This document shows positions 1 through 64,000 of a stretch of DNA of 64,000 bases, piece by piece (position 1 is the stretch's first letter; each line of letters opens with the position of its first letter). Below the pieces are notes generated by a model. It was not told where the DNA came from. It was given only the letters and a program-made list of their open reading frames with translations, and ran no database searches. The stretch is taken from assembly GCA_904419545.1 (NCBI GenBank), contig CAJFRY010000001.1, forward strand, positions 142,948 to 206,947, given 5' to 3'. A program made the position numbers and the translations under genes. Origin of the DNA: Candidatus Woodwardiibium gallinarum (GTDB lineage: Bacteria; Bacillota; Clostridia; Oscillospirales; CAG-382).

Positions 1-449
1 GCGATCTTCATTTCACCGTTGATGATGTCGTACAGGACCGAGTAGCGCCAGTCGTCCCGCGAAAGAATATTCAGTTCGAGCGCTTTTTCGTATACGGAGA
101 CGTAGGTCTCAGCCTCCAGAAGCGCAAACCGCAGTTCGTTGTAGGTCTTGTAATCGGTGCTTCGCGTGTCGCTGATGTCGTCGCTTTCCGCCCCGGATAC
201 CGTACTTTCATCCGAAGACGTCAGTTCTTCCTCATATTCGAGAAGCTGATTTTGGTATGTGATCACACTTTTCCGATAATCGTCAAGCTCCGTTTCCAGT
301 GAGAAGCTGCCGCCGGCTATGTTGGAAGAATCGTAAACATTGAGCCCGGCCAAAAAGCAGTTGAGAATGACGAGGACAAAAAAGAACATCAGTCCGCGGC
401 GCTTGAATATTTTTGTAAATTCGTTGACGGTGAAAGAAAGCAGCTTCAT
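1..449 (-). CDS. ABC-2 type transporter permease, N-terminal part (runs off window start)
   Basis: Reverse-strand reading from CAT 447-449 gives MKLLSFTVNEFTKIFKRRGLMFFFVLVILNCFLAG...; open to base 1; immediately downstream of an ABC ATPase gene. Confidence 0.75.
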   Translation of the reverse strand, partial: MKLLSFTVNEFTKIFKRRGLMFFFVLVILNCFLAGLNVYDSSNIAGGSFSLETELDDYRKSVITYQNQLLEYEEELTSSDESTVSGAESDDISDTRSTDYKTYNELRFALLEAETYVSVYEKALELNILSRDDWRYSVLYDIINGEMKI

Positions 450-1363
450 TTCTTTTTCGCCCTCTTTCTCTTGCCGGTGGCTTCAAGAAACGCGTCGCTG
501 AGCGTCTTTTTCACTGCGGTCATCCCGTAAAGCGCGATGTTGTTCTCCACCAGCAGACGCGCCGCTTCGGCGGATTGAAGGCGGGTCATATAAACGTTCA
601 GGCCGGAATCTGCCGTTTCGGCAGAAAAACCGCTCTCGGAAAGCAGCTTCAGTGCGCGCGCGGCGTCGTTGACGTCCAGAAGATAGTGGACGGGGAGGTC
701 GTCGCTTTCGCTTGTCAGTTCCTTGAGCGTTTTGATGGCGACGATAAACCCGCTTTCAATGATGATGAGCCGGCTGCACATCAGTTCCATTTCCGCGAGC
801 TGATGGCTGGAGATCAGGACCGACGTGCCGGCGGCTGCCAAATTGCGGATCAGCATGCGAAAATCTCGCACACCGGACGGATCCAGACCGTTCAGAGGCT
901 CATCCAAGAGCAGCAGCTTCGGATTATGCAGCATTGCCTGCGCGATGCCGAGCCGCTGACGCATCCCCAGCGAATAGCGGCGCACCTTCTCGCCGATCTG
1001 CTCGGTCAGCCCTACCGTCTCAATCACCTCACAGATGCGCGACTTGCGCACGCGGTAAGGCCGCGCGGCAACCTTCAGGTTGTCCATCCCCGACAGATAG
1101 CCGTACAGTTCCGGCGTTTCGATAATGGCACCGACGTTTTTGATCGCTTTTTCAAAATCCGTGCGGATGTTCAGCCCGTCGATATACACCTCGCCGGCGT
1201 TGGGGGTAAGCAGGCCAAGGATGATTTTGATCGCTGTCGTTTTTCCGGCGCCGTTCGGGCCGAGGAAGCCGACGACCTCGCCCTCTTCGATGTCAAAGCT
1301 GACGTCGGAAAGCACCGCCCGATCCTCGAAGCTTTTGCTTATTCCGTTGACGGACAGCAGCAT
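446..1363 (-). CDS. ABC transporter ATP-binding protein (BcrA/CcmA-like)
   Basis: Walker A GPNGAGKTT, signature YSLGMRQRLGIAQA, Walker B LLLLDEPLNGLDP; start placed at MLLSVNGISKSFED. Confidence 0.92.
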   Translation of the reverse strand: MLLSVNGISKSFEDRAVLSDVSFDIEEGEVVGFLGPNGAGKTTAIKIILGLLTPNAGEVYIDGLNIRTDFEKAIKNVGAIIETPELYGYLSGMDNLKVAARPYRVRKSRICEVIETVGLTEQIGEKVRRYSLGMRQRLGIAQAMLHNPKLLLLDEPLNGLDPSGVRDFRMLIRNLAAAGTSVLISSHQLAEMELMCSRLIIIESGFIVAIKTLKELTSESDDLPVHYLLDVNDAARALKLLSESGFSAETADSGLNVYMTRLQSAEAARLLVENNIALYGMTAVKKTLSDAFLEATGKRKRAKKK

Positions 1364-1509
1364 GCAGCCTGACCTCCTTTTTATCCCGAATGCCGCGGCA
1401 GACCAAAAAACGCCGCAAATCGCCACAATAACCTTTTCTAAATATAATATACGCAAAAAAAAGAAAAAACCCTTTTTTATTTAACAATCCAGAAAATTTT
1501 TTATTTCTG

Positions 1510-1538
1510 TTGCCTTTCCCGACCGGTTGTGGTATAAT
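1510..1538 (+). promoter_or_regulatory. sigmaA-type promoter (TTGCCT-17-TATAAT)
   Basis: -35 TTGCCT 1510-1515, 17 nt spacer, TATAAT 1533-1538, upstream of ORF 1567. Confidence 0.7.
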
Positions 1539-1566
1539 AAAGCCTTAAGAATGGGGAGTTGTTGGC

Positions 1567-2433
1567 GTGTTCGGATACATTCGGCCTGTTGAAAGCGAGT
1601 TGCTGGTCAAGGAATATGAATTCTATCGCGCGGTCTACTGCTCGCTATGCAAAACCGGCGGACGCCGCGTGTCGCGCTTTTCCCGATTTTTCCTGAATTA
1701 CGATTTCGTTTTCCTTGCACTCGTCCGGCTGGCGCTGACGCGTGAGCAGGTCAGTACGGAAAGGACATTTTGCCCGTATCGGCTGAAAAAGAAAACCGTC
1801 CTTGCCGAAAACGATGCGGTGACATACACGACGGCGGCTTTTGGGCTCCTTTCCTATTATAAGCTGTGTGACGATATCGCCGACCTGCGCGGATTCCGAC
1901 GCCTGAAAAAGCGGCTGCTGCTTCCCTTATTTTCCCGTATGCGCAGAAAAGCCGCACGCCTTTATCCGGAGCTGGACAGGCAGGTGGCTGCTGCAATGGA
2001 AGCTTTTTCCATTGCCGAAAACAAGGCGGGATCCGCAGTGGACCAAGCGGCTGACGGCTTTGCCGCGATTACAAGAATCCTTGCTTCCTGCGGGCTGGAA
2101 GGCGAGGCAAAAGATGTTGCCGAGGTCTGCGGTTATCATCTGGGCCGTTTCATTTACATCATAGACGCCTTTGACGACTGCCGTGAGGACGACCGCCGCA
2201 GTGAATACAACTGCCTGAACAGTCGCTACGGCTCGGCCGAGGCGACCGAGGCCCATGCGGAGCAGGTGCTTCTGACGCTCAAAGACAGCATGGCAGCGTT
2301 CTCCCGCGCTTATGCGCTGGCCGACGGCTGTCCGCTGGATAATCTGATTTATAACGTAGCCACGCTGGGCGGCGAGGCGGCGTTCCGTAAAATTATGCAG
2401 GTACGAAAGGATACGATGAATGGATCCGTATAA
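1567..2433 (+). CDS. DUF5685 family protein
   Basis: [29 protein letters not shown]... characteristic N-terminus; good start and promoter. Confidence 0.8.
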
Positions 2434-3028
2434 GGTTCTTGGAATCAGCAGTGACGCGACCGACGCGGAGGTAAAAAAGGCTTACCGTGCGCTGGCAAAA
2501 AAGTATCATCCCGATAACTATGTCAACAATCCGCTCGCCGATCTGGCTGCGGAAAAAATGAAGCAGATCAACGAAGCGTATGACGAAATCCAGAAGCAGC
2601 GCGCAGCCGGCTCGTCATCCGGCTCGTCGGCGGGAGGCGCAGGCGGCGCTTCCTATGGCGGCAGCGGCGCGCAGAGCGGGGAATATATCCGTGTGCGCGA
2701 ACTAATCAACGCCGGCCGCTTCTCCGAGGCCGAGGTGCTGCTCGGCCGTAAGGCGGCTTCCGAGCGCACGGCGGAGTGGCATTTCCTGTACGGTCATATC
2801 ATGCTGCACAAGGGCTGGATGATGGAGGCGCGGCAGGAGTTTGAAACGGCCTGCCGGATGGACCCGTACAACAGTGAATATCAGAATACGCTCGTTCGGA
2901 TGGGGCAGGGCGCTTCCGGCGACCCCTATGCACGTTCGACGCATACGTCGGGCTGCTCAGGCTGCGACCTGTGCATGGGGCTGCTGTGTGCGGATTGTCT
3001 CTGCGACTGTGTCTCGCCCTGCCATTGA
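2420..3028 (+). CDS. J-domain (DnaJ-like) protein with Cys-rich C-terminus
   Basis: [34 protein letters not shown] with HPD motif; C-terminus [26 protein letters not shown]; overlaps upstream gene by 14 nt. Confidence 0.9.
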
Positions 3029-3034
3029 GCCGCC

Positions 3035-3529
3035 GTGAGAACTGATCGTACCCGCCGCACTGCCGCCTGCGGTATGCTCGCCGCACTGGCGAGCGTTCTG
3101 CTGGTCCTCGGCTCGCTGGTAGACGTGCTTGACCTGTCCTGCGCGGCTGCGGCTTCACTGGGTGTCGTCTACGCGCGCATCGAATACGGTGCCAAATGGT
3201 CCGCTGCCGTCTGGCTGTGCGCATCCGTGGTCTCGCTGCTGCTGTTCCCGCGCTCGGCGCCGCTGCTGTTCGCACTGTTTGCCGGTCCGTATCCGCTGTT
3301 CAAGGCGTTTGCCGAGCGGCGGACGCAGGTTGTTTCGTGGGTCTGTAAACTGCTGTTCTTCAACCTTGCGCTCACCGCTGTTCTCGTCGTTGGGGTATAT
3401 CTGCTCGGCCTTGAAGACTTCTTTGGCTTCACTGTCGTCGTTTATGCGGCGGGGAACGCGCTGTTCGTACTGTTCGATATTGCGCTAACCCAACTGATCT
3501 CCGTGTATTATAGGCGCTTTCGGCGCTGA
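3035..3529 (+). CDS. integral membrane protein of unknown function
   Basis: Several hydrophobic segments; in operon with J-domain gene; exact start uncertain. Confidence 0.7.
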   Translation: MRTDRTRRTAACGMLAALASVLLVLGSLVDVLDLSCAAAASLGVVYARIEYGAKWSAAVWLCASVVSLLLFPRSAPLLFALFAGPYPLFKAFAERRTQVVSWVCKLLFFNLALTAVLVVGVYLLGLEDFFGFTVVVYAAGNALFVLFDIALTQLISVYYRRFRR

Positions 3530-3543
3530 AAGGATTGGCTGTT

Positions 3544-4422
3544 ATGATAAAAAGCATGACCGGCTACGGGCGCGGCCGCGTGCTGGCCGATGGGCTGGAC
3601 GTCTCTTTTGAGGTCAAATCGGTCAATAATCGTTATATGGATCTGAATATCCGCATGCCGCGCGTTTATGCGCCTCTGGAAGAGCGTGTCAAGGCGCTCG
3701 TCGGTGCCGCCATCTCCCGCGGAAAGGTGGACGTGTACATCGGTGTAGAGCATCTCAACGGTGAATGCGTGCAGCTTTCGCTCAACCGTGAGTATCTTGA
3801 AGGCTATCTCGGCGTGCTCGGGCAGATCGGAAGAGAATACGGTATATCCGGCGAGGTCACGCTGGATATGATCGCCGCCCGCAGTGAGGTGTTTCTTGCC
3901 CGCAAGGCCGAGGAGGATGCGGAAAAGGTCTGGCTTCAGCTTGAACGCGCGGCGCGTGAAGCGCTGGACGCGTTCGTTGCCATGCGGAGCGCAGAGGGCG
4001 GAAAGCTCCGAGCCGACCTGCTTACCCGGCTTGAAATGCTGCGCGGAATCGCCGCGCGACTTTCCGGGCTTGCGCCCGAAGCGGTGCGAGCCGCCAATGA
4101 AAAGATGGTCGCACGCGTGCGTGAGCTCCTTGCCGGCGCGGCGCCCGACGAATCGCGGCTGCTGACCGAGTGCGCCGTCTTTGCCGATAAAACCGACGTC
4201 ACCGAGGAGTTGGTGCGCCTGTCCAGTCATTTCGGGCAGTTTGAAACGATGCTCGCCGAGGATGCGCCGGTCGGGCGGAAGTGTGATTTTCTGGTGCAGG
4301 AGATCAACCGTGAGGTGAATACAATCGGCTCCAAATGCTGCGGCAGCGAGATGACCAACCTTGTCATCGCCGCCAAAAGCGAGATTGAAAAAATCCGCGA
4401 ACAGATCCAGAATCTCGAATAG
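3544..4422 (+). CDS. yicC: YicC/YloC family endoribonuclease
   Basis: MIKSMTGYGRG N-terminus, C-terminal EINREVNTIGSKC...EIEKIREQIQNLE. Confidence 0.93.
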   Translation: MIKSMTGYGRGRVLADGLDVSFEVKSVNNRYMDLNIRMPRVYAPLEERVKALVGAAISRGKVDVYIGVEHLNGECVQLSLNREYLEGYLGVLGQIGREYGISGEVTLDMIAARSEVFLARKAEEDAEKVWLQLERAAREALDAFVAMRSAEGGKLRADLLTRLEMLRGIAARLSGLAPEAVRAANEKMVARVRELLAGAAPDESRLLTECAVFADKTDVTEELVRLSSHFGQFETMLAEDAPVGRKCDFLVQEINREVNTIGSKCCGSEMTNLVIAAKSEIEKIREQIQNLE

Positions 4423-4653
4423 CCCTGTAAAGTTATGACGTTTCGTCTTTGAAAGAACTGAAAACCGTGCGGACGGCGGATAATGTTTAAGGCGTTCGGC
4501 GCAGTGGGTGTGAAGGTTGGGTTCGCTGAGAGGACGTATGTGCATTTTGACGGCGGCATTCAAAACGGCGGAAGACGCTGTCCGTTGGCCGATGCGTTCC
4601 ACAGTCCTGCCGGCGCGCCGGTAAGATGCTCGTGAATGTAAGGAGGGAAGCGA

Positions 4654-5133
4654 ATGAAAACGGAGAAGATTAAAGCGCCGTTTTGGGCGTATCTGCTTTC
4701 GGCAGCGCTTGTGCTTCTGTTGATTGGTGTGTTGCTTTTGCCGTCTTATCTGAACACGCATATGGACGGCGAAATCCAGAATTTCGCCGAAATGGAGAAC
4801 GCGTTCCGCGCGGTGGCTGAATACCTGCTGGTCTGCGGGGACGCTGTGTACAGTCTTTCTGACGCGGGTGGGACTGTTTCCGTCTGTTGCGGCGGCCGAA
4901 CGCTCAGCGACGGCGGGCATCAAGCCGCGCTGCGGACGGTGTATGACGCTGAAAATTACGACGGGAGACAGATCGACATGGCCACAGTCGAAGCCGGCGC
5001 GGTCCTGTTTCGGAGTGCCCCGCAGCCCTGCGCGCTTGTGTACGCTCCGGACGGGTCGGTCCCGCCGGCGGTTTCGGCGAGGTATAAGAGCGTTAAGCGG
5101 ATTTCGGATGACTTCTATGCCGTTTCCGCGTGA
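4654..5133 (+). CDS. small secreted or membrane-anchored protein of unknown function
   Basis: N-terminal hydrophobic segment; AGGAGGG upstream; short gap to remA. Confidence 0.65.
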   Translation: MKTEKIKAPFWAYLLSAALVLLLIGVLLLPSYLNTHMDGEIQNFAEMENAFRAVAEYLLVCGDAVYSLSDAGGTVSVCCGGRTLSDGGHQAALRTVYDAENYDGRQIDMATVEAGAVLFRSAPQPCALVYAPDGSVPPAVSARYKSVKRISDDFYAVSA

Positions 5134-5171
5134 AAACGACGGAAATTATTAAGAAAGGTACGGTCAAACGT

Positions 5172-5414
5172 ATGGATTTTATTGACGTGGGCTTCGGCAA
5201 CTATGTGGCGCGGTCGCGTATCGTCGCCGTCGCCAGCCCCGATTCCCTGCCGGTGCGCCGTCTGGTTCAGGATGCCAAGTCGGTCAATCGGGTCATTGAC
5301 GTTTCCTGCGGGAAAAAGACGAAGAGCGTGATCCTGACGGACAGTGAGCATGTCATTCTTTCCGCGCTGGATACGTTTGAGATCTCCGGGAGCCTGAACG
5401 GAGGGGCTGCCTGA
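5172..5414 (+). CDS. remA: extracellular matrix regulator RemA family (DUF370)
   Basis: MDFIDVGFGNYVARSRIVAVASPDSLPVRRLVQDAK...; adjacent to gmk as in many Firmicutes. Confidence 0.9.
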   Translation: MDFIDVGFGNYVARSRIVAVASPDSLPVRRLVQDAKSVNRVIDVSCGKKTKSVILTDSEHVILSALDTFEISGSLNGGAA

Positions 5415-6028
5415 TGCGGAACGGGCTGCTGCTCGTCGTCTCCGGTCCTGCCGGCAGCGGCAAGGGAACGGTGCTCAGCGAACTGCTCGGAAAAAGCAGC
5501 GATTTCTGCTATTCGGTTTCGGCGACTACGCGAGCGCCGCGGCCCGGCGAGCAGGACGGGGTAAATTACTTTTTCCTGACCCGCGCGGAATTTGAAAAGC
5601 GCATTGCCGAAAGGCGGATGCTTGAATATACCGAATATGTCGGGAATTATTACGGCACGCCGCGCGATTACGTCGATGCGGCGCTTGCCGATGGTAAAAA
5701 CGTGATTTTGGAAATTGAAGTCGACGGTGCGGCGCAGGTCAAGCGTTTGTTTCCGTCCGCCGTGCTTGTCTTTCTCTGTCCGCCGGATCTTGAAACGCTT
5801 GAGCGCCGTCTGCGCGGCCGCAACACCGAAACCGAGGAGGTCATTGCGCGCCGTTTACAGAAAGCGAAGGAAGAAATCATGCATGCGACGGAATACGACT
5901 ACATCGTCGTCAACGAGGAAGGCGGCGCGGCGCGGGCCGCGGAGGAGCTGCTTGCCGTTGCACAAGCCGAGCGTCTGCGTGCAGGCAGGTGTGCGGAGGA
6001 GCGTATCCGTTCCTTCCTCGGTGCATAA
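5414..6028 (+). CDS. gmk: guanylate kinase
   Basis: VVSGPAGSGKGTV P-loop, SATTRAPRPGEQDGVNYFF. Confidence 0.97.
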   Translation: MRNGLLLVVSGPAGSGKGTVLSELLGKSSDFCYSVSATTRAPRPGEQDGVNYFFLTRAEFEKRIAERRMLEYTEYVGNYYGTPRDYVDAALADGKNVILEIEVDGAAQVKRLFPSAVLVFLCPPDLETLERRLRGRNTETEEVIARRLQKAKEEIMHATEYDYIVVNEEGGAARAAEELLAVAQAERLRAGRCAEERIRSFLGA

Positions 6029-6064
6029 ATCTGTAATTGAAATGATAGAATGGAGTAATGAAAG

Positions 6065-6307
6065 ATGATGCTGTATCCCAATGTTCAGGAAATGACAAAT
6101 GATAAGATCAACCGCTACATGCTGGTTATCGCCGCAGCCAAGTGTGCGCGCCGGATTACCGACAAGGTTCTGGAGGAAGCCGAGCTGGCGGATGAAAAAA
6201 ACGAAACCAAAGCCGAAACTGAGGAAATGGAGCTTGCCGGCGAAAAGCCGGTCACGATGGCCATCGATATGCTCAGCTCCGGCGAATGTAAGATCATCAC
6301 GGACTGA
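6065..6307 (+). CDS. rpoZ: DNA-directed RNA polymerase omega subunit
   Basis: NRYMLVIAAAKCARRI motif; located between gmk and priA. Confidence 0.88.
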   Translation: MMLYPNVQEMTNDKINRYMLVIAAAKCARRITDKVLEEAELADEKNETKAETEEMELAGEKPVTMAIDMLSSGECKIITD

Positions 6308-6312
6308 CGGGG

Positions 6313-8775
6313 ATGAACAGCTTTGTCCGCGTTTACCTGCTGGAAGCGACCTATGCGCTGGACAGCCGGTATATCTATTTCACGCTGCCGGAACAGCGGG
6401 AAAAGCTGAAGCTCGGCAGCCTTGTCCTCGTACCCTTCGGGAACGGCAACCGCCGTCTGCTGGCTGTAGTGGTCGATTTTGCGGCAGAGTCCGAATACAA
6501 AAATACAAAGACAGTTATCGATGTCGTCGATGCGCCGGTGGAAATCGACGCGTTTACCATCGAGCTGTGTTTGTTCCTCAAATCGCGCACCTTCTGCAGC
6601 TTCGGCAGCGCGCTGCGCGCAGTGCTGCCGCGCGGGCTGTCTGTCGCGACGGAAGAGACCTATGCCGCGCTGCCTGCCGAGCCGGGGCCGGAGGGGCTTG
6701 CCGGCGAGGTGTACGCCTTCCTGCGCGATGCGGACCGCGAGCTGACTCGCCGTGAGCTGTTCGCGCGCTTTGGGGATGAATCCGCAGGTGCGCTGCATAC
6801 ACTTGTTGCTTCGGGATTTGCGGAAAAGCGTGTGCGCATCGTGCGCAGACAAAACGAAAAGACCGTCAGGGTCGTCTATCCCGCGATTGATGATGCCGCG
6901 CTGGCTGAATATCTCGACGGCTCGCGCCGCGCCGGTTCGAAGAAACGTCTGGAGCTGCTCGCACTGCTGGCTGAAAACGGTCCGCTGACGCAGAACGAGT
7001 TGTCCGAGTATTACGGCGTGTCCGCCCAGGTTGTCGCGGGCGCGGCCGGTGAAGGACTGGTCACGGTTGAAAACCGCCGTATCGCCCGCCTGCCGTATCG
7101 AAGTGCGGGTGCGGATCCCTGCGGAAAGCCGCTTACTGAGCAGCAGAAAAATGCGCTGGATGTCCTGTTCCCGCTGCTGGATACGGACGAGCCGAGGGCG
7201 GCGCTGCTTCGCGGCGTGACCGGAAGCGGCAAAACGCGCGTCATTCTCGAATGCGTGAAGCATACGCTTGCAGCAGGCCGCACGGCCATCGTGCTCATCC
7301 CCGAGATCGGGCTGACCGCGCAGGCCGTTTCGCAGTACCGTGCGGCGTTCGGCGAAAACCTTGCCGTCATCCATTCGATGCTCTCCGACGGCGAACGCGC
7401 GGACGCTTACCGTGCCGCACGGGCGGGGGATGTCGGTGTGGTCCTCGGTACGCGAAGCGCGGTATTTGCACCGCTTGAAAACCTCGGTCTCATCGCCATT
7501 GACGAGGAGCAGGAGCATACCTATAAATCCGAAATGACGCCCCGCTATCACGCGCGGGACATCGCGCGCTTCCGCTGCGGACGGGACGGCGCGCTGATGC
7601 TGCTGGCCTCCGCCACGCCGTCGGTCGAGAGCTATTATAAGGCGAAAAAAGGCGTGTATACGCTTGTCGAAATGGACCGCCGCGCAACCGAGGTCGAACT
7701 GCCTGAGGTATCCATCGTCGATGTCCGTGAGGACGAACGCGTGCAGAACCGCCGCCTGATTGGCGAGCGGCTTTCCGCAGAGCTGGAGACGAACGCTGCC
7801 AAGGGGGAGCAGTCCATTTTATTTGTTAACCGCCGCGGCTATAACTCGTTTTTGTCCTGTCAGGACTGCGGAAGCGTGGTCACCTGTCCCAACTGTTCGG
7901 TCTCGCTGACCCATCATTTGTACAGCGGTGAATACAAGAAGAACGAAAAGCTCATCTGCCACTATTGCGGCTATACCGTGCAGGTGCCGCATACCTGCGA
8001 GCAGTGCGGCGGCAGCCACATCGGCTTCTTCGGCTTCGGCACGCAGAAACTTCAGGAGGAACTGGAACGCGATTTTCCGGCGCTCAAACCGCTGCGGATG
8101 GACACGGACACCACCGCGCAGAAATTTTCGCACGACGAAATCCTCAAAGCCTTCGCCTCGGGTGAAAGCGACGTCCTTTATGGCACCCAGATGGTTGCCA
8201 AGGGGCTGGATTTCCCGAATGTCAGCCTTGTCGGCGTCGTCAACGCGGACAGCATGCTGTATATGGACGACTTCCGCGCCGGCGAACGCACCTTCTCACT
8301 CATCACGCAGCTTATCGGCCGCGCGGGCCGCGCGGGGAAGCGGGGCCGAGCCGTTATACAGACCTTCAACCCCGAGAATGAAATCCTGCGTAAGGCAGCT
8401 TTGCAGGATTATGTGACCTTCTATGAAAGCGAAGTTGCGCTGCGCCGCGCGGTGCTGTTCCCGCCCTTCTGCGACATCGCCGTCCTCGCCCTCTCCGGGC
8501 CGGACGAATTTGCGCTGCTGGAATTCGCCAACCTGCTCGGCGAGGAATCGCGCAGGCTGGAAGGCGAGGCCCCGCACGATGCGCGTGTCATCCGTCTCGG
8601 GCCGTTCCGGCAGGCAGTGTATAAGCTCAACGGGAAATACAGACAACGCATCGTATATAAATACAAAGACAATAAGGCTTCGCGCGCGTTCCTGTCCGAG
8701 CTGCTCAAGCGCTCGCTCAAGCTCGCGCCGCAGCCCGTGTCCGTGGAGATCGACGTGAATCCCGCGGTCATCTGA
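6313..8775 (+). CDS. priA: primosomal protein N' (replication restart helicase)
   Basis: GVTGSGKTRV, DEEQEHTYK, Cys-rich zinc region CQDCGSVVTCPNCS...CHYCGY, helicase motifs IGRAGRAGKRG. Confidence 0.97.
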   Translation: MNSFVRVYLLEATYALDSRYIYFTLPEQREKLKLGSLVLVPFGNGNRRLLAVVVDFAAESEYKNTKTVIDVVDAPVEIDAFTIELCLFLKSRTFCSFGSALRAVLPRGLSVATEETYAALPAEPGPEGLAGEVYAFLRDADRELTRRELFARFGDESAGALHTLVASGFAEKRVRIVRRQNEKTVRVVYPAIDDAALAEYLDGSRRAGSKKRLELLALLAENGPLTQNELSEYYGVSAQVVAGAAGEGLVTVENRRIARLPYRSAGADPCGKPLTEQQKNALDVLFPLLDTDEPRAALLRGVTGSGKTRVILECVKHTLAAGRTAIVLIPEIGLTAQAVSQYRAAFGENLAVIHSMLSDGERADAYRAARAGDVGVVLGTRSAVFAPLENLGLIAIDEEQEHTYKSEMTPRYHARDIARFRCGRDGALMLLASATPSVESYYKAKKGVYTLVEMDRRATEVELPEVSIVDVREDERVQNRRLIGERLSAELETNAAKGEQSILFVNRRGYNSFLSCQDCGSVVTCPNCSVSLTHHLYSGEYKKNEKLICHYCGYTVQVPHTCEQCGGSHIGFFGFGTQKLQEELERDFPALKPLRMDTDTTAQKFSHDEILKAFASGESDVLYGTQMVAKGLDFPNVSLVGVVNADSMLYMDDFRAGERTFSLITQLIGRAGRAGKRGRAVIQTFNPENEILRKAALQDYVTFYESEVALRRAVLFPPFCDIAVLALSGPDEFALLEFANLLGEESRRLEGEAPHDARVIRLGPFRQAVYKLNGKYRQRIVYKYKDNKASRAFLSELLKRSLKLAPQPVSVEIDVNPAVI

Positions 8776-8805
8776 CCGCAGCCTTTGGGAAAGGAAAGGG
8801 TAGAT

Positions 8806-9279
8806 ATGGCTTTACTCAATATCCTCCGTGAAGGAGAAGAAACGCTTCGCAAGAAAAGCCGTCCCGTGGAGGTCATCAACCCCCGCGTGCTGCGGCTTCT
8901 GGACGATATGAAGGATACGCTCAAAAAAGCCGAGGGTGTCGGCCTTGCCGCGCCGCAGGTCGGTGTGCTGCGCCGCATCTTCATCGTTGACACCGGCGAA
9001 AAGGTGATGGAATTCATCAACCCCGTCATTTTACAGGAGGACGGCGTGCAGGTCGGCACCGAGGGCTGTTTGTCCTGCCCGGGAAAGTACGGCATTGTCA
9101 GCCGTCCGATGCGGACGAAGGTCAAGGCGCTTGACCGCAACGGCAATGAGTTCGTTTTCGAAGGCGAGGAGCTGATTTCCCGCGCGCTCTGCCACGAATA
9201 CGACCACCTGGACGGCATTCTGTACGTCGATAAGGCCAGCGAAATGTTCAGCGCGGACGCAAGGGAGTTCGACGACTGA
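8806..9279 (+). CDS. def: peptide deformylase
   Basis: GVGLAAPQVG, EGCLSCPG, HEYDHLDGILYVD motifs; start placed at MALLNILREGEETL. Confidence 0.97.
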   Translation: MALLNILREGEETLRKKSRPVEVINPRVLRLLDDMKDTLKKAEGVGLAAPQVGVLRRIFIVDTGEKVMEFINPVILQEDGVQVGTEGCLSCPGKYGIVSRPMRTKVKALDRNGNEFVFEGEELISRALCHEYDHLDGILYVDKASEMFSADAREFDD

Positions 9280-10211
9280 TGCGGGTGGTGTTTATGGGCA
9301 CGCCCGCCTTCGCCGCCGAGGCGCTGCGCGCTATCTGCGAGGAGGGCGGTCATGACGTCGTCCTCGTTGTCACCAACCCCGATAAGCCGAGCGGGCGCGG
9401 GCATAAGCTCACGCCGCCCCCCGTCAAGGCATATGCGCTGTCGCGCGGCATCGTGGTTTTTCAGCCCGTATCCCTGCGGGACACCGAGGCGCAGGAAACC
9501 ATTCGCCGCGCGGGGGCGGACGTAATCATCGTAGCCGCTTACGGGAAGATACTCCCGCCTGAGATCCTCAGTATGCCGCCGCTCGGCTGCGTCAATATCC
9601 ACGCTTCGCTGCTCCCGCGCTGGCGGGGCGCCGCACCGATCAATCGTGCCATAATGGCGGGCGATCCCATCGGCGGCGTCACCGTGATGTATATGGCCGA
9701 GGGACTTGATACGGGCGATATGATCCTCAAAAAAGAACTGCCCGTTCCGCCGCAGATGACGGCCGGCGAATACCACGACCGGCTCGCCGTCCTCGGCGGG
9801 GAAGCCATCAACGAATACCTCGCGCTGGCAGCGTCGGGCGCCGTCCCGCGTGAAAAGCAGGACGACGCGGCCGCCACGTATGCGCAGAAGCTGACCGACG
9901 ACGACCGTCGCCCGGACTTCCGTGCGTCCGCTTCGGACGTCTGCAACCGAATCCGCGGCCTTTCGCCGTCGCCCGGTGCGTATTGCTTCTGCGCCGGAAA
10001 ACGGCTTAAGCTGCTCTTCGCTGTCCCTGCGGATGGCATCGGCCGTCCGGGCGAGATTCTTTCAACGTCCGGCGGTGCGATTACGATTGCCTGCGGACAG
10101 GGCGCCGTCGCCGTCACCGCCGTGCAGCCGGAGGGCAAGCCGCGGATGGACGCGGAGAGCTTTCTCCGCGGGAACCGTATCGAGAAAGGAAGTTTTGTCA
10201 CATGTTCATAG
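9279..10211 (+). CDS. fmt: methionyl-tRNA formyltransferase
   Basis: MRVVFMGTPAFAAEAL, NIHASLLPRWRGAAPINRAI, downstream of def. Confidence 0.97.
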   Translation: MRVVFMGTPAFAAEALRAICEEGGHDVVLVVTNPDKPSGRGHKLTPPPVKAYALSRGIVVFQPVSLRDTEAQETIRRAGADVIIVAAYGKILPPEILSMPPLGCVNIHASLLPRWRGAAPINRAIMAGDPIGGVTVMYMAEGLDTGDMILKKELPVPPQMTAGEYHDRLAVLGGEAINEYLALAASGAVPREKQDDAAATYAQKLTDDDRRPDFRASASDVCNRIRGLSPSPGAYCFCAGKRLKLLFAVPADGIGRPGEILSTSGGAITIACGQGAVAVTAVQPEGKPRMDAESFLRGNRIEKGSFVTCS

Positions 10212-10909
10212 ACTGGACGTACGTTGTGCTCGTCCTGCCCGCCGTCATCTTTTCAATCTGGTGCAGCGCACGGGTACAGAGCACCTTCAAAAAATATTCC
10301 GCCGTGCCCACCCGTTACGGCGTCACCGGTGCGGACGCGGCGCGCAGGGTTCTGGATGCAAACGGACTGACCAATGTGCGCATCGAGCGTGTTTCCGGCA
10401 ATCTGACCGACCATTACGACCCAAAGACAAATGTGATCCGCCTGTCCGAATCGGTGTACGGCAGCGCTACGGCCGCAGCCGTCGGCGTAGCGGCGCACGA
10501 GGCGGGTCACGCGGTGCAGCACGCGCAGGGCTATTTTCCCATTAAGCTGCGCAGCGCCATCATTCCCATTACCAACATCGGCTCGCAGCTTGCAATGCCG
10601 CTGTTTCTCATCGGACTGATTCTTTCCTCTTATGCCGAGCAGTATGTCTGGATCGCCTATGCGGGCGTGATCTGCTATGCGCTCTGTCTGGTGTTTCAGC
10701 TTGTCACACTGCCGACCGAGTTTAACGCTTCTTCCCGTGCGCTTGCCGCCATTCGGGAGACCGGCCTGCTGGATGAGGAAGGGACTAAGGCGAGTAAAAA
10801 GGTGCTTTCCGCTGCCGCGATGACCTATGTCGCTGCTGTCGGTGTGGCGCTGATGTCGCTGCTGCGGCTTGTAATGATTCTTTTCGGCGCGCGCGGGCGC
10901 CGCGACTGA
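10202..10909 (+). CDS. zinc metallopeptidase, YugP family
   Basis: VAAHEAGHAVQHAQGY zinc motif, multiple TM segments. Confidence 0.9.
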   Translation: MFIDWTYVVLVLPAVIFSIWCSARVQSTFKKYSAVPTRYGVTGADAARRVLDANGLTNVRIERVSGNLTDHYDPKTNVIRLSESVYGSATAAAVGVAAHEAGHAVQHAQGYFPIKLRSAIIPITNIGSQLAMPLFLIGLILSSYAEQYVWIAYAGVICYALCLVFQLVTLPTEFNASSRALAAIRETGLLDEEGTKASKKVLSAAAMTYVAAVGVALMSLLRLVMILFGARGRRD

Positions 10910-10916
10910 ATTCGTA

Positions 10917-12173
10917 ATGAAGCGGACGTCCGATTCACCGCGCAGCGCGGCGGCCGTCGCCGTTGAACGCATTTGCGGCGGCGGCGCGTATTCCAATCTT
11001 GTTCTCGGCGGCGCAAAGCTCCGGTCCTCCGAGCGCCCGTTTTATACAGCACTTGTCCGCGGGACGGTCGAGCGTCTCCGTACGCTGCGCTTTGTCGTCG
11101 GCTTATATGCCCGCCGCCCGCCCGACCGGATGACCGAGGCCATTCTCTGCACGGGGATTTATCAGATTTTGTATATGGACAAGGTGCCCGACAGCGCCGC
11201 CTGCAACGAGAGCGTGCGCGTGGCGCGCGAGCTGGTTTCCGCGAAGGAAGCCGGATTTGTCAACGCCGTCCTCCGCAGCGTCTGCCGCGACCAAGCGTCC
11301 CTTTCGGAGCGGATTGCCGCGCAGCCTGACGGCGTGCGCTATTCGCTGTCCGACAGTCTCTGTGCGCGTCTCCGCGCGCAATATCCCGAACAGAGTGAGG
11401 ATATTTTCGCATCCTTTTTTGAGCCTGACGGCCTGCCGCTCTGCGTCAACACGCGCCGTATCACAGTTCGGACGCTCGCGGACCGCCTTACTGCCGAGGG
11501 GATTGAATACGCGTATACCGACGACGGACTGCCCGTCGTCGTCTCGGGTGCGGAAAAGGCGCTGGGAATGCTGAACGAGGGCCTTTTCTTTGTGCAGGGT
11601 GTCGCCAGCCGCCGCGCCGTGCGGACGCTGGGTGCCGAGCCCGGAATGACCGTCCTTGACGTCTGCGCCTGCCCGGGCGGAAAGACGCTTTCCGCAGCCA
11701 TCGATATGAACGACAGCGGCGTTGTACAGGCCTTTGACCTGCACGCCAATAAGCTGAGTCTGATCGAAAAAAGCGCCCGCACGCTGGGGCTTTCTTGTAT
11801 CCGCACAGGCTGCCGTGATGCGCGCGATCCTGCTTCTGAGTGGGTCGGCACGGCCGACCGCGTCATTTGCGACGTCCCATGTACATCGATTGGCGTGATT
11901 GCCGCCAAGCCTGAAATCCGCTATAAGGACGTGACGGACATCAGTTCGTTGACTGCGGCACAGCGCGATATCCTTGCCGCTTCCGCCTCATACCTTCGGT
12001 CGGGCGGTGTGCTGGTTTATTCCACATGCAGTCTGGACGCGCGTGAAAACGGTGAAATCGTTCGTGCATTTTTGAGGGACGCGCCCGGCTTTGAACTTGC
12101 GGAGGAACGGCAGACGCTGCCCTGCGAGCCTTACTGTGACGGCTTTTATGCGGCAAAAATCATCAAAAAATAA
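10917..12173 (+). CDS. rsmB: 16S rRNA (cytosine(967)-C(5))-methyltransferase
   Basis: VLDVCACPGGKTLSAA, CDVPCTSIGVIAAKPEIRY, YSTCSLDARENGE. Confidence 0.93.
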   Translation: MKRTSDSPRSAAAVAVERICGGGAYSNLVLGGAKLRSSERPFYTALVRGTVERLRTLRFVVGLYARRPPDRMTEAILCTGIYQILYMDKVPDSAACNESVRVARELVSAKEAGFVNAVLRSVCRDQASLSERIAAQPDGVRYSLSDSLCARLRAQYPEQSEDIFASFFEPDGLPLCVNTRRITVRTLADRLTAEGIEYAYTDDGLPVVVSGAEKALGMLNEGLFFVQGVASRRAVRTLGAEPGMTVLDVCACPGGKTLSAAIDMNDSGVVQAFDLHANKLSLIEKSARTLGLSCIRTGCRDARDPASEWVGTADRVICDVPCTSIGVIAAKPEIRYKDVTDISSLTAAQRDILAASASYLRSGGVLVYSTCSLDARENGEIVRAFLRDAPGFELAEERQTLPCEPYCDGFYAAKIIKK

Positions 12174-12217
12174 TATACCGGCGCGTCTTTTTTGCGCGCG
12201 GGAAAAGGGTACGGTGA

Positions 12218-13909
12218 ATGAATGTCATGAAATTTTCCGAATATACGTATGTGCGTGTCGATGTCGAAAAGGTGCGCGCGGACTACGCGGCGCTGACTGA
12301 GCGCGTGCAGAACGCATGCACGGCTGAGGACGTGTTCGCCTGCGTGGAGGAGCATGAAAAAATCGCAAAGCATGTCGGTACGATGCTGACCATCGCCAAT
12401 ATACGCAATACCATCGATACGCGCGATCCGTTTTATGAAGCGGAAAAGGCGTTTATCGACGAAAACGGCCCGCTTCTGGACGAAGCGTCGCAGCGTTTTA
12501 TGCGTGCTCTCTGCGAAAGTTCTTTCCGTCCCGCGCTGGAGGGAAAATACGGCCGGCTGCTGTTTTTGAACATCGAGCTGGAGCTGAAGACCTTCAAGCC
12601 CGAAATCATTGAGCTTTTGCAGGAGGAAAATGCGCTGACCACCGCGTACACCAAGCTCATCGCCGGCGCGCGCATCCCGTTTGACGGCAAGGAACTGACC
12701 ATCGCCCAGCTCGGCCCGTATAAGATCGACCCCGACCGTGCGACGCGTCGGGCCGCCTACTGCGCCGAGGGTGCGTTTATCCGCGCAAACGGCGACGAGC
12801 TGGACGAAATTTTTGACAAGCTCGTTTCAGTCCGCACCAAGATTGCCGAGGCGCTCGGCGAGAAGAGTTTTGTTGAGGTCGCTTACAACCGTAATCTGCG
12901 CAATTGCTATGCCAAGAAGGATGTAGAGGCGTTCCGCGCACAGGTCGTGCGCGACATTGTGCCGATTGTCGAGACGCTCAAGAAACGCCAGAGCGATAAG
13001 ATCGGCGTGCCGGATATGAAGCTGTATGACCAGAATTTCTTTGATAAGGACGGCAACGCTAAGCCCGAGGGTGCGAGCGAGGAAATCCTCGCCGCCGGGC
13101 GCCGGATGTATCGTGAGATGAGTCCCAAAACCGCCGCGTTCATCGATTTTATGTTCGAAAACGAGCTGTTCGACGTGCTCGCCAAGGAAGGGAAGGCCGC
13201 CGGCGGCTACTGCACGATGCTGTATGAATACAAAGCGCCTTTTATTTTCAGCAATTTCAACGGTACCAGCGGCGACGTCGATGTCCTTACGCACGAAGCC
13301 GGCCATGCGTTCGCCTTTTATGAGTCGCGTAACCAGCCGCTGGCTGAATATGTCAGTCCGACCAGCGAGGCCTGCGAGGTTCACTCGATGTCGATGGAGT
13401 TCTTCTGCTGGAAGTATCTTGATTATTTCTACGGCGCCCAGACGAAAAAGGCCAAGCTCCAGCACCTGACCGACGCGCTTATTTTCCTGCCCTACGGCAC
13501 AATGGTGGATCATTTCCAGCACATCGTGTACGAAAACCCGTCGCTCACGCCGGCCGAGCGCAACGCCGAATGGCTGCGGCTGGAGAAGATTTACCGCCCG
13601 TTTATGGACGCGTCGGGCGTGCCGGGCTACGAGGACGGCCGCCTCTGGCAGCGCCAGCTCCATATCTACGAATATCCGTTTTATTATATCGATTACTGTC
13701 TTGCGCAGACCGTTGCGCTTGAATATTGGGCGATGTCGCAGGCCGATTATGCGGCGGCGTTTGAGAAATACCTCGCGTTCCTCGAACAGGGCGGCCGTAT
13801 GACGTTCACCGAGCTGTGCGAAGCGGGGCAGGTGACCAGCCCGTTTGCCGAGGGCGCGACGAAGCAGGTCGTCTCGGCTGCGGAAGAATGGCTTGCCGCC
13901 AATGACTGA
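12218..13909 (+). CDS. pepF: M3 family oligoendopeptidase
   Basis: HEAGHAFAFYESR zinc motif, overall length 563 aa. Confidence 0.9.
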   Translation: MNVMKFSEYTYVRVDVEKVRADYAALTERVQNACTAEDVFACVEEHEKIAKHVGTMLTIANIRNTIDTRDPFYEAEKAFIDENGPLLDEASQRFMRALCESSFRPALEGKYGRLLFLNIELELKTFKPEIIELLQEENALTTAYTKLIAGARIPFDGKELTIAQLGPYKIDPDRATRRAAYCAEGAFIRANGDELDEIFDKLVSVRTKIAEALGEKSFVEVAYNRNLRNCYAKKDVEAFRAQVVRDIVPIVETLKKRQSDKIGVPDMKLYDQNFFDKDGNAKPEGASEEILAAGRRMYREMSPKTAAFIDFMFENELFDVLAKEGKAAGGYCTMLYEYKAPFIFSNFNGTSGDVDVLTHEAGHAFAFYESRNQPLAEYVSPTSEACEVHSMSMEFFCWKYLDYFYGAQTKKAKLQHLTDALIFLPYGTMVDHFQHIVYENPSLTPAERNAEWLRLEKIYRPFMDASGVPGYEDGRLWQRQLHIYEYPFYYIDYCLAQTVALEYWAMSQADYAAAFEKYLAFLEQGGRMTFTELCEAGQVTSPFAEGATKQVVSAAEEWLAAND

Positions 13910-14924
13910 CCTGAAAAGCCTGCTCCCCGAGGAGCTGGAAACGTTTTTCGGCGCGATGGGCGAAAGCGCCTATCGCGCGCGGCAGGTCTTTCAATGGATC
14001 CACGAAAAGGACGTTTCGGATTTTGCGCAGATGACAAATCTGCCGCTGCCGCTGCGCGAAAAGCTGTCGCGCACATCCCTGGTCACTGCGGCGACGGTGG
14101 AGAGAAAGCTCGTTTCCGCGCGTGACGGCACGGTCAAATTCCTGTTCGGCTTTGCCGACGGAGAGAAGGTCGAGAGCGTGCTGATGCAGTATAAGCACGG
14201 GAATACGGTCTGTATTTCCACGCAGGCCGGCTGCCGTATGGGCTGCGCGTTCTGCGCGTCCACAGTCAACGGCCTTAAACGGAATTTAGAGCCATCTGAA
14301 ATGCTCGAGCAGGTCCAGGCGGCGCAGCGCCATACGGGGCGGACTGTTTCCAACATCGTGCTGATGGGTATCGGCGAGCCGCTGGATAACTATGAAAATG
14401 TAATAAAATTTCTGAAATTGGTCAACCATAAGGACGGTATGAACATCGGTCTGCGTCATATTTCACTTTCGACCTGCGGACTTGTGGACCGCATCGACCG
14501 TCTTGCGGCAGAGGGATTGCCCGTCACGCTGTCCGTTTCGCTCCACGCGCCGAACGACGAGATTCGGAGGCAGATCATGCCGATTGCCAACCGATATACC
14601 GTTGACGAGCTGCTCGACTGCTGCCGCCGTTATGAAAAGCGCACAGGGCGGCGCACTTCGTTTGAGTATGCGCTCATCCGCGGGCTGAACGATTCACCCG
14701 CCTGCGCGCACGAGCTTGGCAGCCGTCTCTGCGGCTCGCTTTGCCACGTCAACCTCATCCCCGTTAACGAGGTGAAGGGGAAAATTTACAAAAGAAGCGA
14801 AAAAGTTGCCGTAGAACTCTTTACAAAAGCGCTGGAATCGTATAGAATGACTGTAACGGTCCGCAGGTCGCTCGGCGGCGACATCAATGCTTCCTGCGGG
14901 CAATTGCGCGCCGAGCATTCGTAA
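13902..14924 (+). CDS. rlmN: 23S rRNA (adenine(2503)-C(2))-methyltransferase
   Basis: radical SAM CxxxCxxC (CRMGCAFCAST), FQWIHEKD, VNLIPVNEV. Confidence 0.97.
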   Translation: MTDLKSLLPEELETFFGAMGESAYRARQVFQWIHEKDVSDFAQMTNLPLPLREKLSRTSLVTAATVERKLVSARDGTVKFLFGFADGEKVESVLMQYKHGNTVCISTQAGCRMGCAFCASTVNGLKRNLEPSEMLEQVQAAQRHTGRTVSNIVLMGIGEPLDNYENVIKFLKLVNHKDGMNIGLRHISLSTCGLVDRIDRLAAEGLPVTLSVSLHAPNDEIRRQIMPIANRYTVDELLDCCRRYEKRTGRRTSFEYALIRGLNDSPACAHELGSRLCGSLCHVNLIPVNEVKGKIYKRSEKVAVELFTKALESYRMTVTVRRSLGGDINASCGQLRAEHS

Positions 14925-14943
14925 GGGATAGGGGTGTGATCGT

Positions 14944-15684
14944 TTGACTGCTCTCGGGGTTACCGATATCGGCAAACGCCGCGAAACGAATCAGGATAAT
15001 TATAAGATTCACACGACGGGCGAATACTGCTCGGCGGTCGTCTGCGACGGTATGGGCGGCGCCAACGGCGGCAACATTGCATCCAAGCTTGCGGCGGACG
15101 CGTATACGCGTGCCGTTCGCAGCGGCATGTCTCGTCTCAGACGCAAGGCAGGCATTACGCGTGAGGACCTCGAGCATGTAATGCTCGGTGCGGTAAGCCG
15201 TGCAAATACCGAGGTGTACGACAAGGCGTTTACCGACGCCGAGTATGAGGGAATGGGCACCACGCTCGTCGCCCTGCTCGCCTGCGGCGGGCATATCGTC
15301 GTCGTGAACGTTGGAGACAGTCGCGCTTACTGTCTGAAGAAGAATGTGCTTGTGCAGGCGACGAAGGATCATTCCTTCGTGCAGTTCCTCATCGACAACG
15401 GTACCATCAGCCCTTCGCAGGCGGAAAATCATCCGAATAAGAATCTTATCCTCCGTGCGCTCGGGGTAAATGAGTCGATCGAGGCGGATACATATTTCAT
15501 AGACGACTGCGTTGCCGTGCTGCTGTGCAGCGACGGACTGACCAACTGCGTCTCCGATGAAGATATCCGCCGTATTCTGCGGAGGAAAACAAGCGGGGAA
15601 GAAAAACTGCGCGAGCTGATTGACGCGGCAAACAACGGCGGCGGGGCGGACAATATCACCGCCGTGCTCTATTTACCCGACTGA
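14944..15684 (+). CDS. prpC: PP2C-family Ser/Thr protein phosphatase (Stp1/PrpC)
   Basis: TDIGKRRETNQDN, VCDGMGGANGG, NVGDSRAY, LLCSDGLTN; TTG start. Confidence 0.93.
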   Translation: MTALGVTDIGKRRETNQDNYKIHTTGEYCSAVVCDGMGGANGGNIASKLAADAYTRAVRSGMSRLRRKAGITREDLEHVMLGAVSRANTEVYDKAFTDAEYEGMGTTLVALLACGGHIVVVNVGDSRAYCLKKNVLVQATKDHSFVQFLIDNGTISPSQAENHPNKNLILRALGVNESIEADTYFIDDCVAVLLCSDGLTNCVSDEDIRRILRRKTSGEEKLRELIDAANNGGGADNITAVLYLPD

Positions 15685-15721
15685 AACGCAGCGTTATCCC
15701 AAGAAAGGATTGGCCGTAACG

Positions 15722-17767
15722 ATGGATAAATACGACAGCTTTATAGGCAAGGTGCTCGACGGGCGGTATAAAATACTGGAAGTGCTGGGCGTAGGCGGTA
15801 TGGCGTTCGTCCTCAAGGCAGAGGACCTGATGATGAACCGGGTCGTCGCCATCAAGATTCTCAACGACCAGTATAACGGCGACGAGCAGGCCGAAACACG
15901 TTTTATCAACGAGTCCAAGGCCGTCGCGATGCTTTCTCATAAGAATATCGTCAGCGTGTATGATGTCGCTATCTACCCCGATATGAAATATATCGTGATG
16001 GAGTATCTTGACGGGATCACGCTTAAAGAATATCTTGATAAAAAGGGCGCTCTGCCTTGGAAGGAGGCCTGCATTTACATCGGGCAGGTTCTTCGTGCGC
16101 TTGAGCACGCGCACAGTAAGGGCGTGATTCATCGGGACATTAAGCCCCAGAATATTATCCTCCAGAAAAACGGGGAAATCAAGGTTACGGATTTCGGCAT
16201 TGCCAAGCTGCCGAACGATTCCTCGCTGACAACCACGGAAAAAGCCATCGGCACCGTTTATTACATCAGCCCTGAGCAGGCCAGCGGAAAAGAAACGAGC
16301 TTTTCCTCGGATATTTATTCCGTTGGTGTGATGCTCTATGAGGCGCTTACGGGACGGCTGCCCTTTGTGGCGGAAAGCCCGGTGACGATTGCGCTGATGC
16401 AGATCAATGACCAGCCTACGCCGCCTAAGGAAATCAACGATCAGATCCCTCTCGGTGTGTCGCAGATCGTGATGAAGGCGATGCAGAAGGATACTGCGGC
16501 GCGGTTTGCCACCGCGCATGGTATGGTCAAGGCGCTCGACTGCGTGCTCCGTGACCCCGAGGTTGTGTTCACAGACAATGCCATTGCCGCTGAGAACAGT
16601 AAAGATCATAAATTGATCAATATCAATCAAATCGCGACCGGTGAGCTTGGCGAATTCAAGCTCGAACCCGATAATGAACAGAAGCGGGAAGAAAAGCCGA
16701 AGCCGCCCAAAAAAAAGCGGAAGATTCGCGAGGAATGGCAGAGCCGCTCTCTGTTCCCGATCATTACAGGCGTGTTTTTGGCGTTTTTTACCGTGGCCAT
16801 TTGTGTCGTCGCCTATCTGGGTTATAAATGGCTGCCCAGCCTGTTTGAGCCTGCGACAGACGATTCGTTTTATGTCGATGACTTTGTCGGCCGGATTTAT
16901 AATGACGAGTTGGCGGCGGCTATGCGGGACGAAAAATACAGCGTCACGCTCAAGGACGGGTATAATCAGAATTATCCTAACGGCGCCGTGCTGGTGCAGG
17001 ACCCTACCTCAGGGCCGAAAAATGTTACCGGCTCCTATTGTAAAATTACCCTGACCATCAATCGGCTGTATGAGGATGTGCAGGTTCCCAATGTGCGCTA
17101 TTGGAGGTCCAGAGACGCGAAGAAGCAGCTTGAGGATCTCGGATTTCGTGTGATTACGGAGCATGTCAACGACGCCTATATACAGTCCGACCAAGTGATT
17201 CGCACCTCTCCCGAGATCGGGGAAACACTCCGCACCGGGGATACGATTACGCTTTATGTGTCGGACGGGCCGGGGAATGTCTACGCGGGTACGATGATCA
17301 ATGTTGTCGGCCTGCAGGTGGAGGACGCTGCTTCGCGTCTGCGCGGGCTGTTTTACAGCGTCAAGATTGTTGAAGAGGAATCGCAGGAACCCGACGGCAA
17401 GGTTTTGCGTCAGAACATTGCAGAGGGCACCAAAGATTTGGAAGCGTGGACGCTTGTCGAATTGACGGTGAGCAAATACGTGGAAAAGAGTACCGTTACC
17501 GTGCCTGACCTCTTTGGACTGGAAGCAGAGGAAGCCATCCGCCGGATTGCGGAGGAAGGGCTTACCTTCAATGAAATCTTTACTGAGCCGTCTACCTATA
17601 AGAGCGGCACCGTGATCGACCAGAGCCTGGAGCCTAATACCGAGGTCGAGCCGGGCACACCCATTGATATTGTGATTTCGGAACCCGCTGCGGACGAACC
17701 GTCCGATGATCCGTCGATACCGGCCGAGCCGTCGGACGATTCGTCGTCCGACAGCTCGGATACATAG
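15722..17767 (+). CDS. prkC: PASTA-domain Ser/Thr protein kinase (Stk1/PrkC)
   Basis: Kinase GVGGMAFVLKAED, HRDIKPQNIIL, DFGIAK; TM segment; PASTA-like repeats. Confidence 0.95.
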   Translation: MDKYDSFIGKVLDGRYKILEVLGVGGMAFVLKAEDLMMNRVVAIKILNDQYNGDEQAETRFINESKAVAMLSHKNIVSVYDVAIYPDMKYIVMEYLDGITLKEYLDKKGALPWKEACIYIGQVLRALEHAHSKGVIHRDIKPQNIILQKNGEIKVTDFGIAKLPNDSSLTTTEKAIGTVYYISPEQASGKETSFSSDIYSVGVMLYEALTGRLPFVAESPVTIALMQINDQPTPPKEINDQIPLGVSQIVMKAMQKDTAARFATAHGMVKALDCVLRDPEVVFTDNAIAAENSKDHKLININQIATGELGEFKLEPDNEQKREEKPKPPKKKRKIREEWQSRSLFPIITGVFLAFFTVAICVVAYLGYKWLPSLFEPATDDSFYVDDFVGRIYNDELAAAMRDEKYSVTLKDGYNQNYPNGAVLVQDPTSGPKNVTGSYCKITLTINRLYEDVQVPNVRYWRSRDAKKQLEDLGFRVITEHVNDAYIQSDQVIRTSPEIGETLRTGDTITLYVSDGPGNVYAGTMINVVGLQVEDAASRLRGLFYSVKIVEEESQEPDGKVLRQNIAEGTKDLEAWTLVELTVSKYVEKSTVTVPDLFGLEAEEAIRRIAEEGLTFNEIFTEPSTYKSGTVIDQSLEPNTEVEPGTPIDIVISEPAADEPSDDPSIPAEPSDDSSSDSSDT

Positions 17768-17775
17768 GATGTATG

Positions 17776-18669
17776 ATGTCGCATTTTGACGGAAGGGTTC
17801 GAAAGGATAACGCCGGCTTATTTACTGTCGAAACGCCGGACGGCACGCTGCTCTGCTGCCGTGCTGCTACCCGTCTGCGGAACGACGGGAAGAATGTTAA
17901 GCCCGGAGATCTTGTCTGCGGCGAGGACAATGGTGACGGCACCGGTTTTATCACTGAGGTTCGGCCGCGGCGGAACGACTTCCTCCGTCCGTCGGTCTGC
18001 AACATTGATTTGCTGGTCATTGCCGTTTCTGCGACAACTCCGGCTACGCCGTTGTATAATATCGATAAGCAGACTGCGCTTGCCGCGCTCAACGATGTGG
18101 ATTGCTGTATCGCCGTGACCAAGTGCGATACGGAGCCGGACGGCATGCAGTCGGCGCTTCTCCGCCGTATTTATACGCAGGCCGGCTGTAAGGTGGTCGT
18201 CACTTCTGCCGTGACGGGGGAGGGGGTCGACACGCTGCGGCAGCGTCTCGAAGGATGCGTCAGCGCCTTTTCGGGGGCGTCGGGCGCAGGGAAATCCAGC
18301 CTGCTGAATGCACTGTATCCCGCTTTTGCAGCGCAGGTGGGCGAGATCAGCGGTCGGATCTCCCGCGGTAAGAATACGACGCGCCTGACCGAATTGTTCA
18401 AAGCGGGACAATCGACCTATATTGCCGATACGCCGGGTTTCACGATGCTGGACCTCGTGCGATATGATATCATTCCGTTGGAACGGATTCACGATGCATT
18501 TCCCGATTTGCGGCCGTATATGGACCGCTGTCGCTACCGCAAGTGCACCCACACCGGTGAGGAAGGCTGTGCCGTTGCCGCCGCAGTGGAGCAGGGCTTG
18601 GCCGCTCGAGAGCGGTGGGAGAGCTTTTGCCGGATGTATGGAGAGCTGAAGGCAAAAAAACCTTATTAA
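17776..18669 (+). CDS. rsgA: ribosome small subunit-dependent GTPase A
   Basis: Circularly permuted GTPase: AVTKCD, SGASGAGKSSLLNAL, DTPGF, C-terminal Cys/His zinc region. Confidence 0.95.
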   Translation: MSHFDGRVRKDNAGLFTVETPDGTLLCCRAATRLRNDGKNVKPGDLVCGEDNGDGTGFITEVRPRRNDFLRPSVCNIDLLVIAVSATTPATPLYNIDKQTALAALNDVDCCIAVTKCDTEPDGMQSALLRRIYTQAGCKVVVTSAVTGEGVDTLRQRLEGCVSAFSGASGAGKSSLLNALYPAFAAQVGEISGRISRGKNTTRLTELFKAGQSTYIADTPGFTMLDLVRYDIIPLERIHDAFPDLRPYMDRCRYRKCTHTGEEGCAVAAAVEQGLAARERWESFCRMYGELKAKKPY

Positions 18670-18687
18670 GAGAAAGAGTGAGTATTC

Positions 18688-19317
18688 ATGTTTTTTGGGT
18701 ATTACAATATAGCCAATCTCGTCACCCTGCTTGGACTGGTTTCGTCTGTCCTCGCCTGTTTCAACGCAATGAACGGCAACATTAAAATGGGTGTGGTTAT
18801 GTTCCTGCTTGCCGGTCTTTGCGATATGTTTGACGGCAGGATTGCGCGGAGCCTGAAAATGCGCTCCGGCCGCGAGAAGCTGTTCGGCGTGCAGATCGAT
18901 ACGGTCTGCGATATGGTTTCTTTCGGTGTGACGCCCGTCATCATCGGATATGCGCTTGGTATGCGCGGCGTATTTGATATCCTCGTATTCCTTCTCTTTG
19001 CTGTCTGCGGCGGCGTACGGCTGGCTTATTTCAATACGCAGGCAATTGCGCGTCCCGATTTGAAAATGGATCATTTTACCGGTGTGCCGATTCCTTTCAT
19101 CTGTTATGTGCTGCCTTTTCTTGTTCTGCTGATGTGCTTCGTCCCGTTTTCCGTGATGCGTGTCGTTCTTCCGATTGCGTATCTCCTCATTGCCTTCGGT
19201 TACATACTCAAAATCCGCATCGCAAAAATGTCGCTCCGCACCGGCTTGATTATGGTCGCTGTTGAGGCTGCCTGCGTCCTCGGTCTGTTCCTCGCCGGCG
19301 ATATACTTCTGGGATAA
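18688..19317 (+). CDS. pssA: CDP-diacylglycerol-serine O-phosphatidyltransferase
   Basis: CDP-alcohol phosphatidyltransferase motif DMFDGRIARSL...FGVQIDTVCD. Confidence 0.92.
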   Translation: MFFGYYNIANLVTLLGLVSSVLACFNAMNGNIKMGVVMFLLAGLCDMFDGRIARSLKMRSGREKLFGVQIDTVCDMVSFGVTPVIIGYALGMRGVFDILVFLLFAVCGGVRLAYFNTQAIARPDLKMDHFTGVPIPFICYVLPFLVLLMCFVPFSVMRVVLPIAYLLIAFGYILKIRIAKMSLRTGLIMVAVEAACVLGLFLAGDILLG

Positions 19318-19539
19318 ACCCGCGGCGTACTGAGAGGTTTTCGGCGGCGGCATGTGGTTGAAAGAGAAACGTCCGGCCTTTTTGCTTCGCTTCGGAAACA
19401 TATACTTGCGTGTGTCGATAAGGCATCTGCATTCGGATATAGAATGCATGCGCGGCCAAATCCCCCCAGCGTCTATAGAACTCGGAGCTTCGCGCCTGTC
19501 CGTAAAGGGCAGGCGCTTTGCGGATAAATAAATGAAGAG

Positions 19540-20110
19540 AAGCTGACGATTGATGGATTCGTAGCGGAAGTACATTTCGGAACGGATGGGCACATTTGCT
19601 TTGCTCTTTATGGGCTGCGCTGCGATGCTTGTCAGGTGCAGTTTGGTCAACGGAGGAGGCTGTCTGCTTACCGCGCTTGCGTTCGGCCTTGGCATTATTG
19701 GCGAGCGTATTGTGTTGGAAGCATTTCCGGAGCTATGTAGCCCTGTCGTTTCTGTCGGCGTCCTGCTGCGCGGCGCAATGAAGGCCGGCCGTTCGTCGGT
19801 GTGGGCGTTCCGGCAAGGTCTTTACGGCTCCAATACGCTTGCAGGTGTCGGCAGAAGTGCGGCGTTCGACCGAGCGTGGAGATTTTGCCGACCTTTATTT
19901 TCGTGCCGGCTGTTCTTGGCGCGGCCTCGTAAACACAGACGCATGGCTCATCCGGCGGTCTGAACATCGGATTTACATTTTCGGCATCAGCCTCACCGGC
20001 ACGTCCGTAAATCCTGCAAGGAGCATCGGACCCGCTGTTGCTGCGTTGCCGAACTGCAAACGGAGCCGCCGGTCGGCGCGGCGGCAGTATATAAGTTTCC
20101 GGAAAATGAA
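19540..20110 (+). pseudogene. degenerate aquaporin / MIP-family channel
   Basis: Pieces in different frames: GTFALLFMGCAAMLV, LLTALAFGLGIIG, NPA-like box region then VVSVGVLLRGAMKAG, VEILPTFIFVPAVLGAAS followed by TAA, and GISLTGTSVNPARSIGPAVAA (second NPA box); frameshifts and stops between them. Confidence 0.8.
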
Positions 20111-20199
20111 AGCTTGAATCGGAAGGATCGCCTATTTTCGGTGTGTCTCAGAATGAGGCGCACCGTATTTTTCGTTTGTTGATCGCCTGTTGTGAAACT

Positions 20200-20214
20200 T
20201 CTACCGCAGGTAGA
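20200..20214. promoter_or_regulatory. inverted repeat TCTACC-GCA-GGTAGA, candidate operator
   Basis: Perfect 6+6 dyad 10 nt upstream of a putative -35 box. Confidence 0.4.
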
Positions 20215-20224
20215 TGTCCAACGC

Positions 20225-20253
20225 TTGCGCGCAGCGCGCGGAACGGGTAAACT
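20225..20253 (+). promoter_or_regulatory. putative promoter TTGCGC-17-TAAACT
   Basis: -35 20225-20230, 17 nt spacer, -10 20248-20253, followed by AAAAGGAGG and ATG 20281. Confidence 0.5.
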
Positions 20254-20280
20254 AAAGACATCAAAAGGAGGTCGTGTTGT

Positions 20281-21717
20281 ATGAAAAACGATACATTCGG
20301 CTTTTTCCTGCGTGACTTGCGGGAGCAAAACGGCTTGTCGCAGTCGCAGCTCGGCAGGCTCGCGGGTGTTTCGGATAAGGCGGTTTCCAAATGGGAAAAC
20401 GATACCGCGCGTCCGCAGAGCCGTCTGCTGTACCGACTGGCTTCCGTGCTCGGCGTTACCGTCGACGAGCTGCTGTCCTGCCGCCGCCGTCCGCCGGAAA
20501 ACAAAGGGGAAGGGGTATGCAAAATGAAGGACGGCTTGTGGAAACAGGCGCATCACGCGCTGCGCGTCCGGTATGGGGAAGCCTTGCCGGTCGGGGTCCT
20601 CAACCGCTATCTGAGCGAATTCGAAGCGCTGCGGATGACAGACGCCATCCTCTGCTTTGAGCTGCTCCGCCGCATTTCCGTGCGGGCCGCGGAGACAGGG
20701 GAGCACGTCCGCGCAAAGGGCGCCATCGGCTCGTCCTTTATCGCCTTTGTAATGGGGGCGACCGAGGTCAATCCGCTGAAGGCGCATACCTTTTGTCCGA
20801 ACTGCCGTCGCTTCGAGTGGGCCGGCGGTGTCCGCTGCGGCTGGGATATCCCCGAAAAGCGCTGTGCCTGCGGCACGCCGCTCCTTCGGGACGGCCACGA
20901 CGTTCCGTTTGCGCCACTGCAGGAAACGGTGCACTGTCTGCGTCTGGACCTCTCGGTCTCTTATGGCGGCTGTAAAACAGTGCGGGAAACGGTTCGCTCG
21001 TTTTTCGCCGATGTCCCCGTCGTCACACTGCGCCGGAAAGCGTATCCGAAGCTGGAAACGCTGGTGGCGGTTACCGAAAATATCCCCGGCCTGACCGACG
21101 GACAAACCCTGCCGTTTGAAGAATACGGCATCCTGCTGCGGAACTGCCCCGCCGTTACGCTGATGCCGGACGCAGACCTGGACGCGCTCCGCCGCTTGGA
21201 GGCCGATACGGGAATATCCTGCCGTGCGGCTGTATTCGCCGTCCCGGAGGTGCTGGAAGCTGTCAGAGCGGGAGAGACGCAGGGTGTGCCGGAATTGTGC
21301 TCGGCGCAGTTTCGGGCAATCCTCGGCACGTCGCCATCGCCGACCTTTCACGATGTGATTCAGGCGCTGGGGCTGCTGCACGGCGCCGGAGACACACATG
21401 ACGGCCTGCCGCTGGCCGATGCAGTCGCGTATCGGGACGACATTTTTACGAAAATCCAAAGCCGTATGGACGGTCCTTCCGGGTTCGCGTATAAGGTGAT
21501 GCATGACGTTTCCCGCGGCGTCTATGCCAGGGGCGGGATGTCTGCCGAGCTGCAAAAACAGCTTTCGGCACTTGGCTTCGACGAGCGCTTCACGAACTCT
21601 CTTGCCGAGTCCCGCTTCATGTATCCCAAGGCGCATGGCGTGCTGTACGCCCGTTATGCGCTGCTGTTTTTGTATTTCAGGCTCCACTACCCGGAAAGCT
21701 TTCAAAAACGAATGTAA
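20281..21717 (+). CDS. XRE-type HTH fused to a PolC (DNA polymerase III alpha, Gram-positive type) core-like region, probably non-catalytic
   Basis: Residues ~1-66 XRE HTH (LREQNGLSQSQLGRLAGVSDKAVSKWENDTARP); rest resembles PolC: GAIGSSFIAFVMGATEVNPLKAHTFCPNC...GWDIPEKRC-CGTPLLRDGHDVPF, VPELCSAQFRAIL...TFHDVIQALGLLHG, YRDDI, SRFMYPKAHGVLYARYALLFLYFRLHYPESF. Confidence 0.85.
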   Translation: MKNDTFGFFLRDLREQNGLSQSQLGRLAGVSDKAVSKWENDTARPQSRLLYRLASVLGVTVDELLSCRRRPPENKGEGVCKMKDGLWKQAHHALRVRYGEALPVGVLNRYLSEFEALRMTDAILCFELLRRISVRAAETGEHVRAKGAIGSSFIAFVMGATEVNPLKAHTFCPNCRRFEWAGGVRCGWDIPEKRCACGTPLLRDGHDVPFAPLQETVHCLRLDLSVSYGGCKTVRETVRSFFADVPVVTLRRKAYPKLETLVAVTENIPGLTDGQTLPFEEYGILLRNCPAVTLMPDADLDALRRLEADTGISCRAAVFAVPEVLEAVRAGETQGVPELCSAQFRAILGTSPSPTFHDVIQALGLLHGAGDTHDGLPLADAVAYRDDIFTKIQSRMDGPSGFAYKVMHDVSRGVYARGGMSAELQKQLSALGFDERFTNSLAESRFMYPKAHGVLYARYALLFLYFRLHYPESFQKRM

Positions 21718-21762
21718 AAAAATGGGGACGCCCTTGATCAGTAGGACGTCCCGCGCATTGCT

Positions 21763-22596
21763 TTACAGATCGATCTGCATTCCGTCATAGGCAGTCATAA
21801 AACCCAACTTTTCTGCTACCGGCACCAATTCGTCGTGAATCAGGCCGCTGTTGTGCGAGAAGTGGTTGATACATAGCTTTGTGTCCTTCCCGATGACGCC
21901 GACGGCTTCCAGCCGTTCCTTGGTCACCACGCAGCTATCCAGTCCCAGATGGCCGCCGCTGCTCTTGAGCTGTCCGAACGTGCAGTCGAAGGAAATGAAG
22001 TCCGCCTTCAGTTTGATGCTTTGCAGGTAATCGTAAACCTCGTCGAACAAAAGCCCCGTGTCGTGCAGATACAGCACCTTCGCACTGCCGTCGTCGATGA
22101 GGTAGAGATGGCCCACCTCATGCGGCATATGGTTGGCGGGCAGCGCCGTGACCGTGTAGCGGCCGAGCTGTGTCGGCGTGTAGAGGGACATTGCGTATGT
22201 ATCCACGTATTTCCCGGGGTCCTCTTTGTAAAAGGATTTGTAGTGCTCCCAGACTGAAAGCACCGCTTCGCTTGCGGCGATGGTGATTGTTTCCTGCGTC
22301 AGATCATGCGCGAATACGCCTTTGATGCGCATCAGCAGATCGGTCGGGGCAAAATGGTCGGTGTGCGAATGCGTGACCAGCAAATAACGGCAGGCCGACA
22401 AATCCAGCCCGCAATGGAGCACATGATGATAGGAATCGGAAGGAAAATCGATGAGCAAATCATCATTGATGAGCGCCTGTGAACGCGTGCGGATGTTTCG
22501 TCCGCCCGCTTCGGCTGCGCGGCGGCAGTGGTCGCAGTTGCAGAATACGGCGGGCCAGCCCTCCGCCGCGGCGGTACCGAGGTATCTGAATTTCAT
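21763..22596 (-). CDS. MBL-fold metallo-hydrolase (PhnP-like)
   Basis: MKFRYLGTAAAEGWPAVFCNCDHCRRA; THSHTDHF metal motif. Confidence 0.88.
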   Translation of the reverse strand: MKFRYLGTAAAEGWPAVFCNCDHCRRAAEAGGRNIRTRSQALINDDLLIDFPSDSYHHVLHCGLDLSACRYLLVTHSHTDHFAPTDLLMRIKGVFAHDLTQETITIAASEAVLSVWEHYKSFYKEDPGKYVDTYAMSLYTPTQLGRYTVTALPANHMPHEVGHLYLIDDGSAKVLYLHDTGLLFDEVYDYLQSIKLKADFISFDCTFGQLKSSGGHLGLDSCVVTKERLEAVGVIGKDTKLCINHFSHNSGLIHDELVPVAEKLGFMTAYDGMQIDL

Positions 22597-22710
22597 AGCC
22601 TTTTCATCCTTTCGGTATGTGCAGGCGCGGCGTTTGATGCGCACGTCTGCCGGTTGGATATGAGTATATACGATTTTTCCGGAAAACGCAATATTTTTTG
22701 AAAAAAAGGC

Positions 22711-22739
22711 TTGCAATTTTCGAAGCGGTATGGTATACT
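22711..22739 (+). promoter_or_regulatory. promoter TTGCAA-17-TATACT upstream of rpmE
   Basis: -35 22711-22716, -10 22734-22739. Confidence 0.7.
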
Positions 22740-22772
22740 GTTTCTCGTTAAGATGAAAGCGAGGGATAAAGA

Positions 22773-22973
22773 ATGAAGCAGGGTATGCATCCGGAATACA
22801 AAGACACGGTAATCAAATGTGCGTGCGGTGCGGAGTATCCGACCAAGTCCACGAAGGATTCTGTCAAGGTTGACATATGTGCGAAGTGCCATCCGTTCTT
22901 CACCGGCAAGCAGAAGTTTGTCGATGCGGGCGGCCGCGTAGATAAATTCAAGAAGAAGTTCAACCTCGAATAG
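22773..22973 (+). CDS. rpmE: 50S ribosomal protein L31
   Basis: [19 protein letters not shown]...[30 protein letters not shown]. Confidence 0.98.
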
Positions 22974-23048
22974 TCTTGCTTTGTATTTTTGGAGCAGCAC
23001 AGGTTTTTTGCTTGTGCTGCTTTTTTTGTTTGTGAAAGGGGTGTTTTT

Positions 23049-24335
23049 ATGGAAGAAGAACGCATGGATACCGAGCGGGGCGCGCGGGCCGTGCTCGTCG
23101 CGCTCAACGACGGCGGACTGACCGAGCGTGCACTGTCCGCGTCGCTGAACGAATTGTCGCGCCTGCTGGATACGGCAGGCGGCAGCGAAGCCGCCCGCGT
23201 TGTCCAGAACGCGCCGTCTGCTGACCCGAAAACCTATATCGGCTCGGGTAAAGCGAAGGAAATCGCAGAATTTGTCCGAAATGACGGGAATATCGATCTC
23301 GTCGTGTTTGATAACGAACTCTCGCCCTCCCAGATCCGCAATCTGGAGGATATACTCGACGTCCGCGTCATTGACCGCACAATGTTGATTTTGGACATCT
23401 TTGCGCTTCACGCCGTTACCGGCGAGGGAAAGCTTCAGGTTGAAATTGCCTGTCTGCGCTACAGTGCGCCGCGTCTGACCGGCAAAGGGAAGTCGCTCTC
23501 CCGTCAGGGCGGGACCAGCGGTCCGATCGGCTCGCGCGGCCCGGGCGAGAGCAAGCTCGAGCTGGACCGCCGCCGCATCCGGGAACGGATCAGCGCCTTG
23601 AATGCCGAGCTGAAAAACATCGAAAAAACGCGCGCCGTCAACCGCAGCCAGCGGATACGGGCCGGGATTCCCACAGCCGCGATTGTCGGCTATACCAATG
23701 CAGGAAAGTCAACGCTGCTGAACCGTCTGACCGACGCAGGTATCCTCGCAGAGGATAAGCTTTTCGCTACACTCGACCCGACTACGCGGCGGCTTACGCT
23801 TCCGCGCGGCGGCGAGATGCTGCTGACTGATACCGTCGGTTTCATCGACCGTTTGCCTACGCATCTGATCAAAGCGTTTAAGTCCACGCTCGAGGAGGCT
23901 GTTTTTGCCGACATCATTATCCACCTCGTCGATGCGGGCGAGCCGGCGGAAGAACGCACGCGAAAGTATGGCGTTACACTTCGGCTGCTGGAGGAGTTGG
24001 GCATTTCCGGCAAACCGATGCTTGAGGTGTATAATAAGATGGATGCCGCAGTAGACACCGATTTTATTCCGTCCGCTGCCGTCTGCATCTCCGCCGCAGA
24101 CGGTACCGGCATCGACCGACTGCTCGATGCGCTGGAACAGACCGCCGAGAATGGAAATCACACGGTAAAGCTCTTTATTCCGCATAGGGAAGCAGGAGCT
24201 GTCAGCGAGCTGTTTGAACGTGCGCGCGTTATTGAGCGTGCATATACCGATGAAGGAATTTGCTTAACGGTTTGCTGTGATGAAAAAACAATTGGGCGTT
24301 ATAAACAATTTATTGTGAACGCTTTTGGCAAATAA
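23049..24335 (+). CDS. hflX: GTPase HflX
   Basis: YIGSGKAKEI, GGTSGPIGSRGPGESKLE, VGYTNAGKSTLLNRLT. Confidence 0.96.
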   Translation: MEEERMDTERGARAVLVALNDGGLTERALSASLNELSRLLDTAGGSEAARVVQNAPSADPKTYIGSGKAKEIAEFVRNDGNIDLVVFDNELSPSQIRNLEDILDVRVIDRTMLILDIFALHAVTGEGKLQVEIACLRYSAPRLTGKGKSLSRQGGTSGPIGSRGPGESKLELDRRRIRERISALNAELKNIEKTRAVNRSQRIRAGIPTAAIVGYTNAGKSTLLNRLTDAGILAEDKLFATLDPTTRRLTLPRGGEMLLTDTVGFIDRLPTHLIKAFKSTLEEAVFADIIIHLVDAGEPAEERTRKYGVTLRLLEELGISGKPMLEVYNKMDAAVDTDFIPSAAVCISAADGTGIDRLLDALEQTAENGNHTVKLFIPHREAGAVSELFERARVIERAYTDEGICLTVCCDEKTIGRYKQFIVNAFGK

Positions 24336-24423
24336 GCACAAAGAATAGCGGACTTTCGCCGAACCTCTCTCCTTTGACTTTTGTGTTATCATGCACATAT
24401 GCTATATGGAAGGGGGTGAATCG

Positions 24424-25323
24424 ATGAAAGGGATAGACGTATCGATCTTTCAAGGCGAGGTCGATTGGCCGTCGGTGCGTGACGCCGGCATTGAGTTTGC
24501 GATCATCAAGTGTTCGCAGGGCGGCTTTACCAACAGCAGCGCCATCTCGCCCTTCACAGACCGCTATTTCAAGCGTAATATCGTCGGCGCGTCCGATGCG
24601 GGCCTGCTCTGCGGCGCGTACCATCTTCTGATGGGCGTGACAGAGGAGGACGTAGCGGAGGAGGCACGGTATGTCGTCGAGCTGCTTGCGCCGTATAAGG
24701 AGCGCATCACGCTCCCGGTAGCCGTGGATATTGAAGACGCGCGCTACAGACGCAACTCGCGTCAGCTTAACAGTACCCTTGCGCTGGAGTTTATGCGGAT
24801 CGTCGGGGAGGCCGGCTATCAAACGATGCTGTATACCAACCGCGATTTCCTGCAAAACTACTACGATGACGAAATGCTCGGCGACATTCCGATTTGGTTT
24901 GCACTGTACCGCAATCCGCGTTCGGATGAAAATGTGCCGCAGGACTGGGCCAACATTATCTTCTGGCAGTGGAACGACGGCGGTACCGTCAGCGGTATCC
25001 GAGGCGCCGTCTCACAGGATGTTTCCTACGGCGAATATGCCGAAAAGGCGTTCGGCGTCGGCAGTGTGGTGCGCATAAACCCTTCTGCGGAATATTATTT
25101 CAGCAAGGGGCCGCGCATTCCCGCGTGGGTCAAGAATGATTATGATCATATCGTTTCAGCGACGACCTATCGCGGTCAGCCCGTCGTTAAGAACGGCGAC
25201 ACCTGTGTTCTGCTCGGTCAAAAGATCTCGCGTCGGGACGGTAAGATCTCCGAAGGGATCAACACTTGGTGCTCCGTCCGGGAACTGACGCCGGTCGAGC
25301 CCGGCAGTCCGCAGCGCGTTTGA
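24424..25323 (+). CDS. GH25 family lysozyme-like protein
   Basis: MKGIDVSIFQGEVDWPSVRDAGIEFAIIKCSQGG, AVDIED, FWQWNDGGTVSGI; start at an internal ATG. Confidence 0.92.
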   Translation: MKGIDVSIFQGEVDWPSVRDAGIEFAIIKCSQGGFTNSSAISPFTDRYFKRNIVGASDAGLLCGAYHLLMGVTEEDVAEEARYVVELLAPYKERITLPVAVDIEDARYRRNSRQLNSTLALEFMRIVGEAGYQTMLYTNRDFLQNYYDDEMLGDIPIWFALYRNPRSDENVPQDWANIIFWQWNDGGTVSGIRGAVSQDVSYGEYAEKAFGVGSVVRINPSAEYYFSKGPRIPAWVKNDYDHIVSATTYRGQPVVKNGDTCVLLGQKISRRDGKISEGINTWCSVRELTPVEPGSPQRV

Positions 25324-25345
25324 CGCAATTTCGGACGCAAAGGAT

Positions 25346-25373
25346 GCCCCGCATACAGAAGTGTGTGCGGGGC
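25346..25373 (+). terminator. hairpin GCCCCGCAtacagaagtgTGTGCGGGGC, possible terminator
   Basis: Strong GC stem immediately downstream of stop; no clear U-tract. Confidence 0.4.
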
Positions 25374-25456
25374 GTCTGAAATTCTGCGCTTGGCTAAATA
25401 CGTTTTTAGCACAGTGTCTAATTCGATACACGAAATGTTAATTTTATAAAAAGGTC

Positions 25457-25484
25457 TTGCTTTTTCGCCAAAATAGCGTATAAT
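25457..25484 (+). promoter_or_regulatory. promoter TTGCTT-16-TATAAT
   Basis: -35 25457-25462, -10 25479-25484. Confidence 0.6.
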
Positions 25485-25539
25485 GATAGACAATACATGA
25501 CTGTGTTTGCAGTCGGGGAAAGAAGAAAGGAAAATCGAT

Positions 25540-27690
25540 ATGTGTAAAAGCAAGCGTTTCCTGATGCTTGCGGCGATGGTACTTGCCGCAGCATGTGTGG
25601 CGACGTTCATGGTCGGCTCTGCCGTTGCGGCCGATACTGCTGCCGGTATTTCGGTCAAGATCGGTGATGCGGAAGCGGAGACTGTGGATTCCTTTGCCGC
25701 TGCAATGGAAAAGGTAAAGGCTGCCGATGCCGATGCGGCTAAGGTAATTACGCTTGGTGAAGGGACGGTTTCTGCGGCCGACGTGAATACGTTCCGTATT
25801 GAGACTCCCAATCTCACCATCGCCGGCGCGGGCGTCGACAAAACCGTTATCAACACCGGTGATTTTGCTATTTCCGGTCAGGCCGGCGTTCTGATCGCGG
25901 CCGACAATGTGACGGTCAGGGACCTTGCAGTCGTCAGCAACAATCCCGGTGCCAGCGGCGCTGCTATTAAGGTGACGAAAATCGGCACTGCGGAGGAGCT
26001 TCCTGCCGTGAAGAACGTCACGATTGCCAACGTCAGCGTGAAAACGATTGAGGCCGGCTTCGGTCTGAATCTTCACGGCGTAGAGGGCGCGACCGTGACA
26101 AATGTGACGGTCGAGTCTTCCAAGAAGGCTTCCGTCAGCATTGCAAGTGCGTCGGATGTCGAAATCGATCAGCTTACCACCGGCACGAACGATTGGAACT
26201 GCGATATTTATTTTCCGTACAACGCAGCCAACGTAGCCGCTTATGGCAAAGCCAGTGAAGTCACCTTTGGTGAGCTGACGCTGGCCAACGGCGTCATCAG
26301 CTCGGAGCGCACCTCCGATGCGACGGGCGGCGAGGATACCCTCACCTTCGGCGAGGATTTCGATATGACCACCATTTATAAGGGTGACGGAACATACGTT
26401 ATCGTCGACAGCGAGAGCGAAGCGGTTGCCGGCGCAATTTTGAACGAGACGACCGGCGCCTACTATGCCGATATTCAGAGTGCCATTGACACGGCAAATG
26501 CTGGTGACGTGATTGCCATTCCCGAGGGCGAGTTTTCCGGCAATCTGACGGTGGACGTAGCCGTGACGCTCAAGGGCGCCGGCGCGGATAAAACCACCAT
26601 TAAGTTTGACAAAACCATGCGCGGTACCGGCGTCGAATATTTCGACGGCAGAATCGCATATCCGACGATTTATGCCACTGCCGATGTAACCATCGAGGGC
26701 CTGACCATTGCCGGCCCGACCGACGAGCATCATGGAATCGACGGCATTCTGGCCAAGGCTGCTTTGACCGTTAAGAATGTTGTCATCACCGATATCCGCT
26801 GCACGGCGGACGGCGCCGAGATCTGCGGCGTGCAGTACGGTCGTCCGATTATGGTGGACGGCGAAGGCGATGTAACCATCGAGAATGTTGAGATCAAGAA
26901 GTTCCAGAAGCAGGCCATTGACCTGAATACGACCGGCGACATTACCATCCGAAGCGTGACGATCACCGGCGCCGGCGAGCAGGGCATCATCGCTCAGAAT
27001 GGTATCGTTCTCCGCAAGGGCAATGCCGTTATCGACGATGTGAAGATTTCCGGCTTGATTTACAACGCGGATAACGAATGGAAAAACTGCAGCGAAGGGC
27101 TTGATCTCTCCGCAGAGGCGACCGCCACGGTTACCAACACCACATTTGAGAATGTGGACAACAATTACGGCGTCTGGGATGACGCGGTTATGACCATTAC
27201 CGAAGGGAACATCGTTTACAAGGTCACTGCCTCGTCGGATGGGAACAGCTATGGTGATAAGGAACAGATTGCGGTTCTTGCAACCGGAATCACGCTGGAT
27301 AAGACCACTGCTGAGCTGGAGGTCGGCGGAAAGCTGACACTGGCTGCCACACTTTCTCCCGAGAATGTAACCGATAAGACTCTTGTCTGGACAAGCTCGG
27401 ATGAGACCATTGCCACCGTTAAGGATGGCGAGGTCACTGCGCTCAAGGCCGGCGAGGTTACGATCACTGTGAAGAACGGCGATGTCGAAGCCACCTGCAC
27501 GGTCACGGTGAAAGCCGCTTCAACCCCCTCTGAGGATGAATCGTCGGCGGTGTCCGAAACCTCTTCGGAGGATGAATCCTCTACGCCTTCGACTTCTGAC
27601 AGTTCGCTCACCTTCGTTGCGCTGATGCTGCTTGTTGCGGCTGCCGGTGCGGTTGCGATGATCCTCCGCAAGAGAACGGCTGACAGATAA
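25540..27690 (+). CDS. secreted surface protein: parallel beta-helix-like repeats, BIG2-like domain, C-terminal TM anchor
   Basis: Signal peptide MCKSKRFLMLAAMVLAAACVATFMVGSAVA; repeated NVTI/ITI segments; ATGITLDKTTAELEVGGKLTLAATLSPENVTDKTLVWTSSDETIATV; Ser/Glu-rich linker then TM and RKR tail. Confidence 0.8.
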   Translation: MCKSKRFLMLAAMVLAAACVATFMVGSAVAADTAAGISVKIGDAEAETVDSFAAAMEKVKAADADAAKVITLGEGTVSAADVNTFRIETPNLTIAGAGVDKTVINTGDFAISGQAGVLIAADNVTVRDLAVVSNNPGASGAAIKVTKIGTAEELPAVKNVTIANVSVKTIEAGFGLNLHGVEGATVTNVTVESSKKASVSIASASDVEIDQLTTGTNDWNCDIYFPYNAANVAAYGKASEVTFGELTLANGVISSERTSDATGGEDTLTFGEDFDMTTIYKGDGTYVIVDSESEAVAGAILNETTGAYYADIQSAIDTANAGDVIAIPEGEFSGNLTVDVAVTLKGAGADKTTIKFDKTMRGTGVEYFDGRIAYPTIYATADVTIEGLTIAGPTDEHHGIDGILAKAALTVKNVVITDIRCTADGAEICGVQYGRPIMVDGEGDVTIENVEIKKFQKQAIDLNTTGDITIRSVTITGAGEQGIIAQNGIVLRKGNAVIDDVKISGLIYNADNEWKNCSEGLDLSAEATATVTNTTFENVDNNYGVWDDAVMTITEGNIVYKVTASSDGNSYGDKEQIAVLATGITLDKTTAELEVGGKLTLAATLSPENVTDKTLVWTSSDETIATVKDGEVTALKAGEVTITVKNGDVEATCTVTVKAASTPSEDESSAVSETSSEDESSTPSTSDSSLTFVALMLLVAAAGAVAMILRKRTADR

Positions 27691-27728
27691 GGCTTCCAAG
27701 CAATAATTTTCATCCCATATAAAGAATT

Positions 27729-27762
27729 CCGACCGGAACAATTCGTTCCGGTCGGTTTTTTG
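27729..27762 (+). terminator. rho-independent terminator
   Basis: CCGACCGGAACaattcGTTCCGGTCGG followed by TTTTTT. Confidence 0.9.
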
Positions 27763-27884
27763 TTCGGCGGGAATACCGCTGCGGCAACTGTGCTGTGCTG
27801 ACTCCGATAGTAGTGGGAAACTGTAATATGTTTTCTTGCTAAAAGCCTTTGAAACCGTTTTGTCACCTGCGGCAAATACCGCGG

Positions 27885-27910
27885 CTTGCAAATCCTTTTG
27901 GATTTGCAAG
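27885..27910. repeat. perfect inverted repeat CTTGCAAATCC-TTTT-GGATTTGCAAG
   Basis: 11 bp stem, 4 nt loop. Confidence 0.85.
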
Positions 27911-27953
27911 AAATAGAAATTATACGGCATATTTCGCAGGGCTTTGCCCGGAG

Positions 27954-27977
27954 CGTCATTTGCTTTTGCAAATGACG
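27954..27977. repeat. perfect inverted repeat CGTCATTTGC-TTTT-GCAAATGACG
   Basis: 10 bp stem, 4 nt loop. Confidence 0.85.
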
Positions 27978-28089
27978 GATTATGTTGAAAACATGCGAAT
28001 CAAATTTAAGCATAAAAATCAGATTACAGTGTTTTTAACTCGTGTTGTATGCAGGATGAAAATCATTCAAATGGGTGTTCTTCCAATGC

Positions 28090-28199
28090 GCGCGACAGAT
28101 TCGGCGATATGGCACCAATGCATCGTCCGGTCCGTGTGCCTTGGTTGATGGCCGAATCGGTTTTGGATCCGGGCGGTAAAAAAGGGGATTTCGTCGCGC
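28090..28199. other. nested complementary segments, candidate structured RNA element
   Basis: GCGCGAC 28090-28096 / GTCGCGC 28193-28199; GATTCGGC 28098-28105 / GCCGAATC 28151-28158; GGCAC 28111-28115 / GTGCC 28136-28140, properly nested. Confidence 0.35.
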
Positions 28200-28332
28200 A
28201 TATTTGGCGTCCTGCCGTAAATCATGCGCACTGAACAAAGTAGAACGCCTTGAGAGCCAAGCCTATCCGGAGTTTTCTGCGTTGTTCAGGTGCGTGGCTT
28301 TTACGCGGTGATCCGCAAAAGCCTTTCCCCCT

Positions 28333-28357
28333 GCCGCATTGCACGTTGCAATGCGGC
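28333..28357. repeat. perfect inverted repeat GCCGCATTGCA-CGT-TGCAATGCGGC
   Basis: 11 bp stem, 3 nt loop. Confidence 0.85.
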
Positions 28358-28379
28358 TGCGCATGGATTCATGACCGTA

Positions 28380-28419
28380 TTTCCTTAAAAACGGTTAAAA
28401 AGAGCCGTTTTTAAGGAAA
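28380..28419. repeat. perfect inverted repeat TTTCCTTAAAAACGG-(10)-CCGTTTTTAAGGAAA
   Basis: 15 bp stem, 10 nt loop. Confidence 0.85.
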
Positions 28420-28479
28420 TCGCCTGCCAAAGACGGGCGAACAAGCCGCAAAGTGACTTGTTCGGCAGACATGAAATAA

Positions 28480-28511
28480 AAAGGTCCGGCGTTGCAACAC
28501 CGGACCTTTTG
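28480..28511 (-). terminator. terminator of the hydrogenase operon
   Basis: AAAAGGTCCGGtgttgcaacgCCGGACCTTTTT read on minus strand, 14 nt past hydA stop. Confidence 0.85.
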
Positions 28512-28524
28512 TGGCAAAGAATGA

Positions 28525-30267
28525 TTATCTGTATTTTTTCTTCGGCTCGTAGTGCGTGTGCAACAGCTCATGTGACTTGTGGCCGCAGGGCTCGCCGAGG
28601 AATTCGTCGTACAGCTTCTTAATTGAGGGATTCTCGTGCGACTTGCGCAGCTTTTTGCCGCTGTCCTCGCCGTACAGCGCCGAGGCACGCAGCGTCTTCG
28701 GGTCGCAGTACATCAGATCCTTCGCGGAGACAATCGGCTGGCCGCCGCCCGTTACACAGCCGCCCGGGCAACCCATCACTTCGATGAAGTCGTAGCTCTT
28801 CTCGCCACTCTTGACCGATTCCAGCAGCTTTTTCGCGTTGCCGGTACCATGCGCGACCGCTACGCGAATTTTACGCGATCCGAGGTCAATCTCGGCTTCT
28901 TTGATGCCTTCGGTACCGCGAACGGCGGTAAATTCAACCTTGTCAAGTGTCTTTCCCGTGACGACCTCGTAGACTGTCCGTAGCGCAGCCTCCATAACGC
29001 CGCCCGTTACGCCGAAGATGACGCCGGCGCCGGTGGAATCGCCGAGCATATCGTCGAAATCCTCGTCGGGCAGCCGAACGAAATCAATGCCGGCAGACTT
29101 GATCATTTGAGCCAGCTCACGCACGGTCAGTACGGCGTCGACGTCCGCAAGGCCGTCATGGCCCAGCTCTTCGCGCTGCGATTCGTACTTCTTCGCCGTG
29201 CAGGGCATAATTGAAACGGTATAAATATTACGGGGGTCGATGTCGTTCTTCTCGGCGTAGTAGGTCTTGATGATTGCACCGAGCATTTCATGCGGGGACT
29301 TGCAGGTGGACAGATTGGGAATAAATTCCGGGAAGAAGGTTTCGCAGTATTTTACCCAGCCCGGTGAACAGGAGGTAATCATCGGCAGTGCGCCGCCGCC
29401 GTTGAGACGGTTGAGCAGCTCGGTTCCTTCCTCCATAATGGTCAGATCGGCGCCGAAGTCTGTATCAAATACCTTATCAAAGCCCAGACGGCGCAGTGCT
29501 GCTGCTAGCTTGCCGGTGACGGCGGTGCCCATCGGCATCCCGAATTCCTCACCCAGCGAGGCGCGCACGGCGGGCGCCGGCTGCACGATGACGACCTTTT
29601 CGGGATCATTGATCGCGTTCCAGATGGCGTTGATGCTGCTTTTCTCGTGCAGTGCGCCGACCGGACAGGCGATGATGCACTGACCGCAGTTGATACAGGG
29701 CGAATCGGCCAGCGAACGGCCGAAGACGCAGCCGATCGATGTGGCAAAGCCACGGCGGGTGGCGCCGATGGCGCCGATTTTCTGCATATTGTTGCAGGCG
29801 GCGATACAGCGGCGGCAATTGATGCACTTGGAGTTATCGCGTACAATGGAGGGGCTCAACTCGTCCACCGTGTGCTCATTTTTCATGCCGTCGTAGGTGT
29901 AATCGTCCACGCCAAGCTCACGGCAGAGTGCCTGCAGTTCGCAGTTCTGCGAACGGACGCAGGTTGTACATTCGCGGTTATGGTTAGACAGCAGCAGCTC
30001 CAAATTCAGCTTGCGTGCCTTGCGCAGCGCGGCGGTGTTGGTCTTGACGACCATCCCGTCGGAAACCTGCGTAATGCAGGAGGCCAGCAGACCACGAGCG
30101 CCGGCGACCTCGACCAGACAGAGGCGGCACGCGCCGATTTTGTTCAGGTCCTTCAGATAGCACAGCGTGGGGATGTTGATGGACGCTTCCTTCGCGGCTT
30201 CCAATATCGTATAATCCGACGGCACTGTGACGGAAACGCCGTCGATCGTGAGGGTAACAGTGTTCAT
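28525..30267 (-). CDS. hydA: [FeFe]-hydrogenase catalytic subunit, multi-cluster (bifurcating type)
   Basis: N-terminal 2Fe-2S and 4Fe-4S motifs; H-cluster motifs ITSCSPGWVKYCE, IMPCTAKKYES, EVMGCPGGCVTGGGQP; C-terminal small-subunit-like region. Confidence 0.95.
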   Translation of the reverse strand: MNTVTLTIDGVSVTVPSDYTILEAAKEASINIPTLCYLKDLNKIGACRLCLVEVAGARGLLASCITQVSDGMVVKTNTAALRKARKLNLELLLSNHNRECTTCVRSQNCELQALCRELGVDDYTYDGMKNEHTVDELSPSIVRDNSKCINCRRCIAACNNMQKIGAIGATRRGFATSIGCVFGRSLADSPCINCGQCIIACPVGALHEKSSINAIWNAINDPEKVVIVQPAPAVRASLGEEFGMPMGTAVTGKLAAALRRLGFDKVFDTDFGADLTIMEEGTELLNRLNGGGALPMITSCSPGWVKYCETFFPEFIPNLSTCKSPHEMLGAIIKTYYAEKNDIDPRNIYTVSIMPCTAKKYESQREELGHDGLADVDAVLTVRELAQMIKSAGIDFVRLPDEDFDDMLGDSTGAGVIFGVTGGVMEAALRTVYEVVTGKTLDKVEFTAVRGTEGIKEAEIDLGSRKIRVAVAHGTGNAKKLLESVKSGEKSYDFIEVMGCPGGCVTGGGQPIVSAKDLMYCDPKTLRASALYGEDSGKKLRKSHENPSIKKLYDEFLGEPCGHKSHELLHTHYEPKKKYR

Positions 30268-30281
30268 TGTCTTGCATCCTC

Positions 30282-32078
<1,797 letters not shown>

Positions 32079-32095
32079 AGCAAAATACCCTCCAA

Positions 32096-32467
32096 CTAAA
32101 TCTTAGAATTTCCTATCGTATATTCCGTCACGACGTTACCGCCTTTGATGTGTTCGGCAACGATGCGCTTGGCTTTATCCGGCGTGATCTTGACGTAGGT
32201 GATCTTTTCCTTGCCCTGCTCGTAGACCTCCACGACGGGTTCATACTGGCAGATGCCGATGCATCCTGTCTGCGAAACGGTCGCCTTGTCGGTCAGGTCC
32301 TCCTTGGCAATTTCCTCCACAAACGTGTTGAGCACCGGGCGCGCGCCCGCAGCAATTCCGCAGGTAGCCATACCGACGACGATGCGGATTCCGTTGTTCC
32401 CCTCGCGGATGGCGACTTTGTCCTTCATTTTCTCGCGGATGGCGGCAAGTTCGGCTAATGATTTCAT
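32096..32467 (-). CDS. thioredoxin-like [2Fe-2S] ferredoxin
   Basis: ATCGIAAGARPVLN...QTGCIGICQYEPVVEVY. Confidence 0.88.
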   Translation of the reverse strand: MKSLAELAAIREKMKDKVAIREGNNGIRIVVGMATCGIAAGARPVLNTFVEEIAKEDLTDKATVSQTGCIGICQYEPVVEVYEQGKEKITYVKITPDKAKRIVAEHIKGGNVVTEYTIGNSKI

Positions 32468-32512
32468 TCCTGATGACCCTTTCTGTATGTATTTCTTTTT
32501 CTATTTGCAAAT

Positions 32513-33079
32513 TTATGGAGACACGGCGTTGTATTGCTCGCGCAGATAATCGGCTGTCCACGTAATGACCTCTGCCGAGGACAGCGGGACATCCGGGCCA
32601 AGCAGCTCGCGCATTTCGGCTGTCGACAGGCGGACCGAAAAGCCCGGGCCCGTGTGTGTAAACGTAAAGTCGATCTCGGGCGAGCCCTGGATGAGCGTAC
32701 ACACCGTTGATATAATATCCCCGAGCGGGGTATAATCTATGTGCTTTTTGAAAAATTTTGCGCTGGTTTTTGTTCCGCAGTCGTTGGGGTATTTCGATCG
32801 TTCGCGCGAGGTGATCGAAATACTTCCGCCGGTCTGCTCGGCGGCCATTCGCAGGAAGGGGATGCCCAGCCCGACCTTGCGCGTCGTTCGCGTGGTGCAG
32901 AACGGGTCGGTCACCCGGCGGATCATTTCCTCGCTCATTCCGTAACCGTTGTCCGAAACCGAAAACTCCAGCTCGTCCTCGGTTTCTCGGATTTCGATAT
33001 CGATGCGCGTTGCCTCGGCCTTGACCGAGTTCATCGCGATGTCGAGTATGTTCAGTGAAAGCTCCTTCATATGCCGCAC
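32513..33079 (-). CDS. GHKL/HATPase-domain protein (histidine-kinase-like ATPase, no DHp)
   Basis: DNGYGMSEEMIRRVTDPFCTTR, KVGLGIPFLRMAAEQTGGS. Confidence 0.85.
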   Translation of the reverse strand: MRHMKELSLNILDIAMNSVKAEATRIDIEIRETEDELEFSVSDNGYGMSEEMIRRVTDPFCTTRTTRKVGLGIPFLRMAAEQTGGSISITSRERSKYPNDCGTKTSAKFFKKHIDYTPLGDIISTVCTLIQGSPEIDFTFTHTGPGFSVRLSTAEMRELLGPDVPLSSAEVITWTADYLREQYNAVSP

Positions 33080-33813
33080 TCCTTCCCGGCCAGCTTATCC
33101 AGCAGACGGCGTCGGACCAGCGCGGAGGAATAGGGCTCGTCATCCAGAAGGAAACAGTGCTCGGCTTCGTTGATGTCCCACAGATAGTGCGCATCCGAGC
33201 AAATTACCGTTTCCAGTCCCGCGAGTGCACTGTGCGTTTCGCACAGCTCCGCAATCCGCCCGCCGTCGTGGTATTCGACGGCCGTAAAAACGGGGGAAGG
33301 GGGCATACCGCCCAGCGTGGTGAGAATGCCGTTGGCCTGCCGGTCGACATGTGCCGGATAAACGACGGCGCCGTGTGCCCGCGCGCTTTCCACGGCTTTT
33401 TCAAGCGGCAGTGCGGTTGCGTTGGACAGCAGGAATTCCTCCTGCCCGAGCGGCTCGTCGTTGGCGTTGCAGATGATCTGCTCACCAAATATATCGGTGC
33501 GGTTTTTGATTCTGATGCGCTTGCTGTCCACAAAGGCATCAAAATCCATCGCCGCTTCGAGTGTTTCGAACAGGCAGACGATGTGGATGTCCTCCGCCGT
33601 GGTCAGTTCCATGCCCGCAATCGGCACGATTCCCTGTCTGCGGCAGGCCTCAAAAAAGGCCGGGCAGTTCTTGGAGGTATTGTGGTCGGTCAGCGCCAGC
33701 AAATGCAGCCCCTTGAGCGCTGCCATGCCTGCAATGTTGTTGGGCGTCATATCATTGTCGCCGCAGGGCGACAGGCAGGAATGGATATGCAGATCGTAAT
33801 AATATTTATTCAT
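33067..33813 (-). CDS. PHP-domain phosphoesterase
   Basis: MNKYYYDLHIHSCLSPCGDNDMTPNNI, LLALTDHNTSKNCPAF. Confidence 0.9.
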   Translation of the reverse strand: MNKYYYDLHIHSCLSPCGDNDMTPNNIAGMAALKGLHLLALTDHNTSKNCPAFFEACRRQGIVPIAGMELTTAEDIHIVCLFETLEAAMDFDAFVDSKRIRIKNRTDIFGEQIICNANDEPLGQEEFLLSNATALPLEKAVESARAHGAVVYPAHVDRQANGILTTLGGMPPSPVFTAVEYHDGGRIAELCETHSALAGLETVICSDAHYLWDINEAEHCFLLDDEPYSSALVRRRLLDKLAGKECGI

Positions 33814-34142
33814 ATGCTCGCCTCGCCGGCCAGCGCGGCGCACAGCTCAAACGCAGTTTTGGGAGAGGCGAGAAGGTTTACACCCTTGGCGCGTGCCGCT
33901 TCGCGGACATCCTCGCCGATTTCGGCGCCCTCCGCCACGATCACGCAGGAAAAATCGATCAGAGTGGCGACGGCGACGACGTTGATGTTGGTCATGATCG
34001 TTACCCAGGCCTGATCCTGCTTGCCGCGTCCCATTACCCAGCTTAACAGATCGCCTGTATAGCCGCCGTGAATTTCGCGGCTGCCGTCGGCCAGCACCAC
34101 CGGCTCGGCGCCGATCTTGACCGCAAGCTCATGTACGGTCAT
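33810..34142 (-). CDS. DRTGG-domain protein
   Basis: MTVHELAVKIGAEPVVLADGSREIHGGYTGDLLSWVMGRGKQDQAWVTIMTN. Confidence 0.8.
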   Translation of the reverse strand: MTVHELAVKIGAEPVVLADGSREIHGGYTGDLLSWVMGRGKQDQAWVTIMTNINVVAVATLIDFSCVIVAEGAEIGEDVREAARAKGVNLLASPKTAFELCAALAGEASI

Positions 34143-35448
34143 CGGGTTCACGCTCCTTTCCGGCGGGTCCGTCCTTGGCAAGAAATTTGCGGATCCGCTC
34201 GCGCATCTTGACGATGCATTCATTTTCATTCGCTTCGCCGTTGACAATATCCTCGGCAAACGCATGGCAGGTCGGCGACCCGCAGGAACCGCAGTCAAGG
34301 TGCGGCAGCCGTTCGTTGATCTCCTCGATGGCCTGCATCTTGCGCATTGCGGCATCCATATCGTTGTCCAGCAGCGTAATCGGCTGGTATTTCAACCGAT
34401 CGCCGCTGAAATATTCCTCCGGCACAAAGGTGTCGGCGTTTTTTTCTTTATACGACCAGTTCTGCGTGACAGGCAGATAACGACGCAAGGTTTGCAGACG
34501 GGTTTTGGCTATGTACGGGTTCTCCACCGCCATCGTCCCGCCTACGCAGCCCGCCGAGCAGGCGTTCAGCTCAATGAATTCAAGCGAGGGCATATTCCCA
34601 TTTTCAATTTGATCCAGCACGCGGATGACGTTTTCGATGCCGTCCGCAGCGAGATAGCGGTCGTTGAACAGCGCGCTCGCCTCGCCGCCGGCGGATGCCC
34701 ACGAGATTCCGATCATACCGCTGTGCGAAATCGGCATCGGCGTTTTGTCCTTCTTCATCAACGGCAGCAGCGCAAAATATACGTCGTTCATCGAAACGAC
34801 CAGGTCAACGTAGCTTTTCTTGCCCATAAACCCGTTTTTGACATAGCTGACTTTGGCGGGGCAGGGGGATATGAAGCAGACGCCGATATCCTTGTCCCGC
34901 AGGCCCGGGTTCATCTCCCGTGCCTGCTCGCGCGCCAGCATCCCCGCGATTTCCATCGGGGGCAGAAGCGGCATCACATTGTCGCACAGGAAGGGAAAGC
35001 GAAGTGAGATCAGCCGCACCACCACAGGGCAGGCTGAGCTGATGACCGGTTTGCGCACGCCCTCACGACGTAGGTAACGCCGCGTATAACCGCTGACCAT
35101 CTCTGCCGCGCGGGAGACCTCATATACATCATCAAAGCCATAGTCCAATAGCCCCTGCAGCACGTAATCGATGTCGTCGAGGTTGTCAAACTGGCCATAG
35201 AGCGACGGCGCGGGCAATGCGACCTTCCATTTGAAGTCGCGAATCTGCTCCAGCTTGTCGGAAAATGCCTTTTTCGCCTTATACGGACAGACCCGGATGC
35301 ACTCGCCGCAGTCGATGCAGCGGTCCGCGTCAATGACGGCATGGCCGTCGCGGATGCGGATTGCCTCTGTCGGACAGCGTTTGAGGCAGTTGGTGCAGCC
35401 CTTGCATTTGTCTATGTCGAGCGTAACGGAATGCTTGTATGTGCTCAT
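34129..35448 (-). CDS. [FeFe]-hydrogenase-like 4Fe-4S protein (sensor/electron-transfer type)
   Basis: 2x4Fe-4S CKGCTNCLKRCP / CIDCGECIRVCP; degenerate H-cluster motifs SSACPVVVRLI, FISPCPAKV, ELNACSAGCVGG; C-terminal LDCGSCGSPTCHAFAEDIV. Confidence 0.88.
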   Translation of the reverse strand: MSTYKHSVTLDIDKCKGCTNCLKRCPTEAIRIRDGHAVIDADRCIDCGECIRVCPYKAKKAFSDKLEQIRDFKWKVALPAPSLYGQFDNLDDIDYVLQGLLDYGFDDVYEVSRAAEMVSGYTRRYLRREGVRKPVISSACPVVVRLISLRFPFLCDNVMPLLPPMEIAGMLAREQAREMNPGLRDKDIGVCFISPCPAKVSYVKNGFMGKKSYVDLVVSMNDVYFALLPLMKKDKTPMPISHSGMIGISWASAGGEASALFNDRYLAADGIENVIRVLDQIENGNMPSLEFIELNACSAGCVGGTMAVENPYIAKTRLQTLRRYLPVTQNWSYKEKNADTFVPEEYFSGDRLKYQPITLLDNDMDAAMRKMQAIEEINERLPHLDCGSCGSPTCHAFAEDIVNGEANENECIVKMRERIRKFLAKDGPAGKEREPDDRT

Positions 35449-35478
35449 CGCAAACCCCTCTCCTCCCGGCGGGGAAGA

Positions 35479-35904
35479 TCAGACGTTTACGACCATCGTG
35501 ATCTTCGTACCCTGCCCAAGCTCGGATTCGATTTTCATTTCATCGGTATAGCGCTTCATGTTCGGCAGTCCCATGCCGGCGCCGAAGCCGAGTGAGCGTA
35601 TGTTGTCCGGCGCGGTGGAATATCCCTCCTGCATTGCCAGCTCAATGTCTGCAATTCCGGGGCCATGATCCTCCAGCACGATGACGATGCGGTCGGGATC
35701 CACGGTAATTTCAGCCTCGCCCCCACCGGCGTGAATGACCATATTAATTTCGCCTTCGTACATCGCAATCGAAACGCGACGGATTACCTCGGGCGCAAAT
35801 CCGAGCTGACGCAGCTTCTTCTTCACTTCGACCGAGGCTTCGCCTGCAGAGGTGAAGTTTTCACCGTCCACAATAAAACGGAAATGCAGCGCGTCGGCAG
35901 CCAT
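35479..35904 (-). CDS. SpoIIAB/RsbW-like HATPase
   Basis: MAADALHFRFIVDGENF...YEGEINMVIHAGGGE, DHGPGIADIE, GFGAGMGLPNMKRYTDEM. Confidence 0.85.
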   Translation of the reverse strand: MAADALHFRFIVDGENFTSAGEASVEVKKKLRQLGFAPEVIRRVSIAMYEGEINMVIHAGGGEAEITVDPDRIVIVLEDHGPGIADIELAMQEGYSTAPDNIRSLGFGAGMGLPNMKRYTDEMKIESELGQGTKITMVVNV

Positions 35905-36257
35905 CAGGACTTGCCTCCGTTGCCGCGCAGTCCGTTGGCGTACAGCTTGCCGCAGGCCTCGTACATCCGCATGCCGGTCGCGAGGATGACAATGCCGCTC
36001 TCTTTCGCGAGGGCAAGCATCTCCTCCGTCGGCGCTTTGCTGCGGACGAAAACGATGCAGATCATATCCATCATTTCCGCGGTTCGGATGACCTGCGAAT
36101 TGACCAGCCCCGTCAGCAGCACAGCCTGGTCCTTCACGTAGGCGAGTACGTCGCTCATCATATCCGAGCCGCACGCGGAGTAGACTTCTTTGTCGATGTA
36201 TTCGCTGCAGCAAAGCACGTCGGCCTCCAAAAGGTCTCTGATTTCGTTGATTTTCAT
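35904..36257 (-). CDS. DRTGG-domain protein
   Basis: MKINEIRDLLEADVLCC...VLLTGLVNSQVIRTAEMMDMICIVFVRSK. Confidence 0.75.
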   Translation of the reverse strand: MKINEIRDLLEADVLCCSEYIDKEVYSACGSDMMSDVLAYVKDQAVLLTGLVNSQVIRTAEMMDMICIVFVRSKAPTEEMLALAKESGIVILATGMRMYEACGKLYANGLRGNGGKS

Positions 36258-36307
36258 ATCAAATCCTGCCTTTCCGCTCTTGTGAAGCGCGTCGTTGTCA
36301 GGGTGGC

Positions 36308-36784
36308 TCAATATTTTTCAAAAATGCCCTTGATGTCGGCAGGCGTCAGGCGGCCGTAAACGTCCTCGTTGATGACCATAACCGGCGCAAGCCCGCAGCA
36401 GCCGAGACAGCGTGTGTCCTGGATGGTAAATTTGCCGTCCTTGGTCGTTTCGCCCGCTTTGATACCGAGCACATTCTCGACTTCCTCCAACACGGCCTGC
36501 GCACCCTTGACGTAGCACGCCGTGCCTGTACATACGGAAACGACGTTCTCTCCCTTCGGACGCAGCGAGAATTGTGAGTAAAAGGTTGCCACGCCATACA
36601 CCTCGGAAACCGGGATGTCCAGCGCGTCGGCAATCAGCTCCTGCGTTTCGAGTGAGAGATAACCGAACAGCTCCTGTGCCTTCTGCATAATCGGCATCAG
36701 CGGCCCCTTTGTGTCTTTGTTGGCCGCAATGAACTGCTTAAGCTCCGCCGTTTTTTGATCGATCTGTTCTTTGGTGAGTGCCAT
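36308..36784 (-). CDS. hydC: NuoE-like [2Fe-2S] hydrogenase subunit (HydC-type)
   Basis: ATFYSQFSLRPKGENVVSVCTGTACYVKGA, DTRCLGCCGLAPVMVIN. Confidence 0.93.
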   Translation of the reverse strand: MALTKEQIDQKTAELKQFIAANKDTKGPLMPIMQKAQELFGYLSLETQELIADALDIPVSEVYGVATFYSQFSLRPKGENVVSVCTGTACYVKGAQAVLEEVENVLGIKAGETTKDGKFTIQDTRCLGCCGLAPVMVINEDVYGRLTPADIKGIFEKY

Positions 36785-36900
36785 AGCTTGCCTCCTGATA
36801 GAAATAAAAATTTTTCTGCGCTCAAAAAACCGCCCTGCATGCAAGGCGTGCTTTTCCATATTCCGGCAGGCAGTATAATCCTGCGCATATGCTGTTATTT

Positions 36901-36929
36901 ATTCTATCATATACAACAAAATAATACAA
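36901..36929 (-). promoter_or_regulatory. promoter of hydrogenase operon (TTGTAT-17-TAGAAT on minus strand)
   Basis: -35 at 36924-36929, -10 at 36901-36906. Confidence 0.5.
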
Positions 36930-37224
36930 GAGCGATTTTCTCTTTTTTTGCAAAAAATCTTGCTTTTTATTGCTTTGCTTGACTTGTTGTGGTATAATCG
37001 TATGCGGGTCGGAGGCGATGTTTTCCATTTGCCGGCAGACCTCACTGCAAAGAACGGCATTTTGGGCATAAAAGAACACACAGGATTTGTCCGGCGGTTC
37101 ACGTGCGTATGGAAATGTGGCCTTCATTGCTCAATAAGGCGCCGGGGCTTTACGGTTAAGACTCTGAACTTTTTTAACGCCGAAAGGAGGAGGCTTTCGC
37201 ACAGCGAAAGTACGAACCATTATC

Positions 37225-38274
37225 ATGATAAAAGTTGCTTTGTGCGGCATCGGGCGCATGGGATCGTACCATTTGGCGATACACGAAAAGCTCGCCGCAG
37301 AAAACGAGGACATCCGCATCGTCGCCATCTGCGACGTGGAGGCGCACAAGCTTTCCGGCGGCGGCACGGCGAAGGTGAATCTTTCCGGCGCCGGAATAGC
37401 CTCGCATTACAACGACTACCGGCACTATACCGATTATGATGAGATGCTCCGGTCGGAATCGCTCGATTTCGTGGATATCACCCTTCCCACCTATCTGCAC
37501 TGTGACGCTGCGGTCAAGGCGCTGGAAAAGGGAATACACTGCCTGTGCGAAAAGCCGATGGCGCTCTCGCCTGCGGAATGCGCGCGGATGGCGGACGCCG
37601 CGACGCGCAGCGGCAGATTCCTGATGATCGGGCATTGCCTGCGCTTTTGGCGGGAATATGTCTATCTGAAGCACTGTGTCGAAAGCGGTGTATATGGGCA
37701 GGTCCGCGGTGCGTATTTCTGGCGCGGCGGCTTTCAGGACCATGTCAAAAATCCTTCGTGGCAGGACTGGATCATTACCAAGGAGAAGGGCGGCGGCGCG
37801 CTGTTCGATCAGCATATCCACGACATCGACGCGGTGCGCTGGCTCTTCGGCGCGCCGGAGGCTGTCTCGGTCTGTGCGCGGACGGTGTTCCCCAAAAGCG
37901 CCAACGACATTGTCAGCGCCGCGTACCATTACGGCGATAAGGTTGTTACCGCGCTGGATGACATCACCTATAAAGGCGTGCCGTTCTCCTATGGCTATAA
38001 AGTGAATTTTGAACAGGCCACGCTCGAATACCGTGATAATGTTCTGAAGGTTTATGCCGGGGACGGCACGGTCTTTACGCCCGCATACGACGATGCGCTC
38101 ACACCGTCGGACGATGCGTATTATAATGAAATCCGTTATTTTTACGACTGTGTCCGCAGCGGAAGGAAGCCGGATGCCGTTCCGCTTTCCGACAGCGCCG
38201 CTGCCGTCTCGCTTGCGCTGGCCGAGACGGAGAGTGCGGCCCGCGGCGGCGCGGCGGTCGTTGTGAACCACTGA
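37225..38274 (+). CDS. Gfo/Idh/MocA family oxidoreductase
   Basis: KVALCGIGRMGSYHL, HCLCEKPMALSPAEC. Confidence 0.92.
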   Translation: MIKVALCGIGRMGSYHLAIHEKLAAENEDIRIVAICDVEAHKLSGGGTAKVNLSGAGIASHYNDYRHYTDYDEMLRSESLDFVDITLPTYLHCDAAVKALEKGIHCLCEKPMALSPAECARMADAATRSGRFLMIGHCLRFWREYVYLKHCVESGVYGQVRGAYFWRGGFQDHVKNPSWQDWIITKEKGGGALFDQHIHDIDAVRWLFGAPEAVSVCARTVFPKSANDIVSAAYHYGDKVVTALDDITYKGVPFSYGYKVNFEQATLEYRDNVLKVYAGDGTVFTPAYDDALTPSDDAYYNEIRYFYDCVRSGRKPDAVPLSDSAAAVSLALAETESAARGGAAVVVNH

Positions 38275-38287
38275 GGGAGGGCGGCAT

Positions 38288-39193
38288 ATGGCTTTAACCG
38301 TAGAGCATATCACCAAAAGCTTCGGTGAAAAAATTGCGGTGGATGATCTTTCCTTCTCGATGGAAAAAAGCGGGGTTTTCGGTTTGATCGGGACCAACGG
38401 CGCCGGCAAGACGACCACCATCCGCATCATCCTCGGCATTATGAAAAGCGATACCGGCTGTGCTTCGTGGGATGGACGTCCGATCACGCGCGAGAATGTG
38501 CGGTTCGGGTATATGCCTGAGGAACGCGGTATTTATATGAAGGAAAAGGTTCGTGAACAGCTCGTCTATTTTGGGATGCTGCATAAAATGACCAAGGCCG
38601 ATGCGTCTGCGTCTGCGGATCGTTGGATTGAACGGCTGGGTATCGGCGAATACGCCGGCTTCGCGGCGGAAAAGCTGTCCAAGGGCAATCAGCAGAAGGT
38701 GCAGCTCATCGCTACGCTTGTCCATAACCCCGAGCTGATTTTTCTCGACGAACCGTTTTCCGGGCTGGACCCGGTCAACACCGAACTGTTCCGTGCGGTC
38801 ATTCGTGAGCTGGTCGAGGACGGACGATATATTGTGATGTCTTCGCATCAGATGGCGATCGTTGAAGGATACTGTGAAAACCTGCTTATTCTCAACCGGG
38901 GAAAAACCATTTTGAAGGGCAATCTGCGCGAGATCAAAAGCGGCTACGGACGTACACGGCTGGCCGTCAATACCTCTCCCGAGACGGCTGCGGCCGCCGA
39001 AGCACTGGGTCTTTCCGCGGTGGAGACCCGCGCGGATTACACGGAATATAAAATCAGCGGCGAAGCGGCCGCCGAAGCATTTCTCCGCCGTTTGCTGGAA
39101 TCGGGCGTTTATCCGACGCGCTATGAAATATTAGAGCCGTCGCTGCATGAGATTTTCCTCGACTGTGTCGGCGAGAAGGAGAGCGCAAAATGA
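38288..39193 (+). CDS. ABC transporter ATP-binding protein (NatA-like)
   Basis: GTNGAGKTTTIRIILG, LSKGNQQKVQLIA, LIFLDEPFSGLDP. Confidence 0.93.
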   Translation: MALTVEHITKSFGEKIAVDDLSFSMEKSGVFGLIGTNGAGKTTTIRIILGIMKSDTGCASWDGRPITRENVRFGYMPEERGIYMKEKVREQLVYFGMLHKMTKADASASADRWIERLGIGEYAGFAAEKLSKGNQQKVQLIATLVHNPELIFLDEPFSGLDPVNTELFRAVIRELVEDGRYIVMSSHQMAIVEGYCENLLILNRGKTILKGNLREIKSGYGRTRLAVNTSPETAAAAEALGLSAVETRADYTEYKISGEAAAEAFLRRLLESGVYPTRYEILEPSLHEIFLDCVGEKESAK

Positions 39194-40416
39194 ACGAAAT
39201 CAAAACAGTTTTCGGTTTTACGGTTCGCAGTGCCGTCCGCAAAAAGCCTTTCAAAATTTCTACGATCGTGCTGCTGGTGCTCATTCTGATTCTCTGTGCG
39301 CTGCCGTCGCTGCTTTCGTCGGATACGGATGCGTCCGAGGAGACGGTGGCCGAAAAAACCTACAATTGCTACTATATCGATGCGTCCGGACTTATTCCGG
39401 GCGGTCGGGAGGTATTGGAGGCGCTTCTGCCCGGCGCCGAGATTGTGGACGGTGATATCGAAAAGCTCGATGCGTATGGCGCAGAGTGCGACGGCAACGG
39501 TTCAACGCTGGTCGTTGAGGTGGTCGAGAGGGACGGAGCGCCCTTCATCAATCTGTATCAGGGTGCGCTTGCCAATACCACAGGCGTCGTTGATGCGCTC
39601 AATGAGCGCTACGTTGCTTCGCTGCTTGCCGAAAACGGTGTGAGCGACGACGTGATTGCACTTACCGCCGCGAAGCTCGGGAGCGCCGCGCTGCCGCTGG
39701 GGACGATGCGTTTTACGGGCTATGTCGCCGGAATCGTTGTGTTGATGCTGATGTTCTTTGCGATCTATTTTTACGGCTATAGCGTCGCTTCCAGTGTGGC
39801 GAGTGAAAAGTCCTCCCGCGTAATGGAAACGCTCGTCGTCAGCGCCAAGCCGCGCAACATCCTCGCCGGAAAGCTGTTCGGCACCGCGTTTGTCGGCTTT
39901 GTTCAGCTTGCGGTCTGCGCCGTATTTGCGGTGGCATGCTATCAATTGCTTGTTCCGGAGGGTTTTACCGTTGCGGGAATGCCGTTGTCGTTTGAAACCT
40001 TTACGCCGCTGAATGCGCTGCTGATCCTGTTGCTGTTTGTGCTTGGATTTTTCCTTTACGCGCTGCTGTATTCGATCACCGGCGCGATGGTCTCGCGCAC
40101 CGAGGACCTCGGTGCGGCGATGGCTCCGGTAACGATCATCAACTTCGTGGCATTTTATTCGGCGTATTTCATTGCGCTGATCGGCGGCGGCGGACTCAAG
40201 GATACATTTTCGCTCATCCCGTTTACCGCGCCGTTTATCCTGCCCTTCCGGCTGTTGAACGAGACGGTTCCGTGGCATATCCCCGTGTTGGCGCTGCTGC
40301 TTCTGGCCGGTACGTTTGCTGCCATCGCATATGCGACGATGAAAATTTATGCGGCCAGCGTGCTGTATTACGGCCAGCGTCTTCGTTTGCGCGATTTGGT
40401 TAAAATTAAGCTTTGA
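39190..40416 (+). CDS. ABC-2 type permease (NatB-like)
   Basis: SSVASEKSSRVMETLVVSAKPRNILAGKLFGTAFVG; multiple TM. Confidence 0.92.
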   Translation: MNEIKTVFGFTVRSAVRKKPFKISTIVLLVLILILCALPSLLSSDTDASEETVAEKTYNCYYIDASGLIPGGREVLEALLPGAEIVDGDIEKLDAYGAECDGNGSTLVVEVVERDGAPFINLYQGALANTTGVVDALNERYVASLLAENGVSDDVIALTAAKLGSAALPLGTMRFTGYVAGIVVLMLMFFAIYFYGYSVASSVASEKSSRVMETLVVSAKPRNILAGKLFGTAFVGFVQLAVCAVFAVACYQLLVPEGFTVAGMPLSFETFTPLNALLILLLFVLGFFLYALLYSITGAMVSRTEDLGAAMAPVTIINFVAFYSAYFIALIGGGGLKDTFSLIPFTAPFILPFRLLNETVPWHIPVLALLLLAGTFAAIAYATMKIYAASVLYYGQRLRLRDLVKIKL

Positions 40417-40441
40417 ACGATCAGGAAAGGACGGTTTCATA

Positions 40442-41410
40442 ATGAAAAGATGTTCCGCCTGCGCGATGGCGCTGCTTCTGCTGCTTTCGCTCTGCGTACC
40501 CTTTGCTTCTGCCGAGGAAGCGGTTATCGATGTGCCGCGCTTGGAAACAACGCCTGTAATCGACGGCGCAATCGGCGCGGACGAATATGTCTGTCTGCGC
40601 TCCTATGCCGAAGGCGGGCTTTCGCTCGTTTCCGGCAGCAGCCGGCAGCCCTCCGCTTATTTCTATGCCGGGTGGGATGATGATTACTTTTATTTCGCTG
40701 TAAAAGTAAGCTGTTATGCGCCGCATTCCTCTTATCAGGATGATGAGGCCGGCCATTACATCTTCAATGGCCATAGCCTTATGGCCGCGCTGGTGCCCGA
40801 TGACCCGTCGGCGGCGAAGTATCAGCCTGCCAACGGCGAATACTGGCTCTGGGAGGAGGCGTATGCCTCCGGCGTCTGTTTTGAGTGGACGACGATCCTC
40901 GATTCGCGTACCGGCAGCGTCGTGACTGACGACCATTTCCTTGCACTGTCCGAGAGCGAAGGCTTTCTCGCTGCCTGCACGAGCGCGGACGGATACGACG
41001 TATATGAGATGCGCATCGCTTTTTCCGCCTTTTCCACCGAATTTGCAGGCGCGCCCTTTCAGGCGGAGCTCGGCGCGGTGTTTGGCCTGGATTTCAATGC
41101 AGGGCTGACTGATGTCGGAATTGGTTATGACGGTGAGAATGGCGTCTATCGCGGTGATTATGTCAGCCTTGGCGGCTTTTTCGCCGATTACCGCGGGACG
41201 AACGCGGGCGCCTGCGCACATCTGCGGCTGGTTGAAAAGGCCGATGCGTACGAATCGCTTCCCGAGACGCCTGCCACGGGTGACGACGGCTATGTATTAT
41301 ATGTTGTGCTTGCGGTCGTTGCCGTCGGCGCGGCGGTGGCCATATGGATTGCGCGCTCGCGCAAGAACACCGTCATCGATGATGACGATGACGATGATGA
41401 GACAACGTAA
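40442..41410 (+). CDS. secreted, C-terminally anchored protein, possible carbohydrate-binding (CBM9/DOMON-like)
   Basis: Signal peptide MKRCSACAMALLLLLSLCVPFASA; TPVIDGAIGADEY...FYAGWDDDYFYFAVKV; C-terminal TM then acidic DDDDDDDETT tail. Confidence 0.65.
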   Translation: MKRCSACAMALLLLLSLCVPFASAEEAVIDVPRLETTPVIDGAIGADEYVCLRSYAEGGLSLVSGSSRQPSAYFYAGWDDDYFYFAVKVSCYAPHSSYQDDEAGHYIFNGHSLMAALVPDDPSAAKYQPANGEYWLWEEAYASGVCFEWTTILDSRTGSVVTDDHFLALSESEGFLAACTSADGYDVYEMRIAFSAFSTEFAGAPFQAELGAVFGLDFNAGLTDVGIGYDGENGVYRGDYVSLGGFFADYRGTNAGACAHLRLVEKADAYESLPETPATGDDGYVLYVVLAVVAVGAAVAIWIARSRKNTVIDDDDDDDETT

Positions 41411-41595
41411 TGTATGAAAAAACAATGCGGGTATATCTGCGTCAATAGCTCGGTTTCGTAAGACGCATAAATCAGGCTTCTGCCGGGCGGCACGGCGTGC
41501 GGTTCTTACGGATAGATGACTGCCTTTCAAAAACGGGCAAAAAAATTGTTTTGATGGAATTGCATATATGTCTATGAGGCGTGATAGAGCAAAAA

Positions 41596-41623
41596 GACCG
41601 CCGGCGAAATTCTGCCGGCGGTC
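41596..41623 (-). terminator. hairpin GACCGCCGGC-(8)-GCCGGCGGTC with U-tract on minus strand
   Basis: 10 bp perfect stem, TTTTT follows on minus-strand reading. Confidence 0.5.
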
Positions 41624-41646
41624 GTCTGAAACGGGGAGAAAATCAG

Positions 41647-42291
41647 ATGGAACGCATCTGCTGTATATTCGGCGCGGGGGAATACGAAGGAAACGAGTTT
41701 ACACGCGTACCCGATGGTGCCTATATCATTGCCGCTGACGCGGGGTATGCCCGTTTGTGCGCGTCCGGCGTCAAGCCCGACCTTGTCGTCGGGGATTTCG
41801 ATTCATTGGACGCGCCGCCCACCGGGATTCCCGTAGTGCGTCATCCGGTGGAGAAGGATGATACCGACATGCTGCTGGCCGTTCGCGAGGGATTTTTACG
41901 CGGTTTTTCGCATTTTTACCTTTTCGGCGGGATGGGCGGACGGCTCGATCATACGCTGGCAAACCTGCAGACACTGGCCTTCATTGCCGAGCGGGGCGGG
42001 ATCGGTTATCTGATTGGGAAAGGCTTCACCGCCGCTGCGGTCCGAAACGGTACGCTGTGCTTTCCCGCCGGTATGACAGGCACAATCTCAGTCTTTGCAC
42101 TGGGAGAACCGGCGCGCGGCGTGTATCTCACCGGCTTGTATTATCCGCTGACCGACGCGACGCTGACGCCTGTCTGGCCGCTGGGCGTGAGCAACGCCTT
42201 CACCGGAAAAGCGGCTGCCGTCGCGGTTCGGGACGGTACGCTCACCGTTCTCTGGGAGGGAGGCGCGTTGCCTTCAGCGTCCGCAGATTGA
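41647..42291 (+). CDS. thiN: thiamine pyrophosphokinase
   Basis: VGDFDSLD, VEKDDTDMLLAV, GGMGGRLDHTLANLQTL. Confidence 0.92.
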   Translation: MERICCIFGAGEYEGNEFTRVPDGAYIIAADAGYARLCASGVKPDLVVGDFDSLDAPPTGIPVVRHPVEKDDTDMLLAVREGFLRGFSHFYLFGGMGGRLDHTLANLQTLAFIAERGGIGYLIGKGFTAAAVRNGTLCFPAGMTGTISVFALGEPARGVYLTGLYYPLTDATLTPVWPLGVSNAFTGKAAAVAVRDGTLTVLWEGGALPSASAD

Positions 42292-43101
42292 CCGTTCATA
42301 GTAGAACAGGTATTGCTGCGCGATCCCGGCATATGCGCCGAAGCGGCTGCCGTCGAAGCTTTTGCCGTAGTATTTGGAGATGACCTTTTTTACCCATACG
42401 TCGATTGGAAAAGCTTCATAAAAACCCAGCGAAAACAGCAGCACACAGTCGGCTACCTTTGTACCGACGCCGTAAATCGTCATCAGCGCCGCTTTGGCTG
42501 CTTCGTAAGGCTGGTTCCGCAGGGCTTGAAGGTCGAGTGTGCCGCTTGCGACCTTTTCGGCCGCGTCTGCGACATATTTGGCGCGGAAGCCGCAGCGTAC
42601 CCGGGCGAGCCCTTCCGTTCCTGCGGACGCAAGCCGTTCGGCGGTGGGGAAGGCATAAAACGGCGTGCCCTCAATCGGTGTGCCGAAGTGTTCGCAGAGT
42701 GCGGCGATGATTTTACGGATGCGCGGGATGTTGTTGTTCTGCGAGAGGATAAAGGAACAGAGCGTTTCCCACGGGTCCTGCGACAGAATGCGAATGCCGC
42801 GCGAAAACGTGTAGGCCGTCCGCAGAGTCTCATCGTTGCAGAAGGCGGCAGACAGCGCATCATAGTCGCGGTCAAGATCAAAATAACGCGCCCAGATTTC
42901 CTCGTATTCCGGCTGCCGCACACCATACAGCAGCACGGCATCGCCATCCTGTGTGACGTGCAGCGCACGGCCGAAGGCCACGCCGGAATATCCGTCACCG
43001 TCAGGTATAAAGCGGAAGCACTGTCCACATTCAAAGGTTTTTTGGATGTTCAGTACCGCTCCGGTGAGGACGGTGCCGTTCTCCGTGAACGAGACCTGCA
43101 T
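42274..43101 (-). CDS. ogg: 8-oxoguanine DNA glycosylase family protein
   Basis: FECGQCFRF, LCSFILSQNNNIPRI, IYGVGTKVADCVLLFSLGFYEAFPIDVWV. Confidence 0.92.
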   Translation of the reverse strand: MQVSFTENGTVLTGAVLNIQKTFECGQCFRFIPDGDGYSGVAFGRALHVTQDGDAVLLYGVRQPEYEEIWARYFDLDRDYDALSAAFCNDETLRTAYTFSRGIRILSQDPWETLCSFILSQNNNIPRIRKIIAALCEHFGTPIEGTPFYAFPTAERLASAGTEGLARVRCGFRAKYVADAAEKVASGTLDLQALRNQPYEAAKAALMTIYGVGTKVADCVLLFSLGFYEAFPIDVWVKKVISKYYGKSFDGSRFGAYAGIAQQYLFYYERSICGR

Positions 43102-43133
43102 ACAATAACCTCCCATTGGAAAGGAAAAGAAAA

Positions 43134-43820
43134 ATGAAAGAACAGATTTATACCATACCCGTATCCGAAGCCTTTGAAACGCGTAACGGCAAATGCCCGC
43201 TTTGTCTGCTGCGCGAGAAATGGGAGCAGAACGAGCTGGACCTGATCCTCGGCGCATCAATGATGGAGCCGGATATTCGTATCCAGACCAACGAAAAGGG
43301 TTTCTGCAACAATCATTTGCATAAGATGTACGAGAAGGGCAATCGCCTGCCGCTGGCGCTTACGCTTGAGAGCCATCTCGCCGAGGTGGAGAAGGGACTG
43401 AAAACGGGCGGCTTCTTTTCGCGTGATATCGCAGCCAAAAGCGTCAAGTATTTGGATGCGCTGGAGCATAGCTGCTATCTGTGCGATCGTATCAATGCTA
43501 CGCTGGAGCGGATGGTCGAGACCACCGCGCTGCTTTATGGAAGGGAGCCGGAATTCCGCAAGCTGTTTAACGAGCAGCGGATGTTTTGCCTGCCGCACTT
43601 CCGCGCGCTGCTGGTCAAAGGACGCGAAATTCTGGATAAAAAGCGCTACGAGGACTTCGTGCGCGATGCGTTCGCCGTGGTCTCCGGCTATGCGAAGGAA
43701 TTGGGCGGCGATGTTTCGTGGTTCTGTAAGAAATTCGATTACCGTTACGAAAAAGAAGATTGGAAGAATTCGAAGGACGCAGTGGAGCGCGCGCTCGATT
43801 TCCTCAACGGAACGGTATGA
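43134..43820 (+). CDS. DUF6062 family protein
   Basis: MKEQIYTIPVSEAFETRNGKCPLCLLREKWEQNELDLILGASMMEPDIRI; C/H-rich. Confidence 0.75.
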   Translation: MKEQIYTIPVSEAFETRNGKCPLCLLREKWEQNELDLILGASMMEPDIRIQTNEKGFCNNHLHKMYEKGNRLPLALTLESHLAEVEKGLKTGGFFSRDIAAKSVKYLDALEHSCYLCDRINATLERMVETTALLYGREPEFRKLFNEQRMFCLPHFRALLVKGREILDKKRYEDFVRDAFAVVSGYAKELGGDVSWFCKKFDYRYEKEDWKNSKDAVERALDFLNGTV

Positions 43821-43852
43821 CCGCTTCGCCGCAGGGTATGCTTGGATTTCAT

Positions 43853-43878
43853 AACCGTATGCGTTTATGCATACGGTT
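43853..43878 (+). terminator. probable rho-independent terminator
   Basis: AACCGTATGC-gtttat-GCATACGGTT then TTCTTATT. Confidence 0.65.
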
Positions 43879-43971
43879 TCTTATTCGGCGTATTCGGTGC
43901 TGCTCGGATACGGTTTCTGAAATTTCCTTTAGATGACATAATATGTGTCGCATAAAGGCTGGAAAGACGAA

Positions 43972-44075
43972 TTGTCCACATTTTCCACCGAGTTATCCAC
44001 ACATATTGAGCCGTGGCGGTGTCGAACTGCGTCAAACCGCAGGAATCTATCCACATATCCACAGATTTATCCACA
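43972..44075 (+). promoter_or_regulatory. cluster of DnaA boxes
   Basis: Same strand: TTGTCCACA 43972, TTTTCCACC 43981 (degenerate), TTATCCACA 43993, CTATCCACA 44047, ATATCCACA 44055, TTATCCACA 44067; two exact consensus, three one-mismatch. Confidence 0.75.
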
Positions 44076-44127
44076 TTGGATTATGGGGATTATGTCTCGT
44101 GATTACGCACGGTGAAAAGGGGAACCG

Positions 44128-45138
44128 TCAAACGCTTGCGGTTGCATACGCATTTTGGGAAAGGGGCGCGCGGCTGCCGGCTTGGAATTCATAATAGCCC
44201 TGCGCAGCGATCATGGCCGCGTTGTCTCCGCAAAGGGAAAGCGGCGGCAGATACAGCGCGCAGCCCTTCCGTTCACAAAGCTCGGAGACGGCGGCGCGCA
44301 GATGGGAGTTGGCGGCTACGCCGCCCGCCAGCACAAGTGCAGGTGCGTCTGTCCGTTCGAGCAGGAGCGATACGCGGGTCACGATTGTGCGCACGAGGGC
44401 TTCGGTAAACGAAGCGGCGATGTCTGCCTTGACCGCTTCCTCCAACGTCTGTCCGCGCAGATTCAAATTGTGGACGCAGTTAATCACTGCGGTTTTCAGG
44501 CCGGAGAAGGAAAAATCATACTCGTTGTTATGCACGGTGGCCGGGGTGAAGGGGAAGGCGTCTTTCCGGCCAATGGAAGCCAGCTTGTCCATCATCACGC
44601 CGCCGGGATAGGGAAGTCCGAGCACGCGCGCGGCTTTGTCAAAGGCTTCGCCGGCCGCGTCGTCCCGCGTCTGGCCGATACGCTTGAAATCGGTATAGCC
44701 GTCCACCTGAATGAGTGATGTGTCGCCGCCCGAGACGACCAGCGCAATGAATGGCGGCTCCAATTGCGGGTGAACAAGATAATTTGCGGCGATGTGCCCG
44801 CGGATGTGGTGCACGGGCACCAGCGGCTTGCCGGTTGCGCAGGCCAGTCCCTTTGCGAAGGACAGACCCGTCAGCAGCGCGCCGATAAGCCCCGGCTCGA
44901 CCGTTACGGCGATGGCGTCGACGTCGGCCATTGACAGACTCGCCTTTTCCAATGCGCTCCGTGTTACGCCGCAGATGGCCTCTGTGTGCGCACGGGAGGC
45001 GATTTCCGGAACAACGCCGCCGTACAGCTTATGTATTTCGATTTGCGAGGCGACGACGCTGGAGAGCAGCGTACGTCCGTCCTCCACGACCGCAGCGGCG
45101 GTCTCGTCACAGGAGCTTTCCAAACCCAAAATCCGCAT
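44128..45138 (-). CDS. tsaD: tRNA N6-adenosine threonylcarbamoyltransferase
   Basis: LGLESSCDETAAAVV, HHIRGHIAANY, VSGGDTSL, AGGVAANSHLR. Confidence 0.98.
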   Translation of the reverse strand: MRILGLESSCDETAAAVVEDGRTLLSSVVASQIEIHKLYGGVVPEIASRAHTEAICGVTRSALEKASLSMADVDAIAVTVEPGLIGALLTGLSFAKGLACATGKPLVPVHHIRGHIAANYLVHPQLEPPFIALVVSGGDTSLIQVDGYTDFKRIGQTRDDAAGEAFDKAARVLGLPYPGGVMMDKLASIGRKDAFPFTPATVHNNEYDFSFSGLKTAVINCVHNLNLRGQTLEEAVKADIAASFTEALVRTIVTRVSLLLERTDAPALVLAGGVAANSHLRAAVSELCERKGCALYLPPLSLCGDNAAMIAAQGYYEFQAGSRAPLSQNAYATASV

Positions 45139-45141
45139 TTT

Positions 45142-45573
45142 CTAAATCTCCAAATCTGCAAGGACGGCGTTCGTCCCGTTATAAAAGCCGCGGCGTTCGC
45201 CTACCGTACGGAATCCTTCGGTTCGGTAAAGCGCTTCGGCGGCGAGGTTGCCTTTTTCATATTCCAGTAAAATTTTTGAACAGCCCTGTATGCGCGCGTC
45301 AAACCGGATGTAGGTCAGCAAAGCGCGGCCTATGCCGCGGCGACGGAATTCCGGTTTGACCGCCAGATTGACGATTTGGATTTCATCTGCAACAAGGTAA
45401 TACGAGCAGATTCCGGCCAGAACGTCATCCTCAAACACGCCGAGGTAGCAGAAATCCTCTCGACCGAGCGAATCGGCGAGCTGCTCTGCCGACCACGCGG
45501 AACCCAGACAGGCCGCCTCGATGGAGGCGGCCTCGTCGATATGAGAGAGGGGAAGCGGTTTGATCCGGCGCAT
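45142..45573 (-). CDS. rimI: ribosomal-protein-alanine N-acetyltransferase (GNAT)
   Basis: VNLAVKPEFRRRGIGRALLTYI acetyl-CoA motif; next to tsaD. Confidence 0.9.
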   Translation of the reverse strand: MRRIKPLPLSHIDEAASIEAACLGSAWSAEQLADSLGREDFCYLGVFEDDVLAGICSYYLVADEIQIVNLAVKPEFRRRGIGRALLTYIRFDARIQGCSKILLEYEKGNLAAEALYRTEGFRTVGERRGFYNGTNAVLADLEI

Positions 45574-45601
45574 AATGAGTTCCCTCCCGTGTGCTTGAAA
45601 T

Positions 45602-46303
45602 TCAATCCTCTACGACGATATTGCCGAAGATCCGTTCCAGCACGTTCTGCGGGCAGAGAACGGTTTTCTTTGAGCCGCGGTCGTAAAGGTAGGTTTTTCC
45701 GTTGAAATCGCGGTAAAACGCGATCAGGTAATACAGCCCCGGGTAATCCGGCGACAGCAGACGGATGTGGTAGTCGTAGTCGTGATCGATGTCGTACGTG
45801 GCGGGCAGCACGGTTTCCTCACCGTTGATGATGGCATCGCGTACGGCGTAAACATATTCGCTGTCGTCCCGCAGGTCTTCGATGTTCTGATAGGATTCAT
45901 CCAAATACTTTTTTTCGGCATTCCAGCGCTCGATGAACAGGGAAGTTGCGCCCGGAACATAGATGAGCGCTGCCACGGGATTGAAGGACTCGATTGTAAA
46001 ATCGGGCAGAGAAGCGTTGCGGTAGACAAATCCGATATCTTCCATTTCCGTGTCTGCAAGATAGTTCGCCGTGTCCTCAAACTGTATAGCATAAAGCGAG
46101 ACGTTCCCGTACTTGCCGTATACGCCGTCGAGTTTGATCGGCTGCACCGCCCAGTTGGACATCACATAGGTGATACCGGTCTCTTCATCGTAGATGCCGC
46201 TCTCCGTTTCGCTGAAGTCCACCACATCTTCACAGGCGTAGAGAAAGCAGAGCGTAAGCAGCAGAAACAAGGCGGTCAGGCGTTTTTTTATATGTATGGC
46301 CAT
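45602..46303 (-). CDS. putative lipoprotein of unknown function
   Basis: MAIHIKKRLTALFLLLTLCFLYACEDV lipobox-like N-terminus. Confidence 0.7.
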   Translation of the reverse strand: MAIHIKKRLTALFLLLTLCFLYACEDVVDFSETESGIYDEETGITYVMSNWAVQPIKLDGVYGKYGNVSLYAIQFEDTANYLADTEMEDIGFVYRNASLPDFTIESFNPVAALIYVPGATSLFIERWNAEKKYLDESYQNIEDLRDDSEYVYAVRDAIINGEETVLPATYDIDHDYDYHIRLLSPDYPGLYYLIAFYRDFNGKTYLYDRGSKKTVLCPQNVLERIFGNIVVED

Positions 46304-46412
46304 AGCTTTCCTCCTTTCGGAATGCAGGCCGGGCAGCGAAAGCCGCAGTTCAAGCGTATGTTTGAATAACTTGTACGGAAAATAAAAGCGTCGTTTTTTA
46401 CTTGCGTCTTTC

Positions 46413-46898
46413 TCAATATCCGATTTGGCCGAGACTGTCGTCGTTTTCGACCCAGTCGCTGACAGTGTAGACCGTATACCGCTCGGCATCCTCGCGGACG
46501 ATGACCCGCGCGATGCCGGCGTTGATCACCAACCGTTTGCACATCTGGCAGGAGGTGGTGCCGCCGATCGGCGCGCCGGTCCTCGGGTCGGTGCAGGCAA
46601 GATAGAGGTCTGCGCCGAGCATCGTTTCCCGCGGGGCGGCGATAATCGCGTTCGCCTCTGCATGAACCGAACGGCACAGCTCGTACCGCTCGCCGCGCGG
46701 GATATTGAGCTGGTCGCGCAGACAAACGCCGCGGTCACAGCAGTTTAGCCGTCCGCGCGGCGCGCCGGCGTAGCCTGTCGAGACAATGGAATCATTTTTG
46801 ACGATGATTGCGCCGAATTTCCGGCGCAGGCAGGTGCCGCGCGCAGAAACGGTCTGTGCAATGTCCAGATAATAGTTTTCCTTCGATACACGGCTCAT
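46413..46898 (-). CDS. dCMP/cytidine deaminase family protein (ComEB-like)
   Basis: CRSVHAEANAI, TTSCQMCKRLVINAGI zinc motifs. Confidence 0.9.
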   Translation of the reverse strand: MSRVSKENYYLDIAQTVSARGTCLRRKFGAIIVKNDSIVSTGYAGAPRGRLNCCDRGVCLRDQLNIPRGERYELCRSVHAEANAIIAAPRETMLGADLYLACTDPRTGAPIGGTTSCQMCKRLVINAGIARVIVREDAERYTVYTVSDWVENDDSLGQIGY

Positions 46899-46926
46899 AG
46901 CGCCGGCAGCCTCCTTTGCCGCGTTT

Positions 46927-47796
46927 TCAGAACCGCGCTGCGGCGGCTTTGATATATTTGCGCAGTTCGGCCATTGTTTCCGGGTGCTCCAGTCCGATGT
47001 CAAGGTTGGCCAGCAGGAAGCCGAGCTTGGAACCGAGGTCATAGCGCGTACCCTCGAATTCGCAGGCGAGCATTCCGTACCGCTTGCCCAGCGCGCACAT
47101 AGCGTCGGTGAGCTGGATCTCACCGCCCGCACCCGGCGCCGTCTTTTCGAGGATGGGGAAGATCTCGGGGATCAGAAGTACGCGGCCGAGGATCGAAAGC
47201 AGCGAAAAAACCTTGTCCGGCGTTGGTTTTTCGATCATGTCCCAAACGCGGTAGACGTTGTCCTCAATGCTGTCGACCTTCAGTGAGCAGTATTTCACAA
47301 TTTGCTCCTCGGTCACCTTTTTGACGCCGACGACGGGAAGCGTGAATTTGTTGTATACGTCGATAAGCTGCTTCGTCACCGGTGTGTTTGAAAAGATGAT
47401 GTCATCTCCATACAGAACGGCGAACGGATCGTTGCCGACAAAAGTCTTGGCGCAAAGCACCGCGTGCCCCAGACCGCGCGCCTCCTTCTGCCGGATGAAG
47501 GAAATATTCGCCATATCGGCAATTGCTTTCAGCTCCTCAAGCTGCTTGGTCTTTCCGCTTTTTTCAAGACGCTCATAGTATTCGAGGGAATGGTCGAAAT
47601 GGTTTTCGATGGCTTCCTTGTTTCGCCCTGTAACAATAAGGATGTCCGTAATGCCGGAGGCGACAGCCTCCTCCACAAGATATTGAATGGCGGGCTTGTC
47701 CACAATCGGCAGCATCTCTTTCGGTACGCTTTTCGAGATCGGGAGCATACGGGTGCCCAGCCCGGCTGCGGGGATGACGGCCTTTGTAACTTTCAT
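46927..47796 (-). CDS. galU: UTP-glucose-1-phosphate uridylyltransferase
   Basis: KAVIPAAGLGTRMLPISKSVPKEMLPIVDKPAIQYLVEEA. Confidence 0.97.
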   Translation of the reverse strand: MKVTKAVIPAAGLGTRMLPISKSVPKEMLPIVDKPAIQYLVEEAVASGITDILIVTGRNKEAIENHFDHSLEYYERLEKSGKTKQLEELKAIADMANISFIRQKEARGLGHAVLCAKTFVGNDPFAVLYGDDIIFSNTPVTKQLIDVYNKFTLPVVGVKKVTEEQIVKYCSLKVDSIEDNVYRVWDMIEKPTPDKVFSLLSILGRVLLIPEIFPILEKTAPGAGGEIQLTDAMCALGKRYGMLACEFEGTRYDLGSKLGFLLANLDIGLEHPETMAELRKYIKAAAARF

Positions 47797-48024
47797 AATT
47801 CCTTCTCTACCGTTCCTTTCATAAATAAAGCGGTTTTGCCGCATGACTACAGGCTATTATAGCACAAGTGCACCCGAAATTCAAGAGCTTTCCGTCAAAT
47901 AAAAACCGCCGCCAAGACGCCGCTGTCGGAAAGCTGTCTCTAATGTTTTCTTTCCGGCAAACGATGCGCAAGGGCTTCTGCAGGTTGTTCCGGCGCGAGT
48001 GTCGGCGGCGGAAAACGGCTTTGT

Positions 48025-48915
48025 TTAGTTGTGGATGATCGGTGCATATTGCCGCAGATAAACTTCCGCATTGTAAATATCATCCGATGAAGGTATCCAT
48101 TCCGGATGAACGGTCTCATTTTGTCCAAGCTGTACCTGCTTTGCGCCACCGTAGGTATGGTACGGGATCAGCTCTACACCTTTACAGTGCTTGAGCGAAT
48201 TATAAATGGCAGCGATGTTTTGAAGGTGTTCGGTGTTCAGGTTGACTGCTTTCAGCAGGATGCATCGCAGTATCGTCTTTGCGCCGCAAGCATCTGCTTT
48301 TTTCAAATTGCTGATGATCTTATGACTGGGAACACCGGTATTGGCTAAATGGCGTCTGTCGTCCGTATCTTTGACATCCCACAAAAACCAGTCTGTAACC
48401 GCCGTAAGCTCAGGCAGTATTGCCGCGTCAAAATATCCGCAGGTTTCGATGGCCGTGCTGACCGCTTGGCTGCGGAAAAGCCGCAGAAGAGGGATAAGCA
48501 GCTCGGCATGTACCGTCGGTTCGCCGCCCGAAAAAGTAACGCCGCCGATGCCGTTGTAAAATGCCGCATCTTTCATGACGGAACGGAAAATTTCTTCCGC
48601 TGATAGCTGCTTGGAACATCTTTCTAAAGCCCCTGTAGGACAGGCATCTGCGCACTTCATGCACCCCGTGCATTTTGAGCGCTCCAGACAATGCCCGCTG
48701 TCGGTGATATGATGCACGCGGGAAGGGCAAGCGGCTTCACAAATACCGCAGCGTATACACAAATGCTCCGCATAAAAGAACTGATCGGCCATCGACTGCG
48801 TTTCCGGATTATGACACCATATGCATCGTAAAGGACAGCCTTTCAAAAATACGGTCGTGCGAATACCCGGGCCGTCCTTGGTGCAGAAATGCTGAATTTT
48901 CGTCACGGGGAGCAT
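48025..48915 (-). CDS. glycyl-radical enzyme activating protein (radical SAM with ferredoxin insert)
   Basis: KDGPGIRTTVFLKGCPLRCIWCHNPE, CIRCGICEAACP, CTGCMKCADACP. Confidence 0.95.
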   Translation of the reverse strand: MLPVTKIQHFCTKDGPGIRTTVFLKGCPLRCIWCHNPETQSMADQFFYAEHLCIRCGICEAACPSRVHHITDSGHCLERSKCTGCMKCADACPTGALERCSKQLSAEEIFRSVMKDAAFYNGIGGVTFSGGEPTVHAELLIPLLRLFRSQAVSTAIETCGYFDAAILPELTAVTDWFLWDVKDTDDRRHLANTGVPSHKIISNLKKADACGAKTILRCILLKAVNLNTEHLQNIAAIYNSLKHCKGVELIPYHTYGGAKQVQLGQNETVHPEWIPSSDDIYNAEVYLRQYAPIIHN

Positions 48916-48930
48916 AAAAGAATGACTCCT

Positions 48931-51072
48931 TTAATTCCAATTTTGCGCGTTCCGCTCAATGATCATGTTCTGCCATTCCCGGTTCAGTGTCACAAAACGG
49001 GCGTTCCATCCGGAAACCCGAACGGAAAGCGTTTTGAATTTTTGAGGGTCTTTTTGCGCTTCCAATAAAGTCTGTGTATCTACCGCGTCCAATTGCATAA
49101 AAAAGCCGGAGAGCGCAAGAAAGCCGTCCATTAAAGCAATCAGCGCTGAAATTCCGTTGTCACCGGTAAGGGAATCCGGAAAAATTTTGATGTCCAGCGC
49201 GGCACCGCAGGACATTTTTGTAAGGTCGGTCTTGCAGTAGGACTTCACAATAGCGGTTGCGCCCTGGGTGTCGGTTCCCGGCACGGGCGAATCATTGCCG
49301 GAAAGAATATCTCCTTTTCTGTATCCGAAGGCCGTGGCGCAACGATTCGGCAGCCAATCTACCTGACGGCCGAATGTGCTTACACCGGGAATAAATTTGA
49401 CGGGACAATTGCTTTTTTCGTTGAAGCTGTTTACCATATCCGCAAAATCGTTCAGCAGACGTGTGTGCCATAGATCCGCTTCGTCCGAATCGTTGCCGTA
49501 GTATACGAACTTGTTTTTCGCATACAGGCGAAGCAGCTCATTGTCCTGCCAGTTGTTTTTCAGAATTTGGACGAGTTCGGAAAAAGAAACCTTGTTTTCT
49601 TCAAAAACGAGCTTTTCGACGGCGTATAACGAATTCGCCACATCCGGGGCCCCGCCGATATGGGGCGAACGTACCGTATATTCCGGTCCGCAGTCGTAAT
49701 ATGCCCGCGCATGCTCTATACAGCCGTCTTCAAAAAGGCTGACAACCGAGTCGGGTCCGATGCCTCCGCGTGCCTGCCATACGCCGTTTTGGCAAATGTA
49801 TGCGGATTTCACATGGCTGCTGTAGAGCGATTCGACCGCTTCATACAGCGCATCACGAAAGGCGGAGTAGAGTTCCTCAATAGAATTGTATTCGGGAATT
49901 TTATCCGCCGTTATACCGGTCACTTTGTTCCATATCTGCAATGCGTCAAAAGGCATATAGGCAAAGTTGGTTTTTCCCGGAATCTGTACCTCCCAACAGC
50001 CGTCATTCGCAAAGCATCGGGCTTCTTCGTCGGCATATCCGAGCTTTTTTAAGGACCGGAGGATCAGATCTTCATTGTAAATTGCAACGATGCCGCCGCC
50101 ATGCCGCATAACCTGCGCTGTTTTTTCTTTCAGGGCGTAGGAAGTGTTTTTGTTCAGCCGGACGGTAATGGGAAAATCCGAGATGGCCAGTTCTTCCACG
50201 ATATCCAGAACGAGGAAGGTCACTTGGTTTGTAATTTCGTTTCCGTCCGCATTTATACCCGCCAAAACAATATTCTGATAATGCTGCGCGTCTCCTGTCC
50301 CGACGGGGGGATCGGATCGGATCCATTCGCAACCTTTGATAAAAAAGGAGGCCAGCAGTTCTCTCGCTTCATTTTCCGTCAGCAGGCCGTTTAGCAGGTC
50401 TTTTTCCAGAAAGTCCCCAAGCAGCCAGTCCAACCGGCCGATTCCCGGCCAATTGCCGCATAAACGCACAAAAGCGAAAATAAACCACAGGGATTGCAGC
50501 GCTTCGTGAAAATTACGGGCAGGAGAGAAGGGGACCTGGTGCAAAAGCCTGTGAAGATCCGGTCTGCGGTTTTCCGTAGCCGTTAGATATCTGTGATGCC
50601 AAATGCGTATGCTTTCTATCACGTTTTCAAGACTGTGCAAAAACAGAATCTCCTCTTCGCTCAGGCTTGTATCCTTCAGTCGCTTGGCGATGTCTTCCGC
50701 ATAGGCGTTTAATCCCTGCTTCAACACCTTATCATAGCGGATTGTAAGATGGCTTACGGAATAGAAAGGGTTTTGTCCCTTATATCTTGCCGGCACGAGA
50801 TGACGGATTGCGTCTCCCAGTGTGGCGGCTCCGCAGATTTTTTCTTCGGAGCAAATCCGAATCGGTGCCTTTTCGGCGATTCGCCGTATTGCCCTGTTAT
50901 ATTTTTCCGTAACGGATAAGCCTTCAAAGCCTTCGATATCATCCAGATCGACATAAGCGGTTTTCATTGTATCATCTCCGTATTTTCCATACAGAGACGC
51001 ATATGCCCATTCTCTCGTCGCTTTTTGCAGACGAACGGGGCGTTTGACTTCTGATGCCGTTGAAAAAACCAT
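48931..51072 (-). CDS. glycyl radical enzyme, PFL-like, substrate unassigned
   Basis: Active-site-like CFANDGCWEVQIPGKTN; C-terminal glycyl motif RVSGWNARFVTLNREWQ; adjacent activase. Confidence 0.9.
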   Translation of the reverse strand: MVFSTASEVKRPVRLQKATREWAYASLYGKYGDDTMKTAYVDLDDIEGFEGLSVTEKYNRAIRRIAEKAPIRICSEEKICGAATLGDAIRHLVPARYKGQNPFYSVSHLTIRYDKVLKQGLNAYAEDIAKRLKDTSLSEEEILFLHSLENVIESIRIWHHRYLTATENRRPDLHRLLHQVPFSPARNFHEALQSLWFIFAFVRLCGNWPGIGRLDWLLGDFLEKDLLNGLLTENEARELLASFFIKGCEWIRSDPPVGTGDAQHYQNIVLAGINADGNEITNQVTFLVLDIVEELAISDFPITVRLNKNTSYALKEKTAQVMRHGGGIVAIYNEDLILRSLKKLGYADEEARCFANDGCWEVQIPGKTNFAYMPFDALQIWNKVTGITADKIPEYNSIEELYSAFRDALYEAVESLYSSHVKSAYICQNGVWQARGGIGPDSVVSLFEDGCIEHARAYYDCGPEYTVRSPHIGGAPDVANSLYAVEKLVFEENKVSFSELVQILKNNWQDNELLRLYAKNKFVYYGNDSDEADLWHTRLLNDFADMVNSFNEKSNCPVKFIPGVSTFGRQVDWLPNRCATAFGYRKGDILSGNDSPVPGTDTQGATAIVKSYCKTDLTKMSCGAALDIKIFPDSLTGDNGISALIALMDGFLALSGFFMQLDAVDTQTLLEAQKDPQKFKTLSVRVSGWNARFVTLNREWQNMIIERNAQNWN

Positions 51073-51106
51073 GTTTTATCACCTCAAATCCATTTTATCA
51101 TATTTG

Positions 51107-51135
51107 TTGCTTTTTTGAATGTTTTATAGTATACT
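51107..51135 (+). promoter_or_regulatory. promoter TTGCTT-17-TATACT for AraC gene
   Basis: -35 51107-51112, -10 51130-51135. Confidence 0.6.
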
Positions 51136-51179
51136 CAATTTGTATTATATTTTCATTTTTGTTGCCGGGAGGAAGAATT

Positions 51180-51986
51180 ATGAAGATTAAAACAATTGAA
51201 ATCCGAAATATCGTCGGAGGCAATCTGAAAGGAAATACGGAAAACATCCGTCATATTAAATCTCTGCCCTGCCTTTCGGTTGTACAGTCCGTGCATGGCC
51301 ATTACGAGATAAGCTTGAATGGGGGAAAACCTTGTGCAACGGAAGAAGGCGGCGCCTTCGTTGCGCCTGCCGGTACAAGCCAGAATATCCTGCATCATAA
51401 CGGCGCGGAAGGATATATGGAGGCGCAATGGGTTTTTATGAACATCATAGTCAATGATCTTTTTGAATTTGAAGATTTGTTTGACGTCCCACTGCTGCTT
51501 TCCGCAGACGCTCGGGAAGAATTGTCCGAGTCGATTTCTACGATCGGCAATGACCCCAACATATGTAAAAAATATGCTGCCGCTTATCGATTGACAGACC
51601 TTTTGCTCGCACACGCTTCGATGAAAAACACCGTTTATGATCATTCGGCAATATTGCTTAGAAAATATATAGCTGAGCATTGCGGCGAAAAAATCACGAA
51701 TGAAGCTTTGGCGAATGTCGCTATTTGCTCAGTGCCGCATTTATACCGTATTTTCCAAAAGAATTTTCATTTGTCGCCGCGGAATTATATCAATAAAATA
51801 CGTATTGAAAAGGCATCTGTCCTTTTGGAAAACAGCAGCCGTTCCGTTGCGGAAATATCCGAAGAAGTCGGCTTTGAAGACCCGGTTTATTTTTCGAAGC
51901 TGTTCAAGGAGCATTATCGGCTTTCACCGAAAAAATATCGGGAAATTTCACTTTCTGTAAATTGCAAAGATGAAGTGAAAAAATAA
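51180..51986 (+). CDS. AraC family transcriptional regulator
   Basis: C-terminal double HTH: NEALANVAICSVPHLYRIFQKNFHLSPRNYINKIRIEKA...VAEISEEVGFEDPVYFSKLFKEHYRLSPKKYR. Confidence 0.93.
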   Translation: MKIKTIEIRNIVGGNLKGNTENIRHIKSLPCLSVVQSVHGHYEISLNGGKPCATEEGGAFVAPAGTSQNILHHNGAEGYMEAQWVFMNIIVNDLFEFEDLFDVPLLLSADAREELSESISTIGNDPNICKKYAAAYRLTDLLLAHASMKNTVYDHSAILLRKYIAEHCGEKITNEALANVAICSVPHLYRIFQKNFHLSPRNYINKIRIEKASVLLENSSRSVAEISEEVGFEDPVYFSKLFKEHYRLSPKKYREISLSVNCKDEVKK

Positions 51987-52083
51987 AAAAAGAGGCGCCT
52001 GCCTTCGCGTGCAATTGTCTCTTTTGAAAATGCAGTTTACGGCAAAACGGTCCGCTGTCCGGCGCGTTTGCAAACGGAATGGG

Positions 52084-52112
52084 AAACGGGCCGCCGATAC
52101 GGCGGCCCGTTT
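52084..52112. terminator. bidirectional terminator-like hairpin AAACGGGCCGCCG-ATA-CGGCGGCCCGTTT
   Basis: 13 bp perfect stem between convergent genes. Confidence 0.75.
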
Positions 52113-52140
52113 ATGGCTCTGAACAGGCGGAATGTAAGGT

Positions 52141-52236
52141 TTAACCGCAGCAGCAGCAAACAATGACGATCGCGATCAGAATGATGATCCAGCAGCAGCC
52201 GTTGTTACCGCCAAGGAACGAGTCGAAGCAGCCCAT
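52141..52236 (-). CDS. 31-aa Cys-rich membrane microprotein (YjcZ-like size/class)
   Basis: MGCFDSFLGGNNGCCWIIILIAIVIVCCCCG; strong SD AAGGAGGTATTGTAATG; missing from supplied ORF track (below length cut-off). Confidence 0.75.
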   Translation of the reverse strand: MGCFDSFLGGNNGCCWIIILIAIVIVCCCCG

Positions 52237-52310
52237 TACAATACCTCCTTCCTCTACCCGCATACTATAGGGTATGTCGGAGGCGGTCGGGTTGCTACCG
52301 ACTTTCGGCT

Positions 52311-53540
52311 TTATCGAATCTGCCCGTCGCCGGTAACAATGTATTTGATTGTTGTCAGCTCCGTCAATCCCATCGGGCCGCGCGCGTGCAGCTTTTGAGT
52401 GGAGATGCCGATTTCCGCGCCAAAGCCGAATTCACCGCCGTCGGTAAAACGTGTGGAAGCGTTGACGTACACCGCCGCTGAGTCGATCGAGCGGGTGAAT
52501 GCGTCTGCTTTTCGAATATCCGTTGTCAGGATGACGTCGGAATGCTTCGTGGAATGGGAGTTGATGTGCGCGATGGCCTCTTCGATGCCGCCGACCACTT
52601 TCACCGAAAGGATCAGGTCGTCGTACTCGGTGAAAAATTCGTCGTCGTCAACTTTCTCCACACCGAGGATGGCGGCCGCCTCCGCATCGCCCTTGAGCAA
52701 TACCTCCGGCAGCGCCTCGCGCAGACGGGGCAGGAAGGCGCTTGCGATTTCGCGGTCGACCAGTACATGCTCGAGCGCATTGCAGACCGCAGGACGCGAG
52801 GTTTTTCCGTTGCGGATGATCGAGAGGGCCGTCTCCAAATCGGCGCTCTTCTCAACATATGCGTTGCAGTTGCCGGCGCCGGTTTCGATCGTCGGAACGG
52901 TTGCGTTTTCCACCACCGAACGGATGAGGCCCTTGCCGCCGCGCGGAATGAGCAGATCGATAAATTCGTTCATTCGCATCAGCTCGGTTGCCGTTTCGCG
53001 CGACGTGTCTTCTGCGATGGCCAGCACATCGCCGTTCAAGCCGGCGTCCTCCAGTGCGCGCTTGAGAACGGCGACGATGGCCAGATTGGAATGGATGGCC
53101 TCCTTGCCGCCGCGCAGAACTACCGCATTGCCGCTCTTTATACAGAGTGCGGCCGCGTCTGCCGTGACATTCGGGCGCGACTCGTAGATGATTGCAATCA
53201 CGCCCAACGGGACGTGTACGCGCTTGATTTCCAATCCGTTCGGACGCCTCCAGACCTCGCCGCCGCCGAGCGGATCGGCCAGCAGCGCCAGTTCTTCAAG
53301 GGAAGCGGAAATCCCTTCGATGCGCGCGGGGGTCAGCCGCAGCCGGTCGAGCATTGCCTCCGATATGCCGTTGGCTCCGGCCGATTTGAGGTCCGTTTCG
53401 TTGGCGGCAAGGATTGCATTCGCCTCGCCGCGCAAATACCGAGCCATTTTCAGAATCGCGCCGTTGCGGGTCGCTGCGTCGGCCTGCGCCAGCGTCGGAG
53501 CCGCGTTTTTCGCCGCTTCGCACTTTTCACGTATGGTCAT
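52311..53540 (-). CDS. proA: glutamate-5-semialdehyde dehydrogenase
   Basis: VPLGVIAIIYESRPNVTADAAALCIKSGNAVVLRGGKEA. Confidence 0.98.
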   Translation of the reverse strand: MTIREKCEAAKNAAPTLAQADAATRNGAILKMARYLRGEANAILAANETDLKSAGANGISEAMLDRLRLTPARIEGISASLEELALLADPLGGGEVWRRPNGLEIKRVHVPLGVIAIIYESRPNVTADAAALCIKSGNAVVLRGGKEAIHSNLAIVAVLKRALEDAGLNGDVLAIAEDTSRETATELMRMNEFIDLLIPRGGKGLIRSVVENATVPTIETGAGNCNAYVEKSADLETALSIIRNGKTSRPAVCNALEHVLVDREIASAFLPRLREALPEVLLKGDAEAAAILGVEKVDDDEFFTEYDDLILSVKVVGGIEEAIAHINSHSTKHSDVILTTDIRKADAFTRSIDSAAVYVNASTRFTDGGEFGFGAEIGISTQKLHARGPMGLTELTTIKYIVTGDGQIR

Positions 53541-53560
53541 AAAAGGCCACCTTCCTTTCT

Positions 53561-54352
53561 TTATTCCGCTTTCCCGAAATAGGTTCCGGTGAATTCGCCT
53601 GCCATAATGTCGTATAAAATTTCCGGATCCGCGCCGTTGACGATTACCATCGGAATTCCGGCTTCCATTACACTTTCGGCCGCCTCCAGCTTGGCGCGCA
53701 TGCCGCCTGTTCCGCGCGCGCTGCCGGCGCCCCCCGCATAGCTGCGGATGACGTTGTCGATAACCTCTACACGCTCGATGAAACGTGCGTCGGCGCAGGT
53801 GCGCGGATCTTTGTCGTATAACCCGTCGATATCGGTCATGTTGATGAGCAGGTCAGCCTTCGTCAGACGTGCGACTACGGCAGAAAGCGTGTCGTTGCTG
53901 CCGATGCGGAGCTGCTCGGAGGAAACGGTGTCGTTTTCGTTGATGATCGGGATACATCCGAAGCCGAGCAGCATTTTCAGCGTGCCCGACGCGTTGGCAC
54001 TGCGGACCGGCGAGTCGAGGTCGTCCTTCGTCAGCAGGACTTGTGCGACCTTGTGCCCGTAAGAGGCGAACAGCCGGTCGTACATGTCGATCAGCTCGCA
54101 CTGGCCGACCGCCGCCGCCGCCTGCTTCTCCTCTGTGGTAAGCCGCTTGCCTACCAGTCCGATCTTCGCCAGTCCGCAGCTTACCGCACCCGAAGAAACA
54201 AGCACGCACGCCTTGCCGCTGTTCTGAATATCTGCCATACAGCGCACCAGCCGCTCGGTTTTGCGGAGGTTCATCAGCCCGCTGGGATAGGTGAGAGTGG
54301 AGGTGCCGACCTTGACGACGATGCGCTTCCTGTTATCCATATTCAGCTTCAT
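53561..54352 (-). CDS. proB: glutamate 5-kinase
   Basis: RIVVKVGTSTLTYPSG, VSSGAVSCGLAKIG, INENDTVS, GTGGMRAKLEAA. Confidence 0.97.
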   Translation of the reverse strand: MKLNMDNRKRIVVKVGTSTLTYPSGLMNLRKTERLVRCMADIQNSGKACVLVSSGAVSCGLAKIGLVGKRLTTEEKQAAAAVGQCELIDMYDRLFASYGHKVAQVLLTKDDLDSPVRSANASGTLKMLLGFGCIPIINENDTVSSEQLRIGSNDTLSAVVARLTKADLLINMTDIDGLYDKDPRTCADARFIERVEVIDNVIRSYAGGAGSARGTGGMRAKLEAAESVMEAGIPMVIVNGADPEILYDIMAGEFTGTYFGKAE

Positions 54353-54409
54353 TATATGTGAATTCCTTTCATTTGTTTGTAAAGGGGCTTCCATTTTGCC
54401 CTGCCATCT

Positions 54410-54438
54410 ATTATAATAGAAAAAAAGCCGTTTTGCAA
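54410..54438 (-). promoter_or_regulatory. proBA promoter (TTGCAA-17-TATAAT on minus strand)
   Basis: -35 at 54433-54438, -10 at 54410-54415. Confidence 0.65.
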
Positions 54439-54479
54439 GAGCAAACTCTTCAAAATCGGCGGAAGGCGGCGTTGTTTTT

Positions 54480-55040
54480 ATGATCATTTTGGCTTCCGGC
54501 TCGCCCCGGCGCATTGAGCTGCTTGCTTCGCTCGGACTGGATTTTTCCGTTCATCCCGCCGAAGTGGACGAGACCGTTGACTCTGCCACACCACCCGATG
54601 AGGCGGTTCTCGAGCTGTCCCGCCGAAAGGCGAGGCATGTATATGCAATGGCAGCTTTGCCGGAGGATACCGTTATTGCGGCTGATACCCTTGTCTGGCA
54701 GGATAACCGCCTGCTCGGCAAGCCTGCCGACGCGGCTGATGCCGCGGCAATGCTGCGCAGGCTCTCCGGCCGCCGTCATACCGTCTATACCGGGCTGACG
54801 GTGATTCGGGGCGGGGCAGAACAGTCCGTTGTTTCCGCTGCTTTCGTGACATTCCGTCCGATGACCGAGCGGGAAATCGAATGGTATGTTGCCACCGGTG
54901 AACCTCTGGACAAGGCGGGCGCCTACGGCATACAGGAGCGCGGCGGAATATTTGTCGAACGCATTGAAGGGGATTTTTTCACTGTTCTCGGGTTGCCGCT
55001 TTGTGAATTGTTTCGGATTTTGGGAACGGAAATTTTGTAA
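54480..55040 (+). CDS. maf: Maf family nucleoside triphosphate pyrophosphatase
   Basis: IILASGSPRRIELLASLGL, ADTLVWQD, AGAYGIQERGGIFVERIEGDFFTVLGLPL. Confidence 0.96.
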   Translation: MIILASGSPRRIELLASLGLDFSVHPAEVDETVDSATPPDEAVLELSRRKARHVYAMAALPEDTVIAADTLVWQDNRLLGKPADAADAAAMLRRLSGRRHTVYTGLTVIRGGAEQSVVSAAFVTFRPMTEREIEWYVATGEPLDKAGAYGIQERGGIFVERIEGDFFTVLGLPLCELFRILGTEIL

Positions 55041-55056
55041 AAATGCAGAAAAATGA

Positions 55057-55085
55057 TTGACAAAATTGCCCCTTGATTGTATAAT
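55057..55085 (+). promoter_or_regulatory. strong promoter TTGACA-17-TATAAT
   Basis: Perfect consensus hexamers, 55057-55062 and 55080-55085. Confidence 0.85.
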
Positions 55086-55121
55086 GGAGACAAATACAAC
55101 CCAAAGAAAGGAACAGGATCT

Positions 55122-57671
55122 ATGAAAACAAAAGCTCGCGGATTCCTATCCGCTGCGCTGGTGCTGGTTATGGTTCTTGCGCTGATGGTTCCGGCGGTTT
55201 CCGCTCTGGACATTTCGATCGGGAACGAATTCGGCGGCGGCAAGGTCACGGCGTTTGAAGAAAAGACGCTGGGTACGGGTCTGACCTATTCCAAGACGAC
55301 GTTTACAGACGCCGAAGAACGGAATCAGGCGATGTATGCGCTGGAGTTCAACCCGAAAACGTCCGACTTTATGCCGGTTGTTTACAGCCGGTGGACGGGA
55401 ACGGGCGCCACCACACTGCTCGGCGGCCAGAATTTGGAAACACAATTCGGGGCAGACGTATATGCCGGTGTCAACGCCAACTTTTATGATACGTCGACAG
55501 GCAGCACATATGCCGGCTATTGGGTACATGACGGCCGTCTCGCGCAGGCTGAGTACGGCTACCAGAGTGATATCATTGCTTTTACTTCCGATGGGGAAAT
55601 GCAGATCGTCAACTCCAAGTTAACCTTCGACGTATATTTCAACGGCAGTCTCGTGACCTATAACGGGTCGAATTCGCTGGCTTATATCAATAAAAATTCG
55701 ACAGCTTCCAATGTCAGCAATCTGTTCTATTATTGGGATACCGAGTGCGGGAACAAAACCGACTCGAAGCTGGACGGTGTCGAGATCGTCTGTGAGAAGC
55801 AGAACGGCGGCGAGCTGGGCGTTGAGCGCACGCTTACCGGCAAGATTGTAGAGATCCGTGAGAATTCGCACAATTCTGCGGTCGGCGCAGACCAGTTTGT
55901 GCTGTATGTGAAAAACGATTCGCCGCTCAAAGATGCCATCGCGGGCACCTATAAGGTCGGCGACACCGTCAGCATCTGTGTCAACGAAGAGGTGGAGGCC
56001 AGCAAGGCGGTCACTTCGCAGGCGGTCACAGCGTTTGCCGCGCAGTATCGGATTGTTGCCGACGGCATTTATGCACCCGGCGATGATACGGTTTCTCTTG
56101 ACCACTACAATCAGAGAGCACAGCGTACCTCCGTCGGCCTGAAGGAAGACGGTACGGTCGTCATCATTTGCACGGCGGGAAGAAATGTTACGGATGACGC
56201 GCCCGGCCTGACCATTCCCGAATTGGGGCAGCTGATGCTTGATTTGGGCTGCGTTGTCGCATACAATCTTGACGGCGGCGGGTCTACGCAGATGATTACG
56301 AAGGCGGAAGGCGAAGAAGATTTTACCGTTTGGAAGAACGAAAGCACCAACGGCAGAAGCGTCGCCAACAGCCTTTACATTGTAAAGCGTCCCGCGGCGG
56401 TCGAAACGGGAGATTTGAATTTCCTGATTGCAGCCGTGGAGGATAAGGAGATCGACACCGATGAAGTCAGGGCGGCGCTGGCTTCCGCGAAAGCGCTGCT
56501 GACGGCGGCTAAGGTGATGGAAGGCGATGTCATCCGTGAGACGATGAAGCTGCAGAACATCCTTGATGCCGAAAGTGAACTGACGGAAGCGCTGGCTGCC
56601 TGCGAAGAAGCGGAGATTACCGACTATTCACCTTCCGCTCTTGGAATTTTGCGTGCCGCTTATGAGACCGCATCGCAGCTCGACGTGCAGACGACCGATT
56701 CCGATACGATTCTTAATGCTGCCAGAGCACTTAAAACAGCAGTCGATAATCAAGGGCCCATCGCCATTAACATTACGCTGGGTAAGGATTATGAAACACT
56801 ACAGCATTATGCGGCGACGGACAACTACGGCGATTCCGGGAACGAACTGACCGACGGAGAGATTGGTAATATCAACAACGCCTATGCTTCGCCATGGGTC
56901 GCTTACACGACTCGACAGAACGCTTCCGGCACGATCACGGTAGACGGTACATCGAGAAGGTACTATGATATTGTTGTCGACCTTGGAGAAACGATCGAAA
57001 ATATCAAGGATTTCAATGTTTATACCGAATATCTGCATGATTCGGGCATAGATTACTGCATCGCCGTCGATTATGCGGTATCTACCGACGGTACGGACTG
57101 GACGACAGCCGGAAGAGCGGCGCCTTCTCCGGAAGTCGTTGCCGAAGTCAACGGTGACTATGCGTATCCGCTTTCGCTGGATACCGGCGTTTCTGGCAGA
57201 TATCTTCGCGTGCGGCTGATTGCTGCGGGGACGACACAGTTTATCTTTGTTACCGAGCTTCAGGCGTTTGCTTATGAAGAGCCGGTAGAGCTTACTCTGT
57301 CTACCGATAAGGAAACCGGCTATTTGACCGGTCTCACTCCCGGTATGACTGTGGATGAGGTAAAGGACCAGTTCCTGTTCCCCTCCGATGTTGTGATCAC
57401 CGATGCGGCGAAGGGTGATGCTGTTGGCACCGGTACGCAGGTATCCTATGATGGCAGCACTTGGACGGCTGTGCTTATCGGCGACCTGAACGGCGATGCA
57501 AATGTCACCGGTTCGGATTATCTGCTTGCAAAACGCAGCATCTTGGATTTGGCTGAGCTGAACGATGCGCAGACTGAGGCTTTTAAGCTCGGCGGTACAT
57601 CTGAGCCGACACCGACTAACTATCTAAAGCTGAAGAGACACGTTCTCAAGCTGTCGGATCTGTTTGCGTAA
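55122..57671 (+). CDS. secreted phosphodiester glycosidase (NAGPA family) with F5/8-like module and dockerin-like C-terminus
   Basis: Signal peptide; YAGVNANFYDT...VAYNLDGGGSTQMI; C-terminal IGDLNGDANVTGSDYLLAKRSILDL dockerin-type loop. Confidence 0.85.
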   Translation: MKTKARGFLSAALVLVMVLALMVPAVSALDISIGNEFGGGKVTAFEEKTLGTGLTYSKTTFTDAEERNQAMYALEFNPKTSDFMPVVYSRWTGTGATTLLGGQNLETQFGADVYAGVNANFYDTSTGSTYAGYWVHDGRLAQAEYGYQSDIIAFTSDGEMQIVNSKLTFDVYFNGSLVTYNGSNSLAYINKNSTASNVSNLFYYWDTECGNKTDSKLDGVEIVCEKQNGGELGVERTLTGKIVEIRENSHNSAVGADQFVLYVKNDSPLKDAIAGTYKVGDTVSICVNEEVEASKAVTSQAVTAFAAQYRIVADGIYAPGDDTVSLDHYNQRAQRTSVGLKEDGTVVIICTAGRNVTDDAPGLTIPELGQLMLDLGCVVAYNLDGGGSTQMITKAEGEEDFTVWKNESTNGRSVANSLYIVKRPAAVETGDLNFLIAAVEDKEIDTDEVRAALASAKALLTAAKVMEGDVIRETMKLQNILDAESELTEALAACEEAEITDYSPSALGILRAAYETASQLDVQTTDSDTILNAARALKTAVDNQGPIAINITLGKDYETLQHYAATDNYGDSGNELTDGEIGNINNAYASPWVAYTTRQNASGTITVDGTSRRYYDIVVDLGETIENIKDFNVYTEYLHDSGIDYCIAVDYAVSTDGTDWTTAGRAAPSPEVVAEVNGDYAYPLSLDTGVSGRYLRVRLIAAGTTQFIFVTELQAFAYEEPVELTLSTDKETGYLTGLTPGMTVDEVKDQFLFPSDVVITDAAKGDAVGTGTQVSYDGSTWTAVLIGDLNGDANVTGSDYLLAKRSILDLAELNDAQTEAFKLGGTSEPTPTNYLKLKRHVLKLSDLFA

Positions 57672-57672
57672 A

Positions 57673-57701
57673 GCATATTGACCAGCCGGAGAGCATAGAG
57701 T
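57673..57701 (+). promoter_or_regulatory. putative sigmaE-type promoter for sigK (GCATATT-14-CATAGAGT)
   Basis: -35 GCATATT 57673-57679, 14 nt spacer, -10 CATAGAGT 57694-57701 (resembles CATACAnT). Confidence 0.5.
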
Positions 57702-57732
57702 ATCAGGGGTGATATTCTATGCTCTCCTTTTT
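57688..57732 (+). terminator. rho-independent terminator overlapping the sigK start codon
   Basis: GGAGAGCATAGA-g-TATCA-GGGG-TGATA-t-TCTATGCTCTCC-TTTTT; 12+5 bp stem. Confidence 0.8.
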
Positions 57733-58405
57733 GGTTTCCGTTTTTTCCAAGCTGATCTGCCTGTTTCTGCGCACTTCTCCCTCCTCTTCCTTTCCGCCTC
57801 CGTTGAGCAAGGAAGAGGAACGCCGTCTGTTTGTGCTTTGCAGGAAGGGAGATCAATCCGCGCGCGCCAAGCTGATCGAGCATAACCTCCGTCTTGTAGC
57901 GCATATCGTGAAAAAATATTACACGAACTGCCGTGAACAAGAGGACCTCATCAGTATTGGCACCATTGGACTCATCAAAGCCATCGACTCCTTCAATATC
58001 GAACAGGGGGCACGTTTTGCCACCTATGCAGGCAAATGTCTGCAAAATGAGATCCTGATGCATTTTCGAAGCCAGAAAAAACTGACGTATGAGAATTCGC
58101 TTAATGATTCCGTGGATGTGGATAAAGACGGCAATCCGCTGACCTATCTTGATATCCTTTGCACCGAGGATGACATCGTTGAGGAACTGGACCTGAAAAT
58201 CAAAAGCGACCTGCTGTATAAAGCCGTGCGTGAGGCCCTTAATGACCGGGAACGCACCATCATCGCTTTGCGCTACGGCATGAACAAGCAGCATAAGCCG
58301 TTACCGCAGCGCGAGGTTGCCAAGCGGCTGCATATCTCACGGTCCTATGTCTCGCGCATCGAAAAATGTGCGGTGGATAAGATACGTGCATATATGAAAG
58401 CATAG
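57719..58405 (+). CDS. sigK: RNA polymerase sporulation sigma factor SigK with hydrophobic pro-sequence
   Basis: MLSFLVSVFSKLICLFLRTSPSSSFPPPLSKEEE then LIEHNLRLVAHIVKKY, DLISIGTIGLIKAIDSF, HISRSYVSRIEKCAVDKI; uninterrupted. Confidence 0.93.
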   Translation: MLSFLVSVFSKLICLFLRTSPSSSFPPPLSKEEERRLFVLCRKGDQSARAKLIEHNLRLVAHIVKKYYTNCREQEDLISIGTIGLIKAIDSFNIEQGARFATYAGKCLQNEILMHFRSQKKLTYENSLNDSVDVDKDGNPLTYLDILCTEDDIVEELDLKIKSDLLYKAVREALNDRERTIIALRYGMNKQHKPLPQREVAKRLHISRSYVSRIEKCAVDKIRAYMKA

Positions 58406-58443
58406 AAAACAGGAAAAATAATCATAAAAAACCGCAAAAGCTC

Positions 58444-58472
58444 TTGCAATACCGAAATGCGTTTGTTATAAT
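58444..58472 (+). promoter_or_regulatory. promoter TTGCAA-17-TATAAT
   Basis: 58444-58449 and 58467-58472. Confidence 0.7.
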
Positions 58473-58625
58473 GAAGAAAAATATTGTATAGGCGGGTGTC
58501 ATGTGCAGGCTGACCATATTGATTCCGTCTGACAGACGGCTCGGGTTTCCTGCGCGGCCGGTTTGCCGCTCCCGAAGCAGGGAATGTCCCTGCTTATTGC
58601 AATAAAACGGAAAGGACTGCAGAAA

Positions 58626-59486
58626 ATGAGAAATTTTAAAATCGGCGTGATGACCGATTCGTTCCGAACGTCGTTTGTCGATGCGCTTGATAAGGCGAAG
58701 GAACTGGGCGCCCAGGGGGTGCAGATGTATGTGACCGAAGGGGATATGTTCTATAAAAATCTTACTGACGAGCGGATCGAGCAGGCCAAACGCGAGCTTG
58801 CGGATAGGGGGCTTGTCGTTTCCGCCGTATGCGGTGATTTCGGTGGCCATGGCTTCGAATCCGAAGCGGAAAACGAGTGGAAAATCCCCGCCAGCAAGCT
58901 GGTGGCAGATTTGGCCGTCCGTTTCGGTGCGCCGGTAGTGACTACGCATATCGGCGTTGTGCCTGAGGATAATACCTGCGAAACCTATCAGCGTATGAAG
59001 AAAGCCTGCCGCGAACTTGGCGACTACGCTGTCTCCGTCGGCGTGACCTTCGCTATCGAAACCGGTCCGGAAAAGCCGGAGACGCTTGCGGCGTTTATCC
59101 GCGATGTCGGCAGCAAGGGAATCGGCGTAAACCTCGACCCTGCCAATCTTGTGATGGTTACCGGCTGTGACCCCGTTGCAGCAGTCTATACGCTCAAAGA
59201 CTTTATTGTTCATACCCATGCCAAGGACGGCGTGATGCGCCAGCAGCCTGATCCGCGCAAAGTATATGATTTCTTCGCGGAGGGCGGCATCGGTGACCTG
59301 CGGCTGGATGATTATTTCAAGGAGCTGCCGCTTGGTGACGGTGATGTTCCGTTCGACAAATATCTTGATGCGCTGGAGGATATCGGTTATACCGGTTTTC
59401 TTACTGTCGAACGCGAATGCGGAGCCGACCCTTATGCGGATATCAAAAAGGCCGTCGATTATCTCAAGTCGAATATAAACGGTTGA
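58626..59486 (+). CDS. sugar phosphate isomerase/epimerase (xylose isomerase-like TIM barrel)
   Basis: ETGPEKPETLAAFI, GVNLDPANLVMV, VHTHAKDG. Confidence 0.9.
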   Translation: MRNFKIGVMTDSFRTSFVDALDKAKELGAQGVQMYVTEGDMFYKNLTDERIEQAKRELADRGLVVSAVCGDFGGHGFESEAENEWKIPASKLVADLAVRFGAPVVTTHIGVVPEDNTCETYQRMKKACRELGDYAVSVGVTFAIETGPEKPETLAAFIRDVGSKGIGVNLDPANLVMVTGCDPVAAVYTLKDFIVHTHAKDGVMRQQPDPRKVYDFFAEGGIGDLRLDDYFKELPLGDGDVPFDKYLDALEDIGYTGFLTVERECGADPYADIKKAVDYLKSNING

Positions 59487-59510
59487 ATTCGGAAAGGTGC
59501 GGATTGTATT

Positions 59511-60347
59511 ATGAAAAAAATCGGATTCATTGATTATTATCTCGATGAATGGCATGCCAATAACTATCCAAAATTTATTAAGGATGCCGTAGGCGACGAA
59601 TTTGTTATAGCATATGCATATGGGGAGATCGACAAACCGGACGGAAAGACCAATCGTGAATGGGCGGACAGCTTCGGCGTCGAGCTGCTCGGTTCAATCG
59701 ATGAGGTGGTCGAAAAGAGCGATGTGCTGATCGTTCTCTCGCCTGACAATCCAGAACGGCATTGGGAGCTTTGCCAAAAGCCCTTCCGCAGCGGCAAGCG
59801 CGTATACGTTGATAAGACCTTTGCGCCTTCTAAAAAAACTGCTGAGGATCTGGTAAAACTGGCAGAGGAAAACAACACACCCTTCTTTTCCTCCAGTGCG
59901 CTTCGTTTCAGCGATGAATTGACGACACTGGGACGAGAGAATATTGCATTCATCAACTCACGCGGTCCCGGGGATTTCGATACATATGCCATCCACCAAA
60001 TTGAGCCGATTACGATGCTGATGGGTGCAGAGGCGACGCGCGTGATGGCTGTCGGCGCTGGTATGCACCAGACCGTTGTCATTGCCTTCAAGGGCGGCCG
60101 TTCTGCCGTGATGTCGCATTACGGGTGGTCGGGCGTGGATTTCAACATGACCGTCAGTTACGCGGACGGCAGCACTACCGTCGTACCGGCGCTGAGCAAT
60201 TCCTTCCCGAACTTTATCAAGGCAATGTGTGATTTCTTCCGCACGGGTGAAATCAAAGCTGCGCATGAAGATACGGTTGCGATTATGGGTATCATCGAGG
60301 CGGGGAACAAAGCGATTGCCAACCCCGGCGTTTGGATCGAGGTATAA
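59511..60347 (+). CDS. Gfo/Idh/MocA-like oxidoreductase
   Basis: VLIVLSPDNPERHWELCQKPFRSGKRVYVDKTFAPSKKTAEDLV. Confidence 0.85.
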   Translation: MKKIGFIDYYLDEWHANNYPKFIKDAVGDEFVIAYAYGEIDKPDGKTNREWADSFGVELLGSIDEVVEKSDVLIVLSPDNPERHWELCQKPFRSGKRVYVDKTFAPSKKTAEDLVKLAEENNTPFFSSSALRFSDELTTLGRENIAFINSRGPGDFDTYAIHQIEPITMLMGAEATRVMAVGAGMHQTVVIAFKGGRSAVMSHYGWSGVDFNMTVSYADGSTTVVPALSNSFPNFIKAMCDFFRTGEIKAAHEDTVAIMGIIEAGNKAIANPGVWIEV

Positions 60348-60419
60348 ACCGGCGGGCGGCGTCCTCCCGCTCTTGACGGCGCGGAGAGTCGTTTGATTAT
60401 CCGGCATTGTGAAACAAAA

Positions 60420-60450
60420 AATCGCGGCGGAGTGCATCCGCCGCGATTTT
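60420..60450 (+). terminator. rho-independent terminator
   Basis: ATCGCGGCGGagtgcatCCGCCGCGATTTTTTT. Confidence 0.9.
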
Positions 60451-60620
60451 TTTGCATTGCAAAAAGGATTGCAAACAGAAATGGTCAGTAATATCGGCGA
60501 TGTCCTTTTTTGCCCGATATGGCATCTATTTCTCAATGCCCGAATCGGGGCAAATGTTTATCGGTGTAATATGGCATTTGGCGAACCGTCGGCGGATTTC
60601 CGAAACACATCCGAAACATA

Positions 60621-60649
60621 TTGACAAACATTTCAACATCTGATATTAT
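60621..60649 (+). promoter_or_regulatory. promoter TTGACA-17-TATTAT
   Basis: 60621-60626 and 60644-60649. Confidence 0.7.
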
Positions 60650-60770
60650 GAAAATAGGAAAAACATACGAACTACCGCGAGATTAAAAATATTATGAGGC
60701 GCTCAAACTGTGGTTGGTTTCTTTGCGAGGAGGTATCCTGATCACACATATATCCATTAAGGAGGCCGAG

Positions 60771-61772
60771 ATGAAAAAAATCGCATGCGTTCTGTATTTT
60801 CTGCTTATCACGCTTGTCCTTCTGAGCGGCTGCGCGTTGAATGATTCTGTGTGTTCGGAGGATGTTTCGGACGCGGTATCTGACGAAACTTCTTTTGTGT
60901 CCATGGAAGAGACATCTGTGCCGCAGCCTTTCCCGGAAGAAAAGCCCATTCCGATCCCGGACGATCCGCAAGCCGTGCTATTGATGAAAGCGTTTTACAC
61001 GAAGGACGGTTCCGGGTTCATAAGGGAGGATTATCCGAACAAAACGGAGTATTACATTACGACCCCATACGCTCCGGAACGAACATTTGCGCTTTGGGGG
61101 ATGGAGTTTACCGTCGGTCACTGCTACACACGCTTGTACCCTTACACGGATATAAAAGTGCAATGGTATATGACAGCTTCTGACAGCAAAACAGCGGCCA
61201 ACGTCGGTTTTGACGAGGAACGGGACAGATTGGTATATTTGGCTTATTTCAACACAGCTCCGGACGTGGACTATTTGGAGCGGGAACTTGACATGGACGA
61301 ACTGAGCGCACATTGCAAAGCATTTGTCGAAGAACAGACAAAGATGACCGGATGGGTAGAATTCGAAAATATGCGGGAAGAGCCGAATTCGGAAGGGGAA
61401 AAAGCTGCATTTCAATACGGCTTATATAAAAACGGCATCTGTGTATCCTGGGCAGATATTAAAAGCGTGGACAAATGCGGCAATATTCGTCAGTTCAATT
61501 TTATTCCTGTCGGTGACGGCTTGAACGTCAACGTTCCCGATTGGCCCGAAGAAGTATATTTCGAGGCAATTGAGAAAAAACTGAATACGATTTTTGCGGA
61601 TTGTGAACAGGTCGCGGAGGTAAAAGATATAAGGATTGACAATCCCTGCTTGAATTATATACGTGCAAAGGATTCCCGCGCAATCACGCATACGGTATAT
61701 TACACGCTTGTCTATACAGACGGTACGGAGGATTCTTTTCAGACGCTGGTTGCCGTTTTGTACGATGAATAA
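60771..61772 (+). CDS. lipoprotein of unknown function
   Basis: MKKIACVLYFLLITLVLLSGCALN lipobox. Confidence 0.75.
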   Translation: MKKIACVLYFLLITLVLLSGCALNDSVCSEDVSDAVSDETSFVSMEETSVPQPFPEEKPIPIPDDPQAVLLMKAFYTKDGSGFIREDYPNKTEYYITTPYAPERTFALWGMEFTVGHCYTRLYPYTDIKVQWYMTASDSKTAANVGFDEERDRLVYLAYFNTAPDVDYLERELDMDELSAHCKAFVEEQTKMTGWVEFENMREEPNSEGEKAAFQYGLYKNGICVSWADIKSVDKCGNIRQFNFIPVGDGLNVNVPDWPEEVYFEAIEKKLNTIFADCEQVAEVKDIRIDNPCLNYIRAKDSRAITHTVYYTLVYTDGTEDSFQTLVAVLYDE

Positions 61773-61993
61773 ATCCTGCGTTTGTCTGACGGCTTTTTGC
61801 TTCTTGCGCATATCGGACGTATAGGCGAACGCCGGCGTTTGATTCCCCTAAAAGGCTGAATACGATGACGGCACAAGCAGGAATGCAGTCTCTTCCTTCC
61901 ATTACGTACTTCCCGAGCAGGAGTAATGCTTCTGTTGAGGCTTTTATCCTCGCGCCGGGCTGATGTTGGCTGGCCTTGGAAGAAGACACAGGC

Positions 61994-62030
61994 AATCCCT
62001 CCAATCGACGACTTTTCGATTGGAGGGATT
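61994..62030 (+). terminator. strong hairpin/terminator
   Basis: AATCCCTCCAATCGA-cgacttt-TCGATTGGAGGGATT then TTTTG; 15 bp perfect stem. Confidence 0.75.
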
Positions 62031-62472
62031 TTTGCATTTACCGATTGGCTTTTTGCGTCAGTCTATTTGAAAGCCAGGCAACAAGATGCCTCTGCGATTG
62101 TGTTCCGCAGTCGAGGAGTTGAATAAAAACAAAATATTTATGTTTATGCTTTAAAAAGACCATTTGTGATATCTCACAGCGTTAACTCGGCGGTAGAGTG
62201 GTTATGCACCGTATAATGCATTGAAAGAATCCGGCGTTGGTGTATTTAAGGAGGGCAAAGCCGTTGACTTGACTCATAACTTCGCGGACGTCATAGCTTT
62301 GATTGCTATGCTTATCTCCTTTCTGCCGCAGCTTTCGCCGGATACTTCACCGACACAAACCGGCATACCATACTCACAGATTTTTATGGCGTTTTTTGAA
62401 AAAAGCCTTGTGCTTTCTCATTGTATTTGATATAATAGGAAAGAAGATATCGTGGAAAGGAGGCTTGGCACC

Positions 62473-63855
62473 GTGGAAGGTACACCCAACCCCGAAAAAA
62501 AGCCCGAAGAGGGCACGCAAAAGCGCCGGCTGTATCAGACGCCGGTGTTCAAAAAAGGACTTTTTATCTTTTTGGTTCTTGCCTCTGTGCTCGCATTTGC
62601 GATTGCTGTGTTCCGGCTGGATTCCATTTTGGCAGTCTTCGATCGTATTTTGGGCTATATTATGCCGATTTTTTACGGTATTGCAATGGCCTATCTTCTT
62701 AATCCGGTCGTTGTGTTTTTAACTGCGCGTTTTGAACCTTTTTTCGGGAAACGATGCAAAACCGAGCGGAAAGCAAAGAAGATTTCCAAAGTGCTTTCCA
62801 TTACCTTGGCGGTGCTGTTCGGCATTACGCTGATCACGGTTCTGTGCGTGATGATTATCCCTGAATTGATTTACAGCCTGACCACACTTGCTAAAAGTCT
62901 TCCCGGGGAGTTGGAGCGGGTCATCGACTTTTTGCGCAACGGTATCGATACCGAAGTGTTCTGGGGGGAGACGCTCAAAAGCTTTATTGACAACGCATTT
63001 GACGCATTTAATAATTGGATCACGACGGGTCTGCCGGCGCTTGCGGGGGATATGATATCCTATTTAACCGACAGTGTTATCAGTATCGTCGGCTTTTTGG
63101 TCAATTTCTTTATCGGCATCGTCGTTGCGGTTTATGTTCTTTGCGATAAGGATAAGTTTCGCGGACAGGTCAAAAAGGTGTTGTTTGCATTTTGCAAGCC
63201 GAAAACGGCGAATAAGGTGATTGATACCGCCCGTCACGGACATGAGATTTTCGGAAAATATTTGACCGGAAAAATCATTGATTCGCTCATCGTTGGGATG
63301 ATTAATGCAGTATTTATGCTGATTACCGGAATGCCGTATGTCGTACTGATTTCCGTACTCATCGGCGTTACGAACATCATCCCGTTTTTTGGCCCGTTTA
63401 TCGGCGGCATTCCCGGCGCTCTGTTGCTTCTGCTGATCAATCCAATGGACGGCTGGATTTTTATTATTTTCACCATTATTCTTCAACAGATTGAGGGAAA
63501 CATACTCGCCCCAAAAATTCTCGGTTCAACGACGGGCATCAGCGAATTCTGGGTAACGTTTGCGCTGCTGTTCTTCGGCGGCATTTTCGGATTTGTCGGA
63601 ATGATTGTCGGCGTTCCTCTTTTTGCTGTGATTTATTATCTTGTCCGTATGTGGTTGAATGAGCATTTGAAATCAAAAGGCTTGCCCGTCGTTTCGGAAG
63701 AATACCGAGACGTGGAGCGCTATGACATTGCAAATGGCGGTTTTATAATGCTGCCGCATAATTATCAGGCAGAAAGACGGCAGGCAAAGCGTAATCAGAC
63801 GCGAGGCATTCGTTTCTGGCGCCGTGGAAAGAAAAAAGACGACGATTCAGAATAA
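62473..63855 (+). CDS. AI-2E family transporter
   Basis: Multi-TM protein, IIPFFGPFIGGIPGALLLLLINP...QQIEGNILAPKILGSTTGI; probable GTG start after AAAGGAGG. Confidence 0.88.
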   Translation: MEGTPNPEKKPEEGTQKRRLYQTPVFKKGLFIFLVLASVLAFAIAVFRLDSILAVFDRILGYIMPIFYGIAMAYLLNPVVVFLTARFEPFFGKRCKTERKAKKISKVLSITLAVLFGITLITVLCVMIIPELIYSLTTLAKSLPGELERVIDFLRNGIDTEVFWGETLKSFIDNAFDAFNNWITTGLPALAGDMISYLTDSVISIVGFLVNFFIGIVVAVYVLCDKDKFRGQVKKVLFAFCKPKTANKVIDTARHGHEIFGKYLTGKIIDSLIVGMINAVFMLITGMPYVVLISVLIGVTNIIPFFGPFIGGIPGALLLLLINPMDGWIFIIFTIILQQIEGNILAPKILGSTTGISEFWVTFALLFFGGIFGFVGMIVGVPLFAVIYYLVRMWLNEHLKSKGLPVVSEEYRDVERYDIANGGFIMLPHNYQAERRQAKRNQTRGIRFWRRGKKKDDDSE

Positions 63856-63865
63856 AAGAGAGGGA

Positions 63866-63908
63866 ATGTCATTGTGATTGTCCGTAAAAACGGACAGTCA
63901 AATGACAT
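63866..63908 (+). terminator. hairpin, possible terminator
   Basis: ATGTCATTgtgatTGTCCGTaaaaACGGACAgtcAAATGACAT imperfect stem. Confidence 0.4.
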
Positions 63909-63914
63909 GCCCCC

Positions 63915-64000
63915 TGTCAAGTAGACATTTTTTGTGGACACCTGTTATGCAGCATAAGCATAACGGACTTCCATCGGGGTTTGTCCTGTCTTGAGCTGTA
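63915..64000 (-). mobile_element. end of an IS3-family insertion sequence (truncated by window)
   Basis: TGTCAAGTAGACATTTTTTGTGGACA terminal-repeat-like sequence; minus-strand reading 63945-64000 gives ...QLKTGQTPMEVRYAYAA* typical of a transposase C-terminus. Confidence 0.7.

Follow-up and report, generated by a model that had tools for sequence, protein, structure and literature searches.

The window, a stretch of 64,000 nucleotides from the genome of Candidatus Woodwardiibium gallinarum, contains a convergent gap in which the 3' end of a DUF6062 gene faces the 3' end of tsaD, which we take to be the same gene as gcp. Six DnaA-box-like sites can be read directly from the window sequence in this gap, at positions 43972-44075 (Table 1). 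All of them lie on the plus strand, and tsaD, whose 3' end points at them, runs antiparallel to the boxes. They form two triplets, 74-75 bp from triplet to triplet, each composed of a box, an abutting box, a gap of 3 bp and a further box; the first two boxes of triplet II, CTATCCACA and ATATCCACA, overlap by one base. An earlier sequence-only reading had described a cluster of boxes at this place. Every box that it named was recovered at its position on the plus strand, and the weaker site that it mentioned corresponds to TTTTCCACC on the same strand. The sites are real, and what had been taken for a loose grouping is refined to two repeated triplets. A hairpin or RNA element was also considered and rejected: folded as single-stranded DNA, the region gives a modest structure (z -2.4), and conservation resides in the boxes and the flanking arms.

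Table 1 Features of the tsaD-side element and of its neighbours (window coordinates)
Feature	Position	Strand	Description
DUF6062 gene	43116..43820	+	3' end towards the element; Pfam PF19538, E 1.3e-80
Terminator-like hairpin of the DUF6062 gene	43853..43878	+	ahead of the element; pattern scan, consensus match only
Left arm	43932..43942	+	GATGACATAAT; family consensus GTTKACATAAT; ~37 bp ahead of the first box pair
DnaA-box triplet I	43972..44001	+	TTGTCCACA (43972-43980), TTTTCCACC (43981-43989), gag, TTATCCACA (43993-44001); offsets 9 and 12
Inter-triplet spacer	44002..44046	+	
DnaA-box triplet II	44047..44075	+	CTATCCACA (44047-44055), ATATCCACA (44055-44063), gat, TTATCCACA (44067-44075); offsets 8 and 12
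Right arm	44089..44099	+	ATTATGTCTCG, then ATTA; family consensus ATTATGTMAA
tsaD (gcp), tRNA threonylcarbamoyladenosine transferase	44128..45138	-	Pfam PF00814, E 8.8e-89
GNAT acetyltransferase (rimI-like)	45142..45573	-	directly upstream of tsaD; Pfam PF00583, E 4.5e-17

Box density and likely location of oriC

Exact copies of TTATCCACA are found 15 times in the 2.3-Mb genome, and sites with at most one mismatch to it 452 times. At this density a Poisson estimate gives ~1.5e-7 places at which five sites with at most one mismatch would lie on one strand within 104 bp. The triplet was searched for with the pattern TCCACN{3,4}TCCACN{6,8}TCCAC, with the same pattern read backwards as control; it has 7 matches in the genome, distributed over 5 loci, and the backwards pattern has none. 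These values exclude that many equivalent clusters arise by chance, and the genome-wide count that the sequence-only reading had suggested thus places the cluster well above the chance level. Additional DnaA-box triplets or pairs of this genome were noticed at C4:32591, C4:43850-43955, C4:44548 and C41:5445-5576 (contig and position); those on contig C4 are 10-22 kb away from dnaA.

The dnaA gene is located on this other contig (C4:54009-55373), where it is surrounded by dnaN, recF, gyrB, gyrA, rnpA and yidC, as read from the open reading frames. The gap between dnaA and dnaN also carries DnaA boxes and is likely the oriC of this genome; the tsaD-side cluster is therefore a non-oriC cluster. 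It has neither an adjacent dnaA nor a visible unwinding region, as an origin would. The earlier statements that dnaA, dnaN and gyrB are not nearby and that an AT-rich unwinding region is not obvious were both correct: all three genes reside on another contig, and no AT-rich unwinding stretch is seen in the letters of the cluster. The distance between tsaD and dnaA amounts to 184-312 kb in four other genomes (G070, G164, G219 and G247), all of them devoid of a tsaD cluster; the present genome is divided into 69 contigs.

Conservation of position, spacing and arms

The family was sampled with 63 genomes of 13 genera; tsaD was found in 58 of them, and 57 were usable for counts in the 3' region. 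Within 500 bp 3' of tsaD these 57 genomes contain 147 antiparallel boxes vs 4.8 in shuffled sequences, and the 500 bp before tsaD contain 4 boxes on both strands together. At least three antiparallel boxes 3' of tsaD are present in 34 of the 57 genomes, so that the cluster is kept in relatives, a point that the sequence-only reading had left to be checked. The most frequent distances between boxes are 9, 12, 21 and 75 bp, the spacing is rigid across genera, and the two-triplet layout is the same in most genera of the family. The strict triplet pattern was detected in 42/63 family genomes, usually 1-3 times and almost never backwards. This double-triplet geometry is new here.

In the family elements, the first triplet is preceded by the motif TTKACATAAT and the last one is followed by the reverse complement of this motif, ATTATGTMAA. 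The left arm mostly precedes the first box pair by ~37-38 or 47-48 bp, the longer distance being one helical turn beyond the shorter. Near the boxes of the family the two orientations were counted 35 and 15 times, compared to 1.3 expected per orientation, and nearly all occurrences of the motif in the ~450 kb of family DNA examined are at these elements. At 20 dnaA loci the arms are mostly lacking, and the Bacilli clusters examined yielded no arm-like motif; some other families of the order have the right-hand copy in direct instead of inverted orientation. A motif that is almost confined to these elements is a further new observation, and it suggests a partner protein that would bind to the arms.

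In some relatives all boxes of a triplet have changed together with the spacing kept, which is likewise new. In three genomes of genus g13 (L072, L073, L076) the 9/12 triplet is retained and all three boxes read TTNTCAACA; the triplet is TTGTCAACA-TTATCAACA-tag-TTATCAACA or a close variant, with one base changed per box. The triplet is also kept in genus g6 (L022, L026, L030), where the boxes have drifted to TTTCCCACA-like forms. Such a concerted change at fixed spacing is as expected of protein-binding sites and may hint at an altered DnaA specificity in the two genera.

The element is not restricted to tsaD. A second full element of this genome is located 3' of yifB (C5:40182-40261, corresponding to L013:7183-7265) and has a TTGACATAA arm, and many family genomes feature an additional element at this place, antiparallel to yifB. 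This conserved second copy is likewise new here. The tsaD-type element is found away from tsaD in G022-G024; the distance is ~11-13 kb for G023 and G024 (~12 kb for the latter). G009 has the DUF6062 gene between tsaD and the element. Because it is displaced in these genomes and repeated at yifB, the element appears to be kept for itself and not for the expression of tsaD. As a separate observation, four genomes of family f14 (L227-L230) have triplets at a common locus with GACATAA motifs nearby; neither tsaD nor yifB was found at that locus.

Named Bacillota genomes were reached by a search with PDB entry 8btg, which we take to be the DnaA of B. subtilis. Of 35 such genomes, 34 gave a position for tsaD, and the DNA was read for 30. 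The regions 3' of tsaD of these 30 contain 68 antiparallel boxes vs 3.15 in shuffles (7 in the largest shuffle) and 16 boxes on the other strand. At least three antiparallel boxes are present in 14 of the 30, among them Bacillus, Mesobacillus, Halobacillus, Lysinibacillus, Pseudoneobacillus, Siminovitchia, Planococcus, Ruminiclostridium and Tissierellales. Elements 3' of tsaD also occur in other families of the order to which the window belongs; none of 20 genomes of the order picked regardless of the cluster had at least three antiparallel boxes there, and several Lachnospiraceae, Paenibacillus and Clostridium genomes are without a tsaD cluster. Conservation is real but patchy, and common descent combined with losses would be the simplest reading of this patchiness. 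One genome of another family of the order (G260, C108:1688-1754) carries three overlapping triplets with a period of 20-21 bp, a small tandem array of boxes. We found no report on the conservation of the tsaD-end cluster in the literature searched, to which Ishikawa 2007 and Okumura 2012 did not belong.

A putative DnaA-sequestering site and its alternatives

The sequence-only reading had offered two functions, titration of DnaA or replication control on the one hand and control of transcription in the tsaD region on the other. The former is supported by the conserved position, strand and spacing and by the data available for the corresponding locus of B. subtilis. Downstream of gcp and ydiF lies one of the eight regions that are most strongly bound by DnaA in that species; it comprises 10 sites, has a Kd of 0.15 uM and favours ATP-DnaA 16-fold at 55 nM (PMC4447404); primers for tsaD carry gcp names (PMC6504816). 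The B. subtilis clusters titrate ATP-DnaA, and their nearness to oriC matters (PMC5010248). B. subtilis lacking six DnaA-box clusters initiates early (PMC5295017; PMC13220808). We consider it probable that the element is a non-oriC DnaA-box cluster that sequesters DnaA and restrains initiation, and thus the counterpart of the B. subtilis gcp (tsaD) cluster. DnaA would assemble cooperatively into a short oligomer on each of the two triplets; the bound cluster would sequester the initiator, by which untimely firing of oriC would be restrained, and a second protein, presumably bound at the arms, would shape or gate the DnaA complex. That DnaA binds and is titrated here in this organism is our inference. 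Since the tsaD end carries boxes in many relatives and is a DnaA-binding spot in B. subtilis, the element is probably an ancient replication brake. How Bacillota limit initiation is an open question, because B. subtilis is without homologues of Hda, SeqA, Dam, DiaA and IHF (PMC13220808). If Bacilli and Clostridia share a DnaA cluster at the same gene end, those of B. subtilis would be more than a local curiosity.

Titration alone may be an incomplete description, since a plain titration site needs neither a fixed geometry nor arms. A composite control site, in which the DnaA triplets act together with a dedicated protein on the TTKACATAAT arms as a clostridial counterpart of datA/DARS at two fixed places, is a tentative and rather unlikely extension; the arms represent a defined DNA bait for the missing regulator. 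They make a second protein likely and therefore leave room for a nucleotide switch as in datA/DARS of E. coli, by which triplet-bound DnaA and an arm protein would hydrolyse or exchange the nucleotide. In E. coli, datA and DARS2 rely on IHF and Fis. Arms and triplets at near-fixed distance resemble a multi-protein assembly, and the presence of two loci in a genome is reminiscent of control loci that come in pairs. However, the boxes of the present element all point one way, and switch activity of the datA/DARS type is not known from Bacillota, which counts against this explanation. The B. subtilis cluster, moreover, was only shown to titrate (PMC5010248), and a switch is in our view unlikely.

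We regard it as still less probable that DnaA on the cluster regulates tsaD or the DUF6062 gene, or that it is a roadblock or terminator for tsaD. A pattern scan detected no terminator-like site between tsaD and the element, the boxes are antiparallel to the upstream gene, be it tsaD or yifB, and DnaA is a transcription factor in B. subtilis (PMC4447404). On the other hand, the cluster is situated 3' of the gene and not at a promoter, the same element adjoins the unrelated gene yifB, and the displaced elements of G022-G024 and G009 are kept despite the broken gene order. The second function offered by the sequence-only reading could therefore not be upheld: a cluster at the 3' end of tsaD that survives separation from this gene is unlikely to control it.

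A mainly chromosomal role of DnaA-bound boxes, for example with the arms as half-sites for Xer-type or nucleoid proteins, is very unlikely. The XerD half of B. subtilis dif is similar to the arm TTATGTMAAC. Rok influences DnaA binding at other sites of B. subtilis (PMC4447404). Yet two pattern searches for dif failed to recover a site whose XerC arm matched, several of the matches were inside coding sequence, and no arm-like motif was detected in the clusters of Bacilli; with no dif recovered, XerD/dif half-sites are retained as a lead at most. Clustered DnaA boxes are a hallmark of origins and the dnaA-dnaN gap has boxes, too, but a relic or spare origin or a plasmid or phage fragment is scarcely credible, given that the likely oriC is elsewhere, that dnaA loci largely lack the arms, that a similarity search gave no plasmid match, that viral matches to arm plus box pair look chance-level with the third box in 0/80, and that the conserved position of the element argues against mobility.

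Comparison with known control sites

The DnaA of E. coli favours box pairs 2-3 bp apart, as in datA (...ACAgagTTATCCACA) (PMC11317965). The present element resembles datA in its non-oriC location and in having box pairs 3 bp apart, and triplet I even has the gag gap of datA; with DARS1 and DARS2 it shares the form of a short non-coding site with several DnaA boxes. However, datA needs IHF and promotes ATP hydrolysis, DARS2 works together with IHF and Fis to reactivate DnaA, and binding of DnaA is known for the B. subtilis cluster, whereas the present element is known from its sequence. Compared to the B. subtilis gcp-ydiF cluster, it differs by two 9/12 triplets bracketed by TTKACATAAT arms, by DUF6062 as the other neighbour and by a second copy at yifB. 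Both are nevertheless clusters of several DnaA boxes outside oriC in a convergent gap, and both are found at the same locus, the 3' end of gcp/tsaD, as judged from the published position in B. subtilis (PMC4447404) and from the sequences of relatives.
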